From Allomuricauda sp. CAU 1633 (GTDB lineage Bacteria; Bacteroidota; Bacteroidia; Flavobacteriales; Flavobacteriaceae): a DNA stretch of 64,000 nt. Each line of letters begins with the position of its first letter. Position 1 is the stretch's first letter. The stretch is taken from positions 620,001 through 684,000 of the forward strand of contig NZ_JAFLNE010000002.1 of the NCBI RefSeq assembly GCF_017313225.1. The letters run 5' to 3'. Shown piece after piece: positions 1-64,000 of this stretch. The notes beneath the pieces were generated by a model, which was not told the DNA's origin, did not search any database, and saw only the letters and a list, made by a program, of their open reading frames with translations. The translations under genes and the position numbers were made by a program.

Positions 1-382
1 CCTTTCCCCTGAAATCCCGTGGACCAAAACGGAGCGAAATCCGCCCCCAATGGTTGGTACGTCCGCCCAACATCCGTGAGCGGAACCATCTGAAATTGCT
101 GTTCTCGGCATTTGTGTAAGGTTCCCCCTCTATATCCCATCCTCCATAGGCTGAGTCGAAATCACCAAATGGCCTCTTTGTGTTCGCGCCTCTCCTTGGA
201 GACTCATAGGGCCACTTCATTTGGGTTCTTTGTTCGGGGTCTGCTGGATCAAAGAAGGGGCCGGCCTCGACAACGGCCACCTTCAGTCCGGCCTCCGAGA
301 GAATTTTAGTCGCCATTCCACCTCCTGCACCCGAGCCTACAATGATGACATCGTAGACAACGGTAGATTCTATTATCTGCAC
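1..382 (-). CDS. GMC-family oxidoreductase, N-terminal part (runs off left edge)
   Basis: About 127 codons are visible on the minus strand. They begin with a Rossmann FAD-binding motif (YDVIIVGSGAGGGMA, residues 9-23) and an acidic end to the second strand (VVEAGP). Further on is the motif GRTNHWGR, typical of glucose-methanol-choline flavoproteins of Bacteroidota. Such enzymes oxidise sugar or alcohol hydroxyls, and some are glycoside-3-dehydrogenases. No ATG is found in frame at the front. I chose GTG at 382 because the reading MQIIESTVVYDV fits the usual few residues before the FAD motif. The substrate cannot be told. It is divergent from the mannonate-dehydratase-like gene across about 480 bp. 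Family is clear, function inferred only. Confidence 0.8.
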   Translation of the reverse strand, partial: MQIIESTVVYDVIIVGSGAGGGMATKILSEAGLKVAVVEAGPFFDPADPEQRTQMKWPYESPRRGANTKRPFGDFDSAYGGWDIEGEPYTNAENSNFRWFRSRMLGGRTNHWGRISLRFGPRDFRGK

Positions 383-863
383 TAATTGTTTATTTTTTTG
401 CCAAAGTATAAAAATATGAAGGGAACTAATGTCGATTTCTTTATATCTGAACAAAAATGTTAATAGAATGACAAAATAGTTGTAAGAGAGCTGATGGACA
501 AGCCATATTTTCCAACAGGGAAAATTCCCGTTCACAACGTATTGGGAGAGAATCTTCTGGAAAATTTGTTTGTAACGGTTCCGGTAGGTTGAAAATTTGG
601 AGGTTATTTGACCGCATTATGGATTAGATATTCTCTTTTTTTTTGCAAACGTTTGGATCTGGGGTTTTTAATCAATAAAGATGGGGCAATTCAAGAGTCA
701 ACGAAGAATGGCTCAATAAAGACTCGAAATTGAGGTGAACTCCCGTACGGTTGGACGCTGTCAACGAGGTGGGATCTTGTGGAACGGTTGAACAGAAAAC
801 TTTGTTATTTTTATAGGAAACGCAACGGCAAATTGGTTCGGGTGTTTCCGATTTGATGAGGAA
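383..863. other. Intergenic region between divergent genes
   Basis: About 480 bp with no convincing gene. It separates a minus-strand oxidoreductase from plus-strand genes, so it should carry promoters for both. The one distinct element I see is the 10-base perfect palindrome at 646-655 (listed separately). No clear TAnnTTTG box was found. Confidence 0.5.
646..655. promoter_or_regulatory. Perfect palindrome CAAACGTTTG, LacI-type operator candidate
   Basis: The sequence CAAACGTTTG is a perfect 10-base palindrome with a central CG, the shape of LacI/GalR-family operators. It lies about 210 bp upstream of the small ORF and uxuA-like gene. No LacI-family gene is in the window, so the partner would lie elsewhere. 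A 10-base palindrome can arise by chance. Confidence 0.25.
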
Positions 864-1064
864 ATGGAAAAAAGAAAAGTATGGTTGTTCGGGGCCATTA
901 ACTGCTTTTTGGTCACCGGATTTATAGGGACCATGTTGTTGGCCTTAAAACAAAACCGCTGGGAACGGCAAGGTCATTCGGTATGGGGAATGCCATATGG
1001 CGTTTCCATGTTATTGCAGGACAGTGGCGTAAGGCCAGATAAATTATTGATAATCAACAAATAG
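864..1064 (+). CDS. Small membrane protein candidate, stop-start coupled to next gene
   Basis: A 66-residue reading frame with one predicted membrane segment (residues about 8-27, rich in F, L, V, G) followed by a basic, polar tail. Its TAG stop is immediately followed by the ATG of the mannonate-dehydratase-like gene (no gap), which suggests co-translation. I recognise no family. The weak sequence GAGGAA lies just before the ATG. It could be a real short membrane subunit or a chance frame; the abutting start is the main argument for it. Confidence 0.4.
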   Translation: MEKRKVWLFGAINCFLVTGFIGTMLLALKQNRWERQGHSVWGMPYGVSMLLQDSGVRPDKLLIINK

Positions 1065-2237
1065 ATGAAGAAAAATCGGAGAAGTTTCATAAAAAAGAGT
1101 GCCTCGATGGCAACCATGGCCTCCTTAGGGGGTATTGCATATTCCCGTACATGGGAAGGGCACCAAGCACCAAAAACGTTAAAACAAACTGCGGAATTGA
1201 ACGAACTTTCAAAGGATGCAGGGATAGAAATGAGCAACGCGTACTTCTGGGGAATGGAAGACCATGCCTATTTAATAGAATTGGCGAAACAGATGGGTGC
1301 TTATGGCGCAGTGGCCGGGATAGATGGAAGACTCTTTAAGAATCCTGGCGGAAACCCCTGGGAATACGAATCTATAAAAGATGTGGTGGATGCCTGGAAA
1401 TCCGTTGGGCTCAAGTATAATGTAGTGGAAGGCCCCCCATCTTTGGGCAATAAAACAAAACTTGGCTTGGAAGGAAAGGATGAAGAAATAGAGAACTTCA
1501 TCACCTTTATGAAGAACCTCAAAAAAGCTGGGGTGGATGTGATCTGCTACAACTGGATGCCGGTCATTAGTTGGGCGAGGACCGACATGGCCAGACCGGG
1601 AAGGGGCGGGGCCCTCATGACCGCCTTTGATTATGATGCGGTAAAGGACAAACCTTTGACCGAATATGGAGAATTCACCAAGGAGACACTTTGGGATAAC
1701 CTAGAATATTTCCTAAAGGCAGTGGTCCCAGAGGCAGGGCAGATCGATATGAAGTTGGCCTTGCACCCAGATGATCCACAAGTGCACAGCATACAGGGAA
1801 TCCCCCGGATCATGAACACTGTGGAGAATTTTGATCGAATGTTGGACATCGTTCCAAGCGATTATAATGGAATTACCATGTGCCAGGGAAACTTTTCTCT
1901 AATGGGACCTGATATCCCAACATTGATCAGGCGATGGGGAAAAGCAGGTAAAATACACTTTGTACATTTTAGAAATGTCAGGGAACTCAGCGGTGAACTG
2001 CCCAGTACCAAATTTACGGAAACCTTCCATGATGAGGGAGATATTGATATGTATGAGGCCATGAAAGCCTATTATGAAATTGGTTTTAAAGGTGCGATGC
2101 GCGCTGACCATGTTCCCACCTTGGTAGGGGAGGAAAATAAAAGGCCTGGATATATGGACCTCGGAAACCTGTTTGCCATAGGTTACATGCGAGGATTGGC
2201 TGAATCCGTGAGCAAAGAAAAAAGGGGGGGAAGTTAG
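1065..2237 (+). CDS. Mannonate dehydratase-like protein (UxuA family) with Tat signal
   Basis: 390 residues. The N-terminus NRRSFIKKSASMATMASLGG is a twin-arginine signal, so the protein should be exported folded. The rest matches UxuA: VICYNWMPVISWARTD, LALHPDDP, GIPRI, TMCQGN, HFRN, a FHDEGDIDMYEAM stretch and MRADHVP near the C-terminus, which supply the His, Cys and Asp residues that bind metal and substrate in the family. UxuA removes water from D-mannonate to give 2-keto-3-deoxygluconate. The mature part is shorter than E. coli UxuA and appears to lack its middle insertion before the HPDDP motif. A cytosolic sugar-acid enzyme with a Tat signal is odd; it may act on a periplasmic sugar acid or a related substrate. 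Family assignment is good, reaction inferred. Confidence 0.8.
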   Translation: MKKNRRSFIKKSASMATMASLGGIAYSRTWEGHQAPKTLKQTAELNELSKDAGIEMSNAYFWGMEDHAYLIELAKQMGAYGAVAGIDGRLFKNPGGNPWEYESIKDVVDAWKSVGLKYNVVEGPPSLGNKTKLGLEGKDEEIENFITFMKNLKKAGVDVICYNWMPVISWARTDMARPGRGGALMTAFDYDAVKDKPLTEYGEFTKETLWDNLEYFLKAVVPEAGQIDMKLALHPDDPQVHSIQGIPRIMNTVENFDRMLDIVPSDYNGITMCQGNFSLMGPDIPTLIRRWGKAGKIHFVHFRNVRELSGELPSTKFTETFHDEGDIDMYEAMKAYYEIGFKGAMRADHVPTLVGEENKRPGYMDLGNLFAIGYMRGLAESVSKEKRGGS

Positions 2238-2678
2238 TATCAAATACCATTGAAAAACCGCTAGGTGGATATGGAATGCCTTTTTGGTACATGGATAACA
2301 AAATGTTGGGGCAATGCAATGTCCACAATCATCGGTTTTATGTTGGCCATTGTGCTCTATGGGTTCTCCCAATGATTATTTAACCCAACACCTAGATGTA
2401 ACGTCTATTCTTTGATCAAGGTCAAGGTTAAGTTGATTCCACTTTCCATTATTGGGAAATCTTTTACAATAGGTGGTATTGTCTAGGTTTTCGGGACCTA
2501 TTTCTTATGAAGGTAGTTCCCACAATCAATTCCGATAAAATTTCGACCATAAATTGTAAATATTTAACCTCTCTCAAGACCACGGGAATTACATTTAACC
2601 TTGTCTTAAAATGATGTTGCATCACCCTAGTTCTGGAGAAGTGTACATCGAAACCATATTTTAAAAATCTTTACTACC
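2238..2678. other. Intergenic region, no gene supported
   Basis: About 440 bp between two plus-strand genes. A 34-codon frame at 2271-2375 encodes a short hydrophobic peptide but lacks other support. I see no hairpin with a T-tract and no clear promoter box. Confidence 0.45.
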
Positions 2679-3929
2679 GTGAAAAAATTAAGATTGAGTA
2701 TTTGTATTGTATTTTCAACCATGTGCTGCTTTGCCCAAATTGGGGATTTTGAACAGGCCTCGGACATCGGAGATCCCGCTGTAACGGGATCCTCCACATA
2801 CGATAAGGCCACCCAAACCTATACCCTGAAGGGAGGGGGCAGCAACATTTGGTTCAACCATGATGAGTTCCATTTTCTCTTTAAGAAAATAAAAGGGGAT
2901 TTCATCCTAACGGCCAATTTTGAACTTGTTGGAAATGAGGATGGCAACGGTCATCGAAAGACGGGGTGGATGATCCGTGAGTCGACCGAGGATGACGCTG
3001 TGAGCATAAATACGTGTTTGCACGGTGATGGATTGGTGGTGCTGCAATGGCGTTTGATGAGTGGGGCCTACATGCGGGATCCAGAAGATGAGATTTTTTT
3101 CCCAAAACAGTACTTTGGGGAGAATGTCATTCAATTGGAACGGATTGGAAAGACCATCACCATGCGGATAGCCCACCCCGGTGAGCCCTTAGAGGAAATG
3201 GATACCTTGACCATGCCCGATTTAAAGGATGAGGTTCTGGTTGGGCCCTATGTGTTGGCCCATGACCCTGGGGATAGTCAAACGGCCAAAATATGGAATG
3301 TAAGGATTTCCAAACCCGTTGCCCCAGATTGGCACCCAAACCATTTGGTGGAAACAGCATCACATGAAGGAGTGGTCAGGGGAAGCAGGTTGGAAACCGT
3401 TGATATAGAAACCGGAAAAAGGAAAGTTCTGCACACATCGGATCATGGGTTGGGCTCCCCAAGTTTTTCAAAGGATGGAACATCCATTTATTTTCTTGAT
3501 GGGAACAGGACCTATTCCGTTCCGGTGAATGGACTGGGCAACCCCGTTGTAGCAGAAGATAAAATGGATGGGCCCGATATAAAGGGCAAAACCAAGTTTG
3601 TATATTATAATGAAGGGAAAACATCGACCAACCAAATTTGGAGAAAACGGGCCAATGGCAATGAACCTGTTCAATTGACATACGGATTGGACCATTCCTG
3701 GCACCCGCATCTATCACCAGATGGGAAATGGGTGGCCTTTTTGTCAATGCCACATGATGCCAGACCCGATGAACCGGTTCGGTTCCAGAACGTAAGTGTC
3801 AAAATCATGCCAACTGGGGCAGGAGCGCCGAAGACAATTGCCCATTTCTATGGGGGTAAGGGCAGTTTTGATCAATATGCATGGTCCCCTGACAGTAAAT
3901 CCTTGGTCTTCGTGAGCACCTCACAATAA
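2679..3929 (+). CDS. Secreted TolB-like propeller protein with N-terminal LamG-like domain (short paralogue)
   Basis: 416 residues from a GTG start; no closer ATG would keep the signal peptide (KLRLSICIVFSTMCCFAQ). Residues about 20-210 form a beta-sandwich-like domain (concanavalin/DUF1349 type, with GWMIRES and HGDGLVVLQWR). The remainder has WD40-like/TolB propeller repeats (SFSKDGTSIYFL, HLSPDGKWVAF, AWSPDSKSLVFVS). It is a clear paralogue of the 504-residue protein at 5888-7402: the two ends align, but the present protein is about 90 residues shorter in the propeller. Such proteins are common in polysaccharide and sugar-oxidation loci of Bacteroidota, possibly binding glycans or acting as lyase-like enzymes; no activity can be assigned from sequence. 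Confidence 0.85.
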   Translation: MKKLRLSICIVFSTMCCFAQIGDFEQASDIGDPAVTGSSTYDKATQTYTLKGGGSNIWFNHDEFHFLFKKIKGDFILTANFELVGNEDGNGHRKTGWMIRESTEDDAVSINTCLHGDGLVVLQWRLMSGAYMRDPEDEIFFPKQYFGENVIQLERIGKTITMRIAHPGEPLEEMDTLTMPDLKDEVLVGPYVLAHDPGDSQTAKIWNVRISKPVAPDWHPNHLVETASHEGVVRGSRLETVDIETGKRKVLHTSDHGLGSPSFSKDGTSIYFLDGNRTYSVPVNGLGNPVVAEDKMDGPDIKGKTKFVYYNEGKTSTNQIWRKRANGNEPVQLTYGLDHSWHPHLSPDGKWVAFLSMPHDARPDEPVRFQNVSVKIMPTGAGAPKTIAHFYGGKGSFDQYAWSPDSKSLVFVSTSQ

Positions 3930-3990
3930 GGAAATGCAATAGGGAAGTTAAGTTTTAAAAAAAACAACGGTACTGGCCATTGATCAGAAA

Positions 3991-4022
3991 AAAAAGCAGC
4001 CTTGGAGATAAGGCTGCTTTTT
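3991..4022. terminator. Bidirectional intrinsic terminator
   Basis: A 13-bp inverted repeat (AAAAAGCAGCCTT at 3991-4003, AAGGCTGCTTTTT at 4010-4022) with a six-base loop, flanked by A and T runs. It lies between two convergent genes and can serve both. Confidence 0.85.
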
Positions 4023-4059
4023 TTGTATTTGGTAGGCTGTGTTGTTGCTTGGAAGGGAC

Positions 4060-4899
4060 CTATAAGTTGCTCATATATTCCATATTGTGCCGCATACTTT
4101 CCAATGGGGTAGTTGCATATTCTTCCTGCTCAATGAAAATATGTTTTACACCGGATTTCGCTGAATTTTTTAACATCAGGGGAACATCCAGACCGCCCTT
4201 TCCAAATTCGGTGCTCACCTTTTCCTCCATGTTCATGTCCTTGAGGTGCCATAACGGAAAACGTCCTTCATATCGGTTGAAATAATCCAATGGGTCCTTG
4301 CCTGCCACCACGGCCCAACCTAGATCGAGTTCCATGTGCACAAGGTCGGCTTCCGTATTGTCCAAGAGGACATCATATAGGACTTCTCCGTTATGTGATT
4401 CAAACTCATATTCATGGTTATGGTACCCAAACTTGAGTCCTGCCGCCTTGCAGTTTTCCCCGGCCTTATTAAAGGCCTCGGCCACTTTTTTGTAATTATC
4501 GGGCGTTTGTCCATGGGTGGGCATGGTGGAACAGATAAGATACTCCTGTCCGGAAACTACGGCCTCCTCAATGGTCTGTTCCCACTGGTCATCCAAATGG
4601 ATGTGCCCACTCACCAATTTCATCCCCAATGCTTCGCAGGTGGATTTCATCTCTTTTGGGGACAGTCCATAATAATGGCCCTTATTGCTCCTAGCGGTCT
4701 CAATTTTTTTGATCCCTATTTTGGCGATCTGTTCCAAAGTACCTTTTGGATCTTTCATCATCTGATCTCTAAAAGTATAGAGTTGGATACCCAATTCCTC
4801 ATTTACTTTATTTCCGCTCATTGCACAAGCAGAGGGCAACAGCAGAGCTCCCAAAGTAAAGGCCCCTGATTGCCATAAAAATTCTTTTCGTGTAATCAT
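4060..4899 (-). CDS. Sugar isomerase/epimerase-like TIM-barrel protein (AP_endonuc_2 fold), exported
   Basis: 279 residues from ATG at 4899. A longer frame upstream exists but overlaps the ThuA gene, and only the shorter start places the signal (MITRKEFLWQSGAFTLGALL) at the front. The signal ends in LPSAC, so it may be a lipoprotein or a Sec/Tat substrate. The mature part is a xylose-isomerase-like barrel: GIQLYTFRD, KKIETAR, YHNHEYEFE, HMELDLGW, LWHLKDMN and IFIEQEE carry the usual His/Glu/Asp metal ligands. Known relatives include sugar isomerases and the enzymes acting on 3-keto-sugars in Bacteroides. It follows the ThuA gene by 19 bp and is likely in one transcript with it. Confidence 0.85.
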   Translation of the reverse strand: MITRKEFLWQSGAFTLGALLLPSACAMSGNKVNEELGIQLYTFRDQMMKDPKGTLEQIAKIGIKKIETARSNKGHYYGLSPKEMKSTCEALGMKLVSGHIHLDDQWEQTIEEAVVSGQEYLICSTMPTHGQTPDNYKKVAEAFNKAGENCKAAGLKFGYHNHEYEFESHNGEVLYDVLLDNTEADLVHMELDLGWAVVAGKDPLDYFNRYEGRFPLWHLKDMNMEEKVSTEFGKGGLDVPLMLKNSAKSGVKHIFIEQEEYATTPLESMRHNMEYMSNL

Positions 4900-4918
4900 C
4901 CTATTTAAATTTTTGTTG

Positions 4919-5770
4919 TTATTCAATTCCCTTACCGGTAGCAGCGTAAAAAATACCTCCGTAGAGATGTGCCAAGAACCATGGGTTTTCATATGTTTTT
5001 TCAATATGTCCAAGGGCCGTGTAAAATGCACGTCCTCCATCAAATTCATGATACCATGCTATGGGGTGGAAATTGCCCATCCCCTTACCAACACGGTCAA
5101 TTTTTTCACCGGAGGCGGTCAAGTCCCGATCGGCCCAAATTACCTCTGGGTCATAGGTGTTTTCATCTACGCTGATGAGATAGTTCAATCCACTCACATT
5201 TTCCTTGCCGAACTCATACCACTCATCCGTCCACAATAGGGTTTCGGGAAAGTGTTCAAGACCGGGAAAATTATGGTCAACTATTTTTATTTTGGCAGTT
5301 TGTTGGACTGGATGGATATGGAACATACGTCCGACCAATTGGGTGTACCATTCCCACCCATATTCTGTATCGGATGCGGCATGAATGCCCACATATCCCC
5401 CTCCTGACCTTATATACCTTTCAAAAGCGGCCTGCTCCCCCTCATCGAAGATATTGGCCGTGGTGCTCAAAAAAATGACCACATCAAAACCTTTGAGGCT
5501 TTCATCCGTAATTTTTCTGGCTTCTTGTTGTCGGTTGAGGTCAAAATTATGGGTCAGTGCAAGTTCTTCCATGGCCTGAATGCCATTGAGAATGGATTCA
5601 TGGTGCCAGCCAGCAGTTTCTGTGATCAATAGGGCCTTGAACTGTTTTTGTGCCAAAGTGCTTTCAGTAACGAAAAGGATTACGAACAGAAGTGTTCCAA
5701 AATGAAAGAACAGGTTTTTCCTGTTGCTTTTGAACTGCGATTCGATAGGTAAGTTTGTTTTCTTCTTCAT
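4919..5770 (-). CDS. ThuA-like domain protein, secreted
   Basis: 283 residues with a signal peptide (hydrophobic stretch around residues 20-40, ending in TLAQ). The body is a ThuA/glutamine-amidotransferase-like fold: LLITETAGWHHES, VVIFLSTT, FERYIRSGGGYVGIHAASDTE and WYHEFDGGRAFYTALGH. ThuA was first described in trehalose/maltitol use in Sinorhizobium, where the 3-keto derivative is processed; in Bacteroidota these proteins sit with oxidoreductases and sugar isomerases. Its position just upstream of the isomerase-like gene and downstream of the TolB-like gene fits that setting. No catalytic role is proven. Confidence 0.88.
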   Translation of the reverse strand: MKKKTNLPIESQFKSNRKNLFFHFGTLLFVILFVTESTLAQKQFKALLITETAGWHHESILNGIQAMEELALTHNFDLNRQQEARKITDESLKGFDVVIFLSTTANIFDEGEQAAFERYIRSGGGYVGIHAASDTEYGWEWYTQLVGRMFHIHPVQQTAKIKIVDHNFPGLEHFPETLLWTDEWYEFGKENVSGLNYLISVDENTYDPEVIWADRDLTASGEKIDRVGKGMGNFHPIAWYHEFDGGRAFYTALGHIEKTYENPWFLAHLYGGIFYAATGKGIE

Positions 5771-5887
5771 GTACTAGATAAATTTTGTTTTTTAGCTTGG
5801 AAAAATGAGAAGGAAAGCTGGTGACCTTCCTTCTCATGCAATTCAAACTTGGTAATAACTAAACTAAAAAAAACTAAACTTAAACTC

Positions 5888-7402
5888 TCATTTACCCGAA
5901 TTGCTTACAAATGCTATATGCTTACTGTCAGGTGACCAGGAATTTACATTGATGGTACCTTGGCCTCCATACAAATGCGCGATTACTTTAGGTGCACCTC
6001 CCGATGTTGGCATCAAACGTAACATTACCCGTTTGTATGATGGGTGTGCGTTCAACGTGATGTCCGGCATAAAAGAAATGAAGGCGATCCATTTCCCATC
6101 AGGTGAAATATGGGGAAACCAATCGTTATATTGGTCAAAGGTCAACTGCTCTTTTTGACTTCCATCAGGTTTCATCCGCCACAGTTGCATGGTTCCACCA
6201 TTTTTGGATCCGTTGTAATAGATGTATTTTCCATCAGGGGAATACTCACATCCGTCAACATGTTCCAACTTTCCATTATTGGTGAGCTTCACTTCATTTC
6301 CGCCCCGTATCGATTTTTTATAGATATCATAAATGTCGGACCCATTGCGTCTGGCCACATAAACCAAGTCCCTGTTGTTTGGGGCCCATCCATGAAGGTA
6401 GGAAGGGGGAGTCGTTGTCACAGGTTCTGGTTCCCCTCCCTCGAGCGGTAAATAGAATACATTGGAACCGTCTCCATCGTTGTGGCTAATGCCCAACAGC
6501 TTCCCATTGAAGGAAATACAATGGTCATTGTTCAGTCTGTCTGCCGAGCCGGTATCCAACTTTTCCAGTTCGCCCCCGGAAACAGGTATGGTATAAAGTG
6601 ACCCTTCCATGTTGAATAACAGTTCATCGCCGTTTGGCATCCAATTGGGTGCTTCAAAACGACTGTCCTTTTCAAGGATGACCTTACGCTTGCCATCAAA
6701 GACATTCATGGTTTCCAATCTACACCCGATCCACCCTTCGGCACTTGGATCATAATCTTCGGCAACCGGTTGATCGATTCGCACATTCCATACGTTGGCA
6801 GTTTCAATGACATCCTCTACGTGGGAACAAATAACGATTCCCAACAAGACTTCTTCCGGCATGAACTCCAACTTTTTTGAGCTTATGACCTGTAAGGGTT
6901 CGCCCTCATGGGCAGCCCTGACAATAAAGGTATTGCCGCGCCTTTCCAGTTGAATGATATCATAATAGGATTTGGCGGCCCAAACATCATCAAAGGGATT
7001 TTGCATCGCTGCTCCTTGTCGTTCCCTCCATTGACCTGCGGTCAAGCCATCACCGTGTAAAAATCCTCCCACCATGACCGAATTGTCATCTTCCGAGGCA
7101 CGGGCCATCCAACCGATTTTACGGTGCACCTCATTGATGCCCTCAAATTTGAAGTTGCCAGTGGCAATGAAATCACCCTTGACCTTATTGTACAGATAAC
7201 GATGCTCGTCACGTTGTCCCCATATGTTATATCCAGCACCTTTGATGGTGTAGGTCTGGGTGGCTTCATCGTATGTGGCCGAACCTGCCAATTTCGGATG
7301 GCCAATATCTTGGTTGTATTGAAAAATGCCTAAAGGATTTTCTTGGGCCATTGTGATTAGGGATAAAAGGAAAAACGAAAGTAAGGTAATCGTATTTTTC
7401 AT
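5888..7402 (-). CDS. Secreted TolB-like propeller protein with N-terminal LamG-like domain (long paralogue)
   Basis: 504 residues with signal peptide (ITLLSFFLLSLITMAQ). Residues about 20-220 form a beta-sandwich domain (KIGWMARASEDD, FLHGDGLTAGQWRERQG), followed by a propeller with at least five TolB/WD40-like units (NWMPNGDELLFNM, GWAPNNRDLVYVA, EYSPDGKYIYYN, HISPDGKWIAFISF, SWSPDSKHIAFVS). It is the full-length relative of the protein at 2679-3929. About 117 bp separate it from the ThuA gene on the same strand. Likely periplasmic or surface exposed; substrate unknown. Confidence 0.87.
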   Translation of the reverse strand: MKNTITLLSFFLLSLITMAQENPLGIFQYNQDIGHPKLAGSATYDEATQTYTIKGAGYNIWGQRDEHRYLYNKVKGDFIATGNFKFEGINEVHRKIGWMARASEDDNSVMVGGFLHGDGLTAGQWRERQGAAMQNPFDDVWAAKSYYDIIQLERRGNTFIVRAAHEGEPLQVISSKKLEFMPEEVLLGIVICSHVEDVIETANVWNVRIDQPVAEDYDPSAEGWIGCRLETMNVFDGKRKVILEKDSRFEAPNWMPNGDELLFNMEGSLYTIPVSGGELEKLDTGSADRLNNDHCISFNGKLLGISHNDGDGSNVFYLPLEGGEPEPVTTTPPSYLHGWAPNNRDLVYVARRNGSDIYDIYKKSIRGGNEVKLTNNGKLEHVDGCEYSPDGKYIYYNGSKNGGTMQLWRMKPDGSQKEQLTFDQYNDWFPHISPDGKWIAFISFMPDITLNAHPSYKRVMLRLMPTSGGAPKVIAHLYGGQGTINVNSWSPDSKHIAFVSNSGK

Positions 7403-7637
7403 GGGTTTAAGAGCGGGTTTTAGTGAAATGATACATTCTTGATCAGTTATAATTTAGATAGGACAATATTATGGAGCCCGGCCACTTGTAAGGTTGAAAA
7501 GCTGTTATTAAAGGTTGAAATTATATCTTTTGTGAATGAATTGGTCAGGATACAAGATCAAGATTTGTGAATATGTGAACCTGTTCCATTGGAAGTATTT
7601 ATTAGTGAAGGTTGTTACATGTTATTGCTTTTTTAGA

Positions 7638-10600
7638 TCAATGAACAGGGAATGATTGTGAAAGTAATTCCAATGGTCCCTGGTTGTTGGCAATTACTAT
7701 GTTGAACCCGTTGTCCTTCTTTATCAAACCAAGGGTCTTAACGTCATATCCCATGTTTATCCCACTTTTGGAATAGGGCATTGGGCTAAAACCACATTCA
7801 CCGTCACCCAGCAACAGTAGGCCTATTGAGGCATCATTGCGAGGGGTCTCGATTTCCGACGCGTATAGATTTCCTCCGATGATCACATCGAGAAGGCCAT
7901 CATTGTTGAAGTCCTCGATTAGAATATCATTGATGGGTGACAATTGGGCCATCAAAGGAAGTTGCTTGGAATCGTAGCTGCCTTTCCCTTTATTTTCCAA
8001 TAGGACACTGGCGAAGGACTTTACTGTAAAATGTTGGGACTCCTTAAGGTTTTCCTTGCCATATACGTCTTCCAAAGAAGCTTGGGCAAACGAATTGTAA
8101 TCCTTGAACTTAAGTTGGATTGCCGGTATTTGTTCTGAGGAGCATTGCCGCCCCCTTACCGGATAGAGAACCCCTTCATTGTGATATCCGAGGGCAATAT
8201 CCGTGTTTCCGTTCTCATCAAAATCATTGGCATATAGCTCAAAGGAAGCCTCTGGGGTCGCCTGATATTTATAGTTCAATCCGAGATTGCCGGCAAGAAT
8301 ATCAATATCACCGTCCTTATCAAAATCCGCACCTTCGATACTGGACCACCACCCTGTGGTATCCGCAAAACCAAAATCCGATGTCCTATCGATGAATTTT
8401 CCATTTTCTTGACTATAAATGGTCAAGGGCAACCATTCCCCCACCACAATTAGGTCCGTGGTGCCATTTCCATCAAAATCATTCCAAAGCGCATCGGTGA
8501 CCATGCCGATATCGGCCAACCCAGGGGCCAGTTCACCCGTGGCATCCACAAATTTTGGAACACCTTGGTCCATCTGGTTGACCAACAAGTAGCTTCGACC
8601 TGGATTTGGATAATTCTGTGGTGAGATCCTTCCCCCCACAAAAAGATCGATGTCCCCATCATGATCTATATCTGATGGGATAACACGGGAGCCGCTTCCC
8701 GTGATCTTTGGAAGGATCCCTTCCGATTTCTGAAAAGTCCCATTGAAGTTCAAATATAGCCTGTCCTGGAACATATCCTCATCCGTAAACCCATTGCCTC
8801 CACTGACAACATACAAATCCTGGTTGCCATCATTATTGGCATCAAAGAATAGGGCGCCCAAGTCTTCATATTTTTGGTCCTGTTCCCAGATTCCATGGGT
8901 CAAAACAAAAGTTTCATCAGCTTGCTGTACATACATGGCAGCTGGAAATCCGGCGCCATTTCCGACGTAGATATCATCAAGTCCGTCCCCATTGATATCG
9001 GCAATGGCCATGGCGGGGCCAAAGTTTGATAATTTGTGCGGAAGCAGTACTTGTTTGCCAAAATCGTTGTATGGGTTTTCACTGTGCCAGAAAATCGTGT
9101 CAAATTTCTGATTGGTCAATTGGAACATCTGTTCCATCGGGGCTTCTGATTTTTCCAATTGTTGGTTTTTACCTTTGATAAGGGTCAGGGTTTGGTCCGC
9201 ATTGATGTCCACGGACACTTCCCGGGAACCATCGCCCCAATCCACCATCAATGTGTCGATCCTATTGCTCTTCCCCAAGCCGAAATGAAGCACGGGCTCC
9301 ATAAAGGATTGGAACCCTTTGGTTGGATTCAAATGGAAATATTGGGTCAGGTCGTCACTTACGACCGTTACCTTAGCGCCTATACCCATGTGATTTGGTC
9401 GGTCCGATACCAATTTGATCCTTAGGTAGTGCCCATCCTTGATTTCTGAGGTATTGTTCTGGAACACACGGCACGTATCATCTATATTGTTCACCACCAA
9501 ATCCAAGTCTCCGTCATTGTCCAGGTCACCATAGGCGGCCCCGTTGGAAAACCCTTTGTAGCTCAGTCCCCAATCCTCGTTCACTTTTTTGAACTGCAGG
9601 CCATTGGTATTCTTGAAAATATAATTGTCTATTTTTTCTGAGGGCATCTCATTGACCAAATCGATCAATGAGGCCTTATTTAGATCAACATGGTCTTTTT
9701 CAAGGTTCTTAAAAAAGTCCTTGTTGTTGATTTCCCTGCGGGTTCCGTTGGTGATGAACAAGTCTTTCCAGCCATCATTGTCGAAATCGGCTATCAGGGG
9801 ACCCCAGCTCCAATCCGTTGAGGAAATGCCGGCCATCCATCCAATGTTGCTAAAAATAGGAAGGCCATCGGCACCCATGCCTTGGTTGAGCTGAAAAGAA
9901 TTGTACATGTACTGGTAATGGAACCCATGATTGACCGTGCTCCAAAAAAGACCTACATTCATGCTGGCCATATTGGCCTTTGACCGGCGATTGTCCTCTG
10001 GGGCCATATCCATTTGTACGAGGTCCAATAATCCATCATTGTTCACGTCTTCGGCGTCCGTCCCCATCCCGTAAAACGAAACCTGTTTTGTGGCTTCGTT
10101 CAGCTTATCGGTAAAAGTGCCGTCCCCATTATTGATGTAGAGGTAATCCGGTGTGCTGAAATCATTGGAAACGTAGATGTCGTCCCATCCGTCGTTGTTG
10201 TAATCCGCAATGGAGGAACTCACCGAGAGGCCAAAATTCAATAAACCGGACTTTTCGGTAACATTGGTAAATGTACCATCGCCGTTGTTGGTGTACAAAT
10301 GATCGCTTTTTGCCATATCTGGGCGGTTTATCATCATTCGATATACCGTATTGGCCGTTTTAAAGTCCGTTATCGGGTAATTGATGACGAATAAATCCAG
10401 ATCTCCGTCTTTGTCATAGTCAAAAAATGTGGATTGTATGGATTGGCCGATGTCGTTTATGCCATATTCTTCGGCCCTTTCCGAAAAAGTCAGATCCCCA
10501 TTGTTGACATAGAGTTGATTGCTTTTGTTCCCATTTTTTCCTGAAACACTGAGATAGATGTCCAAGTGGCCATCATTGTTGATATCCACAAGGCTCACAC

Positions 10601-10958
10601 CTGTATACCACCTGGAATCACCGCTGATTCCTGAAGTTTGGGTAATGTCCTCGAATTTCATTCCCCCCTTGTTCAGGTAAAGCTTGTTCTCCACCATATT
10701 TCCGGTGAGGAAAATATCGGCAAGGCCGTCATTGTTGATGTCGCCAATGGCAGTGCCGCCACCCATATACATATACTGGAACGTAAAGTAATTTAAGGAA
10801 TCACTCTCCGTTAATTGGTTGGTGAATGTAATTCCGGTGGATGCACTGTCAAGCAAGGTAAACCTTTTTATTTCGCTCTTAGGATTTTGATGCGTGCAAG
10901 CTGACAGAAAAATGGACATTGCCAGAAAGAGAAGGCTTTTAATCAGGGTCTTGATCAT
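7638..10958 (-). CDS. Large FG-GAP/VCBS repeat lipoprotein with ASPIC/UnbV domain
   Basis: 1106 residues. The signal SLLFLAMSIFLSAC is a lipobox. Many FG-GAP/VCBS repeats with calcium-type loops follow (DINNDGLADIF, DINNDGHLDIY, DYDKDGDLDLF, DFDNDGWKDLF, DLDNDGDLDLV and more) in an integrin-like propeller arrangement. Around residues 500-570 is an ASPIC/UnbV domain (GIGAKVTVVSDD, HFGLGKSNRIDTLMVDW). A second propeller set fills the C-terminal half. A close paralogue lies at 30211-33513, also next to a susD. Such proteins accompany SusC/D systems in marine flavobacteria; a surface glycan-binding or accessory role is inferred, not shown. Confidence 0.88.
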   Translation of the reverse strand: MIKTLIKSLLFLAMSIFLSACTHQNPKSEIKRFTLLDSASTGITFTNQLTESDSLNYFTFQYMYMGGGTAIGDINNDGLADIFLTGNMVENKLYLNKGGMKFEDITQTSGISGDSRWYTGVSLVDINNDGHLDIYLSVSGKNGNKSNQLYVNNGDLTFSERAEEYGINDIGQSIQSTFFDYDKDGDLDLFVINYPITDFKTANTVYRMMINRPDMAKSDHLYTNNGDGTFTNVTEKSGLLNFGLSVSSSIADYNNDGWDDIYVSNDFSTPDYLYINNGDGTFTDKLNEATKQVSFYGMGTDAEDVNNDGLLDLVQMDMAPEDNRRSKANMASMNVGLFWSTVNHGFHYQYMYNSFQLNQGMGADGLPIFSNIGWMAGISSTDWSWGPLIADFDNDGWKDLFITNGTRREINNKDFFKNLEKDHVDLNKASLIDLVNEMPSEKIDNYIFKNTNGLQFKKVNEDWGLSYKGFSNGAAYGDLDNDGDLDLVVNNIDDTCRVFQNNTSEIKDGHYLRIKLVSDRPNHMGIGAKVTVVSDDLTQYFHLNPTKGFQSFMEPVLHFGLGKSNRIDTLMVDWGDGSREVSVDINADQTLTLIKGKNQQLEKSEAPMEQMFQLTNQKFDTIFWHSENPYNDFGKQVLLPHKLSNFGPAMAIADINGDGLDDIYVGNGAGFPAAMYVQQADETFVLTHGIWEQDQKYEDLGALFFDANNDGNQDLYVVSGGNGFTDEDMFQDRLYLNFNGTFQKSEGILPKITGSGSRVIPSDIDHDGDIDLFVGGRISPQNYPNPGRSYLLVNQMDQGVPKFVDATGELAPGLADIGMVTDALWNDFDGNGTTDLIVVGEWLPLTIYSQENGKFIDRTSDFGFADTTGWWSSIEGADFDKDGDIDILAGNLGLNYKYQATPEASFELYANDFDENGNTDIALGYHNEGVLYPVRGRQCSSEQIPAIQLKFKDYNSFAQASLEDVYGKENLKESQHFTVKSFASVLLENKGKGSYDSKQLPLMAQLSPINDILIEDFNNDGLLDVIIGGNLYASEIETPRNDASIGLLLLGDGECGFSPMPYSKSGINMGYDVKTLGLIKKDNGFNIVIANNQGPLELLSQSFPVH

Positions 10959-11060
10959 AATATGGACAAAATGTTTTTAAGTGATTCACTTTCTATACCA
11001 TTCTATGGTATTTGTAAGGAAGTTTTTGGAAATGTCATGATTTGGCCCATACCATTGCTT

Positions 11061-12464
11061 CTAAACAAATTTCATCGCCTCTGGATCCCAATGTATTATT
11101 TTTTGCTCAAAATAACTTTTGTTGGCCCCTAGGGCAGCGGCAGCGGCACGGAACCCAAAAACAGCATCTTCCACTACGGTACTGCCCGTGCGCATGGAAT
11201 CGAAAAAGTTTGAAAAATGGTTCTCATGATCACTATAGTTGTTACTGATCCTGAACTCCATTTCCCCACTTTCCGCAACATTGGCCGGAGGAGTGGGATA
11301 TTTTTGTTTGTACCATTTTTCGAATTCCCGTTGATTGGCCTCGTCAAACGTATCGAATGAGTCCCAACCATCGTATCCTGGTTGATCGGATACTTTGCTC
11401 CGGGTGACCCTGACGGAGTTCCCGCCAACCGTCATGACCCCTTCGGTGCCGACCAATCGGATTCTTCCCCCGCCACCTCCACCATCGATGAAGTTAACGC
11501 GGATCTGCATATTGAACGCGGGGTGGTTTTTGCTCTCAGGATAATCATAACACCCAATCATGACATCGGGAACGTCACGACCATCCTTCCAATAGCGCAA
11601 TCCTCCCGTAGTGTACATTTTGGAGGGTCCCGAGGAGCCGATAACATAGTGGATGCCCGAAAATAGGTGGATGAACAGGTCTCCGGCCACACCGGTGCCA
11701 TAATCCTGATAGTTGCGCCATCTAAAAAAGCGGATGGGATCAAAGGCAATCTTTGGGGCATCTCCCAAAAAGCGCTCCCAGTCAATGGTGTCCGGTGAGG
11801 CATCCAATGGTATGGAATAATTCCAGGCACCAAGGTTCGATTGACGATCGTTCCAGGTTTCGGCCAGCACCAATTCGCCTATTGCACCATCTTCGTACAG
11901 TTCCTTTGCTTTTTTATAGACCAAAGAACTTACCCGTTGACTGCCCACTTGGAACACTTTGTTGTTCTTCCTTTGGTTTTCAATGACGGCCCATCCTTCC
12001 TCGATGTTGTGCACCATCGGTTTCTCACAATAAACAGCTTTGCCGTGGTCCATGGCATCCATGGAAATCCGATCGTGCCAATGATCGGGAGTTGCTATGA
12101 TGACCGCATCAATATCGCGCCTATTTAAAACTTCCATGTAATCATTTGTGGTGAATATATCCTTGCCAAAGACTTCTTTGGCATGTTTTAGCCTTCCTTC
12201 GTAGAGATCACAAGCTGCCACTAGTTTTGTTCCCGGTGTGGCCAAGGCTGCACGGGTATCATTGAACCCTTGGATGCCCATTCCAATGGTCGCTATTTGG
12301 ATGGTATCGTTAGGGGTGTATTTTCTTTGGGGCTCATTGATGGCAAAATAGGGTCTGTCCTTTGAATTTCCCAATATCAAAGTGGGAGTCGTACCGGCCA
12401 ACAATGCGGTTCCCGATAGCTTTTTTATAAAAGACCTTCTTTGGTTTGAACTTGTTTTTTTCAT
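11061..12464 (-). CDS. Gfo/Idh/MocA-family oxidoreductase, Tat-exported
   Basis: 467 residues. The start SNQRRSFIKKLSGTALLAG is a twin-arginine signal, as expected for an enzyme exported with its bound NAD(P). The Rossmann part reads IATIGMGIQGFNDTRAAL, LVAACDLYEGR, DAVIIATPDHWH and the family signature YCEKPM; the C-terminal half is the alpha/beta substrate domain. Tat-exported members act on glycosides, for example NAD-dependent glycosidases and 3-keto-glycoside oxidoreductases. It lies between susD 1 and the FG-GAP/UnbV gene on the same strand. A terminator (12563-12598) separates it from susD, so it may have its own promoter. Confidence 0.88.
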   Translation of the reverse strand: MKKTSSNQRRSFIKKLSGTALLAGTTPTLILGNSKDRPYFAINEPQRKYTPNDTIQIATIGMGIQGFNDTRAALATPGTKLVAACDLYEGRLKHAKEVFGKDIFTTNDYMEVLNRRDIDAVIIATPDHWHDRISMDAMDHGKAVYCEKPMVHNIEEGWAVIENQRKNNKVFQVGSQRVSSLVYKKAKELYEDGAIGELVLAETWNDRQSNLGAWNYSIPLDASPDTIDWERFLGDAPKIAFDPIRFFRWRNYQDYGTGVAGDLFIHLFSGIHYVIGSSGPSKMYTTGGLRYWKDGRDVPDVMIGCYDYPESKNHPAFNMQIRVNFIDGGGGGGRIRLVGTEGVMTVGGNSVRVTRSKVSDQPGYDGWDSFDTFDEANQREFEKWYKQKYPTPPANVAESGEMEFRISNNYSDHENHFSNFFDSMRTGSTVVEDAVFGFRAAAAALGANKSYFEQKIIHWDPEAMKFV

Positions 12465-12562
12465 TGTTCGTTGTTTTTTCGAATCAAAATTTTAGTTGCC
12501 TTTCACATGAAAATGGTTGCTTTTGGAACCCTTCCGATTCCCGGTGAATTTTTATCGATAAA

Positions 12563-12598
12563 ACCAAAGGGTGCAATTCCCGACTGGCACCCTTTGGT
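12563..12598 (-). terminator. Intrinsic terminator after susD 1
   Basis: A 12-bp perfect stem (ACCAAAGGGTGC / GCACCCTTTGGT) with a 12-base loop; read on the minus strand it is followed by TTTTATCG. It stands 27 bp past the susD stop codon. Confidence 0.8.
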
Positions 12599-12624
12599 AT
12601 GAATGAAGGTAGTGATACTTGTTT

Positions 12625-14298
12625 TTATTGCCATTCTGGATTTTGCTCCAATACACCATTGCTCAAATCTATGGCTTCTATGGGTATTGGAAAAACACTG
12701 TGCTTCGGCAATACGGGAATGCCAAGGTCTATACCCGGAATGGTTCGTTCTTCGTTGGGGAAATAAGTGTTCATGGTGGATTCCAGTACCCCCCAACGTG
12801 CCAAATCAAAGTATCTGTGACCCTCCATGCCCAATTCAAGTCTTCTTTCAAAACGAACGGCTTTCCTGGCGAAGGCTTGATCGGGAAATGAAACATAAGG
12901 TTCTACTTGATAGTCTGTTGGGTTCACGCCTTCCACCGTGGGGACATAGGTCATGTTCTTGGCCCTGTTCCGGACTCGGTTCACATAGTCAAGTGCAGTA
13001 TCCAGATCACCGGTTTCCACAGCGGCCTCGGCGGCCATCAACAATACATCCGCATAACGTATGACATTGTAATTTATGCCAGAGCGATCTTGGCCCCATG
13101 GTCCTCCCGTGGACCGTGCTTCCGGTTCCGAGGCCCTGTACGTGTTTTTGGCCGCTAAATAAGGTCCCCCTGCGGATTGCACCCTTACCCAATCGAAGCC
13201 TGGATTTCTTCCAAACCCGTTGAAATCAATGTCCCGTCTTCCAACGGTATAGTCCAATCTGGGATCTAAAGGTCCACTATGAACCGTAAAGGGCTCATCG
13301 GAAGCAATGCCCTGGTCATTGGTGACATCCGTTTGGTTCCATGTGTCCAATAGAGGCAGACCTGACATATCTGTTTGAAAGGAGTTTACAAGGTCCTGTG
13401 AAGGTTGAAAAAAGCCACAGCAGGTATTCAAAGGTCCACCACCCGGATGGTTAAGTGCACCTCCCCGGTTACCATTGAAGGAATCCCCACTATCGTTGAA
13501 GAATTGGATGCTAAAGACTGCCTCCACTCCATTTTCCCCACGAAGGTTGAAGTTGTCCACATATTCGGTATGGAGCCCGTAAGGCCCATTGTTGATTACA
13601 TCCTGGAGCACGGCTAGTGCCTCGGTGAATTTTTCTTGATAAAGATAAGCTTTGCCCAAATACGCCTTGGCGGCCCAACTATTGGCCCTTCCTACTTCGC
13701 CACTCACTTCTGGTAGGTTATCTATGGCCGCTTGGAAATCCTCTTCGATTTTATCCCATATTGGTCCTGGGTTCGGTTTATTGGGATCGTTGAGGTCCTC
13801 TTCGCTCAAAAATGGAATGTTCCGAAAGGTACGTTGCAGTTCAAAATTAAAATGCGCCCGTAGAAACCTTGCCTCTGCAATCTGTTGGGTGAGATCCACA
13901 CCTTCGATAACTGCCGCCTGGGCAAGAACGGCATTGGCGCGGTTGACTCCAGCAAACGGTCCGACCCATTCGTCCCTAATGTAAGGGTTGTTGGTGGCCC
14001 AGTCGAAGTGTTCCAACAAATAAAGCTCATTTTGGTCACCATTGGTGGCTCCTTTGTGGGCATCGTCAGATACCACATCAAACCACCAGTTATCACCACT
14101 TGATCTGTAATCCTGGGTAAGACCGAATCGAAATCCATCGAGCATGGAATAGGCCCCGATCAAAAGAAGGTCGACCCCCTGTTCGTTTGCCAATGCATCG
14201 GAATTAAGACTTCCCTTGGGTGCAATGTCCGTGAAACTTTCAGAACATGAAAGAAGTATTAAGAAAACGCAAAGTGTTTTGACTATTGTTTTTTTCAT
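12625..14298 (-). CDS. SusD-like outer-membrane glycan-binding lipoprotein (pair 1)
   Basis: 557 residues with lipobox VFLILLSC. It has the SusD/RagB layout: N-terminal half with helical TPR-like segments (AEARFLRAHFNFELQRTF, AAKAYLGKAYLYQEKFTEALAVL), and a C-terminal RagB/SusD part (NVIRYADVLLMAAEAAVETG, YVNRVRNRA, ERRLELGMEGHRYFDLARWG, VFPIPIEAIDLS, LEQNPEW). It binds oligosaccharide at the cell surface and caps its SusC partner, whose gene ends 26 bp upstream. The length is usual for the family. The ligand cannot be named, but the neighbouring genes suggest a sugar handled by oxidoreductases. Confidence 0.95.
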   Translation of the reverse strand: MKKTIVKTLCVFLILLSCSESFTDIAPKGSLNSDALANEQGVDLLLIGAYSMLDGFRFGLTQDYRSSGDNWWFDVVSDDAHKGATNGDQNELYLLEHFDWATNNPYIRDEWVGPFAGVNRANAVLAQAAVIEGVDLTQQIAEARFLRAHFNFELQRTFRNIPFLSEEDLNDPNKPNPGPIWDKIEEDFQAAIDNLPEVSGEVGRANSWAAKAYLGKAYLYQEKFTEALAVLQDVINNGPYGLHTEYVDNFNLRGENGVEAVFSIQFFNDSGDSFNGNRGGALNHPGGGPLNTCCGFFQPSQDLVNSFQTDMSGLPLLDTWNQTDVTNDQGIASDEPFTVHSGPLDPRLDYTVGRRDIDFNGFGRNPGFDWVRVQSAGGPYLAAKNTYRASEPEARSTGGPWGQDRSGINYNVIRYADVLLMAAEAAVETGDLDTALDYVNRVRNRAKNMTYVPTVEGVNPTDYQVEPYVSFPDQAFARKAVRFERRLELGMEGHRYFDLARWGVLESTMNTYFPNEERTIPGIDLGIPVLPKHSVFPIPIEAIDLSNGVLEQNPEWQ

Positions 14299-14323
14299 TT
14301 TAGTGAGTTTTTAAAAGTTATGT

Positions 14324-17300
14324 TCAGAAGTTGAAGTTCAAGCCTAAAATGTATGTTCTAGGTTGTGGAAATCGTCCATCATCAACTCCTATGGTTAGAT
14401 CACCCGCAGGGGGATTCGGATCATCTCCAGCGGCAGTTTGGCCAATTTCAGGTTCGGAACCGTTATAATCCGTTATTGTGAAAAGATTTGTTCCTTGTAC
14501 ATAGACCCTGGCATTGGTGATGCTCAAGCTGGGAATTTCAAAGTTGTACCCAATCTGAATGTTCCGCAGACGTAGGTAGGATCCATCCTCTACAAAATAA
14601 GAGTTTGGTTGGGATTCATTGTTCCTGATACTGGTGCTGAGAGCCGGAAGGCTTGCATCAGTATTGTTCGGTGTCCAAGAATCCAAAACCCTTACACTTC
14701 TGTTACTGTTCAGAAATGTTGGAAAATCGCTCTCTATTTTAGCGAAATGGTATAGTTCGTTTCCATGGACCCCTTGAAGGAATAGGGTCATAAAGAAATC
14801 CTTGTAGCTCAAATTGGCATTTATCCCATAGGTGAAATCTGGATGTGGATTTCCTAGAATGGTCCGGTCATCATCATTGATCACCCCGTTTCCATCAATA
14901 TCACGGTACCTAAACCTACCAACACCGTCCTCAGCAGTGGCAAATCCTTGATCGGGAGCACTGGACACTTCATTGGCGTTCTGGAAAATTCCAATAACGT
15001 CACGTCCAAAATAGTAGGAGATGGGCTGTCCACTACTACTTCTTGTAATTGTCCCTGATCTAAATACAGATCCGTTCAAAAATGCATCGGGGTTGTTACT
15101 GTTGACCTTTACAAGCTCATTCTTATAAGCTGAAACGTTCAATCCAATATCCCATTTTAATTGGGAAGTTTGGTCAGGGTTGAAATAGTTGATGGAGAAA
15201 TCAACCCCTTTGTTGTTCACTTCACCCGCATTAATAAAGGCGGGATTGGCATCAATGGATGTTGTTGGCAATGGGCTCGCTATGATCATATCCTTTGTGG
15301 TGTTGTTGAAGTAATCCACAGATATGCTCAGGTTGTCATCAAAGAACCGGGTGTCCAAACCAATGTTGAACTGATTGGAACGTTCCCATTTTAAATCCTG
15401 GTTCCCCAAGGAGGAGAGAATGGCACCCGTTGCTACGGAAGCACCACTTATGGGATAAAACCCCACCTCCTGTTGAGCCTCTAAGATGTTGACATCTGGG
15501 TTTGGTACTGGAATATCCTGATTTCCAAGTTGGCCATAGGATGCCCTTAGTTTTAAGTAGGACAGCCAAGAATCATCGGGCATGAAGTCTTCCTCACTGA
15601 CGACCCAACCAACACTGGTTGACGGAAAAAGACCGGTATTGTTTCCTTCTGCAAAACGTGATGTTTTATCGTGCCTCAATGAAATTGAAGCCAAGTATTT
15701 GTTCTTATAGGAATAATTTGCATTAAACAGGAAAGAAAACAATGTACTGGCCTCCCAGCGACTGTCGATTATGGATGGCGTGCCCGTTCCAGCTCCCAAA
15801 ATGAAGAAATCAGTGTCCTCCAAAAGGAAATTCTGAACTCGTGTCGAGGTTATCCTAAAATCCTCCTTAACAGCTTCAACACCGCCCAATAGTTGGATAT
15901 TGTGCTCACCAAAATCTTTATCCCATCGCAAGGTGTTGCTCCATATCCAAGATATGGAACGGCTCTGGGTCTCTGTGAGCGCATTGGTCTTTGGTTCAGG
16001 AGCTTCGGGATTGGCCCTTGCAATATCATTTGTCAAATTGTCCACCACGTTGAATCCAAAAGTTGATTTGGCGGTGAAACCATCCAAGAACTTTACTTCG
16101 GTGTAAACATCCCCAATGAGGCGCAATGCCCGGTCGAAATTATCCTTCCCACGAATCAATTCCGCTACCGGATTGGATACGTTGCTCAGACCCGCTGCTG
16201 TTGAGGGCCCACCACCGGCAAAGTTCCCGGCTTCATCATATATGGGGACCAATGGGGGCATGCGCTGGGCATTTCCCACTTGGTTTTGGGCGAGCTGATC
16301 GGTGAAAGAGGCACTTAAATGTTCACCGACACGGACATTGTCCAGAATATCGAATTCTGTATTGATCCTGGTAACGATCCGTTCAAAGCCCGTGTGCAAT
16401 TGTATCCCTTCTGTATTTTGATATCCCACGGACATCAGATAACGACTTTTTTGATTACCTCCACTGACGGATAGGTCATAGTTTTGGATAATACCTGTTT
16501 GGAATATCTCGTCCAGCCAACGGGTGTCACCACTACGGGTAATTTTGTTGTCATTCATGTCATAGGGCATGGTATCAGTTCCCCTTATGAATTCTGGGAT
16601 AGTGGCGGTAGGGCCATTGCCATATTGGGGGTGGGTCGGGGTGACCCCATCATTGTTGAAGCTTTCCCAAAGCACGTCACCCAATTGTTGTGCATTAAGG
16701 ACATCCTGGGTTTTGGCCACAGTTTGAAAGCCGACATAGGAGCTAAAGCTAATGGAGGGCTTTTCATCCCTAGACCCCGATTTTGTGGTGACAATGACAA
16801 CACCATTGGAAGCCCTTGCCCCATATATGGCAGCAGAGGCATCCTTGAGGACGTTAATGGACTGTATATCATTGGGGTTGATCTGGCCTAAGATATTGGC
16901 ATCCGTGGTCTGCATGCCATCGATGACCAATAACGGGCCATTCTCATTGGTGGTACCAAAACCCCTGATTCGGATCAATGGGGTACTTCCCGGTTGTCCG
17001 CCACCAACGACATGTACACCTGAAGCCCTACCTTGGAGTGCCTGTCCCGCATTTTGTATCGGAACATCCAAGGCTTCCTCAGTATCAACTTGTACCATAG
17101 CTCCTGTGACCGTGGCCTTGGATTGCGTGGTATAACCAGTAATGACCACTTCATCCAATTGCCTTGCATCTTCCTGTAAAGTAACATCAATGGTTGAATT
17201 TCCATTTATGGCAATTTCCTGACTGGTAAACCCAATGTATGAAAAGACCAAAATGGCATCGCTGCCGGCCTCAATGGTATAGTTGCCATCAAAATCCGCT

Positions 17301-17545
17301 GTTGTGCCATTGGTGGTCCCCTTTACAATTACATTGGCACCAGGTAAGGGCATTCCACTGTCATCGGTCACCGTTCCGGTAATGGTCAGCTGAAGAACAG
17401 AATTTTTGGGACTCTCGACCCGGTTTTCAAAATTGGCCCATGTGACTTGCGTACATAGACAAATAATCATTGATAGGAGCCAAATGGTTTTGGGCAACCT
17501 TTTTTCTTTGGGCCCTATCCGATGATAGACATTTTTTTGATCCAT
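14324..17545 (-). CDS. SusC-like TonB-dependent transporter (pair 1)
   Basis: 1073 residues. After an N-terminal segment with one hydrophobic stretch (TIWLLSMIICLCTQVTWA) comes a carboxypeptidase-like domain (ITGTVTDDSGMPLPGANVIV), a TonB-box region (QLDEVVITGYTTQ), a plug (INVLKDASAAIYGARASNGVVIVTTK, the SusC signature) and a long beta-barrel ending in ILGLNFNF. It imports glycan fragments across the outer membrane with TonB energy. First gene of the susC-susD unit; about 740 bp of gene-free DNA lie upstream. The N-terminal extension before the signal core is slightly longer than usual. Confidence 0.95.
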   Translation of the reverse strand: MDQKNVYHRIGPKEKRLPKTIWLLSMIICLCTQVTWANFENRVESPKNSVLQLTITGTVTDDSGMPLPGANVIVKGTTNGTTADFDGNYTIEAGSDAILVFSYIGFTSQEIAINGNSTIDVTLQEDARQLDEVVITGYTTQSKATVTGAMVQVDTEEALDVPIQNAGQALQGRASGVHVVGGGQPGSTPLIRIRGFGTTNENGPLLVIDGMQTTDANILGQINPNDIQSINVLKDASAAIYGARASNGVVIVTTKSGSRDEKPSISFSSYVGFQTVAKTQDVLNAQQLGDVLWESFNNDGVTPTHPQYGNGPTATIPEFIRGTDTMPYDMNDNKITRSGDTRWLDEIFQTGIIQNYDLSVSGGNQKSRYLMSVGYQNTEGIQLHTGFERIVTRINTEFDILDNVRVGEHLSASFTDQLAQNQVGNAQRMPPLVPIYDEAGNFAGGGPSTAAGLSNVSNPVAELIRGKDNFDRALRLIGDVYTEVKFLDGFTAKSTFGFNVVDNLTNDIARANPEAPEPKTNALTETQSRSISWIWSNTLRWDKDFGEHNIQLLGGVEAVKEDFRITSTRVQNFLLEDTDFFILGAGTGTPSIIDSRWEASTLFSFLFNANYSYKNKYLASISLRHDKTSRFAEGNNTGLFPSTSVGWVVSEEDFMPDDSWLSYLKLRASYGQLGNQDIPVPNPDVNILEAQQEVGFYPISGASVATGAILSSLGNQDLKWERSNQFNIGLDTRFFDDNLSISVDYFNNTTKDMIIASPLPTTSIDANPAFINAGEVNNKGVDFSINYFNPDQTSQLKWDIGLNVSAYKNELVKVNSNNPDAFLNGSVFRSGTITRSSSGQPISYYFGRDVIGIFQNANEVSSAPDQGFATAEDGVGRFRYRDIDGNGVINDDDRTILGNPHPDFTYGINANLSYKDFFMTLFLQGVHGNELYHFAKIESDFPTFLNSNRSVRVLDSWTPNNTDASLPALSTSIRNNESQPNSYFVEDGSYLRLRNIQIGYNFEIPSLSITNARVYVQGTNLFTITDYNGSEPEIGQTAAGDDPNPPAGDLTIGVDDGRFPQPRTYILGLNFNF

Positions 17546-18282
17546 AATGATTTCAGTTTGTTAGTTAATTAAGGTTTAAAATGAAGTGCCATTGCCAATC
17601 CACTGGATATGATTTCAAAGGGTTGGTAGAACTTCATAGCGTTAGATAATGTGAAAGTAACCGTAGTCTATCCGGATAAGGTCGAATAACAGTTTTAAGA
17701 AGTCGAATTATTATCACGATTCATTTAAAAAATGTAAATATTTGATAATGAGATATATGTAATAATTATTTAGAATCCCAGAATAGGTACTTATGGTGTG
17801 ATTGGGTCAATTACCGGAAGTTAATTTCTGTAGCAAAATAGTTGTTGAAGGAAATTTCCCATACGTTTTTCGTTTCCCTTTTCTTGCTCCCCTGGGAAAA
17901 TTATGTATGAAGCAATGGGTATTTGGGAGAGTTATTTCTTGTATCAACATCGAAACATTAATGGTGCACAAGCACAAAATATATCCCAACGATCTATATT
18001 CCTTTCGTGGGTTCTTGTCACTCAATGCCAATGGTATTGCTCGATATGGAAAGTAATCCTCCACTTCCTGTATTGCAAGGAAGAGCAGAACTTATCCGAT
18101 CCCCTAATCCATTTAATCCCTAATACTATTGGAGTGATTTATATATGGAATAGGGTAGTAACTCGTGTTAAACGAGATCGGTCCCTTTATTTCATAAGGG
18201 ACCAATAAGGTTATTGGGGATTTATGGAAGGAGTTCTTCATATGGGCTGATGTTTCGGTATGGCCCCACTTGACTTGGTTGA
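17546..18282. other. Intergenic region upstream of susC 1
   Basis: About 740 bp without a gene. It must hold the promoter for susC 1 (minus strand) and the end of the cytochrome transcript. Two short hairpins sit at 18162-18176 (CTCGT/ACGAG) and 18180-18203 (GGTCCCTT/AAGGGACC), without a T-tract on either side. No TAnnTTTG box was found near susC. Confidence 0.45.
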
Positions 18283-19899
18283 CTATAGGCATAACATATA
18301 GGCAACCAAAGCCTCTTTTTCTTCCTTTTCAAGTTCCAGTTCAAGTACGAGGTTGAAAAATTCCACGGCATCCCCAAGAGTGGGACAACGGCCGTCGTGG
18401 AGATAGGGAGGAGAATCCTTGATTCCTCTTAGGGGAAAGGTCTTGATAGGTCCTTCTGGCCTTCCGTTGTAAAAGCGTTCCACTTGAAGATCGTGCATGT
18501 AATCATCAACGAATGCGGGGCCCGAATGGCAATTGATACATTTGCCTTTACCGTAGAATATCATTTCACCCTTCAGTTCCTGTTCAGTTGCTTTTTCTGA
18601 AATGAGCCTGCCCATCGGGTTCAGTTTGGGCGCCGGTGAAAAATCAAGGATGCTGTTAAAGTCGCCCATGCGGTTGGTAACCTGTCTTTGTTGGGATCGT
18701 GGGCCAATATTTTGCTGCATTCCAGGATCCCCATCAAAGTATTCTTCAACTTCTGCAAAATGGTCCATACTGCGTATGGAACGCTTTGAAGATAATTGCA
18801 TGAGTTGGTAGTTGCCCCTCATGGTAGGGGTGTCCGTGCGCAGCCGTGCCATATTGGGTCGCGAATCAGGTGCCAATTCAAAGGCCCCGTTGGTATGTCC
18901 GTTCACATGGCAGGAAAAACAGGATACCCCAACACTTGGTTCCGGAGTAACTCGGTGGGTCGTATGGTTGAACCATGTGGTGGCAGTGGGCCTTAATAAT
19001 TCCTTTAAGCCCTCCATTTGTTCCGGTGTGAGCAGACCGTTGAAAATTTCATAATAATTGGCCAATGTAATTTCCCTGCCTTCCGTAACATCACCAAGCT
19101 CTTTATGTGTGGTAAGATACATTGGTGGCGGAAATTCAGGTAGATATGAATCCGGAAAATCGTGATCGACATCAATGCGCAAATGTTCTGGGTGGGCCTT
19201 GTTCCACATATCGGGAAACACCATGTGTGCCACAGATTGCAGTGGATGGGCCAGTGGTTTATACGGAAAAAGATCTTGGTCCTTTATTTGGTCCGGTGTC
19301 ATGGCTCCAAGATCTTCCCATGAGGAAAGGCCCTTTGGCAAACGGGCGATGGGACCATTCATGATTTTTTTTCTTCCGCTTGACATATACACACCATTTA
19401 TAGCCTTTCCACTAAAATCGTAACGCGTGGCCATGTACTTTTTCACATCACGCATCAACTCTGGCTTTTGTTTCTTGTGAAAGGAAATCCATGCATCCCA
19501 CGACATGGGCAACTGGGGGGAACCAAAAGATGTTTTGCCCTTTCCCCCATAGTTCCAAAGATCAAAGGGTGTACGCTCTCCCTTTGTTATGTCAGGATAG
19601 GGTAGGAGTTCCTTAGAATTTGAGCTTGTGGGAGATGTACCCTGGCCGTTTGTTTCCGTATGAGGCAGGTGTTCCCTAAAATTGGAACTTGTGAGAGAAG
19701 TACTCTGTCCTTCTGTTTCCGTTGCGATGACAGCGGCCCGACTTTGGAGCATGTGAAGGTCGGAGGTTTCTGCCAAGGATTGGGCACTTTCGGTCGGGGC
19801 ATTATTAAGCCATTTTCCTATGGCCAAAAAAGCAATAGTGGCAAGTAAAATCAGAATTATAATGTTCTTTCTGTTTTTCAAAATTAGTTTATCCTTCAT
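18283..19899 (-). CDS. Di-haem cytochrome c peroxidase-like protein, membrane-anchored
   Basis: 538 residues. One N-terminal membrane segment (NIIILILLATIAFLAIG) anchors it on the periplasmic side. A Ser/Thr-rich linker with a tandem 20-residue duplication (residues about 60-100) follows. Two haem-binding motifs are present: CFSCH (middle) and CINCH (C-terminal third). The C-terminal part has the MauG/CcpA-like pattern TFPLRGIKDSPPYLHDGR and TLGDAVEFFN. Members reduce peroxide or pass electrons; here it may receive electrons from sugar oxidation, which is inference from its neighbours only. It sits alone between gene-free stretches on both sides. Confidence 0.8.
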   Translation of the reverse strand: MKDKLILKNRKNIIILILLATIAFLAIGKWLNNAPTESAQSLAETSDLHMLQSRAAVIATETEGQSTSLTSSNFREHLPHTETNGQGTSPTSSNSKELLPYPDITKGERTPFDLWNYGGKGKTSFGSPQLPMSWDAWISFHKKQKPELMRDVKKYMATRYDFSGKAINGVYMSSGRKKIMNGPIARLPKGLSSWEDLGAMTPDQIKDQDLFPYKPLAHPLQSVAHMVFPDMWNKAHPEHLRIDVDHDFPDSYLPEFPPPMYLTTHKELGDVTEGREITLANYYEIFNGLLTPEQMEGLKELLRPTATTWFNHTTHRVTPEPSVGVSCFSCHVNGHTNGAFELAPDSRPNMARLRTDTPTMRGNYQLMQLSSKRSIRSMDHFAEVEEYFDGDPGMQQNIGPRSQQRQVTNRMGDFNSILDFSPAPKLNPMGRLISEKATEQELKGEMIFYGKGKCINCHSGPAFVDDYMHDLQVERFYNGRPEGPIKTFPLRGIKDSPPYLHDGRCPTLGDAVEFFNLVLELELEKEEKEALVAYMLCL

Positions 19900-20516
19900 T
19901 TTTTAAGTTTATATATTGTACGTTCCAAATAGCCATACACTTTGGTTCATAGCGGAAGGAAATTATCAAAGTGAGATGATTCGATATCTTCTCACTTGAA
20001 TGTACGATAATGAACATATCCATTCCATAATTTAGTTGATCTGTGTCTCACTCTCGTCCATATGAACTTGACCAATACAAAGCCTGATTTCCATCTTTTA
20101 TTGGCAAATCCAACCTAATCATATAAGGACTTTTGTTTGGTAAAGAATTATGATTCTTTTGCCCATGGGCGCAAATCCAATATTGTAGTTGGTGGGCACT
20201 GTACAATTCATTCAGGTTGTTTAGAAGTCCCATGAAATTTTATTACATGAAAGTAGTTCGGCTTTTGTCAGTACAGGTTGAAATTTTGTTTTAAGTGGTC
20301 GAATAACTATCTCGGACAGTGTTTATCGTGCGGTATCAAAGGGTCTGTGATTTAAAGGCACTACCCTTGATATTTAAGCCCTAAGCCAAGGCAAATGGGA
20401 AAGCCATCATTCAAGTGAAATCAATTCTCATGCGTTCAGGTCTTTCCATAATTGGGAAACTGTTATATGGAAAAGTGTCCATATGGGCTGAGATTTTCAA
20501 AAGTTGTTTCCGAGGG
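19900..20516. other. Intergenic region, no gene supported
   Basis: About 615 bp between two minus-strand genes. Small frames on the minus strand (20048-20233, 20411-20656) have no recognisable domain and the second lies partly in the sensor gene. I see no strong hairpin or promoter motif. Confidence 0.45.
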
Positions 20517-23500
20517 TCATTCCATATCCTCTCCAGAAGGGATAATTTGATCTTTTGATTGGTTTTTTCTTTTGTTGGCAACAAAGGAAGATGGATTTTC
20601 ACCATAATATTTTTTGAACAGGGTTCCAAAGTACTTGGCGTCGGAAAACCCGACATTGTATGCTACTTCACTGACATTATAATCATGTTCCAGCAACATT
20701 CTTCTACCTTTTTTTAATCGGATTGTCCGTAGAAACTCGTTCGGGGAAACATCCATTAGGGCCTTCAATTTATGATAAAATGATGTTCTGCTCATCCCCA
20801 TGGCCTCGCACATGTCTTTTATGGTAAAATTGGGATCACTTAGGTTATCTTCCACCAATTGGGTTAGATTGGACATGAATTTATCATCCAATTCATTGGA
20901 AAATTGAATTTCCTCCTCGGTTTCATTGAAGAGCAGGAATTTACGCTTTAATACCTGCCTGTTGTGCAAGAACCCTTCAATCTTGCTCAATAAAAGTTCA
21001 TAGTCATAGGGCTTAACAATATAGTCATCGGCACCGCACTCCAAACCTTGCATAATGTTTTCCTTCGACCCAAGTCCAGAGAAAAGGATAATGGGGACAT
21101 GGCAGGTCTCAATGTTTTTTTTGAGGGCCGTACAGAATTGAAACCCGTTCATTTTTGGCATAAGGACATCACAGAGAATAATGTCCGGTAGATTGTTCCT
21201 TATCATTTTTTGGGCTTCAAAGCCATTGCTGGCCGTAATGACATGATATTCATCCATCAACCTGTTCCTGCTGTATTCCATTAGATCTTGATTGTCTTCC
21301 ACAATCAATACGGTTTCTTTGTTGACCGAATTGGATTGCTCCTGATCTGGCAGTACCATCTCTATGAATGTTACTTTAGGATCTTCCAAATTGGTCAATG
21401 GTTTAAAAGGAAATTTCACAGCGAATGTGGAACCCTCGGAAGATGATTGGACCAAAGTGACATTGCCATTTATCAAACGGGCCAAGTCACGGGCCAGAAC
21501 CAATCCCACCCCGGTGCCGATACTTCCTGATGTTTCAACATTATGCGCCCGATAAAAGAGTCTGAATATTTTCCTTCGTTCCGCCATTGGTATACCTATG
21601 CCGTTGTCCTTGATGAGTATTTCACATTTTTTTTCATTGACCCTGAGTTCAACGACCACTCGACCACCTTCCAATGTATATTTTATCGCATTGGAGAGAA
21701 GGTTGCCAACGATCTTATCCAAAATTCCCTCATCCGATTCGATCAGTAAGGAGGTTAGGTCGGTTTTTAATTCCATGGAAATATTCTTCTTTTCCGCTAA
21801 AATCGTAAAAGCAAAAATTTTGTCCTTTACCAACCATATCAAATCCATGGGTTGTGGGTTAACGGTATTCTTGTTGGTCTCCAACTTTCTGAAGTCCAGA
21901 AACTGGATAAGCTGCATGTGCACCTTCTCCGCATTTTTAAGGGCAATGTCCAGATTTTGGCGTATTGGGGCACCCATTGACATATTTTTGATCAGATCTT
22001 TAAGTGGCGCCTTTATAAGTATCAAAGGTGTCTTGATTTCATGGGCCATATTTGCCAAATACTTTAGCTTGCTCCTAGAATGTTTTGTCAATATCCATAA
22101 TCGGTAGGAATACATGATCAATCCCAGTAAAAAGAGGAAAAGTATGGCATATAATCCGTAGGCCCATGGGGTCATCCAAAAAGGTGGGTTGACGGTCAAT
22201 GCAATTTGTTTTATCGGTGCAAGGAGCTCATCCCTTTGTCCAGTGATCTTTAGCTTAAAAGTATACTCCCCAGGATTTAGGTTGGTATAGCTTGCAACGG
22301 TGGATTCGGGGTTGCTTATCCAATGTTCATCAAAATTTTCCAACTTCCAGTGGAAAATACCCTTATCAAAATGCATGAAATCAATGCTGGTAAATCCGAA
22401 AGAAAATGAGTTTTGGGCGTAATCAAGCTCAATGGCCTCTGTATGGTTCAAAAGCGTATCGAGTGGTGAATTTCTCCCAGGAAGTACTTGCCTATGGTTG
22501 AGATAGAAGTCCGTGAACAAAATGGTTTTCTTGGATTCAATGGGTTGGATTTCAAATGGATTGAAGGTAATGACACCTTCGCTGGTCCCAAAATAGACAT
22601 TTCCATCAGCATCTGTCAATGCAGCATCATAACTAAAATCCACCGATGTCAATCCATCGGACTTGGTAAAATTATTAACGTTTAAGGATTTGTCAATTTG
22701 AGACAACCCCTTAGATGTGCTGGCCCACATGCCATTCGTGCTGCTGGTCAGGGCAAATATGCGATTGGAGAGAAGCCCGTCTCCTGTGGTAAGCCTCCGA
22801 ATACTTTGTTTGAACAAATTGATGGTGAAAAGACCTTCATAGCGGGTACCCACCCACAAGAGTTTGTTCTCATCCATTGCCAGACTTGAGATCATTGCGG
22901 ATTTTAATTGCGAGGTGTTGACAAAGGGAAGGTTGCTTAATTGACCTGTATTGGTGTCCAAAAATTTAAGTCCCGTGGATGTGCCAATGGCCAATAAACC
23001 CTGTCCTACGCTCAGCAGGGTCTGGACATTTCCAATTTCAATGGGATATCGGTCCAATTGCCCTGTTTTAAGGGAATAATGGTATATGCGCTTTGTCTCA
23101 TCTTCACTGAACCAAATACTGTTCTCGGAATTGGCATATATTTTGTTTGCGTTCACTGCGTTGAGGTCAGCATTATAGCTTTTTGTGCTCTTATATTTCA
23201 ATTTTTGGGATGCCTTAAAAACGATGGTGGAATCGGTGTATGAAGTGGCCCAAATATTTCCGTACCGATCTACAGAAATAGCTCTTGAGTTTGAAATATG
23301 GTTTTCCCCATTTAGATCAATTTCCAAATGGCTCCACTTATCCGAGGTTTTATCCCAGATACTGATGCCCTTGTCGGTACCGAATCCAATAATGTCGGGA
23401 GCGACATTGAACAGTTGAAGGACAACATTGTTCCTAAGGGAATTTTTTTTGTACAGATAATGGCGTATGGTCTTGAAATTTAGGTTGCCAGGACTGTATA

Positions 23501-24542
23501 CATTCAGTCCTCCCCTAAAAGTGGACACAAAAAACACATTCGAACTGCTTCGGTAGACATCATGTACGGATGCCGAACTCAGGGACTCGGTGTCGTTTTG
23601 ATGCGGGGTGATCTTTCCGACCTCCCTTCCTTCAATTATGTCCCATATCAATAGGCCCTCGCCATCGATACCAACGATAATTTCATGGGAGGAAAAGCGC
23701 ACAATGCTCCGAACTTTAAGCCCTTTGTATTCAGTTAGTCCAGTTGGCATGGAGAACTCGAAGTTTACCAGATTGAAAGAGCACAGTCCTAACTTGTTCG
23801 ACCCTACCCAAAGTCGATTGTTCTCTTTATCAAAAAACAATGAAGCTATCTGTGAACCCCTTAGACCCGTATTTATATTTTGGGTCTCATCCAAAAGGTT
23901 GAATAAAATGTTCTTATTTGAATCCAGCACATAAATTCCGTTTTCGGTTCCCAGATAATAGTTGTTCGAATCATCCTGAATGATTGAGGAAGTCCTGACT
24001 TCCACTCCCCTGAGTTTTTGGGTTAGCTTTGAATCCGGGTCGAAAACAAAAACACCCTTGTAGGTACCGATCCATAATTTGTTCGTGTGATCGATGTAAA
24101 AATCATTAACCTCTTGCTCTGACTCTGGTTTTTCCCTTATGGTATGATATAGGACAAATTCATCCCGTTGGGATTCATATCGATATAACAGTCCACCTAA
24201 GGTAATGAGCCAGATTCTATTGTTTGAATCAATGTTGATATGATACTCCACATAGTTGGCGGTTCGATATTCATAAAGTTTGGGCAGATTGTAATGCTTA
24301 AAATCCTTTCCGTTAAAACGGTCGACCCCTTCTTCCGTGGCGATCCAAATAAATCCCTCTCTATCTTCAACCGATGAAAATACAGCATTGCTGCTCAACC
24401 CCTCACTTACCCCAAATTTTTGAAAAGTGATATTCTCCACATTTTGGGAGTACAGCAATGACGTTAGGGCCGAGTAAATTGCTAACTTGAGACATATTAG
24501 TGTTCTCTTTCCAAATAATGAGATTGCGTTTAACCTGAACAT
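20517..24542 (-). CDS. Hybrid two-component system sensor-regulator (HTCS)
   Basis: 1341 residues, one-protein sensor and transcription factor. Residues about 35-690 are a periplasmic double propeller of reg_prop repeats (FIWIATEEGVDRFNG, LWIGTYKGVFVF, LWVGTRYEGLFTI). Residues about 700-770 are a Y_Y_Y domain, about 790-818 a membrane segment. The kinase has an H box (MAHEIKTPLILIKAPL, His near 834), N box (IVGNLLSNAIKYT), and G boxes (DNGIGIP, GTGVGL). The receiver holds LCDVLMPKMNG (phospho-Asp near 1121). The last 90 residues are an AraC-type HTH (GFSDAKYFGTLFKKYYGENPSSF). HTCS proteins bind an oligosaccharide in the periplasm and activate adjacent susCD genes; this one is divergent from susC 2, its likely target. 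Confidence 0.95.
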   Translation of the reverse strand: MFRLNAISLFGKRTLICLKLAIYSALTSLLYSQNVENITFQKFGVSEGLSSNAVFSSVEDREGFIWIATEEGVDRFNGKDFKHYNLPKLYEYRTANYVEYHINIDSNNRIWLITLGGLLYRYESQRDEFVLYHTIREKPESEQEVNDFYIDHTNKLWIGTYKGVFVFDPDSKLTQKLRGVEVRTSSIIQDDSNNYYLGTENGIYVLDSNKNILFNLLDETQNINTGLRGSQIASLFFDKENNRLWVGSNKLGLCSFNLVNFEFSMPTGLTEYKGLKVRSIVRFSSHEIIVGIDGEGLLIWDIIEGREVGKITPHQNDTESLSSASVHDVYRSSSNVFFVSTFRGGLNVYSPGNLNFKTIRHYLYKKNSLRNNVVLQLFNVAPDIIGFGTDKGISIWDKTSDKWSHLEIDLNGENHISNSRAISVDRYGNIWATSYTDSTIVFKASQKLKYKSTKSYNADLNAVNANKIYANSENSIWFSEDETKRIYHYSLKTGQLDRYPIEIGNVQTLLSVGQGLLAIGTSTGLKFLDTNTGQLSNLPFVNTSQLKSAMISSLAMDENKLLWVGTRYEGLFTINLFKQSIRRLTTGDGLLSNRIFALTSSTNGMWASTSKGLSQIDKSLNVNNFTKSDGLTSVDFSYDAALTDADGNVYFGTSEGVITFNPFEIQPIESKKTILFTDFYLNHRQVLPGRNSPLDTLLNHTEAIELDYAQNSFSFGFTSIDFMHFDKGIFHWKLENFDEHWISNPESTVASYTNLNPGEYTFKLKITGQRDELLAPIKQIALTVNPPFWMTPWAYGLYAILFLFLLGLIMYSYRLWILTKHSRSKLKYLANMAHEIKTPLILIKAPLKDLIKNMSMGAPIRQNLDIALKNAEKVHMQLIQFLDFRKLETNKNTVNPQPMDLIWLVKDKIFAFTILAEKKNISMELKTDLTSLLIESDEGILDKIVGNLLSNAIKYTLEGGRVVVELRVNEKKCEILIKDNGIGIPMAERRKIFRLFYRAHNVETSGSIGTGVGLVLARDLARLINGNVTLVQSSSEGSTFAVKFPFKPLTNLEDPKVTFIEMVLPDQEQSNSVNKETVLIVEDNQDLMEYSRNRLMDEYHVITASNGFEAQKMIRNNLPDIILCDVLMPKMNGFQFCTALKKNIETCHVPIILFSGLGSKENIMQGLECGADDYIVKPYDYELLLSKIEGFLHNRQVLKRKFLLFNETEEEIQFSNELDDKFMSNLTQLVEDNLSDPNFTIKDMCEAMGMSRTSFYHKLKALMDVSPNEFLRTIRLKKGRRMLLEHDYNVSEVAYNVGFSDAKYFGTLFKKYYGENPSSFVANKRKNQSKDQIIPSGEDME

Positions 24543-25341
24543 AATTATTGATGCATAATGGATTTGAAATCTTTTTGAACCGCTGAAAAATAAACGTATG
24601 GAAGACTAATTTGCGAACTTGGCCATACGACCAAAAAAACCATTGTTCCGTGGTATAAGGCAAGGTTAAAGATATATATTAAATTGAAAATCAAGAAAAT
24701 CATCTCCTTTGGCAATGACATTTTAAGGGATACATCAAAATTGACAAAGGGAGGAAATACGAGATGAAAACAATTATAATGAAGGTCTTTGCCCTAAATT
24801 TTTCCTGAGGTTGTTCCTTGAAAAAAGGACATCATTTTTTTATCCCGAGCACTTGAATCTGCATGAAAGGTTGTTCAATTCGAGAATAGCCCCATCCTTA
24901 AAACCCCATTGACCATAAAACAATAACGATTGAGACAATTTTGTACCAGTGTTCCCGATCTAATTCATGATTTTCTTTTTAGAAGATGAATAGGGTTAAG
25001 TGGTTCGCATTGGTTTTATTAGTGTGTCTTTGACACACCAAAATCAAATGCTTTGGGCAATGATTCGAATGCTACATCCCCATATCCATGTTGGATTTAT
25101 TGGTTTTTCAGAACCCATGACTTTACGTCAAAGACATGCAAGAATACGTTAAGCAAGTAAAAATCGTATTAACAAATGATTAAATTTTGTTAATCTTCTG
25201 ATAATACATGTTATACATTTGGGATATCTAAAAAAAATGTTCCAAAAAATGCGAATATGATGTTTTGAAGAAACTTCTGGAGTCATTTTTTTGGTCAAAG
25301 TGTAATTAATTTAATAACGAACCTGATAACTCAAAAAGATT
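24543..25341. other. Divergent regulatory region between HTCS gene and susC 2
   Basis: About 800 bp without a gene. It includes a TAnnTTTG box at 25214-25221 (separate entry) and ATTGACAAAG at 24740-24749, whose reverse complement nearly matches the TTTTGTCAAT motif found in front of mannan genes. Confidence 0.5.
25187..25221 (+). promoter_or_regulatory. Candidate Bacteroidota promoter for susC 2
   Basis: TACATTTG at 25214-25221 fits the TAnnTTTG -7 box, and TTG at 25187-25189 may be the -33 element; the 24-base spacing is a little long. The start of transcription would be near 25228, giving a leader of about 110 bases before the ATG at 25342. Confidence 0.4.
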
Positions 25342-28300
25342 ATGAAAGAACCTTTTTTTAAAAAGTTTATTTTTCTGCTGGCTTTTGTAGTATGTGCTTC
25401 GGGATATTCCCAACAACGTATTACTGGTACGGTTTCCGATACAGATGGGATGCCATTGCCAGGCGCCAATGTTGTGGTCAAGGGCACAACCAATGGCACA
25501 ACAGCGGATTTTGATGGAAATTATGCGATTGACAATGTGCAATCTGGGGCCACTCTCGTGTTTTCCTATATTGGTTACACTACACGTGAGATAGCGGTCA
25601 ATGGGCAAAGTATTGTCAATGCAAGCCTTCAAGAAGACCTTGAAAACTTGGATGAAGTTATAGTGGTGGCCTATGGAACCACTACCAAAAAAGATCTGAC
25701 CGGGGCTGTTGGTGTGGTTAGTGGAGAGGATTTGGCAAAGTTCCCAACATCCACAATCGATCAGGCCCTTCAAGGTAAGACGGCAGGTGTACAGATTGTA
25801 TCCAACTCAGGGGCGCCAGGTGCTTCCGTTGCCGTGAACATACGAGGTACGGGAACCTTTACGACCTCCACTCCTTTATATGTGGTCGATGGATATCCCA
25901 CCCAGGACATATCTTTTTTAAACCCAAACAACATACAATCCATATCCGTACTTAAGGATGCTTCGGCCGGGGCCATTTATGGGGTAAGGGCGAGTAATGG
26001 GGTTGTGATAATAGAAACCAAAAAAGGTACCTCGGGAAGAGTGACCTTCGAAGTGGATACTTGGTCTGGGTTTAGGCTTGAGCCTCAATTTTTGGAAGTA
26101 TTGGATGCACAGACCTTTGCTAACTTTGCAGTTGGCCTGTCACAGGAGAACAATGGTCCTGATGAGCCCAATGAGCAACTGAGCCCTTTTCCAGGTTGGA
26201 GCGATCCGAGCAGCCTTACCAATGTAAATTGGCAGGACTTTGCCTTTAACAGTGGTTTCAGGACCTCAACCAATATAACTGCAAGAGGTGGCGGGGAGAA
26301 CTCCCGTTTTTCATTTACCGCGGGACTGATTGATGAGGAAGGAGTCGTGGTCGGTTCGTCTTATCGTAGATATAATGCAGGTTTGAACGGTCAGTTCGAT
26401 GTGACGGATAAGTTTAGGGTCAAGGGGGATATTAAATATGCGTACACTGAAAGTGTAACAAAACTGAACCAAGGTTATTACAATATCGTTAAATTGTTGG
26501 GCAATGTGCCCCATTTGGCCGATGCCGATGCGGTTAACATGCAGGGAGGGACCAATGGGACCAACCTGCCTTATGATGGCAATGGCAATTATGGAGGTTT
26601 TCCGGATATTGCACTGCAAACCTTCCGTGGAAGCGAGAATGTTATAGGAAGGGCGCTTCAAAACGACCAAGAGAATGGTAATACCAATATCTTTGTGAAC
26701 CTAGGGCTCGAGTATGACATTTTTGATGGATTGATGGCAAAACTTAATTTGGGAGGCAATTCAAACACGTTCTATTCCCAAGACTTTTTCCCAGAATATT
26801 ATCGCAGCTCGGTGGCTGTCGATCTTCGTGGGGATGCCATTTTTGATGTCCAGACCAATTATAGCAATGAGTTCTTGGGTGAGGCTCTTTTGGAATATAA
26901 AAAAGAGTTTGGAAAGCATTCCATAAGTATTTTGGGAGGTATTTCAGCACAAAGAAACTATTTTAAACGTGTAAGGACCCGGGCCGCCGGTTTCTTGAAC
27001 AATGAGATCCGTGATATTTCTCAGGCTTCCGATATACAAGCATTGGAAGGGTATAGGACTCGAAGGACATTGGCCAGTCAATTTGGTCGGCTGAACTACA
27101 ACTTTAACAGTAAGTATTACGCCACGGCGACCATCAGAAGGGATGGTGTGGGAGATACATTTGGTCCGAACAACCTTTGGGGTGTTTTCCCTTCTTTTGC
27201 AGCTGGATGGAACATTGACGAGGAAGGCTTTATGGACGATAGCGTTTTTGATGTTTTGAAACTGAGGGGTAGTTGGGGTGAAACGGGTAGTTTCTTTGGA
27301 ATAGATCCATTTCAGTTTGCGGTATTCTATTCTGCCGGAAATGCCAATAATGATGCCAACTACGATTTTGGTGGAACAACATCGCCAGGGCTTTATCCCT
27401 TGGTATTGCCGAACCCTGACTTGAAATGGGAGGCGCAGATACAGACCAATGTTGGACTGGAAGCCGAACTTTTCAACCGAAGTCTCTACATTACTGCGGA
27501 TTGGTTCAAACGTGAAGCGTCCGATTTCCTTTTCCGGGAACCCATCCCAATACAAAATGGTTTTGGCTTTAGGGCTGTAAACTCTGGAAGTGTGGTCAAC
27601 AAAGGGGTAGAACTTTTGGTGGGCCATCGAAAAAGTCAAGGGGACTTTACATGGGATGTTTCGGCTAATGTCACCTTTTTGGACAATGAAATAACGGAAT
27701 TGACTTCCCAACAGGATTTTGTAGTGCTCAACTCGGAGTTCGTCCCCAGTTTCAGTACCGCCAACTTTTGGTTCGGTCTGACCCGATCTGAAGTGGGTGG
27801 TGAAGTTGGGTCCTATTATGCCTTTAGAGCAGATGGGCTTTATCAGACCCAAGCAGAAGTAGATGCGGACAATGCAAGTGCCCAAGCTGCTGGATTTGAT
27901 TTCTACCAATCTGAAGATACCTCTCCCGGAGACCGGAGATTTAAGGATTTGAACGGTGACGGACGTGTTGATGGTGACGATAGGGAAATTATAGGAAGTC
28001 CGATCCCGGATTTCTTCGGTGGTTTGAACATGAACTTTAGTTATAAAAATTGGGATGTCGGTATCGATCTTTATGGTTCCTATGGTAGCGAAATCATGAA
28101 TTTTGTGAGATTGGAACTGGAGACAGCAGGAGGATACGGTCTCGGTGATGCCTTTACCAATATTGGAAGGGAGTACTATGAAAAAAGATGGACCGGCCCG
28201 GGTACCACAAACACCTACGCCAGGGCAATCGGAAACGATGGTCAAATACAGAACGGCAGGGCATCGGACTATTTTATGGAAGACGGCTCCTTTCTGAGGT

Positions 28301-28545
28301 TGAGAAATTTAAGGGTGGGTTATAATTTGCCTACTACTTTGATTGAAACTTTGGGCATGAGCAGTGCCAGGGTATATCTGAGTGGTCAAAATCTTGTTAC
28401 GCTTACCGGTTATTCAGGCTATGATCCAGAGGTGGGGCAAAATGCCGATATCAATGGGGTCAACAATGTCCAGACCAGAGGTATTGATGCTGGGCAATAT
28501 CCTATTTCACCTTCTTTCACAGTAGGTGTTAATGTACAATTTTAA
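25342..28545 (+). CDS. SusC-like TonB-dependent transporter (pair 2)
   Basis: 1067 residues. Signal peptide (FIFLLAFVVCASGYSQ), carboxypeptidase-like domain (ITGTVSDTDGMPLPGANVVV), TonB-box region (NLDEVIVVAYGTTTKKDLTG), plug with SISVLKDASAGAIYGVRASN and VVIIETKKG, and a barrel ending in FTVGVNVQF. It should import a mannan- or glucomannan-derived oligosaccharide, judged by GH26 and GH130 genes downstream on the same strand. The susD gene follows by 13 bp. It lies opposite the HTCS gene, the usual arrangement for sensor-controlled loci. Confidence 0.95.
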   Translation: MKEPFFKKFIFLLAFVVCASGYSQQRITGTVSDTDGMPLPGANVVVKGTTNGTTADFDGNYAIDNVQSGATLVFSYIGYTTREIAVNGQSIVNASLQEDLENLDEVIVVAYGTTTKKDLTGAVGVVSGEDLAKFPTSTIDQALQGKTAGVQIVSNSGAPGASVAVNIRGTGTFTTSTPLYVVDGYPTQDISFLNPNNIQSISVLKDASAGAIYGVRASNGVVIIETKKGTSGRVTFEVDTWSGFRLEPQFLEVLDAQTFANFAVGLSQENNGPDEPNEQLSPFPGWSDPSSLTNVNWQDFAFNSGFRTSTNITARGGGENSRFSFTAGLIDEEGVVVGSSYRRYNAGLNGQFDVTDKFRVKGDIKYAYTESVTKLNQGYYNIVKLLGNVPHLADADAVNMQGGTNGTNLPYDGNGNYGGFPDIALQTFRGSENVIGRALQNDQENGNTNIFVNLGLEYDIFDGLMAKLNLGGNSNTFYSQDFFPEYYRSSVAVDLRGDAIFDVQTNYSNEFLGEALLEYKKEFGKHSISILGGISAQRNYFKRVRTRAAGFLNNEIRDISQASDIQALEGYRTRRTLASQFGRLNYNFNSKYYATATIRRDGVGDTFGPNNLWGVFPSFAAGWNIDEEGFMDDSVFDVLKLRGSWGETGSFFGIDPFQFAVFYSAGNANNDANYDFGGTTSPGLYPLVLPNPDLKWEAQIQTNVGLEAELFNRSLYITADWFKREASDFLFREPIPIQNGFGFRAVNSGSVVNKGVELLVGHRKSQGDFTWDVSANVTFLDNEITELTSQQDFVVLNSEFVPSFSTANFWFGLTRSEVGGEVGSYYAFRADGLYQTQAEVDADNASAQAAGFDFYQSEDTSPGDRRFKDLNGDGRVDGDDREIIGSPIPDFFGGLNMNFSYKNWDVGIDLYGSYGSEIMNFVRLELETAGGYGLGDAFTNIGREYYEKRWTGPGTTNTYARAIGNDGQIQNGRASDYFMEDGSFLRLRNLRVGYNLPTTLIETLGMSSARVYLSGQNLVTLTGYSGYDPEVGQNADINGVNNVQTRGIDAGQYPISPSFTVGVNVQF

Positions 28546-28558
28546 AAAAAATTGAGTT

Positions 28559-30118
28559 ATGAAGAAAAATAAGTTTTTAGGAATTTTAGCTTTGATCATG
28601 GTCCTTGGAACCACGATCTATAGCTGTGATGATGAAATGTTGCAAGATCCCAAGACAGATGGGGTCAGCGATGCTACAGTGTTCACTTCGGAATCCACAG
28701 CCATTGCAACCGTGACGGGTGTCTATGACGCTTTTCAAGGCGCATATGGTGGTCCTGATGGTATACCAAATGAGTACAATACCAAAGCCATCCATACGAT
28801 TGATAGGTTGACCCAAGATTGGAAGGGTAATGCTACGGACGAGGAATACAGGGATTTTGAGTTGAACCCTGACAATGAGATATCCAATAAACTTTGGCCG
28901 GTGCACTATTATGGAATTGGTCGGGCCAATGTGGTTTTGTACAATCTTCCGCCAGCAATTGAAGGAGGCTTCATTTCTGAGGATCTTGGAAGCAGATTGA
29001 TTGGTGAGGCATTGGTACTTAGGAGTATATTTTATTATTACCTGACCGCTTCAATGGGAGGGGTACCTCTTATATTGGAACCCAATACAGGGGACTCTGA
29101 TTTTTTTGCACCCAGAAATACCGAAGAGGAAGTATGGAACCAACTGGCTTTGGATTTGGAGGACGCGGCCCCAAGATTGCCATGGAGCTACGACATGGAA
29201 AAAGGAAGGGTTACCCGAGGTACGGCATATGCCATGTTGGGAAGCGTATATATGTGGTTGGGACGTTACGACGATGCCGTTGATGCATTGGAACAATTGG
29301 AGGGGCACTATTCCCTAGAACCAAACTATCTGGACATCCATGCGCTGGCCAATAAGAACGGTGTTGAGTCATTGTTCGAAATACAATTCAATGATGAAGG
29401 TAACCTAGGCTGGGAAAGAAATGAGGAAAAAACGTTTCTTCAATCCTTTAATATGCCCAATGAGATCAATGGGGGCTGTTACGGGGGAATTCCAACTGAG
29501 GCATTGTATGAATCATTCGAATCGGGCGACTTAAGGAGGGATTATACTATCATCCCCCCAGGGGGCGAACACCCAGATCCATTGATCAACATCTCGGACT
29601 ATCCAAATGTTCAGGCCAATTATGGTGGAATCAATACCTGTGGTACGGTAGCCGAACCTTGGTTGGGTACAGATGGTTCCGTGGGAAGAACAGGCTATTA
29701 TGGTGTAAAAACTTGGCGTAATCCGCTCATAAGTGGTTGGAACGGGCCGAACATCTTTGGTGGTCAAAACCACATTTGGTTACGATATGGGGAGGTTTTG
29801 CTAAGTCTTGCCGAAGCATATCATAAAAGTGGTAACGATGCCATGGCAATGCAAACATTGATGAGGGTACGTAATCGTGCTTGGGGCGGGACTGCCCCGA
29901 CTCCAACAGGTGATATGATGGATATTATTTTGCAGGAATACCGCCATGAGCTTGGAGGGGAGTTCTCTCTTTGGCTCTGCTTGAGAAGGACAGGAGAAGT
30001 GGATTCATATATGCAGGATGTGTTCGGTATTACCATTCCCCCTGGGCGTGATCTTTTACCGATTCCCAGGACACAGATTGATGTTAACCCAAATTTGGAA
30101 CAAAATCCTGGGTATTAA
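28559..30118 (+). CDS. SusD-like outer-membrane glycan-binding lipoprotein (pair 2)
   Basis: 519 residues with a lipoprotein signal ending in TTIYSC. Typical RagB/SusD features are GEALVLRSIFYYYLTASMGG, AMLGSVYMWLGRYDDAVDAL, IWLRYGEVLLSLAEAYHKSG, LMRVRNRAWG, a C-terminal LWLCLRRTGE and LLPIPRTQIDVNPNLEQNPGY. It forms a bed-bin pair with the SusC encoded 13 bp upstream. A hairpin (30141-30175) follows before the FG-GAP/UnbV gene. Confidence 0.95.
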   Translation: MKKNKFLGILALIMVLGTTIYSCDDEMLQDPKTDGVSDATVFTSESTAIATVTGVYDAFQGAYGGPDGIPNEYNTKAIHTIDRLTQDWKGNATDEEYRDFELNPDNEISNKLWPVHYYGIGRANVVLYNLPPAIEGGFISEDLGSRLIGEALVLRSIFYYYLTASMGGVPLILEPNTGDSDFFAPRNTEEEVWNQLALDLEDAAPRLPWSYDMEKGRVTRGTAYAMLGSVYMWLGRYDDAVDALEQLEGHYSLEPNYLDIHALANKNGVESLFEIQFNDEGNLGWERNEEKTFLQSFNMPNEINGGCYGGIPTEALYESFESGDLRRDYTIIPPGGEHPDPLINISDYPNVQANYGGINTCGTVAEPWLGTDGSVGRTGYYGVKTWRNPLISGWNGPNIFGGQNHIWLRYGEVLLSLAEAYHKSGNDAMAMQTLMRVRNRAWGGTAPTPTGDMMDIILQEYRHELGGEFSLWLCLRRTGEVDSYMQDVFGITIPPGRDLLPIPRTQIDVNPNLEQNPGY

Positions 30119-30140
30119 TATTGATTAGTAATAAGATTTC

Positions 30141-30175
30141 AACAAGGACTTTGGATTGAATTCAAAGTCCTTGTT
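30141..30175 (+). terminator. Hairpin after susD 2, possible (partial) terminator
   Basis: A 13-bp perfect inverted repeat (AACAAGGACTTTG / CAAAGTCCTTGTT) with a nine-base loop. It is followed by AGCTTT, not a long T run, so it may only reduce read-through or protect the upstream message from decay. Confidence 0.6.
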
Positions 30176-30210
30176 AGCTTTGGAAAAGCCGTTGGACTAA
30201 ACGCTGTTTT

Positions 30211-33200
30211 ATGAAAAGGATACACTTTCTTTTGGTTTTGGTATTGACCCTTTTTTCTTGTGGTGAAAAAGAACGGAATAACACCCTTCTTCAATTCAGC
30301 TTACTTTCACCTGTGGATACCGGAATCCCATTTTCAAATAATATCAAGGAAACGGATAGTCTCAACTATTTCACTTACCCCTATATGTACATGGGGGGCG
30401 GGGTTTCAGCCGGTGATATCAACAATGATGGTCTGCTCGACCTTTTTTTTACGGCCAATATGGAATCGAACCGACTCTATCTCAACAAAGGGAACTTCAA
30501 GTTTGAGGATATTACCGAGCGTGCCAATATTGCTGGTGATGGGAGATGGTATACCGGGAGTACCATGGTGGATATCAATAATGATGGCCATTTGGACATC
30601 TATGTAAGCGTATCGGGAAAAGGAGAAAACCGTCAAAATGCACTTTATATCAATAATGGTGATTTGACCTTTTCTGAAAAAGCCGCTGATTATAACATTG
30701 ACCATAACGGTCATACCACCCAAGGCTCATTTTTTGACTATGACAATGATGGGGATCTGGACCTGTACCTGGCCAACTATCCACCCACACAGTTCAACAG
30801 CCCTGTGGAACTCTATGCCTTTAGAATGAAGAACCCAAGGATTGAGGCATCCGATATCTTGTTCAGAAATGATGGAGATGGTTCCTTTACGGATGTGACC
30901 GAGGAGGCTGGTATATTGAATTTTGGACTTTCCCTGAGTGCAACGACCGGGGATTTCAACAACGATGGTTGGCAGGACATCTATGTTTCAAACGATTTTG
31001 ATTCACCCGATTATTTCTATGTAAACAACCAGGATGGGACTTTTAAGGAGGTTTCCCGAAATGCCCTAAACCATACATCCCAATACGGTATGGGAACCGA
31101 TGTTGCCGATTACAATAATGACAACCTTCTCGATATCGGACAGATGGATATGACCCCAGAGGACAATAAAAGATCAAAAGCCAATATGGGCAGTATGAAC
31201 CCGGCCCTTTTCAATAGGATGGTGGGTTATGGATTGCACCACCAGTACATGCAAAACAGCCTTCAATTGAATCGTGGTATGGATGGGAGTGGAGAGTTAA
31301 GGTTCAGTGAAGTTTCCCGGATATCCGGATTGGCCACAACAGATTGGAGTTGGGCCATTCTTTTTTCAGATTTGGACAATGACGGTTGGAAGGATGTCTT
31401 TGTTTCAAATGGATCCCGAAGGGATATCAACAATAAGGATTACTTTAAAAAATTGGATGTGAAATTGAGGTTCAATAAAGCACTCACATCCGACGAGATT
31501 GAAAATATTCCCTCTGAAAAAATCAGCAACTATGTTTTTGCCAACAATGGCGATTATACCTTTGAAAATGTTACAAGGGAATGGGGCATGGACAATAAGA
31601 CCTTTTCCAACGGGGCATTGTATGCCGATTTGGACAATGACGGTGATATGGATATGGTCATAAACAACATTGATGAACCGGTATCCATCTACAGAAACAA
31701 TAACCCACGCAACCATAATTTTATGAAGGTCAAACTTGAGGGAGCTCCAGAAAATAAGAATGGATTGGGCTCACGCGTGTTCGTAAACACCAATTCAGGT
31801 GAACAAATGCAGGAATTGACCCTTACCAGGGGGTTTCAATCTTCAATGGCACCCGAGTTGGTTTTTGGCTTGGCCGACCAAGAGTTGGTGGAAATGGTGA
31901 AAGTAATTTGGCCGGATGGAAAAGTGTCCCGTATGCAGGCACAGAAGGCGAATCAAGTCCTGACCTTTGACTATCATCGGGATGCGCAAAAGGCCGAGGG
32001 TAGGGATGTACCCGGAAAAAGGGTCTTTAGTACTCTTCCCTTGGACAAATTGGCCATTGACTTCAAGCATACAGAAAATACATATGATGACTATGAAAAA
32101 GAACCGTTGTTGCCCCATCAGACATCAATGCTCGGGCCTGGTCTGGCCGTTGGTGATGTCAATGATGACGGGCTACAGGATTTTTATATCGGAGGCGCAT
32201 CGAAACAGGCAGGAGCCATGTTTTTGCAGACTGTTGACGGTAAATTTGTAGCTGCAAACGAGAAGACTTTTGTATCGGATTCGGAAGCCGAGGATATGGA
32301 TGCGGTCTTTTTTGATTCGGACGGTGACCATGACCTTGACCTATATGTGGTGAGCGGAGGAAATGAGTTTGCAGATGGTGCAATGTTGCTTCAAGACAGA
32401 CTCTATATCAATGATGGAATGGGGAATTTCACAAAATCAAAAAAAAGTCTGCCCCAAATGTACACTAGTGGATCAAAGGTGAAACCCGCTGATTACGATG
32501 GGGATGGAGATTTGGATCTGTTCGTGGGTGGGCGGTTGACCCCTGGAAAATATCCATGGCCCGCCAAAAGTTACCTGCTTGAAAACAAGGGAACCTTTTT
32601 TGAAGATCGCACGGAAAACCTGGCTCCGGATTTTGGGAATTTGGGTTTGATCACCGACGCCGTATGGACCGACTTCGATGCCAATGGGACCATGGATATC
32701 ATTATTGTTGGGGAATGGACACCTATTCTGTTTTATTCAAATACCGCGAACGGTTTCATCAATGTAACCGATAGTACGGGCTTGGAAAATACTGAAGGAT
32801 GGTGGTTCAGTTTGGCACAAGCGGATTTTGATAATGATGGTGACATGGATTATGTGGCCGGGAACCTTGGTTTGAACTATAAGTATCAGGCATCCCCGGA
32901 TGAGCCGTTTGAGGTCTTTGCGGATGATTTTGACAACAATGGAAGTAAGGATATTGTATTGAGCTACTACAATTTCGGTGAGGTTTTTCCGGTTCGGGGA
33001 AGATCCTGTTCTTCGCAACAGATTCCTTCGATAACCCAAAAATTTGAGGACTATAATTCCTTTGCCTCAGCTGATTTGGTTGATATCTATGGGAAGGAAG
33101 ACCTTGATTCGGCGGAAATCCATTATGCAGCGAAAACCTTTGCAAGTAGTTATATAGAAAATTTGGGCAATGGAAGGTTTTCCTTGCACAAGTTGCCCAA

Positions 33201-33513
33201 TGAGGCGCAATTCTCATCCGTGAACGGTATTTTGGCAATGGATATTGATGACGATGGTTTCAAGGATTTGGTCTTGGCTGGAAACCTTTATGTCTCTGAG
33301 ATAGAGACCCCAAGGAACGACGCATCCTATGGCACATACCTCAAGGGTGATGGAACGGGAAAGTTCCATGCGTTGCCAAGCATGGAAAGTGGACTTTTTA
33401 TCGGTGGAGATGTGAAGGACTTGGCCCATATGGAAGTGGATGGGGAAAAATTCATGATCGCAGCAAAAAACAATGACTTTCCACAATTTGTAAAGTTGGT
33501 CAAAGGCAAATGA
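30211..33513 (+). CDS. Large FG-GAP/VCBS repeat lipoprotein with ASPIC/UnbV domain
   Basis: 1100 residues, lipobox LVLTLFSC. Repeats of the form DINNDGLLDLF, DINNDGHLDIY, DYDNDGDLDLY, DLDNDGWKDVF, DYDGDGDLDLF and DFDNNGSKDIV run through two propeller-like halves around a central UnbV domain (GLGSRVFVNTNSGEQ, VFGLADQELVEMVKVIWPDG). It is a close, full-length paralogue of the protein at 7638-10958; the first 150 residues are nearly the same. It lies 92 bp after susD 2 and ahead of the mannanase. A surface role in glycan capture is inferred from that position. Confidence 0.88.
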   Translation: MKRIHFLLVLVLTLFSCGEKERNNTLLQFSLLSPVDTGIPFSNNIKETDSLNYFTYPYMYMGGGVSAGDINNDGLLDLFFTANMESNRLYLNKGNFKFEDITERANIAGDGRWYTGSTMVDINNDGHLDIYVSVSGKGENRQNALYINNGDLTFSEKAADYNIDHNGHTTQGSFFDYDNDGDLDLYLANYPPTQFNSPVELYAFRMKNPRIEASDILFRNDGDGSFTDVTEEAGILNFGLSLSATTGDFNNDGWQDIYVSNDFDSPDYFYVNNQDGTFKEVSRNALNHTSQYGMGTDVADYNNDNLLDIGQMDMTPEDNKRSKANMGSMNPALFNRMVGYGLHHQYMQNSLQLNRGMDGSGELRFSEVSRISGLATTDWSWAILFSDLDNDGWKDVFVSNGSRRDINNKDYFKKLDVKLRFNKALTSDEIENIPSEKISNYVFANNGDYTFENVTREWGMDNKTFSNGALYADLDNDGDMDMVINNIDEPVSIYRNNNPRNHNFMKVKLEGAPENKNGLGSRVFVNTNSGEQMQELTLTRGFQSSMAPELVFGLADQELVEMVKVIWPDGKVSRMQAQKANQVLTFDYHRDAQKAEGRDVPGKRVFSTLPLDKLAIDFKHTENTYDDYEKEPLLPHQTSMLGPGLAVGDVNDDGLQDFYIGGASKQAGAMFLQTVDGKFVAANEKTFVSDSEAEDMDAVFFDSDGDHDLDLYVVSGGNEFADGAMLLQDRLYINDGMGNFTKSKKSLPQMYTSGSKVKPADYDGDGDLDLFVGGRLTPGKYPWPAKSYLLENKGTFFEDRTENLAPDFGNLGLITDAVWTDFDANGTMDIIIVGEWTPILFYSNTANGFINVTDSTGLENTEGWWFSLAQADFDNDGDMDYVAGNLGLNYKYQASPDEPFEVFADDFDNNGSKDIVLSYYNFGEVFPVRGRSCSSQQIPSITQKFEDYNSFASADLVDIYGKEDLDSAEIHYAAKTFASSYIENLGNGRFSLHKLPNEAQFSSVNGILAMDIDDDGFKDLVLAGNLYVSEIETPRNDASYGTYLKGDGTGKFHALPSMESGLFIGGDVKDLAHMEVDGEKFMIAAKNNDFPQFVKLVKGK

Positions 33514-33621
33514 AGTTCATTCACACTATATAATAGGATTGAATAACCAAACGAAGTGTAAATACTGTTTTTTTTATCGCAAAATGATTAAAAAGTATCA
33601 AAACCTACAAATGTTAAAATT

Positions 33622-33629
33622 TATATTTG
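33622..33629 (+). promoter_or_regulatory. Candidate -7 box TATATTTG upstream of GH26 gene
   Basis: TATATTTG fits TAnnTTTG and lies about 90 bp before the GH26 start. No good TTG at -33 was found, so support is weak. Confidence 0.3.
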
Positions 33630-33703
33630 TAATTGAATTGTTAAAGTGATTTTTTTTGGTATTTGATACTTTGATATTCTCTTTAAAATACGGTGAATAG
33701 GCT

Positions 33704-33710
33704 AGGAGGG
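33704..33710 (+). promoter_or_regulatory. Strong Shine-Dalgarno AGGAGGG before GH26 start
   Basis: AGGAGGG stands seven bases before the ATG at 33718 and fixes that start. Such strong sites are uncommon in Bacteroidota, and other genes here lack them. Confidence 0.6.
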
Positions 33711-33717
33711 AAAAAGA

Positions 33718-34854
33718 ATGAAAAACATGTGTTCCGGTTCAAATAAGGTTTTTTATGGCCTACTTGGTTTTCTTGTACTGATCATGCAATCCTGCAGTTC
33801 CTATAAAAAGTTTGTCGATCAAAATACCTCCCTTACCGATAAGACCCCCACTTTAGGAACTAAGTTGTTATATCATAAAGTAAACAACATAAAGAAAGTA
33901 GGGTATGCTTTTGGCCATCAAGATGCCTTGGCCTATGGGATTGGATGGAAAAACAAGGGAAATGTCTTCAAGAGTGATGTCCAGGATGTTACTGGTGACC
34001 ATCCCGCCATTCATGGTTTTGAAATTGGGCATATAGAAAAAGGCAGGGTCCAAAATTTGGACACGGTCAATTTTGACCTGATGAAAAGCCTCATTCGAAA
34101 AGCCCATCAAGAAAAGGGAATAGTGACCATTAGTTGGCACCCCGATAACCCTGTTTCCCAGAAGAGCGCGTGGGATACCACCGAAGCTGTAAAGTATGTA
34201 CTCAAGGACGGGCCATTGCATCCAAAATATAGAGGGTGGCTTTCCCGAGTGGCTGATTTTTTAAATGACCTAAGGGATAAAAAAGGGAACCTGATACCGG
34301 TGATATTCAGACCCTATCATGAAATGAACGGCAGTTGGTTCTGGTGGGGGGAGGGCAATTGTACTTCAGCGGAATATCGGCAACTTTGGCGCGAAACTGT
34401 TGATATCTTAAGCAACGAATTTGATGTACATAATGTGTTGTATGCCTACTCGGTAAATACTTTTCGGACAGTGGAGGAATACTTGAAATATTATCCTGGG
34501 GATGCCTATGTGGATATTTTGGGAGTGGATATATATCAGCATGGTACCGTGGAGGACTTTGTTGAGGCCCTAAATACAGATCTTGCGATATTGAAGAAAA
34601 TAGGAAATGACAAAAATAAACCCTTCGCACTTACGGAGGCCGGGTTGAACAAAGTCCCTATTGAGGATTGGTGGACACGGATTTTGGATAAAAACATTGC
34701 CCAATATGATATTTCTTGGGCCCTGTTTTGGCGGAATGCATGGTCAAGCCACTATTTTGTCCCCTACTCAGGAGCAACAAGCAGCTCCGATTTTGTGAAA
34801 TTCAAAGAGCTTCCCCATGTATTGTTTTTAAAGGATATCAAAAAAATTAAATGA
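33718..34854 (+). CDS. GH26 endo-beta-1,4-mannanase, lipoprotein
   Basis: 378 residues with lipobox LVLIMQSC, so probably outer-membrane or periplasmic. GH26 clan-A barrel: GFEIGHIEKG, VTISWHPDNP, then the acid/base motif FRPYHEMNGSWFWW (Glu202) and the nucleophile motif FALTEAGLN (Glu307). It cuts beta-1,4-mannan or (gluco)mannan backbones to oligosaccharides, commonly mannobiose. The GH130 gene follows by 36 bp, which fits linked mannanase and phosphorylase steps. A strong ribosome-binding site supports the start. Confidence 0.93.
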   Translation: MKNMCSGSNKVFYGLLGFLVLIMQSCSSYKKFVDQNTSLTDKTPTLGTKLLYHKVNNIKKVGYAFGHQDALAYGIGWKNKGNVFKSDVQDVTGDHPAIHGFEIGHIEKGRVQNLDTVNFDLMKSLIRKAHQEKGIVTISWHPDNPVSQKSAWDTTEAVKYVLKDGPLHPKYRGWLSRVADFLNDLRDKKGNLIPVIFRPYHEMNGSWFWWGEGNCTSAEYRQLWRETVDILSNEFDVHNVLYAYSVNTFRTVEEYLKYYPGDAYVDILGVDIYQHGTVEDFVEALNTDLAILKKIGNDKNKPFALTEAGLNKVPIEDWWTRILDKNIAQYDISWALFWRNAWSSHYFVPYSGATSSSDFVKFKELPHVLFLKDIKKIK

Positions 34855-34890
34855 AGGTTAATTTCTGAATATCTACCATAAATCCCGACT

Positions 34891-36081
34891 ATGAGAAATA
34901 ATGTTATCATCCCAAATTTCCCGACAAAATATCATAAACTCTTTAAAGAACATCAAAAATTGGTGGATAGAAAAAATGTGATGGACGTAAAGACCAATGG
35001 AATCTATAATAGGTACAAATATCCGATCATCACAGCTGAGCACATTCCCATCCACTGGCGCTATGATCTGAACATGGAGACCAATCCGTATGGTCTGGAA
35101 AGGATCGGTGTCAATGCTGCCTTTAACGCCGGGGCCATTAAATGGAACGGAAAATACGTTTTGGCCATAAGAGTGGAAGGGGCTGACAGAAAATCTTTTT
35201 TTGCATTTGCCGAAAGTAATAACGGTGTCGACGGTTTTACATTTTGGGACAAGCCAATGATACTTCCCCAGAACGAGGAACCTGATGTCAATGTCTATGA
35301 CATGCGTTTGGTGAAACATGAGGACGGTTATGTCTATGGCATTTTTTGTACGGAAAGAAAAGATCCAAAGGCTTCCGCAGGTGATACATCCGCAGCGGTG
35401 GCCAATGCAGGTATCATACGATCAAAGGACCTCAAAAATTGGGAGCGGCTGCCAGACCTGATATCAACGGCAAAACAACAGCGCAATGTAACACTGCATC
35501 CAGAGTTTGTAAATGGAAAATATGCAGTGTACACTCGACCGCAAGATGGCTTTATCCTTACCGGGTCAGGTGGAGGTATCGGACTTGGCTATGTAGATGA
35601 CATGACCAATCCTGTGGTCAAGGATGAAGTCATTGTCAGTAACAAGGAATACCATACCGTCTATGAGTTAAAGAACGGACAAGGACCGTCGCCCATCAAA
35701 ACCCCTGATGGATGGCTCCATTTGGCCCATGGAGTCCGCAATACCGCTGCTGGATTACGATATGTGCTATATATGTTCATGACAGGCCTTGAGGACATCA
35801 CGAAGTTAGTCCATAGGCCCGGGGGGTATTTAATGGCCCCCAACGATCAAGAAATCATAGGTGATGTCGGGAATGTACTTTTCTGTAATGGATGGGTTGT
35901 TGATGACGATGGCAAGGTCTTCATCTATTATGCTTCTTCCGATACCCGGATGCATGTGGCGACTACAACAATCGATGTTTTGGTGGATTATTGCAAGAAC
36001 ACCCCTGAGGATAAATTGTATTCCAATAAATCGGTCGAGGCCATTATTGATTTGATTGACAGAAACGAAGGATTGTATTAG
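34891..36081 (+). CDS. GH130 beta-1,4-mannosylglucose phosphorylase
   Basis: 396 residues, no signal peptide, so cytosolic. It matches GH130 subfamily 1: YPIITAEHIPIHWRYDLN, GVNAAFNAGAIKWNGKYVL, VNVYDMRLV (catalytic Asp137 by position), RNVTLHPEFVNGKYAVYTRP, GQGPSPIKTPDGWL and YYASSDTRMHVATTT. The characterised Bacteroides fragilis enzyme converts 4-O-beta-mannosyl-glucose and phosphate to mannose-1-phosphate and glucose. Its substrate is made from mannobiose by the AGE-family epimerase at 47615-48796. A bidirectional terminator follows the gene. Confidence 0.93.
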   Translation: MRNNVIIPNFPTKYHKLFKEHQKLVDRKNVMDVKTNGIYNRYKYPIITAEHIPIHWRYDLNMETNPYGLERIGVNAAFNAGAIKWNGKYVLAIRVEGADRKSFFAFAESNNGVDGFTFWDKPMILPQNEEPDVNVYDMRLVKHEDGYVYGIFCTERKDPKASAGDTSAAVANAGIIRSKDLKNWERLPDLISTAKQQRNVTLHPEFVNGKYAVYTRPQDGFILTGSGGGIGLGYVDDMTNPVVKDEVIVSNKEYHTVYELKNGQGPSPIKTPDGWLHLAHGVRNTAAGLRYVLYMFMTGLEDITKLVHRPGGYLMAPNDQEIIGDVGNVLFCNGWVVDDDGKVFIYYASSDTRMHVATTTIDVLVDYCKNTPEDKLYSNKSVEAIIDLIDRNEGLY

Positions 36082-36123
36082 TTCCAAAATAAACCCTCAA
36101 AAAAAGGGCAAGTATAAAGAAAC

Positions 36124-36160
36124 AAAAGCCCAAAAATGGAATCCCATTTTGGGCTTTTTA
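36124..36160. terminator. Bidirectional intrinsic terminator
   Basis: AAAAGCCCAAAAATGG (36124-36139) pairs with CCATTTTGGGCTTTT (36144-36158) with one bulged A and a four-base loop, ending in a T run. It serves the convergent GH130 and GH30-like genes. Confidence 0.85.
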
Positions 36161-36194
36161 AGGGTCAGTGTTTAGGAAAAATCAGCAGCTAATT

Positions 36195-38159
36195 CTAGTC
36201 GTTGATCAGAGAGATAAAACTTGCCCCTTCCAATTCCACTATGGCCAAGCCATTTCGGACTGATACCGTCCTGATGGTTTCAAAAGACTTCTCTTGATTT
36301 GTAGTATAGATCTTTAATCGTTTGATACGATTGGGGATTCCGGTGATGGTGGCATTTCTTGTGGCCCCTTTATTGACAAGATGAACGGCCAATTTGTTCT
36401 TCCTTGAACTTAAAAAGGCGGCAGGGGTCACAAGATCTTCACTGGAGGTTATTGGAATTGCTTGGAGCCCCTTTGGGGTGCTCCCCAACTGTTTTAAATT
36501 GAAGAATCTCTGAGTGGGATACAGGTCCTGGGAGTCGTTACCGAAGATTCCTCCCCCTGACATGGGTGAGTAATCCGATGTCAATTGCCATTGTAGGATG
36601 GTCAACGGCTGTGATATGTTCAATATTTTCAAATACACATCAATTTCATCCAATGCGTAGGTCGGCTCTTCAAAAATCTGTGGATAGCGCCAAGCCCCGG
36701 CATCTATGCTCCCCTCTCCAACAAATAACGGCACCCCCACCCGTTTGGAAATGTCCGACCATTTCAACAGATTTTCGTCGGTCCACCCTCTCCAGGAGTG
36801 AAAAGAAACCCCTCCGATGTAAGGTCTTGTCTCTGGGTCTACGGAGGCGATGGTGGTAAACTTCCATCCATTGGCATCTGCGGTATCCCCCAAAAGAAAC
36901 TTGGTATCCACCCCCTGGGACCTGAGGAATGTTCCCAACTCCTTTATCAATATATTGTGTTCTTCCGCTGTCTGGCGGACATCTATTCCCAAATCTGACT
37001 CATTAAAAGAAAACATGGCCGTTTCCACATCATAGGCCTCTTCCAAATACTTTATGTAGTCCGTAATAGATCTATAAATGGCCATTTTTTTGCTTTGGTC
37101 CAATGCATTGCCCCGTGTTCCGTCCGGGTTGGCCCCGCGTACCCTTTCTCCGATGATGGCCCAATCGGGAGGGAACCATGCTGCCAATATTACCGGGATT
37201 CCCATTTTGTCCAAGCGTTGTGCCATTTCCATGGCTTCCCTTACTTTTGGATGAAGGTTTCCATTTTTGGCCTCCTCAATGGGATTTTTGGAGAGGTCTG
37301 GGTGCCATTGTCTCCAAGGCATCTCAACCCTAGACCATGAAACCCTTAGATTATCCAGGCTATAGTCGATGACCTGAGGATCCATTCTAGGGTTCTGTAA
37401 CCTAAAATTGCCTCCAATCCCATCAAATTTCTCCCCTAATTGATCAGGAAAAACTTCGAGCTCAATGGGGGATGTATCTATCACACCCGATGCGCTTATC
37501 GTGAAGGTATTGCTATATTGGGTATGGGCAGGTATTTGTCCACTGGCCAACCCAAAGTTGAGCTCTATTTTTGGGTGAATGGAATCCAGGGCACGAATGC
37601 TCACCTCAGTTGGTTTTTCAAAAAAAATGTTCAATTCCCGTGTTGGGGAAGTTACCTTCACTGACGTGGATGGGGCCTTATAATCAGCACCATCAAATGA
37701 TTTATTGATATCGGCTAAATGGAATTGGGATGGGGTTTTGATGGCAAATTCGGTATCCGACCCAAATTCCTCGGGCAATTCAATTCTAAAGTAAGCGCCA
37801 TTGATCAAAGTGTCAACGGTTGAGGAAAAATCAATCTGTACAACAGTTGATTCCTTTGGATTGGAATACAGGGTTTCCTTCCATAGGATGCTGTCCATGG
37901 CATATGAAAAAACTTTTTTATCCACCTCCCTTTTAAAGTCAATGCGTTGACGCTCCTTTCGGGTGGCCCTTTCCTCGGAATTCTGGTCGACCAAGACCAA
38001 ACTGGACCTGAACTCCATCAATTGATTGTCAATTCGAATGCCCGTGATGTTTCCCCATGTCGTAAATTCGGTCTGGGAGAATCCTGATAATGGCATCAAT
38101 GCAACAATAAATAGTGTAAAACAATATTGTTTAGTGCTTGTTGGTAAACTGTATCTCAT
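36195..38159 (-). CDS. Clan GH-A glycoside hydrolase, GH30-like, family uncertain
   Basis: About 654 residues from ATG at 38159, chosen because it leaves a clean signal peptide (YCFTLFIVALMPLSGFSQ); it overlaps the GH26 stop by 29 bp. Residues about 20-240 are a beta-rich N-terminal domain. The barrel begins with GEKFDGIGGNFRLQNP, as in GH30-type enzymes, and continues with RVEMPWRQW, an acid/base motif FNESDLG (Glu387) and a nucleophile motif FVGEGS (Glu482). A small C-terminal beta domain closes the protein. GH30 and related families cut beta-linked glucans, xylans or glucuronides; the sequence alone does not fix the family. Transcribed in one direction with GH26 and GH9, so probably one operon. 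Confidence 0.75.
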   Translation of the reverse strand: MRYSLPTSTKQYCFTLFIVALMPLSGFSQTEFTTWGNITGIRIDNQLMEFRSSLVLVDQNSEERATRKERQRIDFKREVDKKVFSYAMDSILWKETLYSNPKESTVVQIDFSSTVDTLINGAYFRIELPEEFGSDTEFAIKTPSQFHLADINKSFDGADYKAPSTSVKVTSPTRELNIFFEKPTEVSIRALDSIHPKIELNFGLASGQIPAHTQYSNTFTISASGVIDTSPIELEVFPDQLGEKFDGIGGNFRLQNPRMDPQVIDYSLDNLRVSWSRVEMPWRQWHPDLSKNPIEEAKNGNLHPKVREAMEMAQRLDKMGIPVILAAWFPPDWAIIGERVRGANPDGTRGNALDQSKKMAIYRSITDYIKYLEEAYDVETAMFSFNESDLGIDVRQTAEEHNILIKELGTFLRSQGVDTKFLLGDTADANGWKFTTIASVDPETRPYIGGVSFHSWRGWTDENLLKWSDISKRVGVPLFVGEGSIDAGAWRYPQIFEEPTYALDEIDVYLKILNISQPLTILQWQLTSDYSPMSGGGIFGNDSQDLYPTQRFFNLKQLGSTPKGLQAIPITSSEDLVTPAAFLSSRKNKLAVHLVNKGATRNATITGIPNRIKRLKIYTTNQEKSFETIRTVSVRNGLAIVELEGASFISLIND

Positions 38160-39132
38160 CTTTTGTAATTGTTTTATCATAACCATAGATCTCTTTGACC
38201 CGTTCCGGGGAGTTGGCGGTTTCAATCCAATTGGACCAAACCATGAACCAGGACCATTTGGGTTGCGCTTTCAAGACCAATGGTCTCGGTAATTGGCCAA
38301 CCTCACCCAAGGCAATGGGCTTTCCCTTGGCGAGTTTTACCAATTGATCATAATCTTTTTGTTCATAATCGCCATGGTAGACATCGGTGGCCAATATATC
38401 CACATACTTGTGTCCTGGATAAAAATCCTTGTAATCATAGGCTTGGTCCCCAGGTATGTCCCTTGGTCCGTTGGCATTCCAAACCCAGATCAAATTGTTC
38501 AATCGGTGATGGTTCACCAATCTGTCATAGAGCTGTTTCCAGAGCTTGACAAAACCGTCTTTCCCTTTTTTATTGCCCCACCAAAACCAACTGCCATTCA
38601 TCTCATGATAAGGCCTCCAAAAAATGGGGACCTTGGCCTCCTGTAATTTTTTAAGGTGTACGGCCACTTGGTCCACCTGCTGCGTCCACCTTTGGTACAA
38701 CTCGGTACCAGGGGTCAGCATATCGTCCCACTCCTTCTTACTGATTTCCCCTTGTACGCTTTCTCTCCAAGAAAAGGGTGGGTCATGTTTTGGTTGCCCT
38801 ACGTGCCACATCAGGGTTACAATGGCCCCTTCGTGATATTTATCAATGGCCTCTTTTACGATCCGCTCTCCAGGATCATCCTTTCCATTCCAGTAAAAAT
38901 CCGTTCCCCAGACCGCAGGGGCCTTTCCGGAGATTTCCTTGGCCTTGTTGTAAAAGGAGCTTGGGTTTTCATTATAACTGTGCTGTCCGGCCAGGATTTT
39001 CCCATCCAAGGAATGGATGTAATCCAAAAGCACTTTGACCTCTTCCGTGGCATTCCTATTGACCGGGCCGTATTGGGCATTCACTATGGACAATGCCAAT
39101 AGAAGTATGGTAGAACATATAATTTTTGTCAT
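38131..39132 (-). CDS. GH26 beta-mannanase, secreted
   Basis: 333 residues from ATG at 39132 (a TTG at 39153 would overlap the GH9 stop and lengthen the signal). Signal peptide ends in LSIVNAQ. GH26 motifs are AGQHSYNEN, VTLMWHVGQPKHD, the acid/base FWRPYHEMNGSWFWW (Glu177) and nucleophile IALGEVGQLP (Glu277). It hydrolyses beta-1,4-mannan links, either as endo-mannanase or as mannobiohydrolase; the short form without extra domains cannot decide. Its end overlaps the GH30-like start and its start lies 17 bp after GH9, a tight operon. Confidence 0.92.
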   Translation of the reverse strand: MTKIICSTILLLALSIVNAQYGPVNRNATEEVKVLLDYIHSLDGKILAGQHSYNENPSSFYNKAKEISGKAPAVWGTDFYWNGKDDPGERIVKEAIDKYHEGAIVTLMWHVGQPKHDPPFSWRESVQGEISKKEWDDMLTPGTELYQRWTQQVDQVAVHLKKLQEAKVPIFWRPYHEMNGSWFWWGNKKGKDGFVKLWKQLYDRLVNHHRLNNLIWVWNANGPRDIPGDQAYDYKDFYPGHKYVDILATDVYHGDYEQKDYDQLVKLAKGKPIALGEVGQLPRPLVLKAQPKWSWFMVWSNWIETANSPERVKEIYGYDKTITKDEIQFTNKH

Positions 39133-39149
39133 TTTTATGTTGTTGGATT

Positions 39150-41639
39150 TCAAGGTTTATTGAGCAGTTCGTCTGCTGCCAAAATCAGAAACAGGTAATC
39201 GGTGGTCCCCCCACCCAACACATATTCGGTCTGTTGCCAAAGAAATGGCCATTCCAACAGTTCTGGAAAGTCAGGGCGAATCAGGGCGGTACCAGAGCCG
39301 ATGCCACCAGGGATAAAGGAAAAATCACCTCTATTCACCCCATAGGCTTGAGTTAGGGAACGAGACCCGACACCTGAGGCAAATGAGGAGGTATTGATAC
39401 CAGGGTGTACCCCCAGGATGAAATTCATGGCATTGAGCAAATAGGTTTTTGGGAATATTTGGGGAAAACTGGTATGTAGGAAATACTGTCTCACTCCAAA
39501 GTTTTGGATGCCCCATCCCGCCCCCCAAATATTGGGCTCATAAGGTATTCCATATGGCGTTTTATTTCCCAAATCTTCCACTTCCTTAAAGTAACCATGT
39601 ACGGAATCCGTAATTTTTTTATGGAAGGCCGGGTCGTCCACAAGGGGCAGCACTGGGCCCACTACCCATCCCAACCTTGAAACGGCACTGGCAATTGCAT
39701 CAGCGTGTTCCACTAAATAATCAGCATATTTTTTATCCTTTGTGGTCTGTAAAAGTTCAACGGCCAGTCCTACTTTCAAAAGGGGGTTTTCCACTTCGGT
39801 CAAATCCCATATCTCAAGTGCTATGGATGAACAATCCTCTGCCAAAGTATCGTTGTACCCTTTTAGGGCCCTTGCCGTCGCGGTCAGGGCAGCAGCTGTT
39901 CCCAATTCCCTGAACGGGTTCTTTTCCGTAAACACCCATCGATCATCGGGAGCTCCGGACTGACCTAGGGCAATTTTGTTGTCTTCCACCTTATTTGAAA
40001 ATATTTCGTTATCACTGTGGTTCAAGGGGTCCCCAAGCAACACATATTGCTCCAAGGTGGGTACGATGATCCCACGGTAGAATCGGCCCATGCTCTTGTA
40101 TCCCCCAACGATGGACAATGCCCCATGCTCAATTTGCTGTAAAATATCCGGCTTCCCATCAGGGGTCAATAAATCCACCGTCCTCTGTGACTGGTCAATG
40201 GCGGTGTTGTCATAACCGACGGCAAAGATTTCGTAAATCTGGGAAAGCCCATGGATGGTTGAGGCCTGGGATTCTACCCGGAGGTCATAATCCCCCGCAT
40301 CATGCCAACCCCCAATGTTGATTCCAGGAACATGCTCTCCCGATAGGTATTGGGTCAGGGTCTCGGGCCCTTGCAGATATCCATCGAAGTGATTGGTATT
40401 GGTTGGGGCCATTCGGGCGTCGTCCATGTGACAGAGTCCATGCCAAACCTTGTATCGGTCATTTACTTGCATGTGGCACATCTGTACGGGCAAAAAGTAC
40501 TCCAAGGTGGGCTGCCAGATATGGCGCTGATAAACGGTGCTGCTTATTTGGAATGGATGCGTAGTGTATTGTCCGTAACCAATTTTGTACATACCGGGTT
40601 CCTTGATTCCCGAAAAGTCAAATTGGTAATAGCGGTATCTTAAAAAATCGCCCCAGGACTTTGGGGTCTCGGACAGGACCTCGTAGAGCGCCCCATTTTC
40701 TCCAATACGAAACAAATAAGCTCTCTCAACGGTTTCATCGGTTTTATCTGTTTCGATCACGGCAATTTTTTGCTGTGAAGGATGGTACCCCACCTGGGAT
40801 ACCTGTACAACAGGGCTATAGGTGAAATTTTCCAATGTTTTGGGTGTAACCAACCACTGCACGGCATTTTTTGTGGCTCCAGGGGCGATCTGTGAACGCA
40901 CAATGAACCATCCGTTGCTGTGTTGGGCACGTCCATCCAAAAGTTGTAGTGGGGATCCGTTCATGTTTTCAATGACCAGGGTCTGTTCAGGTGTTTCTGG
41001 GGCGATGACCAATTTCTTGCCCATGGCCAAGGGTTTGAGTTCATAAATGCCATGTGCATTTTTTGAGCCTGGACCATTGGCTTGGCGATTGAACAATCCA
41101 AAAGATCGGTCCATATAATATGACTTACCGAAGAGGATCCCGGGAAACAGTTCCAAGTTCATCCCCACCCTCCCTATCCATTCTTTGGGCAGGGGCTCAT
41201 CAAGATCAACAATTATCTTAAAGGATTCACCAGATGGCACAATTTTTAAGGTGTAAGCGAAATTCAGGTCAGGGTAATCAATGGGGTTAAACCCTTTTTT
41301 GTTTTTGGATTCATCGGGATATGCCATCCTAATGCTGATCTCCTGTTGTTCGCGATCTACCATTCGCTCACCCACCTTAGGAACGGGTTGCCATTGTCCA
41401 GGAGTGGCTTCAAGGCGGAGGTCACCATTGGTGGCCACCCGGATGCCGTTTTGAATGATGCCAACACCCCCTTGGTGGCTTTCAGGGTAGAAATCATGGG
41501 CAAGCATCACATTGGCGCCCCTACGCTCCAGATACTCCGAATCGTTGATGATAAAATCTTGGTTTTGGAGTTCATTAGAGCTTTGGGCATGTCCCAGTGC
41601 GATAGTGAAAAAAAGAAAAACAAATGGGAAAGACTTCAT
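39150..41639 (-). CDS. GH9 glycoside hydrolase (endoglucanase-like), secreted
   Basis: 829 residues, signal peptide PFVFLFFTIALGHAQ. Residues about 30-300 form an N-terminal beta domain of unknown type; an Ig-like CelD_N domain follows (VSQVGYHPSQQKIAVIE). The (alpha/alpha)6 catalytic barrel has GGWHDAGDYD near residue 446 (the GH9 catalytic Asp pair) and a C-terminal HPGINTSSFASGVGSRS segment. GH9 enzymes cut beta-1,4-glucan; here glucomannan is the natural target. The N-terminal extension makes it longer than most. First gene of a three-gene minus-strand operon, divergent from the lipoprotein epimerase. Confidence 0.88.
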   Translation of the reverse strand: MKSFPFVFLFFTIALGHAQSSNELQNQDFIINDSEYLERRGANVMLAHDFYPESHQGGVGIIQNGIRVATNGDLRLEATPGQWQPVPKVGERMVDREQQEISIRMAYPDESKNKKGFNPIDYPDLNFAYTLKIVPSGESFKIIVDLDEPLPKEWIGRVGMNLELFPGILFGKSYYMDRSFGLFNRQANGPGSKNAHGIYELKPLAMGKKLVIAPETPEQTLVIENMNGSPLQLLDGRAQHSNGWFIVRSQIAPGATKNAVQWLVTPKTLENFTYSPVVQVSQVGYHPSQQKIAVIETDKTDETVERAYLFRIGENGALYEVLSETPKSWGDFLRYRYYQFDFSGIKEPGMYKIGYGQYTTHPFQISSTVYQRHIWQPTLEYFLPVQMCHMQVNDRYKVWHGLCHMDDARMAPTNTNHFDGYLQGPETLTQYLSGEHVPGINIGGWHDAGDYDLRVESQASTIHGLSQIYEIFAVGYDNTAIDQSQRTVDLLTPDGKPDILQQIEHGALSIVGGYKSMGRFYRGIIVPTLEQYVLLGDPLNHSDNEIFSNKVEDNKIALGQSGAPDDRWVFTEKNPFRELGTAAALTATARALKGYNDTLAEDCSSIALEIWDLTEVENPLLKVGLAVELLQTTKDKKYADYLVEHADAIASAVSRLGWVVGPVLPLVDDPAFHKKITDSVHGYFKEVEDLGNKTPYGIPYEPNIWGAGWGIQNFGVRQYFLHTSFPQIFPKTYLLNAMNFILGVHPGINTSSFASGVGSRSLTQAYGVNRGDFSFIPGGIGSGTALIRPDFPELLEWPFLWQQTEYVLGGGTTDYLFLILAADELLNKP

Positions 41640-41684
41640 GGTTGGCCAATAATTCAGGTAAAATTATGGGATACACCATGCAAC

Positions 41685-41707
41685 TGTCAATATTATTTTG
41701 TCAATAT
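41685..41707. promoter_or_regulatory. Direct repeat TGTCAATAT and shared 17-mer, candidate operator
   Basis: TGTCAATAT occurs at 41685-41693 and again at 41699-41707 (14-base period). The overlapping 17-mer AATATTATTTTGTCAAT (41689-41705) recurs exactly, on the other strand, at 51068-51084. It lies in the 138-bp divergent region between GH9 and the lipoprotein epimerase. Confidence 0.5.
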
Positions 41708-41777
41708 AGAGTATGATTTTTTCAAGAATATTTAAAATATAAGGATTATTATATCTTTATTGTTAATTATATCTCGT

Positions 41778-43139
41778 ATGAAAACTATTTGGACCCTATC
41801 TTTTTTTACCATTATACTGATGTTGGCCTGTACAACCGATAAAGGAAAAAAACCTATCAGTCACGATATGGCACTGGAATTCCAAATCGCGGCCAACGAT
41901 GATCTACTTGATAAATGGTATCCCTTGGTGTTGGATACTGTGGATGGTGGCTTTTATAGTGAAGTGACCTTTGATTTTAAGTTAGGGGAACGTCACCACA
42001 AGATGATCGTTACCCAAGCCAGGCATATCTGGACCACTGCAACCGCAGCAATCCACAATGGTAATAATGAAAAGGAATATCTTTCCTATGCAGAACACGG
42101 ATTCAAATTTTTACGTGATCATATGTGGGACGGAAAAAATGGAGGGTTCCATAATTTGGTGACCAAAAAGGGAAAGCCCATAGTTCGTCCGGGCGAGGCC
42201 AAAACTGCATACGGCAACTCATTTGCAATTTATGGATTGGCCACTTATTTTGCAGCTTCAAAAAATGGGGAAGCATTGGATTTGGCCAAAAAGGCTTTTC
42301 GTTGGTTGGAAGAACATAGCCATGATAGTATATATAAAGGATATTATCAATCCATGGACATTAGTGGAACACCCATTGCAAGAACTGGAGATTTTCCATC
42401 GACATCGGATATTGGGTATAAAGACCAAAACAGTTCAATACATCTCTTGGAGGCGTTGACGGCTCTTTACAAAGTATGGCCAGATCCGTTACTGGGGGAA
42501 CGGGTAGAAGAACTCCTTGTTTTAATACGGGACTCCATTACTTCAGATAAGGGGTATATGAATCTTTTCTTTGAGGCGGATTGGACACCAGTAACTTTTG
42601 TTGATGCTCCCAGGGATACCATTCAAAAGCATTATTATCTTGACCATGTTTCTTTTGGCCATGATGTAGAAACCGCGTATCTTATGTTGGAAGCTTCCGA
42701 GGCCCTTGGCGGTCTACAATTCGAACAAACGTTGAAAAAAGGAAAAATAATGGTGGACCACGCCATCAAGAATGGTTGGGACAACAAACTTGGGGGCTTC
42801 TATGATGGGGGATATTATTATGCGGGGGACGAAAAGCTGAGCATCGTGAATTATGATAAAAATTGGTGGTCGCAAGCAGAAGGTTTGAACAGCCTCTTGA
42901 TGATGGATACTTACTTTCCAAAAGATTCCATAAATTACAAGGTGTATTTTGAAAAATTATGGCAGTACACCAGCATGTATATCATGGACGCCGATTATGG
43001 GGGTTGGTATGAGTGGGGAATTGACACCAGACCAGAAACCAAGCTTGAGCCCAAAGGCCATATTTGGAAAGGCACTTACCACAATTATAGAGCACTTGTC
43101 AATTGTGCGGCCCGAATTGAAAAAAATAATATGGATTGA
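41778..43139 (+). CDS. AGE-family (N-acylglucosamine/cellobiose 2-epimerase) lipoprotein
   Basis: 453 residues from ATG at 41778; an upstream TTG frame adds six residues and spoils the signal. Lipobox FTIILMLAC marks a lipoprotein. The (alpha/alpha)6 barrel keeps family motifs: GEAKTAYGNSFAIYGLATYF, SSIHLLEALTALYKVWPD, VSFGHDVETAYLMLEASEAL, NWWSQAEGLNSLL and GHIWKGTYHNYRALVNC, so the His residues used in proton transfer are present. The family interconverts the 2-position of reducing-end sugars (mannobiose to mannosylglucose). Export is unusual, as the known mannobiose epimerases are cytosolic. The cytosolic paralogue is at 47615-48796. Confidence 0.85.
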   Translation: MKTIWTLSFFTIILMLACTTDKGKKPISHDMALEFQIAANDDLLDKWYPLVLDTVDGGFYSEVTFDFKLGERHHKMIVTQARHIWTTATAAIHNGNNEKEYLSYAEHGFKFLRDHMWDGKNGGFHNLVTKKGKPIVRPGEAKTAYGNSFAIYGLATYFAASKNGEALDLAKKAFRWLEEHSHDSIYKGYYQSMDISGTPIARTGDFPSTSDIGYKDQNSSIHLLEALTALYKVWPDPLLGERVEELLVLIRDSITSDKGYMNLFFEADWTPVTFVDAPRDTIQKHYYLDHVSFGHDVETAYLMLEASEALGGLQFEQTLKKGKIMVDHAIKNGWDNKLGGFYDGGYYYAGDEKLSIVNYDKNWWSQAEGLNSLLMMDTYFPKDSINYKVYFEKLWQYTSMYIMDADYGGWYEWGIDTRPETKLEPKGHIWKGTYHNYRALVNCAARIEKNNMD

Positions 43140-43202
43140 TTTTCAAGTAATCGTCCATGGTTGTCCAAAATAGGGATGATCCATAATTAACTTTCAACCA
43201 AA

Positions 43203-44090
43203 ATGGAAAATGAGCATCTTTTGAAAAACGTACACAGGGAGATAACCCCACTTGCGCCGGAGGATAGCTTTTTGGTATTTGATCGGTTAAAGCAAGATTT
43301 TGATTTTCCGATTCATTTCCATCCTGAGTTTGAACTCAATTTTATCAGTAATGGAAAAGGGGTAAGGCGCATCGTTGGGGACAACCTTGAGGAGATTGAT
43401 GATATTGAACTGGTCCTCGTGGGCCCCAACTTGGTGCATGGTTGGGAAATGCATAGGTGCACGTCAAGGGATATCCATGAAATTACCATTCAGTTCCATG
43501 ACGATCTTTTTGATGATAAATTACTTTCAAGGGCCATCTTTATACCCATCAGGGACATGTTCTATCGTGCAAATCATGGGATTCTTTTTTCCAAAAAGAT
43601 TTCAACGGACATAATGCCTAGGATATTACGTCTTTCCAAAACTGCAAATATTGACTATTTTCTTGAACTCATCTCGATTTTGCACGATTTGGCCAATTCA
43701 AGAAATCAAAGATTGCTCTCCACGAATGTATCACAGTTGAATGATTTTGAGAACAGTAAAAAGATCAAGAAGGTATATGAGTATATCCAAGAGAACTATG
43801 ACCGAAAAGTATCACTGGGTGAAATTTCCGATTTGGTTAATATGAGCGTGGTTTCCTTCAATCGTTTCATCAAGAAGCGAACAGGAAAAACATTCATTGA
43901 ATATATCAATGATACCCGTATCAGCTATGCTTCCCGATGGTTGATAGAAACCGATCTGAGCATCGGTGAAATTGGGTACAAATGCGGGTTCAACAATATG
44001 GCGAACTTCAACAGAGTCTTCAAAAAGGTCAAAGGTACGACCCCAAGTTTATACAGGGCTGAATTTATAGGTATCAAAAGAGTGCTATGA
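43203..44090 (+). CDS. AraC-family transcriptional regulator
   Basis: 295 residues, cytosolic. N-terminal cupin sugar-sensing domain (FDFPIHFHPEFELNFI, LVLVGPNLVHGWEMH) and C-terminal double HTH (VSLGEISDLVNMSVVSFNRF, IGEIGYKCGFNNMANFNRVFKK, GTTPSLYR). Its last four bases overlap the SGNH start (ATGA), and the epimerase lipoprotein precedes it by 63 bp, so it is probably in that operon. It is the best candidate for the protein that reads the TTTTGTCAAT motif near the GH9/epimerase and GH27/symporter genes; that link is inference. Confidence 0.92.
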   Translation: MENEHLLKNVHREITPLAPEDSFLVFDRLKQDFDFPIHFHPEFELNFISNGKGVRRIVGDNLEEIDDIELVLVGPNLVHGWEMHRCTSRDIHEITIQFHDDLFDDKLLSRAIFIPIRDMFYRANHGILFSKKISTDIMPRILRLSKTANIDYFLELISILHDLANSRNQRLLSTNVSQLNDFENSKKIKKVYEYIQENYDRKVSLGEISDLVNMSVVSFNRFIKKRTGKTFIEYINDTRISYASRWLIETDLSIGEIGYKCGFNNMANFNRVFKKVKGTTPSLYRAEFIGIKRVL

Positions 44091-45205
44091 AAGTATTGCG
44101 CAAAATATGTAAGCCGGTCTTACCGGTCTTGATAATTTTTCTGACTATGCATCTTGTGGGGTGTGGAAGGGGCAAAAAAGCTGTTGTTCCCCTCTTCGAG
44201 TCCGACGATTCTGCTTTTAGATTTCAAGGTAGATTTTTAAAAGAAGATGGCCATACCACTTTGATAAGCCCAGCTTCCGGTGTTGAGTTCAATGCTGTGG
44301 GGGATAGCCTGGAACTGTTCCTCAAATCGGGCAACTCTCCGTACAACTATTTTTCCCTTTCCGTTGATGGAAGATACAGGGGCAGGTACCAAATTAACGG
44401 TGATTCCATAAATAGAATTGCCATCGCATTGCCCGCTGGTAGGTCCGAATCCCATGAAATAGCCCTTTACAAGGAACGGGAAGCATCAAATGGCTCCATT
44501 CTTTTTTATGGTGCGAAAACTGAAAAAATAACATCGGCCAAAGTAAAGAGGAAAACAAAAATCGAGTTTATTGGAGATTCCATTACCTGTGGTATGGGAG
44601 CGGATCTGACCACCGTGCCCTGTGGAAAGGGGGAGTGGTTTGACCAACACAATGCCTATTTCGCTTTTGGGCCAAGGGTTGCGAGAGCACTCAACGCTGA
44701 TTATTTATTGAGCTCGGTATCCGGCATAGGGATGTACAGGAATTGGAATGACGAGAACCTTGAGGAACCCATTATGCCAGAGGTCTATGACAATCTTTTT
44801 TTAAATTCCGACAGTGCGTATCAATATACCTTTGACCATGTTCCTGACATCATTTGTATATGTCTGGGGACCAATGATATGTCCGAAGGTGATGGGTCTA
44901 AGCCTAGATTGCCTTTCAGCAGGAAAATGTTTGTGACCAGTTGTATTGCATTTACGGAACACTTATTTGGGATTCACCCAAATACCCAATTGGTGCTGCT
45001 CAATTCTCCCATGGTTTCTGGCGACAAGGGAAACGTGCTTCTGGAAAGTCTTCAGGAAATCAAGGACCATTATCAAGATACACGAAAAGTATCCATTTTT
45101 CAATTTGGGGAGATGAGTCCAAACGGGTGTACATCACACCCAAGCGTTGAAGTTCACAAGGTCATGGCCTACCAATTACGGCCCTTTCTAAAACAAATAC
45201 TTTGA
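44087..45205 (+). CDS. SGNH/GDSL esterase with N-terminal beta domain (CE2-like), lipoprotein
   Basis: 372 residues with a lipobox (IFLTMHLVGC). Residues about 40-150 are a jelly-roll domain as in CE2 acetyl esterases. The SGNH part has FIGDSITCGMG (nucleophile Ser165), GTNDMS (oxyanion Asn) and a terminal CTSHPSVEVHK with catalytic His351. CE2 enzymes remove 6-O- or related acetyl groups from xylan and mannan. In this locus it most likely deacetylates acetylated galactoglucomannan. It overlaps the AraC gene by four bases and the next gene's start follows closely. Confidence 0.87.
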   Translation: MKVLRKICKPVLPVLIIFLTMHLVGCGRGKKAVVPLFESDDSAFRFQGRFLKEDGHTTLISPASGVEFNAVGDSLELFLKSGNSPYNYFSLSVDGRYRGRYQINGDSINRIAIALPAGRSESHEIALYKEREASNGSILFYGAKTEKITSAKVKRKTKIEFIGDSITCGMGADLTTVPCGKGEWFDQHNAYFAFGPRVARALNADYLLSSVSGIGMYRNWNDENLEEPIMPEVYDNLFLNSDSAYQYTFDHVPDIICICLGTNDMSEGDGSKPRLPFSRKMFVTSCIAFTEHLFGIHPNTQLVLLNSPMVSGDKGNVLLESLQEIKDHYQDTRKVSIFQFGEMSPNGCTSHPSVEVHKVMAYQLRPFLKQIL

Positions 45206-45210
45206 AATTT

Positions 45211-46203
45211 ATGGAACCCTATATTGCAGAAGCCAAACGTTACGATACCATGCCGTACAGAAGATGCGGAAAAAGCGGTTTGATGCTCCCCGCAATATCT
45301 TTGGGGCTTTGGCATAATTTCGGATATGTCGATTTATTTGAAGAGGGTAAAAAGATACTCCATGCCGCATTTGACAAAGGTGTGACCCACTTTGATCTAG
45401 CCAACAACTATGGTCCCCCGCCAGGATCTGCAGAAGAAAACTTTGGAAAGGTCATGAAGCAAAGCTTCTTGCCTTACAGGGATGAGATGATTATCTCCAG
45501 CAAAGCTGGATGGGGAATGTGGCCAGGTCCCTATGGTGATTGGGGATCCAAAAAGTACTTGGCAGCAAGTTTAGATCAAAGCCTAAAACGCATGGGTTTG
45601 GAGTATGTGGACATATTTTATCATCACAGACCAGACCCGGAAACCCCTTTGGAAGAGACCATGACAGCATTGGACCTTATAGTGCGGCAGGGAAAAGCAC
45701 TTTATGTGGGGATTTCGTCCTATAACCACCACGATACTTTGAAGGCTTCAAAAATTTTAAAAAGTTTGGGCACTCCTTGCCTGATCCACCAACCCCGTTA
45801 CAACATGATGGACCGCTGGGTAGAGGATGGTCTTATGGATGTTCTGGGCGATGAAGGTATTGGGTGCATTCCATTTTCACCCTTGGAACAAGGAATTCTC
45901 ACGGACAAATACTTAAAATCAATCCCTAAAAATTCCAGGGCAGCCAAAAGCACAGGTTTTTTGCAGAAAGACACAATCACCGATAAAGTGCTTACGAAAG
46001 TGAAAAAACTGAACCAATTGGCAGGCAACAGGGGGCAGAGTTTAGCACAAATGGCAATTTCTTGGCTGTTAAAAGATGAGCGAGTGACCTCGGTACTGGT
46101 AGGTGTGAGCAGCACAAAACAACTGATAGACAATTTGGGCGCTTTACAAAACTTGCACTTTACCAATGATGAACTGGAAAAAATAGAGACAATCTTGAAG
46201 TAA
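45211..46203 (+). CDS. Aldo/keto reductase (YghZ/Kv-beta-like group)
   Basis: 330 residues from ATG at 45211; a TTG at 45202 would overlap the upstream stop. Family motifs: GLMLPAISLGLWHNFG, FDLANNYGPPPGSAE (Asp/Tyr of the catalytic set), SSKAGWGMWPGPYGDWG, YHHRPDPETPLEET, FSPLEQGILTDKYL and SVLVGVSSTKQL, the last binding NADPH. It reduces aldehyde or keto groups of small carbonyls or sugars. It ends the plus-strand block that begins with the lipoprotein epimerase. Substrate unknown; no signal peptide, so cytosolic. Confidence 0.9.
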   Translation: MEPYIAEAKRYDTMPYRRCGKSGLMLPAISLGLWHNFGYVDLFEEGKKILHAAFDKGVTHFDLANNYGPPPGSAEENFGKVMKQSFLPYRDEMIISSKAGWGMWPGPYGDWGSKKYLAASLDQSLKRMGLEYVDIFYHHRPDPETPLEETMTALDLIVRQGKALYVGISSYNHHDTLKASKILKSLGTPCLIHQPRYNMMDRWVEDGLMDVLGDEGIGCIPFSPLEQGILTDKYLKSIPKNSRAAKSTGFLQKDTITDKVLTKVKKLNQLAGNRGQSLAQMAISWLLKDERVTSVLVGVSSTKQLIDNLGALQNLHFTNDELEKIETILK

Positions 46204-46342
46204 AGAAACCCAAAAAAATTGAAGTCCCGTCCTTTGATTTTTCTATAGTACGTATACATTGATTTATTTCGAACAACTTTTCTTGAGATTCATAGACAAT
46301 AGCTAAAATTGCTCCAATTTAATGAGGGGGGCCTTACTATAG

Positions 46343-47607
46343 TTAAGAATTGGGCGGTAGCCGGTACATTTCTGGCAGGTCATCTGCAAGAATCACCTTT
46401 GGTTTGGACACAAACTCCATAAAATCATTGGCACTGGGCAAACCGGGTACAGGTGTGCAATACTTGTCTTGATAATTATACCAAAACATGGTAAAACCAA
46501 TCTTAACATCGTTATGGGTCAAGGCTTCAAAGAGGTTATTGGTAAAAAAACCTGGAATGGCCCCGTTTTCGATTAAAGTGACAAAATACCTTGTCTCGGT
46601 AAGTGAAGCTATTTTAACCCTTTCCTCTGTCAAGTCGGACACAATCTTTAGTTTTTGGTTCGCCCTTTCAACACCAGCTTGGCCTTGATTATTGAAATTC
46701 CCATAATTGTCCATTCCCATGATAGCCACAAAGTCATCCCTGGAATATCGTGCCAAGTATTCGCTTTCTGAAAAAAATCGGTTATCTGGTGAAAAAGCAA
46801 AGAGCATGTTGTTCACAGACAAGGTGTTTTTAAGGTATGTTACCGTTAACTGCCAAAGCTGTACATATTCTTCGATGGTGCAAAAGGATTGCCCCCACCA
46901 AAACCAATCACCATCAAATTCATGGAAAGGCCTGAAGATGATGGGGACCAATGCACCATTGGAACCCACCAAGCTCTCGGTGAACGATGTTATTTTATCA
47001 AGCTTTAGCTTATAGTAGTCATGGTTTTCACCTCCCGGCAAGATACTTTTCAGGGCATTTTCCCTTTGAAATTGGGTCATTTCATTTGTATAGAAATGTT
47101 CGCCCCCAAAAGGTTCACGAAAGTACCAACAGAAACATTGACCAAACCCATATCAAAAGCCCTGAGGACGTCATCCCTGATCTGGTTTTCTTGTTGGAAA
47201 AACCAATTGGAAGGGGTTCCATCGTTAAGATCGTCCGTAATGAACATGAAGTCCGACCCCAATAGTCCTGGATCGCTCCCGGTCATTTTTTTGATATCAG
47301 AATCCCCGGCATTATCTTGATAGAAGCTGCTGAATGCATCTTGCTGACCTACAATAAAACTATTTTGTGAAAGCAATTTTAAATTGTAAAAGAGCACAAC
47401 AGTCTCTTCTGTGGCATCTGGGTTTACCATGAAACTTCTGGTCTCCTCGGGTTCAAAGTCAAGTTCACCAGGTGGAAGTGGATTTTCCGGGGTTGGGTCT
47501 TCTTCAATGGGTTCAGGTTCATAAAAACCGGAATCCGAATCTTTGGAACAACTGCTCATTGTCATCGAAATAATTGTAACCAAAATAAGAAAGTATTGTT
47601 TAGTCAT
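46343..47607 (-). pseudogene. GH26 beta-mannanase gene split by a one-base frameshift
   Basis: The 5' part (47607-47077, lipobox SMTMSSC, Pro/Glu-rich linker, then GFF-like barrel start) and the 3' part (47080-46343, with IIFRPFHEFDGDWFWW acid/base and IASLTETRY nucleophile) belong to one GH26 protein of about 415 residues. Near 47125-47132 the frame must shift by one base: the other frame reads WYFREPFGGEHFYTNEMTQFQ, the normal GH26 stretch, whereas the first frame runs into an unrelated tail and stop. Restoring one T (CCAAC to CCAAAC on the plus strand) joins them. The 3' half alone lacks a signal. It may be a real lesion or a sequence error. It sits 7 bp after the cytosolic epimerase gene. 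Confidence 0.85.
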
Positions 47608-47614
47608 GGTCCAA

Positions 47615-48796
47615 TCATTGGCACATTAAAATACAGGCACGGGTAGTATGGTAGGGGGCTTTCCACATACTCACCTTGTCTTCTTCTTTATAGGGCCGTC
47701 CTTCAGAATCGACCCTAAAATGCCATTCTCCATGCGCTTTATCGATCAAGAACTGTTTTGTGAATTCCCATATACCAATGGATTTTTCAATATAATCAGG
47801 ATTTTGGGTCAGGGAATGGCCATATTTCAACCCGATAAGAGCCTCCACTTGGGGCCACCAATGTCTATCGGTGTCCAAATGGTTTGATACTGTGTCCCTT
47901 TCATTCATTACGGCCCCATCAGGATCCAAAGCTTCCAACAAAAAAGTGTCGATTACTTTAATGGCCGTTTCTTGGGTCTGTTGAACCAAGCTTTCATCGT
48001 TTAATGCTTTGGCCGCCTCAATGACCAGCCAGGCCGTTTCTATATCGTGCCCAAAGGAAATGGTAGTGCTCAGGAGGCTCCATTCTTTATCAAAAAAAAG
48101 ATCATAGTGGTTTGACTTATTCAAAAACTTAAATTGAAAAAGGACAATCAACTCCCGCAGTGCATCACTAAGCTTTTGATGGTCATACACTTTCAATAAA
48201 CTGGTGTAAGCTTCCAAAACATGCAGATGGGTGTTCATGGTCTTGGCAGCGTTCATATCCTTATCGCTCAAACGCATATCGGGTATGGGGGTCCAATCCT
48301 CGTAAAAAGCTTCATAATATCCCAAATTATGCCTGTCCCTTGCATAGGTTTCCAAATTTTCAAAAAGGGAAATGGCCCAATCCTTTGCTTCTTCCTTTTG
48401 GGAAAACAGGTAATACTCGGAGAGCGCATAAATGGCAAAGGCCTGGGCATACACTTGCTTTCTTGTATTGAGAGGATTTCCGTTATGATCTACTTCCCAA
48501 AAAACACCTTTATGGCCTTTATCTTTGAAATAGGTCTTTAAATAGGTGTAGGCCCTATTACAATTAGATTCGTATTTTTTTGATTTCAGGTAATTGGACG
48601 CAGCTGAAAAGGACCAGAGGATACGGGTATTCAGAATGATTCCCTTGGATGCTTTCGGCACAAGCTGGTTGTGAAAATCACGTTGCCCTACAAAGCCTCC
48701 GTATTGATCATCAATGCCAAAAGTTGACCAATACGTCAAAATATTGTCCAATTCACTGCGCAATTCATCTTTAAGTTCTTTGTAATCTTTGGACAT
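47615..48796 (-). CDS. Cytosolic mannobiose/cellobiose 2-epimerase (AGE family)
   Basis: 393 residues without a signal peptide. The (alpha/alpha)6 barrel shows the full epimerase motif set: KQVYAQAFAIYALSEYYLF, MNTHLHVLEAYTSLL, ISFGHDIETAWLVIEAAKAL, RHWWPQVEALIGLKYG and WKAPYHTTRACILMC, including the His residues of the active centre. In Bacteroides fragilis the same type of enzyme turns beta-mannobiose into mannosylglucose for GH130. The gene lies between the symporter and the frameshifted GH26, as in the known mannan operon. Length matches characterised enzymes. Confidence 0.93.
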   Translation of the reverse strand: MSKDYKELKDELRSELDNILTYWSTFGIDDQYGGFVGQRDFHNQLVPKASKGIILNTRILWSFSAASNYLKSKKYESNCNRAYTYLKTYFKDKGHKGVFWEVDHNGNPLNTRKQVYAQAFAIYALSEYYLFSQKEEAKDWAISLFENLETYARDRHNLGYYEAFYEDWTPIPDMRLSDKDMNAAKTMNTHLHVLEAYTSLLKVYDHQKLSDALRELIVLFQFKFLNKSNHYDLFFDKEWSLLSTTISFGHDIETAWLVIEAAKALNDESLVQQTQETAIKVIDTFLLEALDPDGAVMNERDTVSNHLDTDRHWWPQVEALIGLKYGHSLTQNPDYIEKSIGIWEFTKQFLIDKAHGEWHFRVDSEGRPYKEEDKVSMWKAPYHTTRACILMCQ

Positions 48797-48828
48797 GGGA
48801 CGAATTAAACTTTAAACATTTTCTGTTT

Positions 48829-50661
48829 CTAATCAAGTTGTTCCCCAAGGGTGTCCCACCAGAATTTTTTGAGCAAAAGGATGCACAAGATCAATACGGC
48901 CAAAAGAATCAGTACCGGAATGTTTTGTCTGAATATCAAATACATGGGAAGCATTACCAAGACCGTTTGTGCCACAATACCTGTAAGTACGTTGAACATA
49001 TCCCTTTTAAAATGGGTGTTTTTCTTGAAGCCTGGGTTTTCCATGCGAATATTGTCGCTTATGGGTTTCCAGAAGCCCCATGGCCTAACATCGGTATAAA
49101 ACGAGCGCAAAACCTTTTCTTCAGTGGGCGGTGCGGAATAGGTTCCAATCACACATCCCAGTATGGAAGTTATCAGCAAAATCGGAAAGTAATACAGGTC
49201 TAGGGTTGCCGAAAAGACATAGGGAAGTATCAATGCTGGTACCATACCCGCAACCATTCCCCAAAAGAAACCATGGCCATTGAAACGCCACCAATGCCAT
49301 TTTAAAATGTTGGCCACCACATAACTTCCAAAAAGAGCGGAAACCAACCATTGTAAGACCGAATTGACGTCTTCAACGAAGAAACCTAGGAAGATACTCA
49401 CCAGGACAACTAAGATTCCAGAACCATAGTTCATGACCTTTACTTGTTTTGGGGTCACTTCCGTTTTTTTATGGTTAAGGTATATGTCATTGATCAGATA
49501 GGCCTGCGCCGCATTCAAGGTTCCTGCGAAAGTGGACATGAAAGCCGCCAAAAGTCCGGCCAAGAGCAGCCCCATTAGGCCCACAGGCGCGAATTCCTTT
49601 ATGGCTGAGGGCAGGATCAATTCAAAATCGACCTCACCCGTGGCGGTGATCAAATCCAGTTTTTCATAATAGATCAAAGCAAGGGCTGCAAATCCGGCAA
49701 TCATCAAATAGCGGATGGGCATGAGGATGACGGATACAAAACCACTCATTTTGGAAGCTTCCTTGGGGTTTTTGGCAGAAAGAATCTTCTGCATGTCATA
49801 ATTGGGGGCTGGGCCAGCCAAACTCACCAAGATTCCTTTGAAAATCATCATCATAAAAAATATGGTAAAGAGACCATAACCATCAGACCTTATTTTTTCA
49901 TTTACCTGAGGAATGATATTGGACCAATCAAGGTCCAGTTCCCAACCGAAAAAGGGAGTTCCCCATCCATCGGGAACGTTCAAGGGGTTGTTTCCTATGG
50001 CTACAAACCCCAAGTAACCGATGACTATGGCAGAAATTGTCATGATACCGAATTGCAGCACATCGGCCCAGACAATTCCGGACATCCCTCCTAAAAGTGA
50101 ATAAAAAACGGCGAACAAGGTAAACACAACACCATAAAAGTGGGGCACATATGCAGCCGGGACGTCAAATGGAACATAATTTGCCAAAACTTCCCATGGG
50201 ATAAAAATCTCCATGAATTTTCCCAATCCAATAAACCCATACGCCAAAAAACCGAGACAGCTCAAAAGGGCAAAGACCACCACAATGGTATGTGACAGTT
50301 TTCCACCTTTCCCGTTTCCAAAACGTGTCCTAATCCATTCAGCCCCGGTGGTCACATTGGACCTTCTCAGCCATTTGGACAAATACACCATTAAAAAAAC
50401 TTGGTTGAAGATAGGCCAGAGCCATGGAATCCATGCACTTTTAATCCCATACACGAACATGAGGGTAACCAACCAAATAGTTCCAGATATATCAAACATG
50501 CCCGAAGCATTGGAAAGGCCTAACATGTACCATGGTATGGAGTTCCCGGCCAACAAATAGTCTTCCTTGCTCCTTTGGGCCCTTCTTCTTAGAATCAATC
50601 CAATGAAAATGGTCGCTAGCAAATATGTTGCAATGATCACAACATCTATGGTCCTAAGCAT
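48829..50661 (-). CDS. Sodium/solute symporter (SSS family)
   Basis: 610 residues with about 14 hydrophobic helices. Family motifs: YLLATIFIGLILRRRAQRSKEDYLLAG, NASGMFDISGTIW, GAEWIRTRFG, FYSLLGGMSGIVWADVLQFG and LAGLLAAFMSTFAGTLNAAQ. It should carry a mannan disaccharide or monosaccharide across the inner membrane with sodium, in the role of the transporter in the B. fragilis mannan operon. Only 32 bp separate it from the epimerase gene; it is the first gene of this minus-strand operon. The exact substrate is inferred from neighbours. Confidence 0.92.
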   Translation of the reverse strand: MLRTIDVVIIATYLLATIFIGLILRRRAQRSKEDYLLAGNSIPWYMLGLSNASGMFDISGTIWLVTLMFVYGIKSAWIPWLWPIFNQVFLMVYLSKWLRRSNVTTGAEWIRTRFGNGKGGKLSHTIVVVFALLSCLGFLAYGFIGLGKFMEIFIPWEVLANYVPFDVPAAYVPHFYGVVFTLFAVFYSLLGGMSGIVWADVLQFGIMTISAIVIGYLGFVAIGNNPLNVPDGWGTPFFGWELDLDWSNIIPQVNEKIRSDGYGLFTIFFMMMIFKGILVSLAGPAPNYDMQKILSAKNPKEASKMSGFVSVILMPIRYLMIAGFAALALIYYEKLDLITATGEVDFELILPSAIKEFAPVGLMGLLLAGLLAAFMSTFAGTLNAAQAYLINDIYLNHKKTEVTPKQVKVMNYGSGILVVLVSIFLGFFVEDVNSVLQWLVSALFGSYVVANILKWHWWRFNGHGFFWGMVAGMVPALILPYVFSATLDLYYFPILLITSILGCVIGTYSAPPTEEKVLRSFYTDVRPWGFWKPISDNIRMENPGFKKNTHFKRDMFNVLTGIVAQTVLVMLPMYLIFRQNIPVLILLAVLILCILLLKKFWWDTLGEQLD

Positions 50662-50758
50662 TCCTGTAAATCTTGGTTAACGGATATTCCATATCTAAAA
50701 TTCTGTCTTTTATATGTTACGGGCCTAGGTTTTCTGAAAAAATATTTTAGCTAAATCG

Positions 50759-50768
50759 ATTTTGTCAA
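50759..50768. promoter_or_regulatory. ATTTTGTCAA, weaker copy of the shared motif
   Basis: Lies about 98 bp upstream of the symporter start and matches ten bases of the AATATTATTTTGTCAAT motif. Confidence 0.3.
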
Positions 50769-51067
50769 ATGGCCACCGATTTTACAATTATAACACCTTT
50801 TAAACCCAGCGTCATTTATGTATTCTAAACTTTAAAAGGTTAATTATTATTTATTTATTATCAAAACGAATTAAAAAAAGTGAGGTTTGCAATCCAAAAA
50901 TAATTATTGGAATGCAGAACATATGATACTAATTTGTCATACTGGAATAGTATTCTGGCATGATGTGCTCGCACGGTTCAAAAGGTGATAAAGCCGAACA
51001 TGTGAAATATTAAAAAAAAACACATAAAGTTTTGAAAACTTCCAAAATTATCAAGATTTAATGGGTA

Positions 51068-51084
51068 ATTGACAAAATAATATT
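51068..51084. promoter_or_regulatory. Exact copy (reverse strand) of 17-mer found at 41689-41705
   Basis: ATTGACAAAATAATATT here is the reverse complement of AATATTATTTTGTCAAT in the GH9/epimerase promoter. It is 22 bp upstream of a candidate -7 box, a usual place for an activator site. Confidence 0.5.
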
Positions 51085-51105
51085 AGAAAAATAGCATCGG
51101 TACAA

Positions 51106-51113
51106 TACTTTTG
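51106..51113 (+). promoter_or_regulatory. Candidate -7 box TACTTTTG for GH27
   Basis: TACTTTTG fits TAnnTTTG. No TTG lies at the usual -33 distance, as may occur at activator-dependent promoters. It would start a leader of about 170 bases that contains the terminator at 51243-51269. Confidence 0.4.
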
Positions 51114-51242
51114 GTAATAAGAGAAATGATAACTACAGATTGGATGGTTATTGTACTGAGTTCTAAATAGGAAGGACTTCATAAATACCAGATTTTCAAG
51201 TTAGTTTAATCTTTTTTGAGTTAGTTTTTTTTACTTCAAGAG

Positions 51243-51269
51243 AAAACCCCGTGAAATCGGGGTTTTTTT
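51243..51269 (+). terminator. Intrinsic terminator in the leader of the GH27 gene
   Basis: AAAACCCCG / CGGGGTTTT stem (nine pairs), six-base loop TGAAAT and seven T's. It points in plus direction only 18 bp before the GH27 ATG, with no gene upstream to end. Either an attenuator or the end of a short RNA. Confidence 0.85.
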
Positions 51270-51287
51270 CTATACAAAACATTCAAT

Positions 51288-52535
51288 ATGAACAATTTCA
51301 AGTCTATTTTTTATCGAATATCAAGAAGCATTTTCATTATTGGTCTTTTTTTGACTGTCACATTCTCTTGGGGTCAAAAATTTAATGGGCTTGCCAAAAC
51401 CCCTCCTATGGGTTGGAACAGTTGGAACACTTTTGCCACTGATATCGATGAACGTCTTGTTATGGACACAGCGGATTTATTTGTCACCCTTGGTCTAAAA
51501 GATGTGGGTTATGAGTATATTGTTTTGGATGATGGATGGATGTCCAAAGAGCGTGATGAAAATGGTAATTTGGTAGCAGATCCACAAAAATTTCCAAACG
51601 GTATGAAGGCATTGGCCGACTATGTTCATGGCAAGGGTCTCAAATTTGGGCTTTATGGTTGTGCAGGCTCAAAAACATGTGCAGGATTTCCAGGGAATAG
51701 GGGACATGAATACCAAGATGCACGTTCTTTTGCGGCATGGGGAGTGGATTTCTTAAAATATGACTGGTGCAATACTGAAAATCTGAACGCACAAGGCGCT
51801 TATGAGACCATGAGAGACGCTTTGGCCAAATCCGGCCGCCCAATTCTTTTTAGCATTTGTGAATGGGGCAACAATCGACCATGGGACTGGGCAGAAAATG
51901 TGGGGCACATGTGGCGGGTGTCCGGAGATATTACAAATTGTTGGGATTGTGAGGTAGATCATGGTGGTTGGTCATCTTGGGGGGTATGGAAAATTATCAA
52001 TATGCGAAAAAATATTCGACATGCAGCTGGACCCGGTCACTGGAACGATTTGGATATGATGGAGGTGGGCAATGGTATGACAGATGCAGAAGATAAAAGC
52101 CATTTAGCCATGTGGAGTATTATGGCATCTCCTTTGATTTTGGGCAATGATCTTAGAAAAGTAAATCCCAAGACCCTTGAAATATTGACAAATGACCAAG
52201 TAATAGGAGTCAATCAGGATCCTTTGGGAATACAAGGTTTTAAGGTATCAGATGATGATGGCATTGAAATTTGGGCAAAACCTTTGTCCAATGATGCTTG
52301 GGCGGTGGTTTTTGTGAACATGACGGACCAAGTTTTCGAATTGCAATATGACTGGCATCTGGGTGGTATTGAAGATAAGCTGAACGAACTTAGACTTAAA
52401 ATTGACACATATCACTACACCATAGAGGACTTGTTCCAGCATAAAAAACTAGGTGATACTTCAAGAAAATTAAATACTGCTCTGGATAGTCACGATGTGT
52501 TAATGGTGTTGCTTGAGAAAAAGAATAAATCTTGA
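51288..52535 (+). CDS. GH27 alpha-galactosidase, secreted
   Basis: 415 residues with signal peptide (SIFIIGLFLTVTFSWG). GH27 barrel: LAKTPPMGWNSWNTFATDI, IVLDDGWM, GLYGCAGSKTC, nucleophile motif FLKYDWC (Asp159), CEWGNNRPWDWA and acid/base motif HWNDLDMMEVGN (Asp256), followed by a short C-terminal beta domain. It removes alpha-1,6-galactose from galactomannan or galactoglucomannan, exposing the backbone for GH26. Divergent from the symporter; a terminator stands between promoter and start. Confidence 0.94.
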   Translation: MNNFKSIFYRISRSIFIIGLFLTVTFSWGQKFNGLAKTPPMGWNSWNTFATDIDERLVMDTADLFVTLGLKDVGYEYIVLDDGWMSKERDENGNLVADPQKFPNGMKALADYVHGKGLKFGLYGCAGSKTCAGFPGNRGHEYQDARSFAAWGVDFLKYDWCNTENLNAQGAYETMRDALAKSGRPILFSICEWGNNRPWDWAENVGHMWRVSGDITNCWDCEVDHGGWSSWGVWKIINMRKNIRHAAGPGHWNDLDMMEVGNGMTDAEDKSHLAMWSIMASPLILGNDLRKVNPKTLEILTNDQVIGVNQDPLGIQGFKVSDDDGIEIWAKPLSNDAWAVVFVNMTDQVFELQYDWHLGGIEDKLNELRLKIDTYHYTIEDLFQHKKLGDTSRKLNTALDSHDVLMVLLEKKNKS

Positions 52536-52544
52536 AAAAATACA

Positions 52545-53558
52545 TTACTTATTGCCCTTGTCATAGCTCTGCAATTTCTTTTTGAAGTATTTTCCTTGCC
52601 TTGAAGGCGTGTAGCTGTCATCTGTATAGAGTCGTGGGGCCCATTGTTTGTCAAATACCCAGACCACATATGAAATTCCCCTTTCATCACAATATTCTGT
52701 TATGGCGTCGCCGTAGGATTCATCACTTATCACCGGTACATGTGCTCCGGGATCTTCTGGGCCGGAAAACCCCATTTCGGTTAGTATTACGGGATAGTTG
52801 TTCTTCACAAAACCCCAGTCCGCTGTCCATTTTTCCTCCCAAGGCTTTTCTCTCTTTTGGGGGTAGGGGTGACTTACATAGCCAATTCCTTCGACATCCA
52901 AAGGAGAGAATTTTACAGGTGTAAGGTCATAGGCCCAATTAAAGCCTGCCACAAGGGGAATGCCCTTGCCACCATTGGCCCTAAGGATGGTGATAATTTC
53001 CTTATTTATTTTTTTCCATTCTTCCCAGGTCACTGTACCGAACCTATTGTTGAATGTTGTAGGCTCATTGTAAAGCTCATAAAATGCAACTACGGGATTT
53101 TCACCATAACGTACTGCAATGTTCCTCCAAAAATTGAAGGTTTCTTTCATATCGGTATCGTACATATCAGCCAGATAAATGCCCGTTTTAAGGTTGCCTA
53201 TGCTGTGCCAGTCCATAATTACGTAAAGCCCTTCTTCCCCCGCCCATCGGATGCCTTCATCCAAAAGTTGTAAATACTCTTTCTTGCCCCTTTCCCTGAC
53301 CCGTGCTGGATGTACTGGAAATCGGACAAGGTTTGCCCCCCACCTTTTAATTTCCTGAAAGTAACTTTTGCTCCATAGACCATCCTTTTCCAATTTATCC
53401 GGATCACTTGAGCTCAGGCCACTAAAAACAATGGTCTTGCCATCTTCTGTTACAAAATTGTTGCCATCGACTGATATACGTTCCAACGGTTGTTGGGCAG
53501 TTATGAATGTACAGTTCACCATTAAAATGAAGAAATACGGTTTAATAAAATTTACCAT
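52545..53558 (-). CDS. GH5 endo-glycanase (cellulase/mannanase type), secreted
   Basis: 337 residues, signal peptide PYFFILMVNCTFITAQ. GH5 motifs: GANLVRFPVHP, YVIMDWHSIG, AFYELYNEPT (acid/base Glu165), YVSHPYP and VILTEMGFSG (nucleophile Glu261), VVWVFDKQWAPRL. It cuts beta-1,4-glucan or -mannan chains; subfamily is not evident. Its stop is nine bases from the GH27 stop, the two genes being convergent, so no separate terminator fits between them. Confidence 0.9.
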   Translation of the reverse strand: MVNFIKPYFFILMVNCTFITAQQPLERISVDGNNFVTEDGKTIVFSGLSSSDPDKLEKDGLWSKSYFQEIKRWGANLVRFPVHPARVRERGKKEYLQLLDEGIRWAGEEGLYVIMDWHSIGNLKTGIYLADMYDTDMKETFNFWRNIAVRYGENPVVAFYELYNEPTTFNNRFGTVTWEEWKKINKEIITILRANGGKGIPLVAGFNWAYDLTPVKFSPLDVEGIGYVSHPYPQKREKPWEEKWTADWGFVKNNYPVILTEMGFSGPEDPGAHVPVISDESYGDAITEYCDERGISYVVWVFDKQWAPRLYTDDSYTPSRQGKYFKKKLQSYDKGNK

Positions 53559-53613
53559 GATCTTATGTTTGAGTGGTTAAAATATTCAAAAAAACCATCA
53601 ATTTTCAATACGT

Positions 53614-53623
53614 TTTTGTCAAT
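53614..53623. promoter_or_regulatory. TTTTGTCAAT motif in front of GH5
   Basis: TTTTGTCAAT, with ATA three bases before it as in the 17-mer, lies 56 bp upstream of the GH5 start in the region shared with the divergent seven-haem cytochrome gene. Confidence 0.4.
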
Positions 53624-53755
53624 GTTCCGTAGAATAGATAGTTTATTGACCTTGAGAAAAGCAATGTCGGCCAAAAAGGGTATTTTGGTTAAACTTTCAT
53701 GGTCTTTGTCGCGTGATAGTTTCAATAGAGATTAAGAGCATGGTAATGTAATATC

Positions 53756-54982
53756 ATGAAATTCCGAAAACGTTTTAGATATCTCTTTTTAATATTGATG
53801 GCTGTTGGGGCGCTTTTTCTAGCTAGGAAGTATTTTAATTCAATGTACGAGAGTCCTTATATTTCTGTTGAACCAATTGCTATGCATGGAAGTGGTAAAG
53901 GGTTTGCGGGATCAAATAGGTGCATAGGCTGTCATAAGGATCTTTACCAATCCCATATAAAGACACCACACTTCTTAACCTCCAGAGAAGCTGATAGCGT
54001 CTCAATAGAGGGAAGCTTTATCCAAAACAATAGCTATTTGCTCAATGATGAGATTATTTTCATTATGAGATCCGAGGAGGATGGATTCTATCAAGAGGCA
54101 TTTTCAAGGTTGGATAATGCTCTGATTGATTCCAAAAAAATGGACATAGTGATAGGTTCCGGGACCAAAGGACAATCTTATCTTAACTGGGAGGGTGATG
54201 ATCTATACCAATTGCAGGTATCTTATTTTAAACCTTCCAAAAGTTGGGTCAACAGTCCAAACTATCCAAATGGCATTTTTGCACCAAATAGACCCATTCG
54301 GCAGCGCTGCCTTGAATGTCATGTCACTTTTGCAAAAAGCAGGAACACGTTCAACAAACCCCATTCATATGACAGGTCACAACTCATATATGGCATTGAT
54401 TGTGAACGTTGCCACGGGCCTGGGAACGAACATGTAAACCACCACCTGTCCAATCCCAATGAGACGGAAGCCCTATATATTTTGTCGTATTCCGATTTAT
54501 CACAAAAACAAAGACTGCAATCCTGTGCCCTTTGTCACTCGGGAACCCAAAGGCACAGGGAAGAGATTCCCTTTTCATTTATGACCGGTGATACCCTAAT
54601 GGATTTTCCCAATCCTGAATATGACAGCAGCAGTTTGGAGTCGTTGGATGTGCATGGAAACCAATATGGTCTACTTTTGGCGAGCGCATGTTTTAAAGGG
54701 AGTAAGAGTATGGATTGTGTCAGTTGCCATGACCCTCACAAAAATCAGCGGGGCGACCTTAAAATGTTCAATGCCAAATGTATTGCCTGTCACCAAGGGA
54801 CCGGGCCGGGCGGGGAAATCCCATGTAGTATTGAAATGGACTTGAGAAAATCCAAGGACAACAATTGTGTGGAGTGCCATATGCCACTAACCCCCTCCAA
54901 ATCCATGTCGATTTATGATTCAAAAGATTCCTTGCTCGTCCCCGTAGAGATCAGGACACATTTAATAGGAATTTACGAATGA
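53756..54982 (+). CDS. Seven-haem c-type cytochrome, membrane-anchored
   Basis: 408 residues with one N-terminal membrane segment (YLFLILMAVGALFLA). Seven CxxCH motifs are visible: CIGCH, CLECH, CERCH, CALCH, CVSCH, CIACH and CVECH, arranged like cytochrome c554/NrfA-type multihaem proteins. It should carry electrons in the periplasm. The stop overlaps the start of the DUF1080 gene by four bases (ATGA), so the two are translated together. A role as electron acceptor for periplasmic sugar oxidation is inferred. I know no named gene for it. Confidence 0.85.
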   Translation: MKFRKRFRYLFLILMAVGALFLARKYFNSMYESPYISVEPIAMHGSGKGFAGSNRCIGCHKDLYQSHIKTPHFLTSREADSVSIEGSFIQNNSYLLNDEIIFIMRSEEDGFYQEAFSRLDNALIDSKKMDIVIGSGTKGQSYLNWEGDDLYQLQVSYFKPSKSWVNSPNYPNGIFAPNRPIRQRCLECHVTFAKSRNTFNKPHSYDRSQLIYGIDCERCHGPGNEHVNHHLSNPNETEALYILSYSDLSQKQRLQSCALCHSGTQRHREEIPFSFMTGDTLMDFPNPEYDSSSLESLDVHGNQYGLLLASACFKGSKSMDCVSCHDPHKNQRGDLKMFNAKCIACHQGTGPGGEIPCSIEMDLRKSKDNNCVECHMPLTPSKSMSIYDSKDSLLVPVEIRTHLIGIYE

Positions 54983-55884
54983 CAAAGAACAGGAAAACTC
55001 ATGCAAATATGAACTCAAATTTAAACAAGACTATGGATAAATCAACTTTTTGGATCGGTATATTATCGATGATTGTTATTATGGGATGTAGATCAAAAAA
55101 GCCCGAAAACAATTGGGAGAATCTTTTTAATGGTACGGACCTATCGGGTTGGGACACTTATATCGGGGCAGAATTTTCAGGAGGTGATTGGGAGGATTGG
55201 ACAAAAGGGGAAAGGTTGGGTCTCAATAATGACCCGGATAAAGTGTTCAAAGTAGATATTTTAGATGGGGAACCTGTTATTCACATATCCGGAAAACGAT
55301 TTGGGGGGCTTTCAACCCATCGGGAATTCCAAAATTACCATTTACAAATGGAATTCAAATGGGGTACCCATAAATATGCTCCCAAGGAAAATGCTCCCAA
55401 GGACAGTGGGTTACTTTACCATGCCGTAGGAGAACATGGGGCAGATAGTGGATTTTGGATGCGTTCCCAGGAATTTCAGATACAAGAGGGGGATACCGGA
55501 GATTATTGGGGGTGTGCAGGTGCAACTTTCGATGTACCGGTCAGACTTGAAGAAAATAATTTCATTTATGACCCAATGGGTGAGCTGCTACATTTTTCAC
55601 CTGACAATGAACGTGGAAGACATGTGGTAAAGTCAACTGATGCTGAAAAACCTTCTGGTGAGTGGAACACTATCGATTTGTTTTGTTTTGAAGGGACTGC
55701 CATTCATGTAATCAATGGAAAGAAAAACATGATACTCTACAATTCTTCCCAAATCAATACTGCGGGCAATGAAATGCCGTTGGTGAAGGGAAAAATACAA
55801 ATGCAATCAGAAGGAGCCGAAATATATTTTAAGAACATACGAATCAGGACTTTAAAAGAGTTGCCCAAAAAGTATTTAAGATAA
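54979..55884 (+). CDS. DUF1080 (3-keto-disaccharide hydrolase-like) lipoprotein
   Basis: 301 residues from the overlapping ATG; starts at 55009 or 55033 are also possible, and 55033 gives a shorter signal (STFWIGILSMIVIMGC, lipobox). The body is the beta-jelly-roll DUF1080/LamG-like domain: WENLFNGTDLSGWDTYIG, NYHLQMEFKWG, DSGLLYHAVGEHG, SQEFQIQEGDTGDYWG and KIQMQSEGAEIYFKNIRIR. In Bacteroides a DUF1080 protein acts on 3-keto-glycosides together with a Gfo/Idh/MocA enzyme and isomerase-fold proteins, all of which have relatives in this window. Coupled to the seven-haem cytochrome. Confidence 0.88.
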   Translation: MTKNRKTHANMNSNLNKTMDKSTFWIGILSMIVIMGCRSKKPENNWENLFNGTDLSGWDTYIGAEFSGGDWEDWTKGERLGLNNDPDKVFKVDILDGEPVIHISGKRFGGLSTHREFQNYHLQMEFKWGTHKYAPKENAPKDSGLLYHAVGEHGADSGFWMRSQEFQIQEGDTGDYWGCAGATFDVPVRLEENNFIYDPMGELLHFSPDNERGRHVVKSTDAEKPSGEWNTIDLFCFEGTAIHVINGKKNMILYNSSQINTAGNEMPLVKGKIQMQSEGAEIYFKNIRIRTLKELPKKYLR

Positions 55885-56924
55885 TTGCCCTTAAATTATT
55901 TGATCATGTGGAATTTCAGACCTCGTGGACCAAATGTGATTATTTTGTTGGTTCCGATTTACGTATCTCACAAAGGTGTCATGCCATTATACGTTCCCTA
56001 AGGTCCTTTATGATTATAAAAAGCACGGCCATTTCATTTCATTTCCAAATCAATATCAGCGGTCCATGTGGGCAATTAGTGTAATTATCTCAGGTTCGTT
56101 AAAAAGGATCTCTTTGTTTTTTATAGGGTTGCAGGGCCGCACCTTGATATCCCTTTTACGGGTCTTTGACCTATCAATGTAATTTAGGATGGAACTCATA
56201 ACCCCCATCAGTCCTTGCACTAGGGATAGAAAATAGAGATTTATCAACCACATAGTTCATAAAATGAACCGTATTAGGCTGTATGTGATGATTGTAAATT
56301 TTCGAACTCCAAAAGCTTGGAACCATGGATCATTTCATCAAGTAATTGAGAATTTTAATAGCGTGAAGGAACTCTTAAATTTAATCGGTAGTATCCTAAA
56401 TTCAACCATCGCTCGTGCAAATTTTCTTCAAAATCACAAAAGAAGGATAATCCCTTGTTCATTGCCATGATCGTGGCGCTATTCATTATAGCCTACTTTT
56501 CAGGACTTGGTCTGTGCTTACCAAGTTTGTTAAATTCAAATCAATAACCTATAAATATCTTTAAATAGTATTAATTTAGCGTGGAAAGTATATCGATATG
56601 GTCAAAAGTTACCTATTCGGTTACCTTTTTTGAAGAAATACGCGTAACATATTGGTCTATAGTTGGATACTGAAAATTTATTGGGTCAGTCATCCCGACT
56701 TACCTTATTTAAGTAAAATCAAAACACTGTTAATCTTATGATTTTCAGTGTTTTGTGTTTTTAGGCATATCGTTTGAATTCATTTAAAACCATCTAAAAT
56801 CATATCAGGCGTGTTCCCATCGGGAGCAAACACTTACAGTTCTTGTTGTAACTTTAAATGACTTTTAGAACCATTTTTCTTGTGTTTTGACTTTCACAGT
56901 ATTCACACTCTAAAAGGTTACAAC
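55885..56924. other. Gene-poor kilobase before the mobile element
   Basis: Short frames on both strands (55976-56182, 56056-56253, 56264-56470) have no recognisable domain. A stem ACTTGGT/ACCAAGT is at 56505-56526 and AAAACACTG/CAGTGTTTT with a T-rich tail at 56721-56754. The left junction of the element should lie in here; no tRNA gene was seen as target. Confidence 0.5.
56721..56760 (+). terminator. Candidate terminator upstream of integrase
   Basis: AAAACACTG (56721-56729) pairs with CAGTGTTTT (56746-56754), followed by GTGTTTTT. The 16-base loop is long. It would stop transcription entering the integrase. Confidence 0.5.
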
Positions 56925-58163
56925 ATGCAGAAAAACAATCGTTTAACAATCAATTTCTTTACAAGAAAGCACAAGGTTCAATCCGAGAACCTAATTGTCT
57001 ATTGCAGGATCACCATAGACGGTGAGCGCACCGATTTTAGCATAAATCGGGAGATAAAAGCCAATTTATGGGACAATAACCGTAAAAGGGGCAAGGGTTT
57101 TTCTAGTTATGTGATTTCCCTGAACAAGTACCTAGACCAAATTTATACAGGACTACATGAGGCCCATCGATTAATGATGGCAGAAGAAAAAGTAATAACT
57201 CCACTATCTATCAAAGCAAGATTTTTTGGGGAAGATGAGGGCGGAAAAACATTGAAACAATTGATTGCCTACCACAATGGAACCATGCACACTTCTTTAC
57301 GTCCGGGAACCAGAAAGAATTACCACATCACAGAAAGATGCATAGGCATATTTTTACAAGAGGAATATGGGGTTGAGGATATAAAGCTTAAAAAGTTGAA
57401 CTATCGTTTCATATCCGACTTTGAACAATACCTTAGAAAGTACAGACCATCTACACGAACAAAATGCACAAATAATGGTGCCATGAAGCACATGGAACGG
57501 CTTAAGAAAATGTCGAGGTTGGCCGTTCGGTTGGATTGGATAACGAAAGACCCTTTTGAAAACTATAAACTACGTTTTGAGAAAACCGAACGGGAATATT
57601 TGACAAAACGGGAATTGAGGTTGATTGAAGAAACCACGTTCACTAAGGATGGGGTTGAGAAATGTAAGGATGTGTTTCTTTTCTCGTGCTATACTGGTCT
57701 ATCCTATATCGATGTCAAGGCATTGACCCCAGACCACCTAATTAAAGGAATCGATGGTAATGAATGGTTGTTTACCAAAAGGATAAAGACGGACGAAAAA
57801 CTTAAAATCCCCCTACTACCGCAAGCAAAGGAAATCATCAAGAAATATGAAGATTCAGCCGAAAGAAGAATAGCGAAAGTCCTATTGCCTGTTTATAGCA
57901 ATCAAAAGGTCAATTATTACTTAAAGGAAATCAGCAGAACCTGCAAGATTTACAAGAAAGTGACATTCCATACAGCAAGGCACACTTTTGCAACAACGAT
58001 AACCTTGTCCAATGGAGTCCCTATAGAAACTGTCTCAAAGATGCTCGGCCATACCAAATTGTCCACTACCCAGATCTATGCCAGGGTATTGGAACACAAG
58101 ATAGGTGAGGACATGCAAAACCTAATAAATCATATGCAAACTAGCCGATCAGCCGAAGGATGA
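56925..58163 (+). CDS. Tyrosine recombinase of the Bacteroidota integrative-element type
   Basis: 412 residues from ATG at 56925 (an upstream TTG frame adds unrelated residues). N-terminal Arm-binding domain (RLTINFFTRKHKVQSENL), SAM-like core-binding domain, and C-terminal catalytic domain with HTARHTFAT (Arg II region), LGHTKLSTTQIYARV (His and catalytic Tyr). At the Arg I position the sequence is CYTGLSYIDV, with Ser in place of Arg, as in IntDOT of CTnDOT. It should integrate and excise the element that carries the mobilization genes just downstream. Confidence 0.92.
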   Translation: MQKNNRLTINFFTRKHKVQSENLIVYCRITIDGERTDFSINREIKANLWDNNRKRGKGFSSYVISLNKYLDQIYTGLHEAHRLMMAEEKVITPLSIKARFFGEDEGGKTLKQLIAYHNGTMHTSLRPGTRKNYHITERCIGIFLQEEYGVEDIKLKKLNYRFISDFEQYLRKYRPSTRTKCTNNGAMKHMERLKKMSRLAVRLDWITKDPFENYKLRFEKTEREYLTKRELRLIEETTFTKDGVEKCKDVFLFSCYTGLSYIDVKALTPDHLIKGIDGNEWLFTKRIKTDEKLKIPLLPQAKEIIKKYEDSAERRIAKVLLPVYSNQKVNYYLKEISRTCKIYKKVTFHTARHTFATTITLSNGVPIETVSKMLGHTKLSTTQIYARVLEHKIGEDMQNLINHMQTSRSAEG

Positions 58164-58182
58164 TAAGGATGTATTTCTTCTG

Positions 58183-58267
58183 TCCCGCTTGCGGGACGTA
58201 GGAATAGCAAGAGGGTGATGCGCAGATTGCGCCATCACGGTTGTTTTCGGGTCTTCAACGAGTTGAA
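58183..58267. other. Palindrome cluster between integrase and mobilization genes, candidate oriT
   Basis: Three inverted repeats lie close together: GTCCCGC/GCGGGAC (58183-58198), GTGATGCGC/GCGCCATCAC (58215-58238) and TTCAACGAGTTGAA (58254-58267). The first may end the integrase transcript. Their place just ahead of the mobilization genes is where oriT usually lies. No nick site can be identified. Confidence 0.4.
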
Positions 58268-58425
58268 AACCAGTTAATTGAACAGATTTTGGAATACTGC
58301 ACATAATCAGGGGCTACAGTAGACTTTTCCGAAATCTACAGTAAACCCTTTGGGAAGCCCAATAAACACTGGAAATTTTTGACGAAAAAATTGACGCATT
58401 TTCACTAAAAAACAAAATCACACCT

Positions 58426-59010
58426 ATGGAAAAGCAATCAGCAATTGGTAGAACAAAGAAAGGGAGCGGTGGTTGTTCCAATATCACCGTAAAGAAGGAA
58501 ACAGCCACACGCTTTCGCAGTTATTCTAAAAAGTTTAACAGATCGCATAGTGAAGTATTGGACGGGATGATACAATACTTCAAGGAGAACAACCTTGACC
58601 CTTTTGGAGAGGGAACAAAGATCATCCTTGACAGCATCAAAAAACTGGAGCGTCAGATGATGAAAAAATTTGATAGGCTCATCGCCATTATCAAGAACAT
58701 GGAAAAGACCAGTATCCGGCCCACCTATGAAATGATGCTCATTCTTTACGAGGCCTATGTAAAGGATGGAAGGAAACCGAGAAGGGAACCTATCCAAATT
58801 CAGGAAGAGCGAATGGATTTTTTGGAGCCTAGGAATACTGTTCCAAAAGTGGAGCACGAGAGAATGCTGCAAGAATTCAATGAATATAAAAAACGCTGCA
58901 ATGAAATGCTCAACAGCGTTGAAAAGGTGGAACCCATGATGGGAAAACCATATCTAAAGATCAATATGGGCTTTGGGGATTTTGAAAGCCTGAAACATCA
59001 ATTAAGATAA
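58426..59010 (+). CDS. BfmA/BtgA-type mobilization protein
   Basis: 194 residues. N-terminal basic part (RTKKGSGGCSNITVKKETATRF, shown here in two parts: RTKKGSGGCSN and ITVKKETATRF) with a ribbon-helix-helix-like region SHSEVLDGMIQYFKENN, then a long coiled-coil helix (LERQMMKKFDRLIAIIKNME, KVEHERMLQEFNEYKKRCNE). The family comprises oriT-binding accessory proteins of Bacteroides mobilizable transposons. It is followed by the relaxase-like gene after five bases. Good match in size and layout; DNA binding is inferred from family. Confidence 0.85.
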   Translation: MEKQSAIGRTKKGSGGCSNITVKKETATRFRSYSKKFNRSHSEVLDGMIQYFKENNLDPFGEGTKIILDSIKKLERQMMKKFDRLIAIIKNMEKTSIRPTYEMMLILYEAYVKDGRKPRREPIQIQEERMDFLEPRNTVPKVEHERMLQEFNEYKKRCNEMLNSVEKVEPMMGKPYLKINMGFGDFESLKHQLR

Positions 59011-59015
59011 CGCCC

Positions 59016-60038
59016 ATGTACCTTATCATCTCAGCACAGAAAATGGGCAGTACCTATAACTCCAGTGTAGGGAACTATGTGGACTATCTGGAAAAGGAAA
59101 ACGAGGACAGGTTGCCCGAACAGAGGGAGGAATTCTTTGACCAAGAGAACGACAGCGTAAGTCCTCAAACGGTCATCGATGAAATAGATGCCAATACGGC
59201 CAAACTGAGACAGAAAGATCCAAAATTCTACTCCATAGTGGTCAGTCCCAACCAAAGGGAGCTGAAGGCCATCGGCAATGACCCAAATCTGCTTAGGGAA
59301 TATACAAGGAAGCTCATGGAGGACTATGCCAAGAGTTTCCATCGCAGCCAAGAGGTTAAGGCCGAAAACCTAAAGTATTATGCCAAGATCGAGCATGAGC
59401 GCACCTATCGGGGCTTCGATAAACAGGTACAGGAGAATGCCCCATACCGTGGCGAAATAGCAAGGCTCAGGAACGAGATACGAAAAGTGGAACGGGGCGA
59501 ATCCATTGGGAATGTCAAAGAGCTTGAAAAAAGAATCAAAGAGCAAGAAAGATTGGCACCCCACAAACAGAACGGGCAACTGGTGGCCGCAGGGATGAAG
59601 AAAGAGGGGCCACAGACCCATATCCATATCATAGTCAGCAGAAGGGACATAACGAACACCTATACGCTTTCCCCAATGGCCAAGCACAAGGCATCCGAGG
59701 TTCAATTAAATGGAAAGACGGTCAAGAGAGGGTTTGATCGGGACAGTTTTTACCAAGCAGCCGAAAAGACCTTTGACAGGACAACTGGCTTCAAGAGGAA
59801 CTATATGGATTCCTATGTGGGGAGAAAAGCCCATGCCAAGGAACCGGGCAAGTTCTTTGCCAAGGTTATGGGACTGCCCACCAAGGAAAAGGACATGGCC
59901 TTTAAATTGCTTAAAACGATGGGTATCAAAGCTCCCAGTATACCGACCAATAAAGTACAGATAGGGGTCAAAATCATCAAAGCCCTTGGAAGGGGTATCA
60001 ATAAGGCAAGGGGAGCGGGTGAGGATATGGGCTACTGA
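59016..60038 (+). CDS. Relaxase-like mobilization protein (BtgB/DUF5712 type)
   Basis: 340 residues. The N-terminus carries a likely catalytic Tyr region (GSTYNSSVGNYVDYLEKEN). The middle has PHKQNGQLVAAGMKKEG and the metal-binding HxH motif THIHIIVSRRD, as in mobilization relaxases. A charged helical segment lies between (RNEIRKVERGESIG). It should nick at oriT and lead the strand during transfer. Together with the BfmA/BtgA-like gene and the integrase it makes a small mobilizable element without its own transfer genes, so it would need a helper. Confidence 0.85.
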   Translation: MYLIISAQKMGSTYNSSVGNYVDYLEKENEDRLPEQREEFFDQENDSVSPQTVIDEIDANTAKLRQKDPKFYSIVVSPNQRELKAIGNDPNLLREYTRKLMEDYAKSFHRSQEVKAENLKYYAKIEHERTYRGFDKQVQENAPYRGEIARLRNEIRKVERGESIGNVKELEKRIKEQERLAPHKQNGQLVAAGMKKEGPQTHIHIIVSRRDITNTYTLSPMAKHKASEVQLNGKTVKRGFDRDSFYQAAEKTFDRTTGFKRNYMDSYVGRKAHAKEPGKFFAKVMGLPTKEKDMAFKLLKTMGIKAPSIPTNKVQIGVKIIKALGRGINKARGAGEDMGY

Positions 60039-60064
60039 GATTCAAAATGTAGGTTGCGCCCTAC

Positions 60065-60110
60065 CGGGTTTTTGCTTCACGCTTATCTTCCCGATCGCTA
60101 CAAAAACCCG
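60065..60110. repeat. Inverted repeat CGGGTTTTTG/CAAAAACCCG after mobilization genes
   Basis: Perfect ten-base arms (60065-60074, 60101-60110) with a 26-base loop, 26 bp past the relaxase stop. It may be a terminator or part of the element end. No T run beyond the stem. Confidence 0.5.
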
Positions 60111-60259
60111 ATAGGATCCATGCGCAAAAGTTGAGGGTAGGATTTGGGGTTCTTTTTCTTATATTTTGAAACAGTTCGGTTTTAAGGGGAGCTTACACAA
60201 GGATTTTCAATTATTTTTTTCAGTTCTGTATTCATTTCAAAATGAAAGCCAACGCTTTT

Positions 60260-60287
60260 GATAAAATGAGTTTTAATTCATTTTATC
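60260..60287. terminator. Candidate terminator GATAAAATGA/TCATTTTATC
   Basis: Perfect ten-base stem with eight-base loop (60260-60269, 60278-60287). On the plus strand a T-rich but interrupted tail follows. It separates the mobilization genes from the convergent serine hydrolase gene. Confidence 0.45.
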
Positions 60288-60308
60288 TATTGTTGTAGTT
60301 TGTTTTAA

Positions 60309-61646
60309 CTAGTTAAATAAATCAGATTTGGCGATCATCCTTGATATTAAAGGTAGTTTGTTTTCATTGTTATTTTCGTCTTTACTTCCGAAATATGCAA
60401 TAACTAAATCCTTTTTGGGAGAAACATATAATCCAGACCCTCCAAAACCTGCTTTCCAAAAATCACCATCTTCCATAACAAATTCCCATTGGTATGTCTC
60501 ATGCTTAATAGGCTCACCGTATAGTAAGTTTTTAGTATTTGAATCATTATCGGTAAACCAGTCAGTACTTTTAGTTTCTAATAATAATTTTGGTCGACCT
60601 TCCATTTGAATTGCCTCAAGATGTCTGGTAGAAACAACAGGATTATTATTTCTTCTGCCTGAGGGTGTGTAGAGCATCCCTAGACGGGCTAAATCTCTCA
60701 AAGTAGAGCTAAATCCAAGAGGTGACGCTGATCGGCCAAATGCTGCATTCATTATTACTGCGTCAGACATAGCTCCAGATTTTTTCCAGATCTCTTGTTC
60801 AATAAAGTTTGAATACTTTTGACCGCTTACTTCTTCAATTAATGCAGATAGGATAAGGGGATTAATGTCGGCATATTCAAAAACTTCGCCCGCCGGTCTA
60901 TGTGAGGCAATTTCAGCAAAATATTCAAGTGGATTTTCTAAGGCCATTGAAGTATTTGGCCACCCCCATACAAGAAGCGATTTTTTAAAACAATCACCGC
61001 CATGTGATTCACTTGGAACACAATCGAGACCAGAAGTCATGTCTAGAAAATCAATGACTTTAATTTTTCCTGCATGACTCCCCTTTAACTCAGGTATATA
61101 TACTTCCACAGGGTCTTCTGTATTAATTTTCCCCTGATCAATTAATATTCCGACGGAAAGAGATACCAATATTTTTGAAATTGACATATAAGTATGTTTA
61201 TCATCTGGAAGCATCCGTGGATAGGATTCAAAAATAATATTCCCTTTATGTATTACAATTGCACCGTTTGTTGGTGAATTATTTATGTAATTTTTAAAGA
61301 TGAAGTCTTTCTTATCCAATGCAAATTGAAATTGAGCTACATCTTCGCGAAGATGAATCGGTAGACATTTTTTGTATTGACCAGCTTTTATAATTGTATG
61401 TGGCCAAAACTCAGAAAAATGAAGATAAATATATCTGGAAGCATCACCTTGCAACGCCCAGGACTCAAAATCATCCCAGTTTTCATCATTAAATCTTTGA
61501 TGTACCTTTTTAGATTTTTCCAGTGAAAAATCGATATAGTCACTTTCAGGAAAACCTTGATCATTAGAATTACTTTCAACAGTTTTTTGATTTTGTGTGC
61601 AAGAACACAATGTCAATAAAATAAATATTTGGATAGCAGACTTCAT
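60309..61646 (-). CDS. Serine hydrolase (beta-lactamase/penicillin-binding-like), lipoprotein
   Basis: 445 residues with lipobox FILLTLCSC. Beta-lactamase class C-like fold: SISK motif in TYMSISKILVSLSVG (nucleophile Ser), YADINPLILSALIEEVSG (the YxN-type Tyr), and a C-terminal GFGGSGLYVSPKKDLVIAYFG. The family includes esterases and peptidases, and resistance activity is not implied. The gene is AT-richer to the eye than the polysaccharide genes, and its stop overlaps the palindrome TTTAACTAGTTAAA (60304-60317). It is one of two lipoprotein genes between palindromic spacers, so it looks like a cassette gene. Confidence 0.88.
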   Translation of the reverse strand: MKSAIQIFILLTLCSCTQNQKTVESNSNDQGFPESDYIDFSLEKSKKVHQRFNDENWDDFESWALQGDASRYIYLHFSEFWPHTIIKAGQYKKCLPIHLREDVAQFQFALDKKDFIFKNYINNSPTNGAIVIHKGNIIFESYPRMLPDDKHTYMSISKILVSLSVGILIDQGKINTEDPVEVYIPELKGSHAGKIKVIDFLDMTSGLDCVPSESHGGDCFKKSLLVWGWPNTSMALENPLEYFAEIASHRPAGEVFEYADINPLILSALIEEVSGQKYSNFIEQEIWKKSGAMSDAVIMNAAFGRSASPLGFSSTLRDLARLGMLYTPSGRRNNNPVVSTRHLEAIQMEGRPKLLLETKSTDWFTDNDSNTKNLLYGEPIKHETYQWEFVMEDGDFWKAGFGGSGLYVSPKKDLVIAYFGSKDENNNENKLPLISRMIAKSDLFN

Positions 61647-61667
61647 TTAGTTCTATTTTATAAACTA

Positions 61668-61792
61668 CAATGGCCACGCGGCTATGGCGAGTAGTGTTGC
61701 GAGCTTGCTCGCAAGAGCTACAGGCATTTTTCCCAATGGCCACGCGGCTATGGCGAGTAGTGTTGCGAGCTTGCTCGCCAGAGCTACAGGCA
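61668..61792. repeat. 59-bp direct repeat, two copies with one difference
   Basis: Copies at 61668-61726 and 61734-61792, starting CAATGGCCACGCGGCTATGG and ending GAGCTACAGGCA. They differ by A/C at one position. Each contains the palindrome GCGAGCTTGCTCGC. They lie just upstream of the serine hydrolase start and form part of a cassette spacer. Confidence 0.9.
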
Positions 61793-61807
61793 GCCATTAG
61801 ACGCTGA

Positions 61808-61934
61808 TTCGCTATAGCCGTAGTTGGGAAAAGTACTTTTTTCCTTTGCGGCGCGCTGGCCTTTAATTGTTAAACTTGGAATAAATATAGCGAATAAGCG
61901 GTCGTTTCAATGCCGCTTATACATTGTTATGGGC
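61808..61934. repeat. Nested palindromic spacer B, attC-like
   Basis: TTCGCTATA (61808-61816) pairs with TATAGCGAA (61886-61894); ATAAGCGG (61894-61901) pairs with CCGCTTAT (61913-61920); then GTTATGGGC (61926-61934) overlaps the amidohydrolase stop. GTTATGGGC is the inverse of GCCCATAAC at 62905-62913 on the other side of the gene. Confidence 0.6.
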
Positions 61935-62889
61935 TTTTGAGTTTTGAAATTTCTTCCTCACTTAGTCGAAGGAACTTGGCAGCATTATTAAAAAATATAT
62001 CCTCCTTTTGTTTTAATGTTAGGAAATCAGCATTGTTAACCGATTGAATTCCAATTGTAATCAGTTCGGGAAATACCATCTGATCACTTCCATACATAAT
62101 TCTATCTCCAAACCCAGAATTAATTAACGATTTCAGATAGGTATTCAATTCTTCTTGAGGTAAAATCCAATTGATAAGAGCGATATCGACATACAGGTTA
62201 GGGTGTTCATACATCATTGCTTTAAGATCGTCCACATAGGGCCATCCACCATGCATGATAAAAAGTCTTAAGTCGGGATATTTAAACAATACATCTTCTA
62301 GCTGTAAGGGATTGGCGTTGTATGCACGCATTCCACCCTGTCCGGGCAAAATGTGAAATCCATAATTTGGGCCTCCTGGTAAAACGTGAAAGCCAATTGG
62401 AATATCAAACTCTTGAGCTAATTCAAAGTAGGGTATTTGAGAGGAGTCGTTAGCTAGTATTCCTGCAAAAAAAGGTGTCATTTCAGCAATAGCCTTTACA
62501 CTTCCATTTTCAATTTGATTTTTCAACTCATCAATATCCCTAGACGATTTTGCGTTTATAATAATATCTGGAGCTTCCTTTACCCATCCTTGTGCATTTG
62601 TTACCAGTGCCTTGACTATATTATGCTCTTTAAACTTGGATAGCATCAAGTTTTTTAGTTCTTCAGCTGATGTTGCTCCCTGAAAAGTTTCGCCACGTAA
62701 TGTTGGGGGATGAGTCATACCAAGCATTTGATGCCCCTCATGAAATGCGTGGAGATGCATATCGATAATCGGTCCGGTGTATGTAGTTGAATTGGCATCA
62801 TTAATAGTGGAGTTACTTTTCTCTTGTTGGTTATTGCATGAGGTTAGCAAAAGAAGAACTGTTAAAAAGGTAATAGTTTGTGGTTTCAT
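61927..62889 (-). CDS. Amidohydrolase-family (amidohydrolase 2) lipoprotein
   Basis: 320 residues, lipobox LTVLLLLTSC. Metal-dependent TIM barrel: IIDMHLHAFHEG (metal His pair), IGFHVLPGG, LFIMHGGWPYVDDL (His) and DRIMYGSDQMVFPEL (Asp). Relatives are decarboxylases and hydrolases of small acids or lactones; the substrate is unknown. The gene fills almost the whole stretch between spacer B and spacer C, its stop lying inside GTTATGGGC and its start 16 bases from GCCCATAAC. This fit is like a gene cassette. Confidence 0.88.
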   Translation of the reverse strand: MKPQTITFLTVLLLLTSCNNQQEKSNSTINDANSTTYTGPIIDMHLHAFHEGHQMLGMTHPPTLRGETFQGATSAEELKNLMLSKFKEHNIVKALVTNAQGWVKEAPDIIINAKSSRDIDELKNQIENGSVKAIAEMTPFFAGILANDSSQIPYFELAQEFDIPIGFHVLPGGPNYGFHILPGQGGMRAYNANPLQLEDVLFKYPDLRLFIMHGGWPYVDDLKAMMYEHPNLYVDIALINWILPQEELNTYLKSLINSGFGDRIMYGSDQMVFPELITIGIQSVNNADFLTLKQKEDIFFNNAAKFLRLSEEEISKLKSP

Positions 62890-62904
62890 ATTCTTTCATT
62901 TATT

Positions 62905-62996
62905 GCCCATAACTTGATTATATACTGAACTTTGTTGGGCATATACCGCCAATTTGGTTGGCTATGCCCAAGTTTCTTAAATTATTGTTCAGTATA
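62905..62996. repeat. Nested palindromic spacer C, attC-like
   Basis: Outer arms TATACTGAAC/GTTCAGTATA (62921-62930, 62987-62996), inner arms TTGGGCATA/TATGCCCAA (62935-62943, 62963-62971), innermost GCC/GGC (62948-62950, 62960-62962), with unequal unpaired spacers (4 and 15 bases). GTTGGGC at 62934-62940 fits the integron core-site form GTTRRRY. GCCCATAAC at 62905-62913 marks the border with the amidohydrolase gene. Confidence 0.65.
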
Positions 62997-63036
62997 GTTT
63001 CCATTTTTATCTTCTCAGTATGCAATATAAAGATAA

Positions 63037-64000
63037 TTAAAGGTCATCAAATGGGTTGTTGATGTTTTTGATACTATTCTCGGTTACATGGGTATAGATC
63101 ATGGTGGTCTTTGGGTTGTTGTGCCCCAAAAGTTCTTGGATATAACGGATATCGGTTCCACTTTCCAATAAATGTGTAGCAAAACTATGCCTTAACGTGT
63201 GAAGAGTAACCTTTTTCCGTATTCCAGAACTCATAACAGCCTTTTTTAAAACGCTTTGAGCGCTTCTGGCACTATATTTTAATGTTTTTTGACCTTCAAA
63301 CAGATATTCTTTGGGCCTGAACTGTTTATAATACTCCCGAAGAATCTTCAGAAAACTGGCGGAAAGTTAAGTATATCTATATTTTTTCCCTTTTCCGCCC
63401 TTTATGTGTATCAACATTCTTCTACTGTCAATATCATCGATTCTGAGATTCATAGCTTCACCTATTCTTAGCCCTCCAGAGTAGATGAGGGACAATAGTG
63501 TTTTATGTTTTAGGTTGTGGGTGGCATCGATGATGGACCTTACCTCCGCCTTGCTCAGGACAACAGGAAGTTTTTTCTCTTTCTTTGGTCTACTTAGGTT
63601 CAACGCACCAATATCGATACCCTTGAACGAAAAATACTTCTTTTTGCCATTTATACATTGATTTTGATATGATATGGATTTTCCTTCACGGACGATGAAT
63701 TCATAATTAAAGGATTCGACCAACCTTTTTGAGTAGTTTCTAGAATTTCTCAAGATGGTGTACCTGAGAAAAAAACTGGTTACCTCAACGTAGGTGTCCA
63801 CAGTATTGGGACTCAATCTCTTTTCCTCTAACCACCTCCTGAACTTATCCAAGTTTTGTTTGTTCAGTGAATCAATGGGCGGTAAATAAAGTTTTACTTT
63901 CTTTTTAGGTTTATCATTTTGCTTTTGCTTTAATTCGGTATAGTCCACATAGCAATTTATCTTGCACATATGGTTAAATACAAGACTTAAGTTCTGCCCC
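63037..64000 (-). pseudogene. Tyrosine recombinase with in-frame stop, 5' end beyond window
   Basis: One frame runs from the right edge to 63037. An ATG is at 63969, but the frame stays open upstream, so the true start may lie outside. Motifs are GGLRIGEAMNLRIDDID (Arg I), [16 protein letters not shown] (Arg II), [17 protein letters not shown] (His, catalytic Tyr). At 63367-63369 a TAA interrupts the frame after KKYRYT; the reading goes on in the same frame ([16 protein letters not shown], then YLFEGQ), so a TTA Leu codon changed by one base would explain it. This XerC/IntI-like family is common in Bacteroidota and differs from the integrase at 56925. It borders the palindromic cassettes. Confidence 0.85.

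Follow-up and report, generated by a model that had tools for sequence, protein, structure and literature searches.

The two lipoprotein genes near the end of the window (the whole 64,000-nt stretch of DNA that was analysed) very probably belong to a chromosomal integron-like platform of this flavobacterium, composed of an Xer/XerA-like recombinase, an attI site and cassettes with folded attC sites. This reading draws on what we observed: the anatomy of the locus, units with exact boundaries, covarying stems, a predicted bias toward one strand, and co-occurrence of sites and recombinase. Judged from sequence, both genes are mobile cassettes; the gene-collecting platform to which they belong occurs in many Bacteroidota and apparently depends on a recombinase lacking the protein domain thought essential for integrons. 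A preliminary description of this DNA had suggested a Bacteroidota cassette system of integron-like kind, and that suggestion proved largely right.

Anatomy of the locus

All features of the locus lie on the minus strand:

63037-64152 (63037..64000 in the window), minus: gene of a tyrosine recombinase, 371 codons and a stop, read from the ORFs as a whole frame; its start, 64152, is beyond the window
62911..63036, minus: attI-like site, a nested dyad running from the recombinase stop to the crossover point G(62913)|TT(62912-62911)
61926..62913, minus: cassette 1, start GTTATGGGC (62913-62905), end GCCCATAAC (61934-61926), 9 nt complementary
61927..62889, minus: cassette 1 gene, Amidohydro_2 family lipoprotein, 320 aa
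61671..61928, minus: attC1, a composite attC-like spacer with a 46-nt element (61883-61928) and a 91-nt element (61735-61825)
60292..61670, minus: cassette 2, start TTGTAGTTT (61670-61662), end AAACTACAA|C (60301-60292), 9 nt complementary
60309..61646, minus: cassette 2 gene, 445-aa lipoprotein in the PF00144 beta-lactamase/serine hydrolase family
60251..60294, minus: attC2, a minimal 44-nt site, AACAATAGATAAAATGA...TCATTTTATCAAAAGCGTT, from covariance model R1
60199..60252, minus: third cassette, start only, the remainder cut off by a mobilizable element

The locus placed at 60304-64000 by the preliminary description is real, but the recombinase gene runs to 64152, and the array reaches about 60199, with the third cassette cut short there by the mobilizable element. 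The shared end of this element, GTGTAAGCTCCCC, also stands at the array end of the relative L084. As described, the two secreted-enzyme genes nearly fill the space between palindromic spacers, and both translations carry lipoprotein signals by eye. The adjoining recombinase also differs in kind from the integrase of the mobilizable element (56880-58163), which has Arm-DNA-bind_5 and SAM_5 domains. The recombinase gene is present beside the array as proposed, yet in our ORF reading a single in-frame TAA (63367-63369) interrupts it; the intact recombinase of L084 is 94% identical to it. Given this premature stop, the window copy is probably silent and the platform here probably inactive in cis. 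A second, intact copy in the same genome (C15, L097) could act in trans on the window array.

Searching with a structure model, as the preliminary description had advised, recovered the last attC of the window: model R1, built without the window, matched attC2 at 29.4 bits (E 4.4e-6 in 20 kb). The two strands of this site are predicted to fold almost equally well (-6.7 versus -6.6). The degenerate attC1 matched weakly (14.3 and 15.6 bits), and the right half of its 91-nt element is tandemly duplicated (58/63 nt, copies from 61668 and 61734). Rfam gave no matches at E 1 in window positions 56000-64000, and DNA searches of the same genome turned up no further copy of either spacer adjoining cassette 1. 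What places the window pattern beyond chance is own-end complementarity, the model match of the last spacer and the recurrence of the first spacer elsewhere.

Cassette ends and folded sites in relatives

Relatives have intact recombinases and longer arrays, with co-oriented genes following the recombinase. Cultured species that host such platforms include Algibacter onchidii, Seonamhaeicola aphaedonensis and Winogradskyella ursingii. These are one-orientation arrays of mobile single-gene cassettes, a few cassettes holding two genes or none. Complementarity of at least 9 nt joined the own ends of 33 of 40 cassettes, compared with 8 of 1560 non-own pairs; the ends lie 0.2-3.4 kb apart, and the own-end sum was reached in none of 10,000 permutations. 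All seven cassettes lacking an own-end match are in L091, L094 and L101, where we think the site list missed or misplaced sites. A set of 87 cassettes was selected by matching ends and includes chance pairs, so we did not use it as proof of end matching. Every one of 33 cassette starts reads GTTR, six free letters and A, and a single one fits GTTRRRY. Pfam had no match for seven of ten cassette products, while Rfam returned one tRNA and one weak match below its cut-off in L098 and L100, and nothing else.

In form the sites are imperfect hairpins, 44 nt long at the shortest and about 250 nt at the longest. A first, stricter scan for uninterrupted stems yielded 48 sites downstream and 48 upstream of recombinases, mostly off the spacers, and was dropped because the L arms have bulges. 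A second scan returned 72 candidates in 98,012 nt downstream; upstream, the same strand gave 38 in 183,974 nt. Of the 72, 45 were kept by length class and right-end letters, and 27 rows were dropped before the end and fold tests. Single-strand folding with a preference for the bottom strand is predicted for these sites: 42 of 45 have their better fold on the bottom strand, compared with 110 of 225 in the control. The covariance model used 31 of the 45 (one, inside a gene, was dropped, and 13 by length), and in its consensus stem 13 of the 16 pairs show changes on both sides. The supposition that the spacers are alike in structure is thereby upheld in relatives, where they are conserved as covarying structures and not as terminators.

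Exact boundaries at attI and at the spacers

Among relatives, attI is kept up to CAAG|TT and diverges abruptly after it. Three congeners (L085, L086 and L087) show 99.8-100% identity across the 400 nt that end at the attI G|TT and are unrelated past it (30-35% over 300 nt; 126 nt only in L086). This breakpoint in three genomes sets the cassette junction at G|TT of an attI that adjoins the recombinase. In some attI-like sites (L101, L111 and L116) the crossover is directly preceded by a perfect dyad whose arms measure 11-12 nt. As for a putative cassette promoter Pc, a conserved AT-rich motif ahead of attI was noted by eye.

Pieces of the window's first spacer type, 72-175 nt long and 83-92% alike, occur in six congeners. 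In four of these congener loci by pattern, and in a fifth by eye, the right end of this spacer breaks off at one and the same point; different genes come next, and a matching end was found for five of six readable copies. Identical attI sequence leading into unrelated cassettes, and one spacer type leading into different genes, mark exact boundaries of gene-plus-spacer units, the units that the preliminary description had proposed to compare between strains. One cassette body is common to L084 and Algibacter onchidii L108 (89% over 835 nt), its ends differing between the two but matching themselves.

A recombinase outside the IntI clade

By its sequence, the recombinase is of a simple Xer/XerA-like type that is without the IntI-specific insertion and outside the IntI clade. 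The IntI model TIGR02249 matched six intact relatives at 199.5-216.0 bits, all below its 265-bit cut-off, and did so in two stretches rather than one, skipping model positions ~181-238 where both pieces were listed (for example G011:C13, G012 and G000:C15). With pieces scored apart, 21 genomes held no match above the cut-off. Alignment to IntI4 (2A3V) likewise fell into two pieces that leave out residues 181-245, and the arginine spacing is 92 here versus 134 in IntI. A tree sets the Bacteroidota recombinases apart from the IntI clade; it omits 15 of 99 rows (broken, partial, over-long or replaced), puts L149 on a very long branch and has 27 of 83 inner branches drawn open.

The nearest sequence and fold matches were archaeal XerA (4A8E, 5HXY) and NCBIfam NF040815, aligned in one piece with no insertion. 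Against NF040815 (archaeal-type XerA, curated cut-off 220 bits), six proteins scored 214.9-237.1 bits, three of them above the cut-off. Unlike in archaeal XerA, some 100-125 residues lie ahead of the matched part in the six Bacteroidota proteins tested. With an AlphaFold model of middling quality (pLDDT 80, pTM 0.50), the fold search counts as supporting only.

Sites and recombinase occur together

Run on 80 loci that had been found by recombinase similarity, the model from 31 non-window sites matched 48 times at E 0.1 or better. All 48 are downstream of the recombinase and 47 on the bottom strand; they fall in 16 loci, all titled Bacteroidota. The model, built on Bacteroidota sites, matched none of the archaeal or Patescibacteria loci in the set; among 16 Bacteroidota-clade loci with 3 kb or more downstream, it had no match in 6. 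Across 118 Bacteroidota genomes, one per species, sites were present in 30 of 44 with the recombinase versus 17 of 74 without (Fisher p 1.9e-6 in a test that ignores phylogeny). The proposed co-occurrence with this recombinase family is thus borne out, with 17 genomes having sites without a detected recombinase and 14 a recombinase without detected sites. Within the genus, all 60 genomes searched contain sites, many far from any recombinase found.

Recombinase and cassettes pointing the same way had been held to be unlike classic integrons. That layout holds in the window, but four Bacteroidota loci have the classic divergent one, and the inverted integrons of Treponema provide a precedent, their integrase being transcribed toward attI and the cassettes according to PMC3607928. 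The Treponema integrase (L183) differs from ours, lying within the IntI clade with 134-aa spacing. The layout test drew on ten further loci hand-picked because sites stood near a recombinase; in L190, L192, L196 and L197 model sites are present and no own-end cassette was found, and the own-end cassette of L195 looks spurious.

Weighing the alternatives

Sedentary chromosomal integrons resemble the platform in having a recombinase beside attI, oriented arrays of single-gene cassettes, a crossover at G|TT and attC sites predicted to fold better as bottom strand. Own-end pairing is shared too: 3 of 11 IntI-clade loci show it over 8-13 nt, so we do not claim it as a unique trait. The integron attC consensus is GTTRRRY at R' and RYYYAAC at R''. 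An ordinary IntI with an ordinary sedentary array would account for these likenesses and for the TIGR02249 scores, but it is highly unlikely given that the match is split and below the cut-off, the model region and the 2A3V residues left out, the shorter arginine spacing, the position in the tree and cassette starts that follow another pattern than GTTRRRY. PMC9668308 and PMC8352920 define integrons strictly by an integrase with the IntI-specific additional domain, which the Bacteroidota recombinases lack. On sequence grounds the platform would be integron-like in its working, yet it fails the strict IntI definition.

Modules of the Xer-dif type are flanked by 28-bp dif-like sites. Recombination of such double-stranded sites, rather than of folded single strands, would suit a recombinase nearest to Xer/XerA and the perfect dyads before some crossovers. 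It is nonetheless improbable, since the sites are long, imperfect, covarying hairpins biased to one strand, and mutually complementary cassette ends would be needless for a double-stranded core. A chance neighbourhood of an unrelated recombinase and ordinary genes, spaced by terminator or REP-like palindromes, would fit the commonness of intergenic palindromes and the scatter of sites through all the congeners searched. Against this stand the unit-specific complementarity of distant ends, the exact breakpoints, and site position and strand relative to the recombinase, which make it the remotest of explanations.

Under the integron-like reading, circular gene cassettes would be captured by the tyrosine recombinase at attI, just downstream of its own gene, with crossover at G|TT. 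The bottom strand of the attC site, in folded form, would be what recombines, and pairing between both cassette ends in the circle would make up its outer stem. We infer that this recombinase would perform the catalysis, that the folded single strand would be its substrate and that cassettes would be read from a promoter near attI. The mobilizable element has truncated the window array.

Implications

We consider it reasonably likely that the platform represents a second, widespread integron lineage in Bacteroidota, with two layouts, in which an Xer/XerA-type recombinase acts on folded attC strands without the IntI insertion. Folded-strand capture would then have arisen twice, or the insertion would be a later addition on the IntI branch. 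Insertion-less members of the integron-like YR subgroup differ in that the relevant passages of Smyshlyaev et al. 2021 (PMC8138268) do not tie them to cassette arrays. For Bacteroidetes proper, IntegronFinder 2.0 (PMC9024848) gives one complete integron, that of Salinibacter ruber, although other papers count Bacteroidota among the phyla with integrons (PMC8618304, PMC9668308). Among open-access journal papers, covered by title and the opening of the abstract and in part by passages of text, we found no description of this system. As the surveys consulted pick integrases by the IntI insertion, the platform has plausibly been overlooked. If it is active, a large phylum would have a cassette economy invisible to insertion-based searches, some of the cassette clusters described as integrase-less may possess an integrase after all, and the need of the insertion for integron recombination would become a directly testable claim.

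The locus and its surroundings

The studied locus occupies the end of the window (G000:C12:620001-684000), with the recombinase gene first and all of its listed features on the minus strand:

63037 to 64152, minus: tyrosine recombinase gene, extending beyond the window
between the recombinase and Amidohydro_2 genes, minus: dyad-rich stretch
62889-61927, minus: Amidohydro_2 lipoprotein gene (cassette 1)
between the Amidohydro_2 and PF00144 genes, minus: long palindromic spacer (attC1, or spacer 1)
61646-60309, minus: PF00144 serine-hydrolase-family lipoprotein gene (cassette 2)
60251-60294, minus: 44-nt hairpin site (attC2) after the PF00144 gene
near 60199, minus: start of a further unit, interrupted here by a mobilizable element

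The window recombinase gene contains a single in-frame TAA (63367-63369), and this early stop suggests a platform that has ceased to function in cis. A second, intact copy in the same genome (C15; L097 2562-3698) comprises three cassettes and a 379-aa recombinase from another subclade of the same family; one cassette product matches a CDI immunity protein family. The right half of attC1 is duplicated in tandem (58/63 nt; 61668-61797), leaving a tiny gene-less unit between the copies.

Recombinase matches at E 1e-10 or better occurred in 33 of 60 same-genus genomes. Identity to the window recombinase reached at least 69% at 12 loci in 11 genomes, its own included and a 38-aa piece not counted. 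We retrieved the surroundings of 18 recombinases. The frame is open in 17; in L085 it is split, as in the window, by a stop codon (10565-10567, oriented and native numbering coinciding), and the neighbours L086 and L087 are intact. Our recombinase alignment (A1) holds 16 proteins, L087 being identical to L086. Directly upstream of the recombinase in L098 is a tRNA gene (9456-9540).

Two related mobilizable elements (window 56880-60198 and G000:C12 about 690.6-693.8 kb, L009) lie in the same direction on either side of a ~10-kb stretch holding the integron. Both encode an integrase, a 194-aa protein and a 340-aa DUF5712-type protein, and their ends are 90% alike over 116 nt. Because these co-directional elements flank the integron and have such similar ends, they might mobilize the stretch between them as a composite. 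Genes with lengths matching those of the mobilizable element stand at the array end in the window (58426-60038), L084 (18216-19828, oriented) and L093 (16810-17832, oriented); the 340-aa length recurs in L084 and L093, and the 194-aa length also in L084. Upstream of the element, a window gene (53756-55884 region) whose translation carries several CxxCH motifs and resembles a multihaem cytochrome overlaps the start of a DUF1080-like secreted gene.

Cassette ends are mostly complementary within a unit

Each cassette starts with TT and about seven further letters that are reverse-complementary to its own end. At least 9 complementary nucleotides linked own ends in 33 of 40 cassettes and 8 of 1,560 non-own pairs, and the observed complementarity sum was reached in 0 of 10,000 permutations. 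The seven cassettes with no own-end match all came from L091, L094 and L101. GTTR opens all 33 matched cassettes (GTTRRRY fits one), and letter 11 is A in every one; in the reverse-complemented end it faces G in 28 cassettes and C in 5. Both window cassettes conform: GTTATGGGC pairs with GCCCATAAC, and TTGTAGTTT with AAACTACAA.

Comparison of loci placed the boundary at G|TT, the proposed crossover point at attI. Up to its G, L085, L086 and L087 share 99.8-100% identity over 400 nt, and beyond it identity drops to 30-35% (300 nt; 126 nt for L086); for the window versus L084, the values are 95% before and 31% after. Spacer 1 has relatives in 6 of the 70 other congeneric genomes searched, with pieces of 72-175 nt showing 83-92% similarity. 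Its right end was located by pattern in four of six congener loci and by eye in L205; L204 runs off its contig. The pattern matches amount to six copies of the right end; each stops at GTGGCC[GAT]TT and is followed by different sequence, and a matching far end was found for five. L084 and Algibacter onchidii L108 share one cassette body (89% identity over 835 nt); its ends differ between these loci, yet each pair is self-matching.

Folding and a covariance model of the sites

Folding predictions for 45 selected sites made the bottom strand the more stable one in 42 (mean difference -2.95 kcal/mol); among 225 random stretches drawn from the same loci, they did so in 110. The strand difference is small in the window sites (attC2, -6.7 versus -6.6; whole spacer 1, -53.7 versus -49.1). 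We aligned 31 of the 45 sites as bottom strands, none from the window and three from its genome's second integron, to build a covariance model (R1); 13 of its 16 consensus pairs show changes on both sides. R1 detected the window attC2 (29.4 bits, E 4.4e-6 in 20 kb); its matches to two pieces of attC1 were weak (15.6 and 14.3 bits).

Of 80 loci from one genome scan, 16 had R1 matches at E 0.1 or better, 48 in total, and all 16 are titled Bacteroidota. All 48 matches lay on the downstream side of the recombinase (sequence searched: 362,880 nt downstream, 456,713 upstream), 47 of them on the expected strand. At this threshold there were no matches at loci of the canonical integron integrase (IntI) clade, and none in 6 of 16 Bacteroidota-clade loci having at least 3 kb downstream.

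The recombinase family is distinct from IntI

Six intact relatives each matched the IntI model TIGR02249 in two separate stretches, scoring 199.5-216.0 bits where the cut-off is 265; where both are listed, the first ends near model position 180 and the second starts near 239-244. Their best model was the archaeal-type XerA model NF040815 (214.9-237.1 bits, cut-off 220). Among solved structures, our recombinase profile aligns to XerA in one piece and to IntI4 (2A3V) in two, omitting residues 181-245. The spacing of the catalytic-box arginines is 92 in every motif-matched genus locus, whereas it is 134 in motif-matched IntI loci (L165, L183, L185). By these tests the recombinase lacks the IntI-specific insertion. 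A quick tree of 87 rows grouped IntI as a single clade (11 rows, SH-aLRT 100, Treponema L183 inside) and placed the window protein in another group, of 50 rows (SH-aLRT 95), made up of Bacteroidota and one unclassified MAG (L112); forks near the base of the tree are poorly supported.

Sites and recombinases are widespread in Bacteroidota

We surveyed 118 Bacteroidota genomes with the recombinase profile (E 1e-60) and R1 (E 1e-4), finding the recombinase in 44 and sites in 47: both in 30, sites only in 17, recombinase only in 14 and neither in 57 (Fisher p 1.9e-6, kinship ignored). Within the genus, all 60 genomes searched carry 1-39 sites (R1, E 0.01), so the sites are more common there than the window recombinase's close relatives. 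Many of these sites lie far from any recombinase found, as scattered single cassettes or remnants.

Layout was judged by R1 matches at ten loci chosen for sites near a recombinase. Six are co-directional (recombinases of 368-495 aa); the other four (L188, L189, L190, L194), with recombinases of 278-306 aa, show the divergent arrangement of classic integrons; the divergent recombinases likewise lack the IntI insertion, and arginine spacing is short (92-93) in all ten. Own-end cassettes were found in five (L188, L189, L191, L193, L194).

An integron-like system

We infer the catalysis, the form of the substrate and the expression of the cassettes. Most likely, a circular single-stranded cassette would fold with its two ends as the outer stem, and the recombinase would join it, at G|TT, to the attI lying downstream of the recombinase gene. 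The complementary ends of a unit stand 0.2-3.4 kb apart in the array and differ between units, a combination predicted by this folded-cassette mechanism and not by an ordinary terminator.

PMC9668308, PMC8352920 and PMC2426708 define or select IntI by the insertion, and PMC8138268 describes it as incompletely conserved within an integron-like subgroup. Bacteroidota appear among integron-bearing phyla in PMC8618304 and PMC9668308, and PMC9024848 gives a single complete integron in Bacteroidetes, that of Salinibacter ruber. By the defining insertion test, the recombinase described here is not IntI, and because that feature is absent the system is not an integron by strict definition; it works like one.
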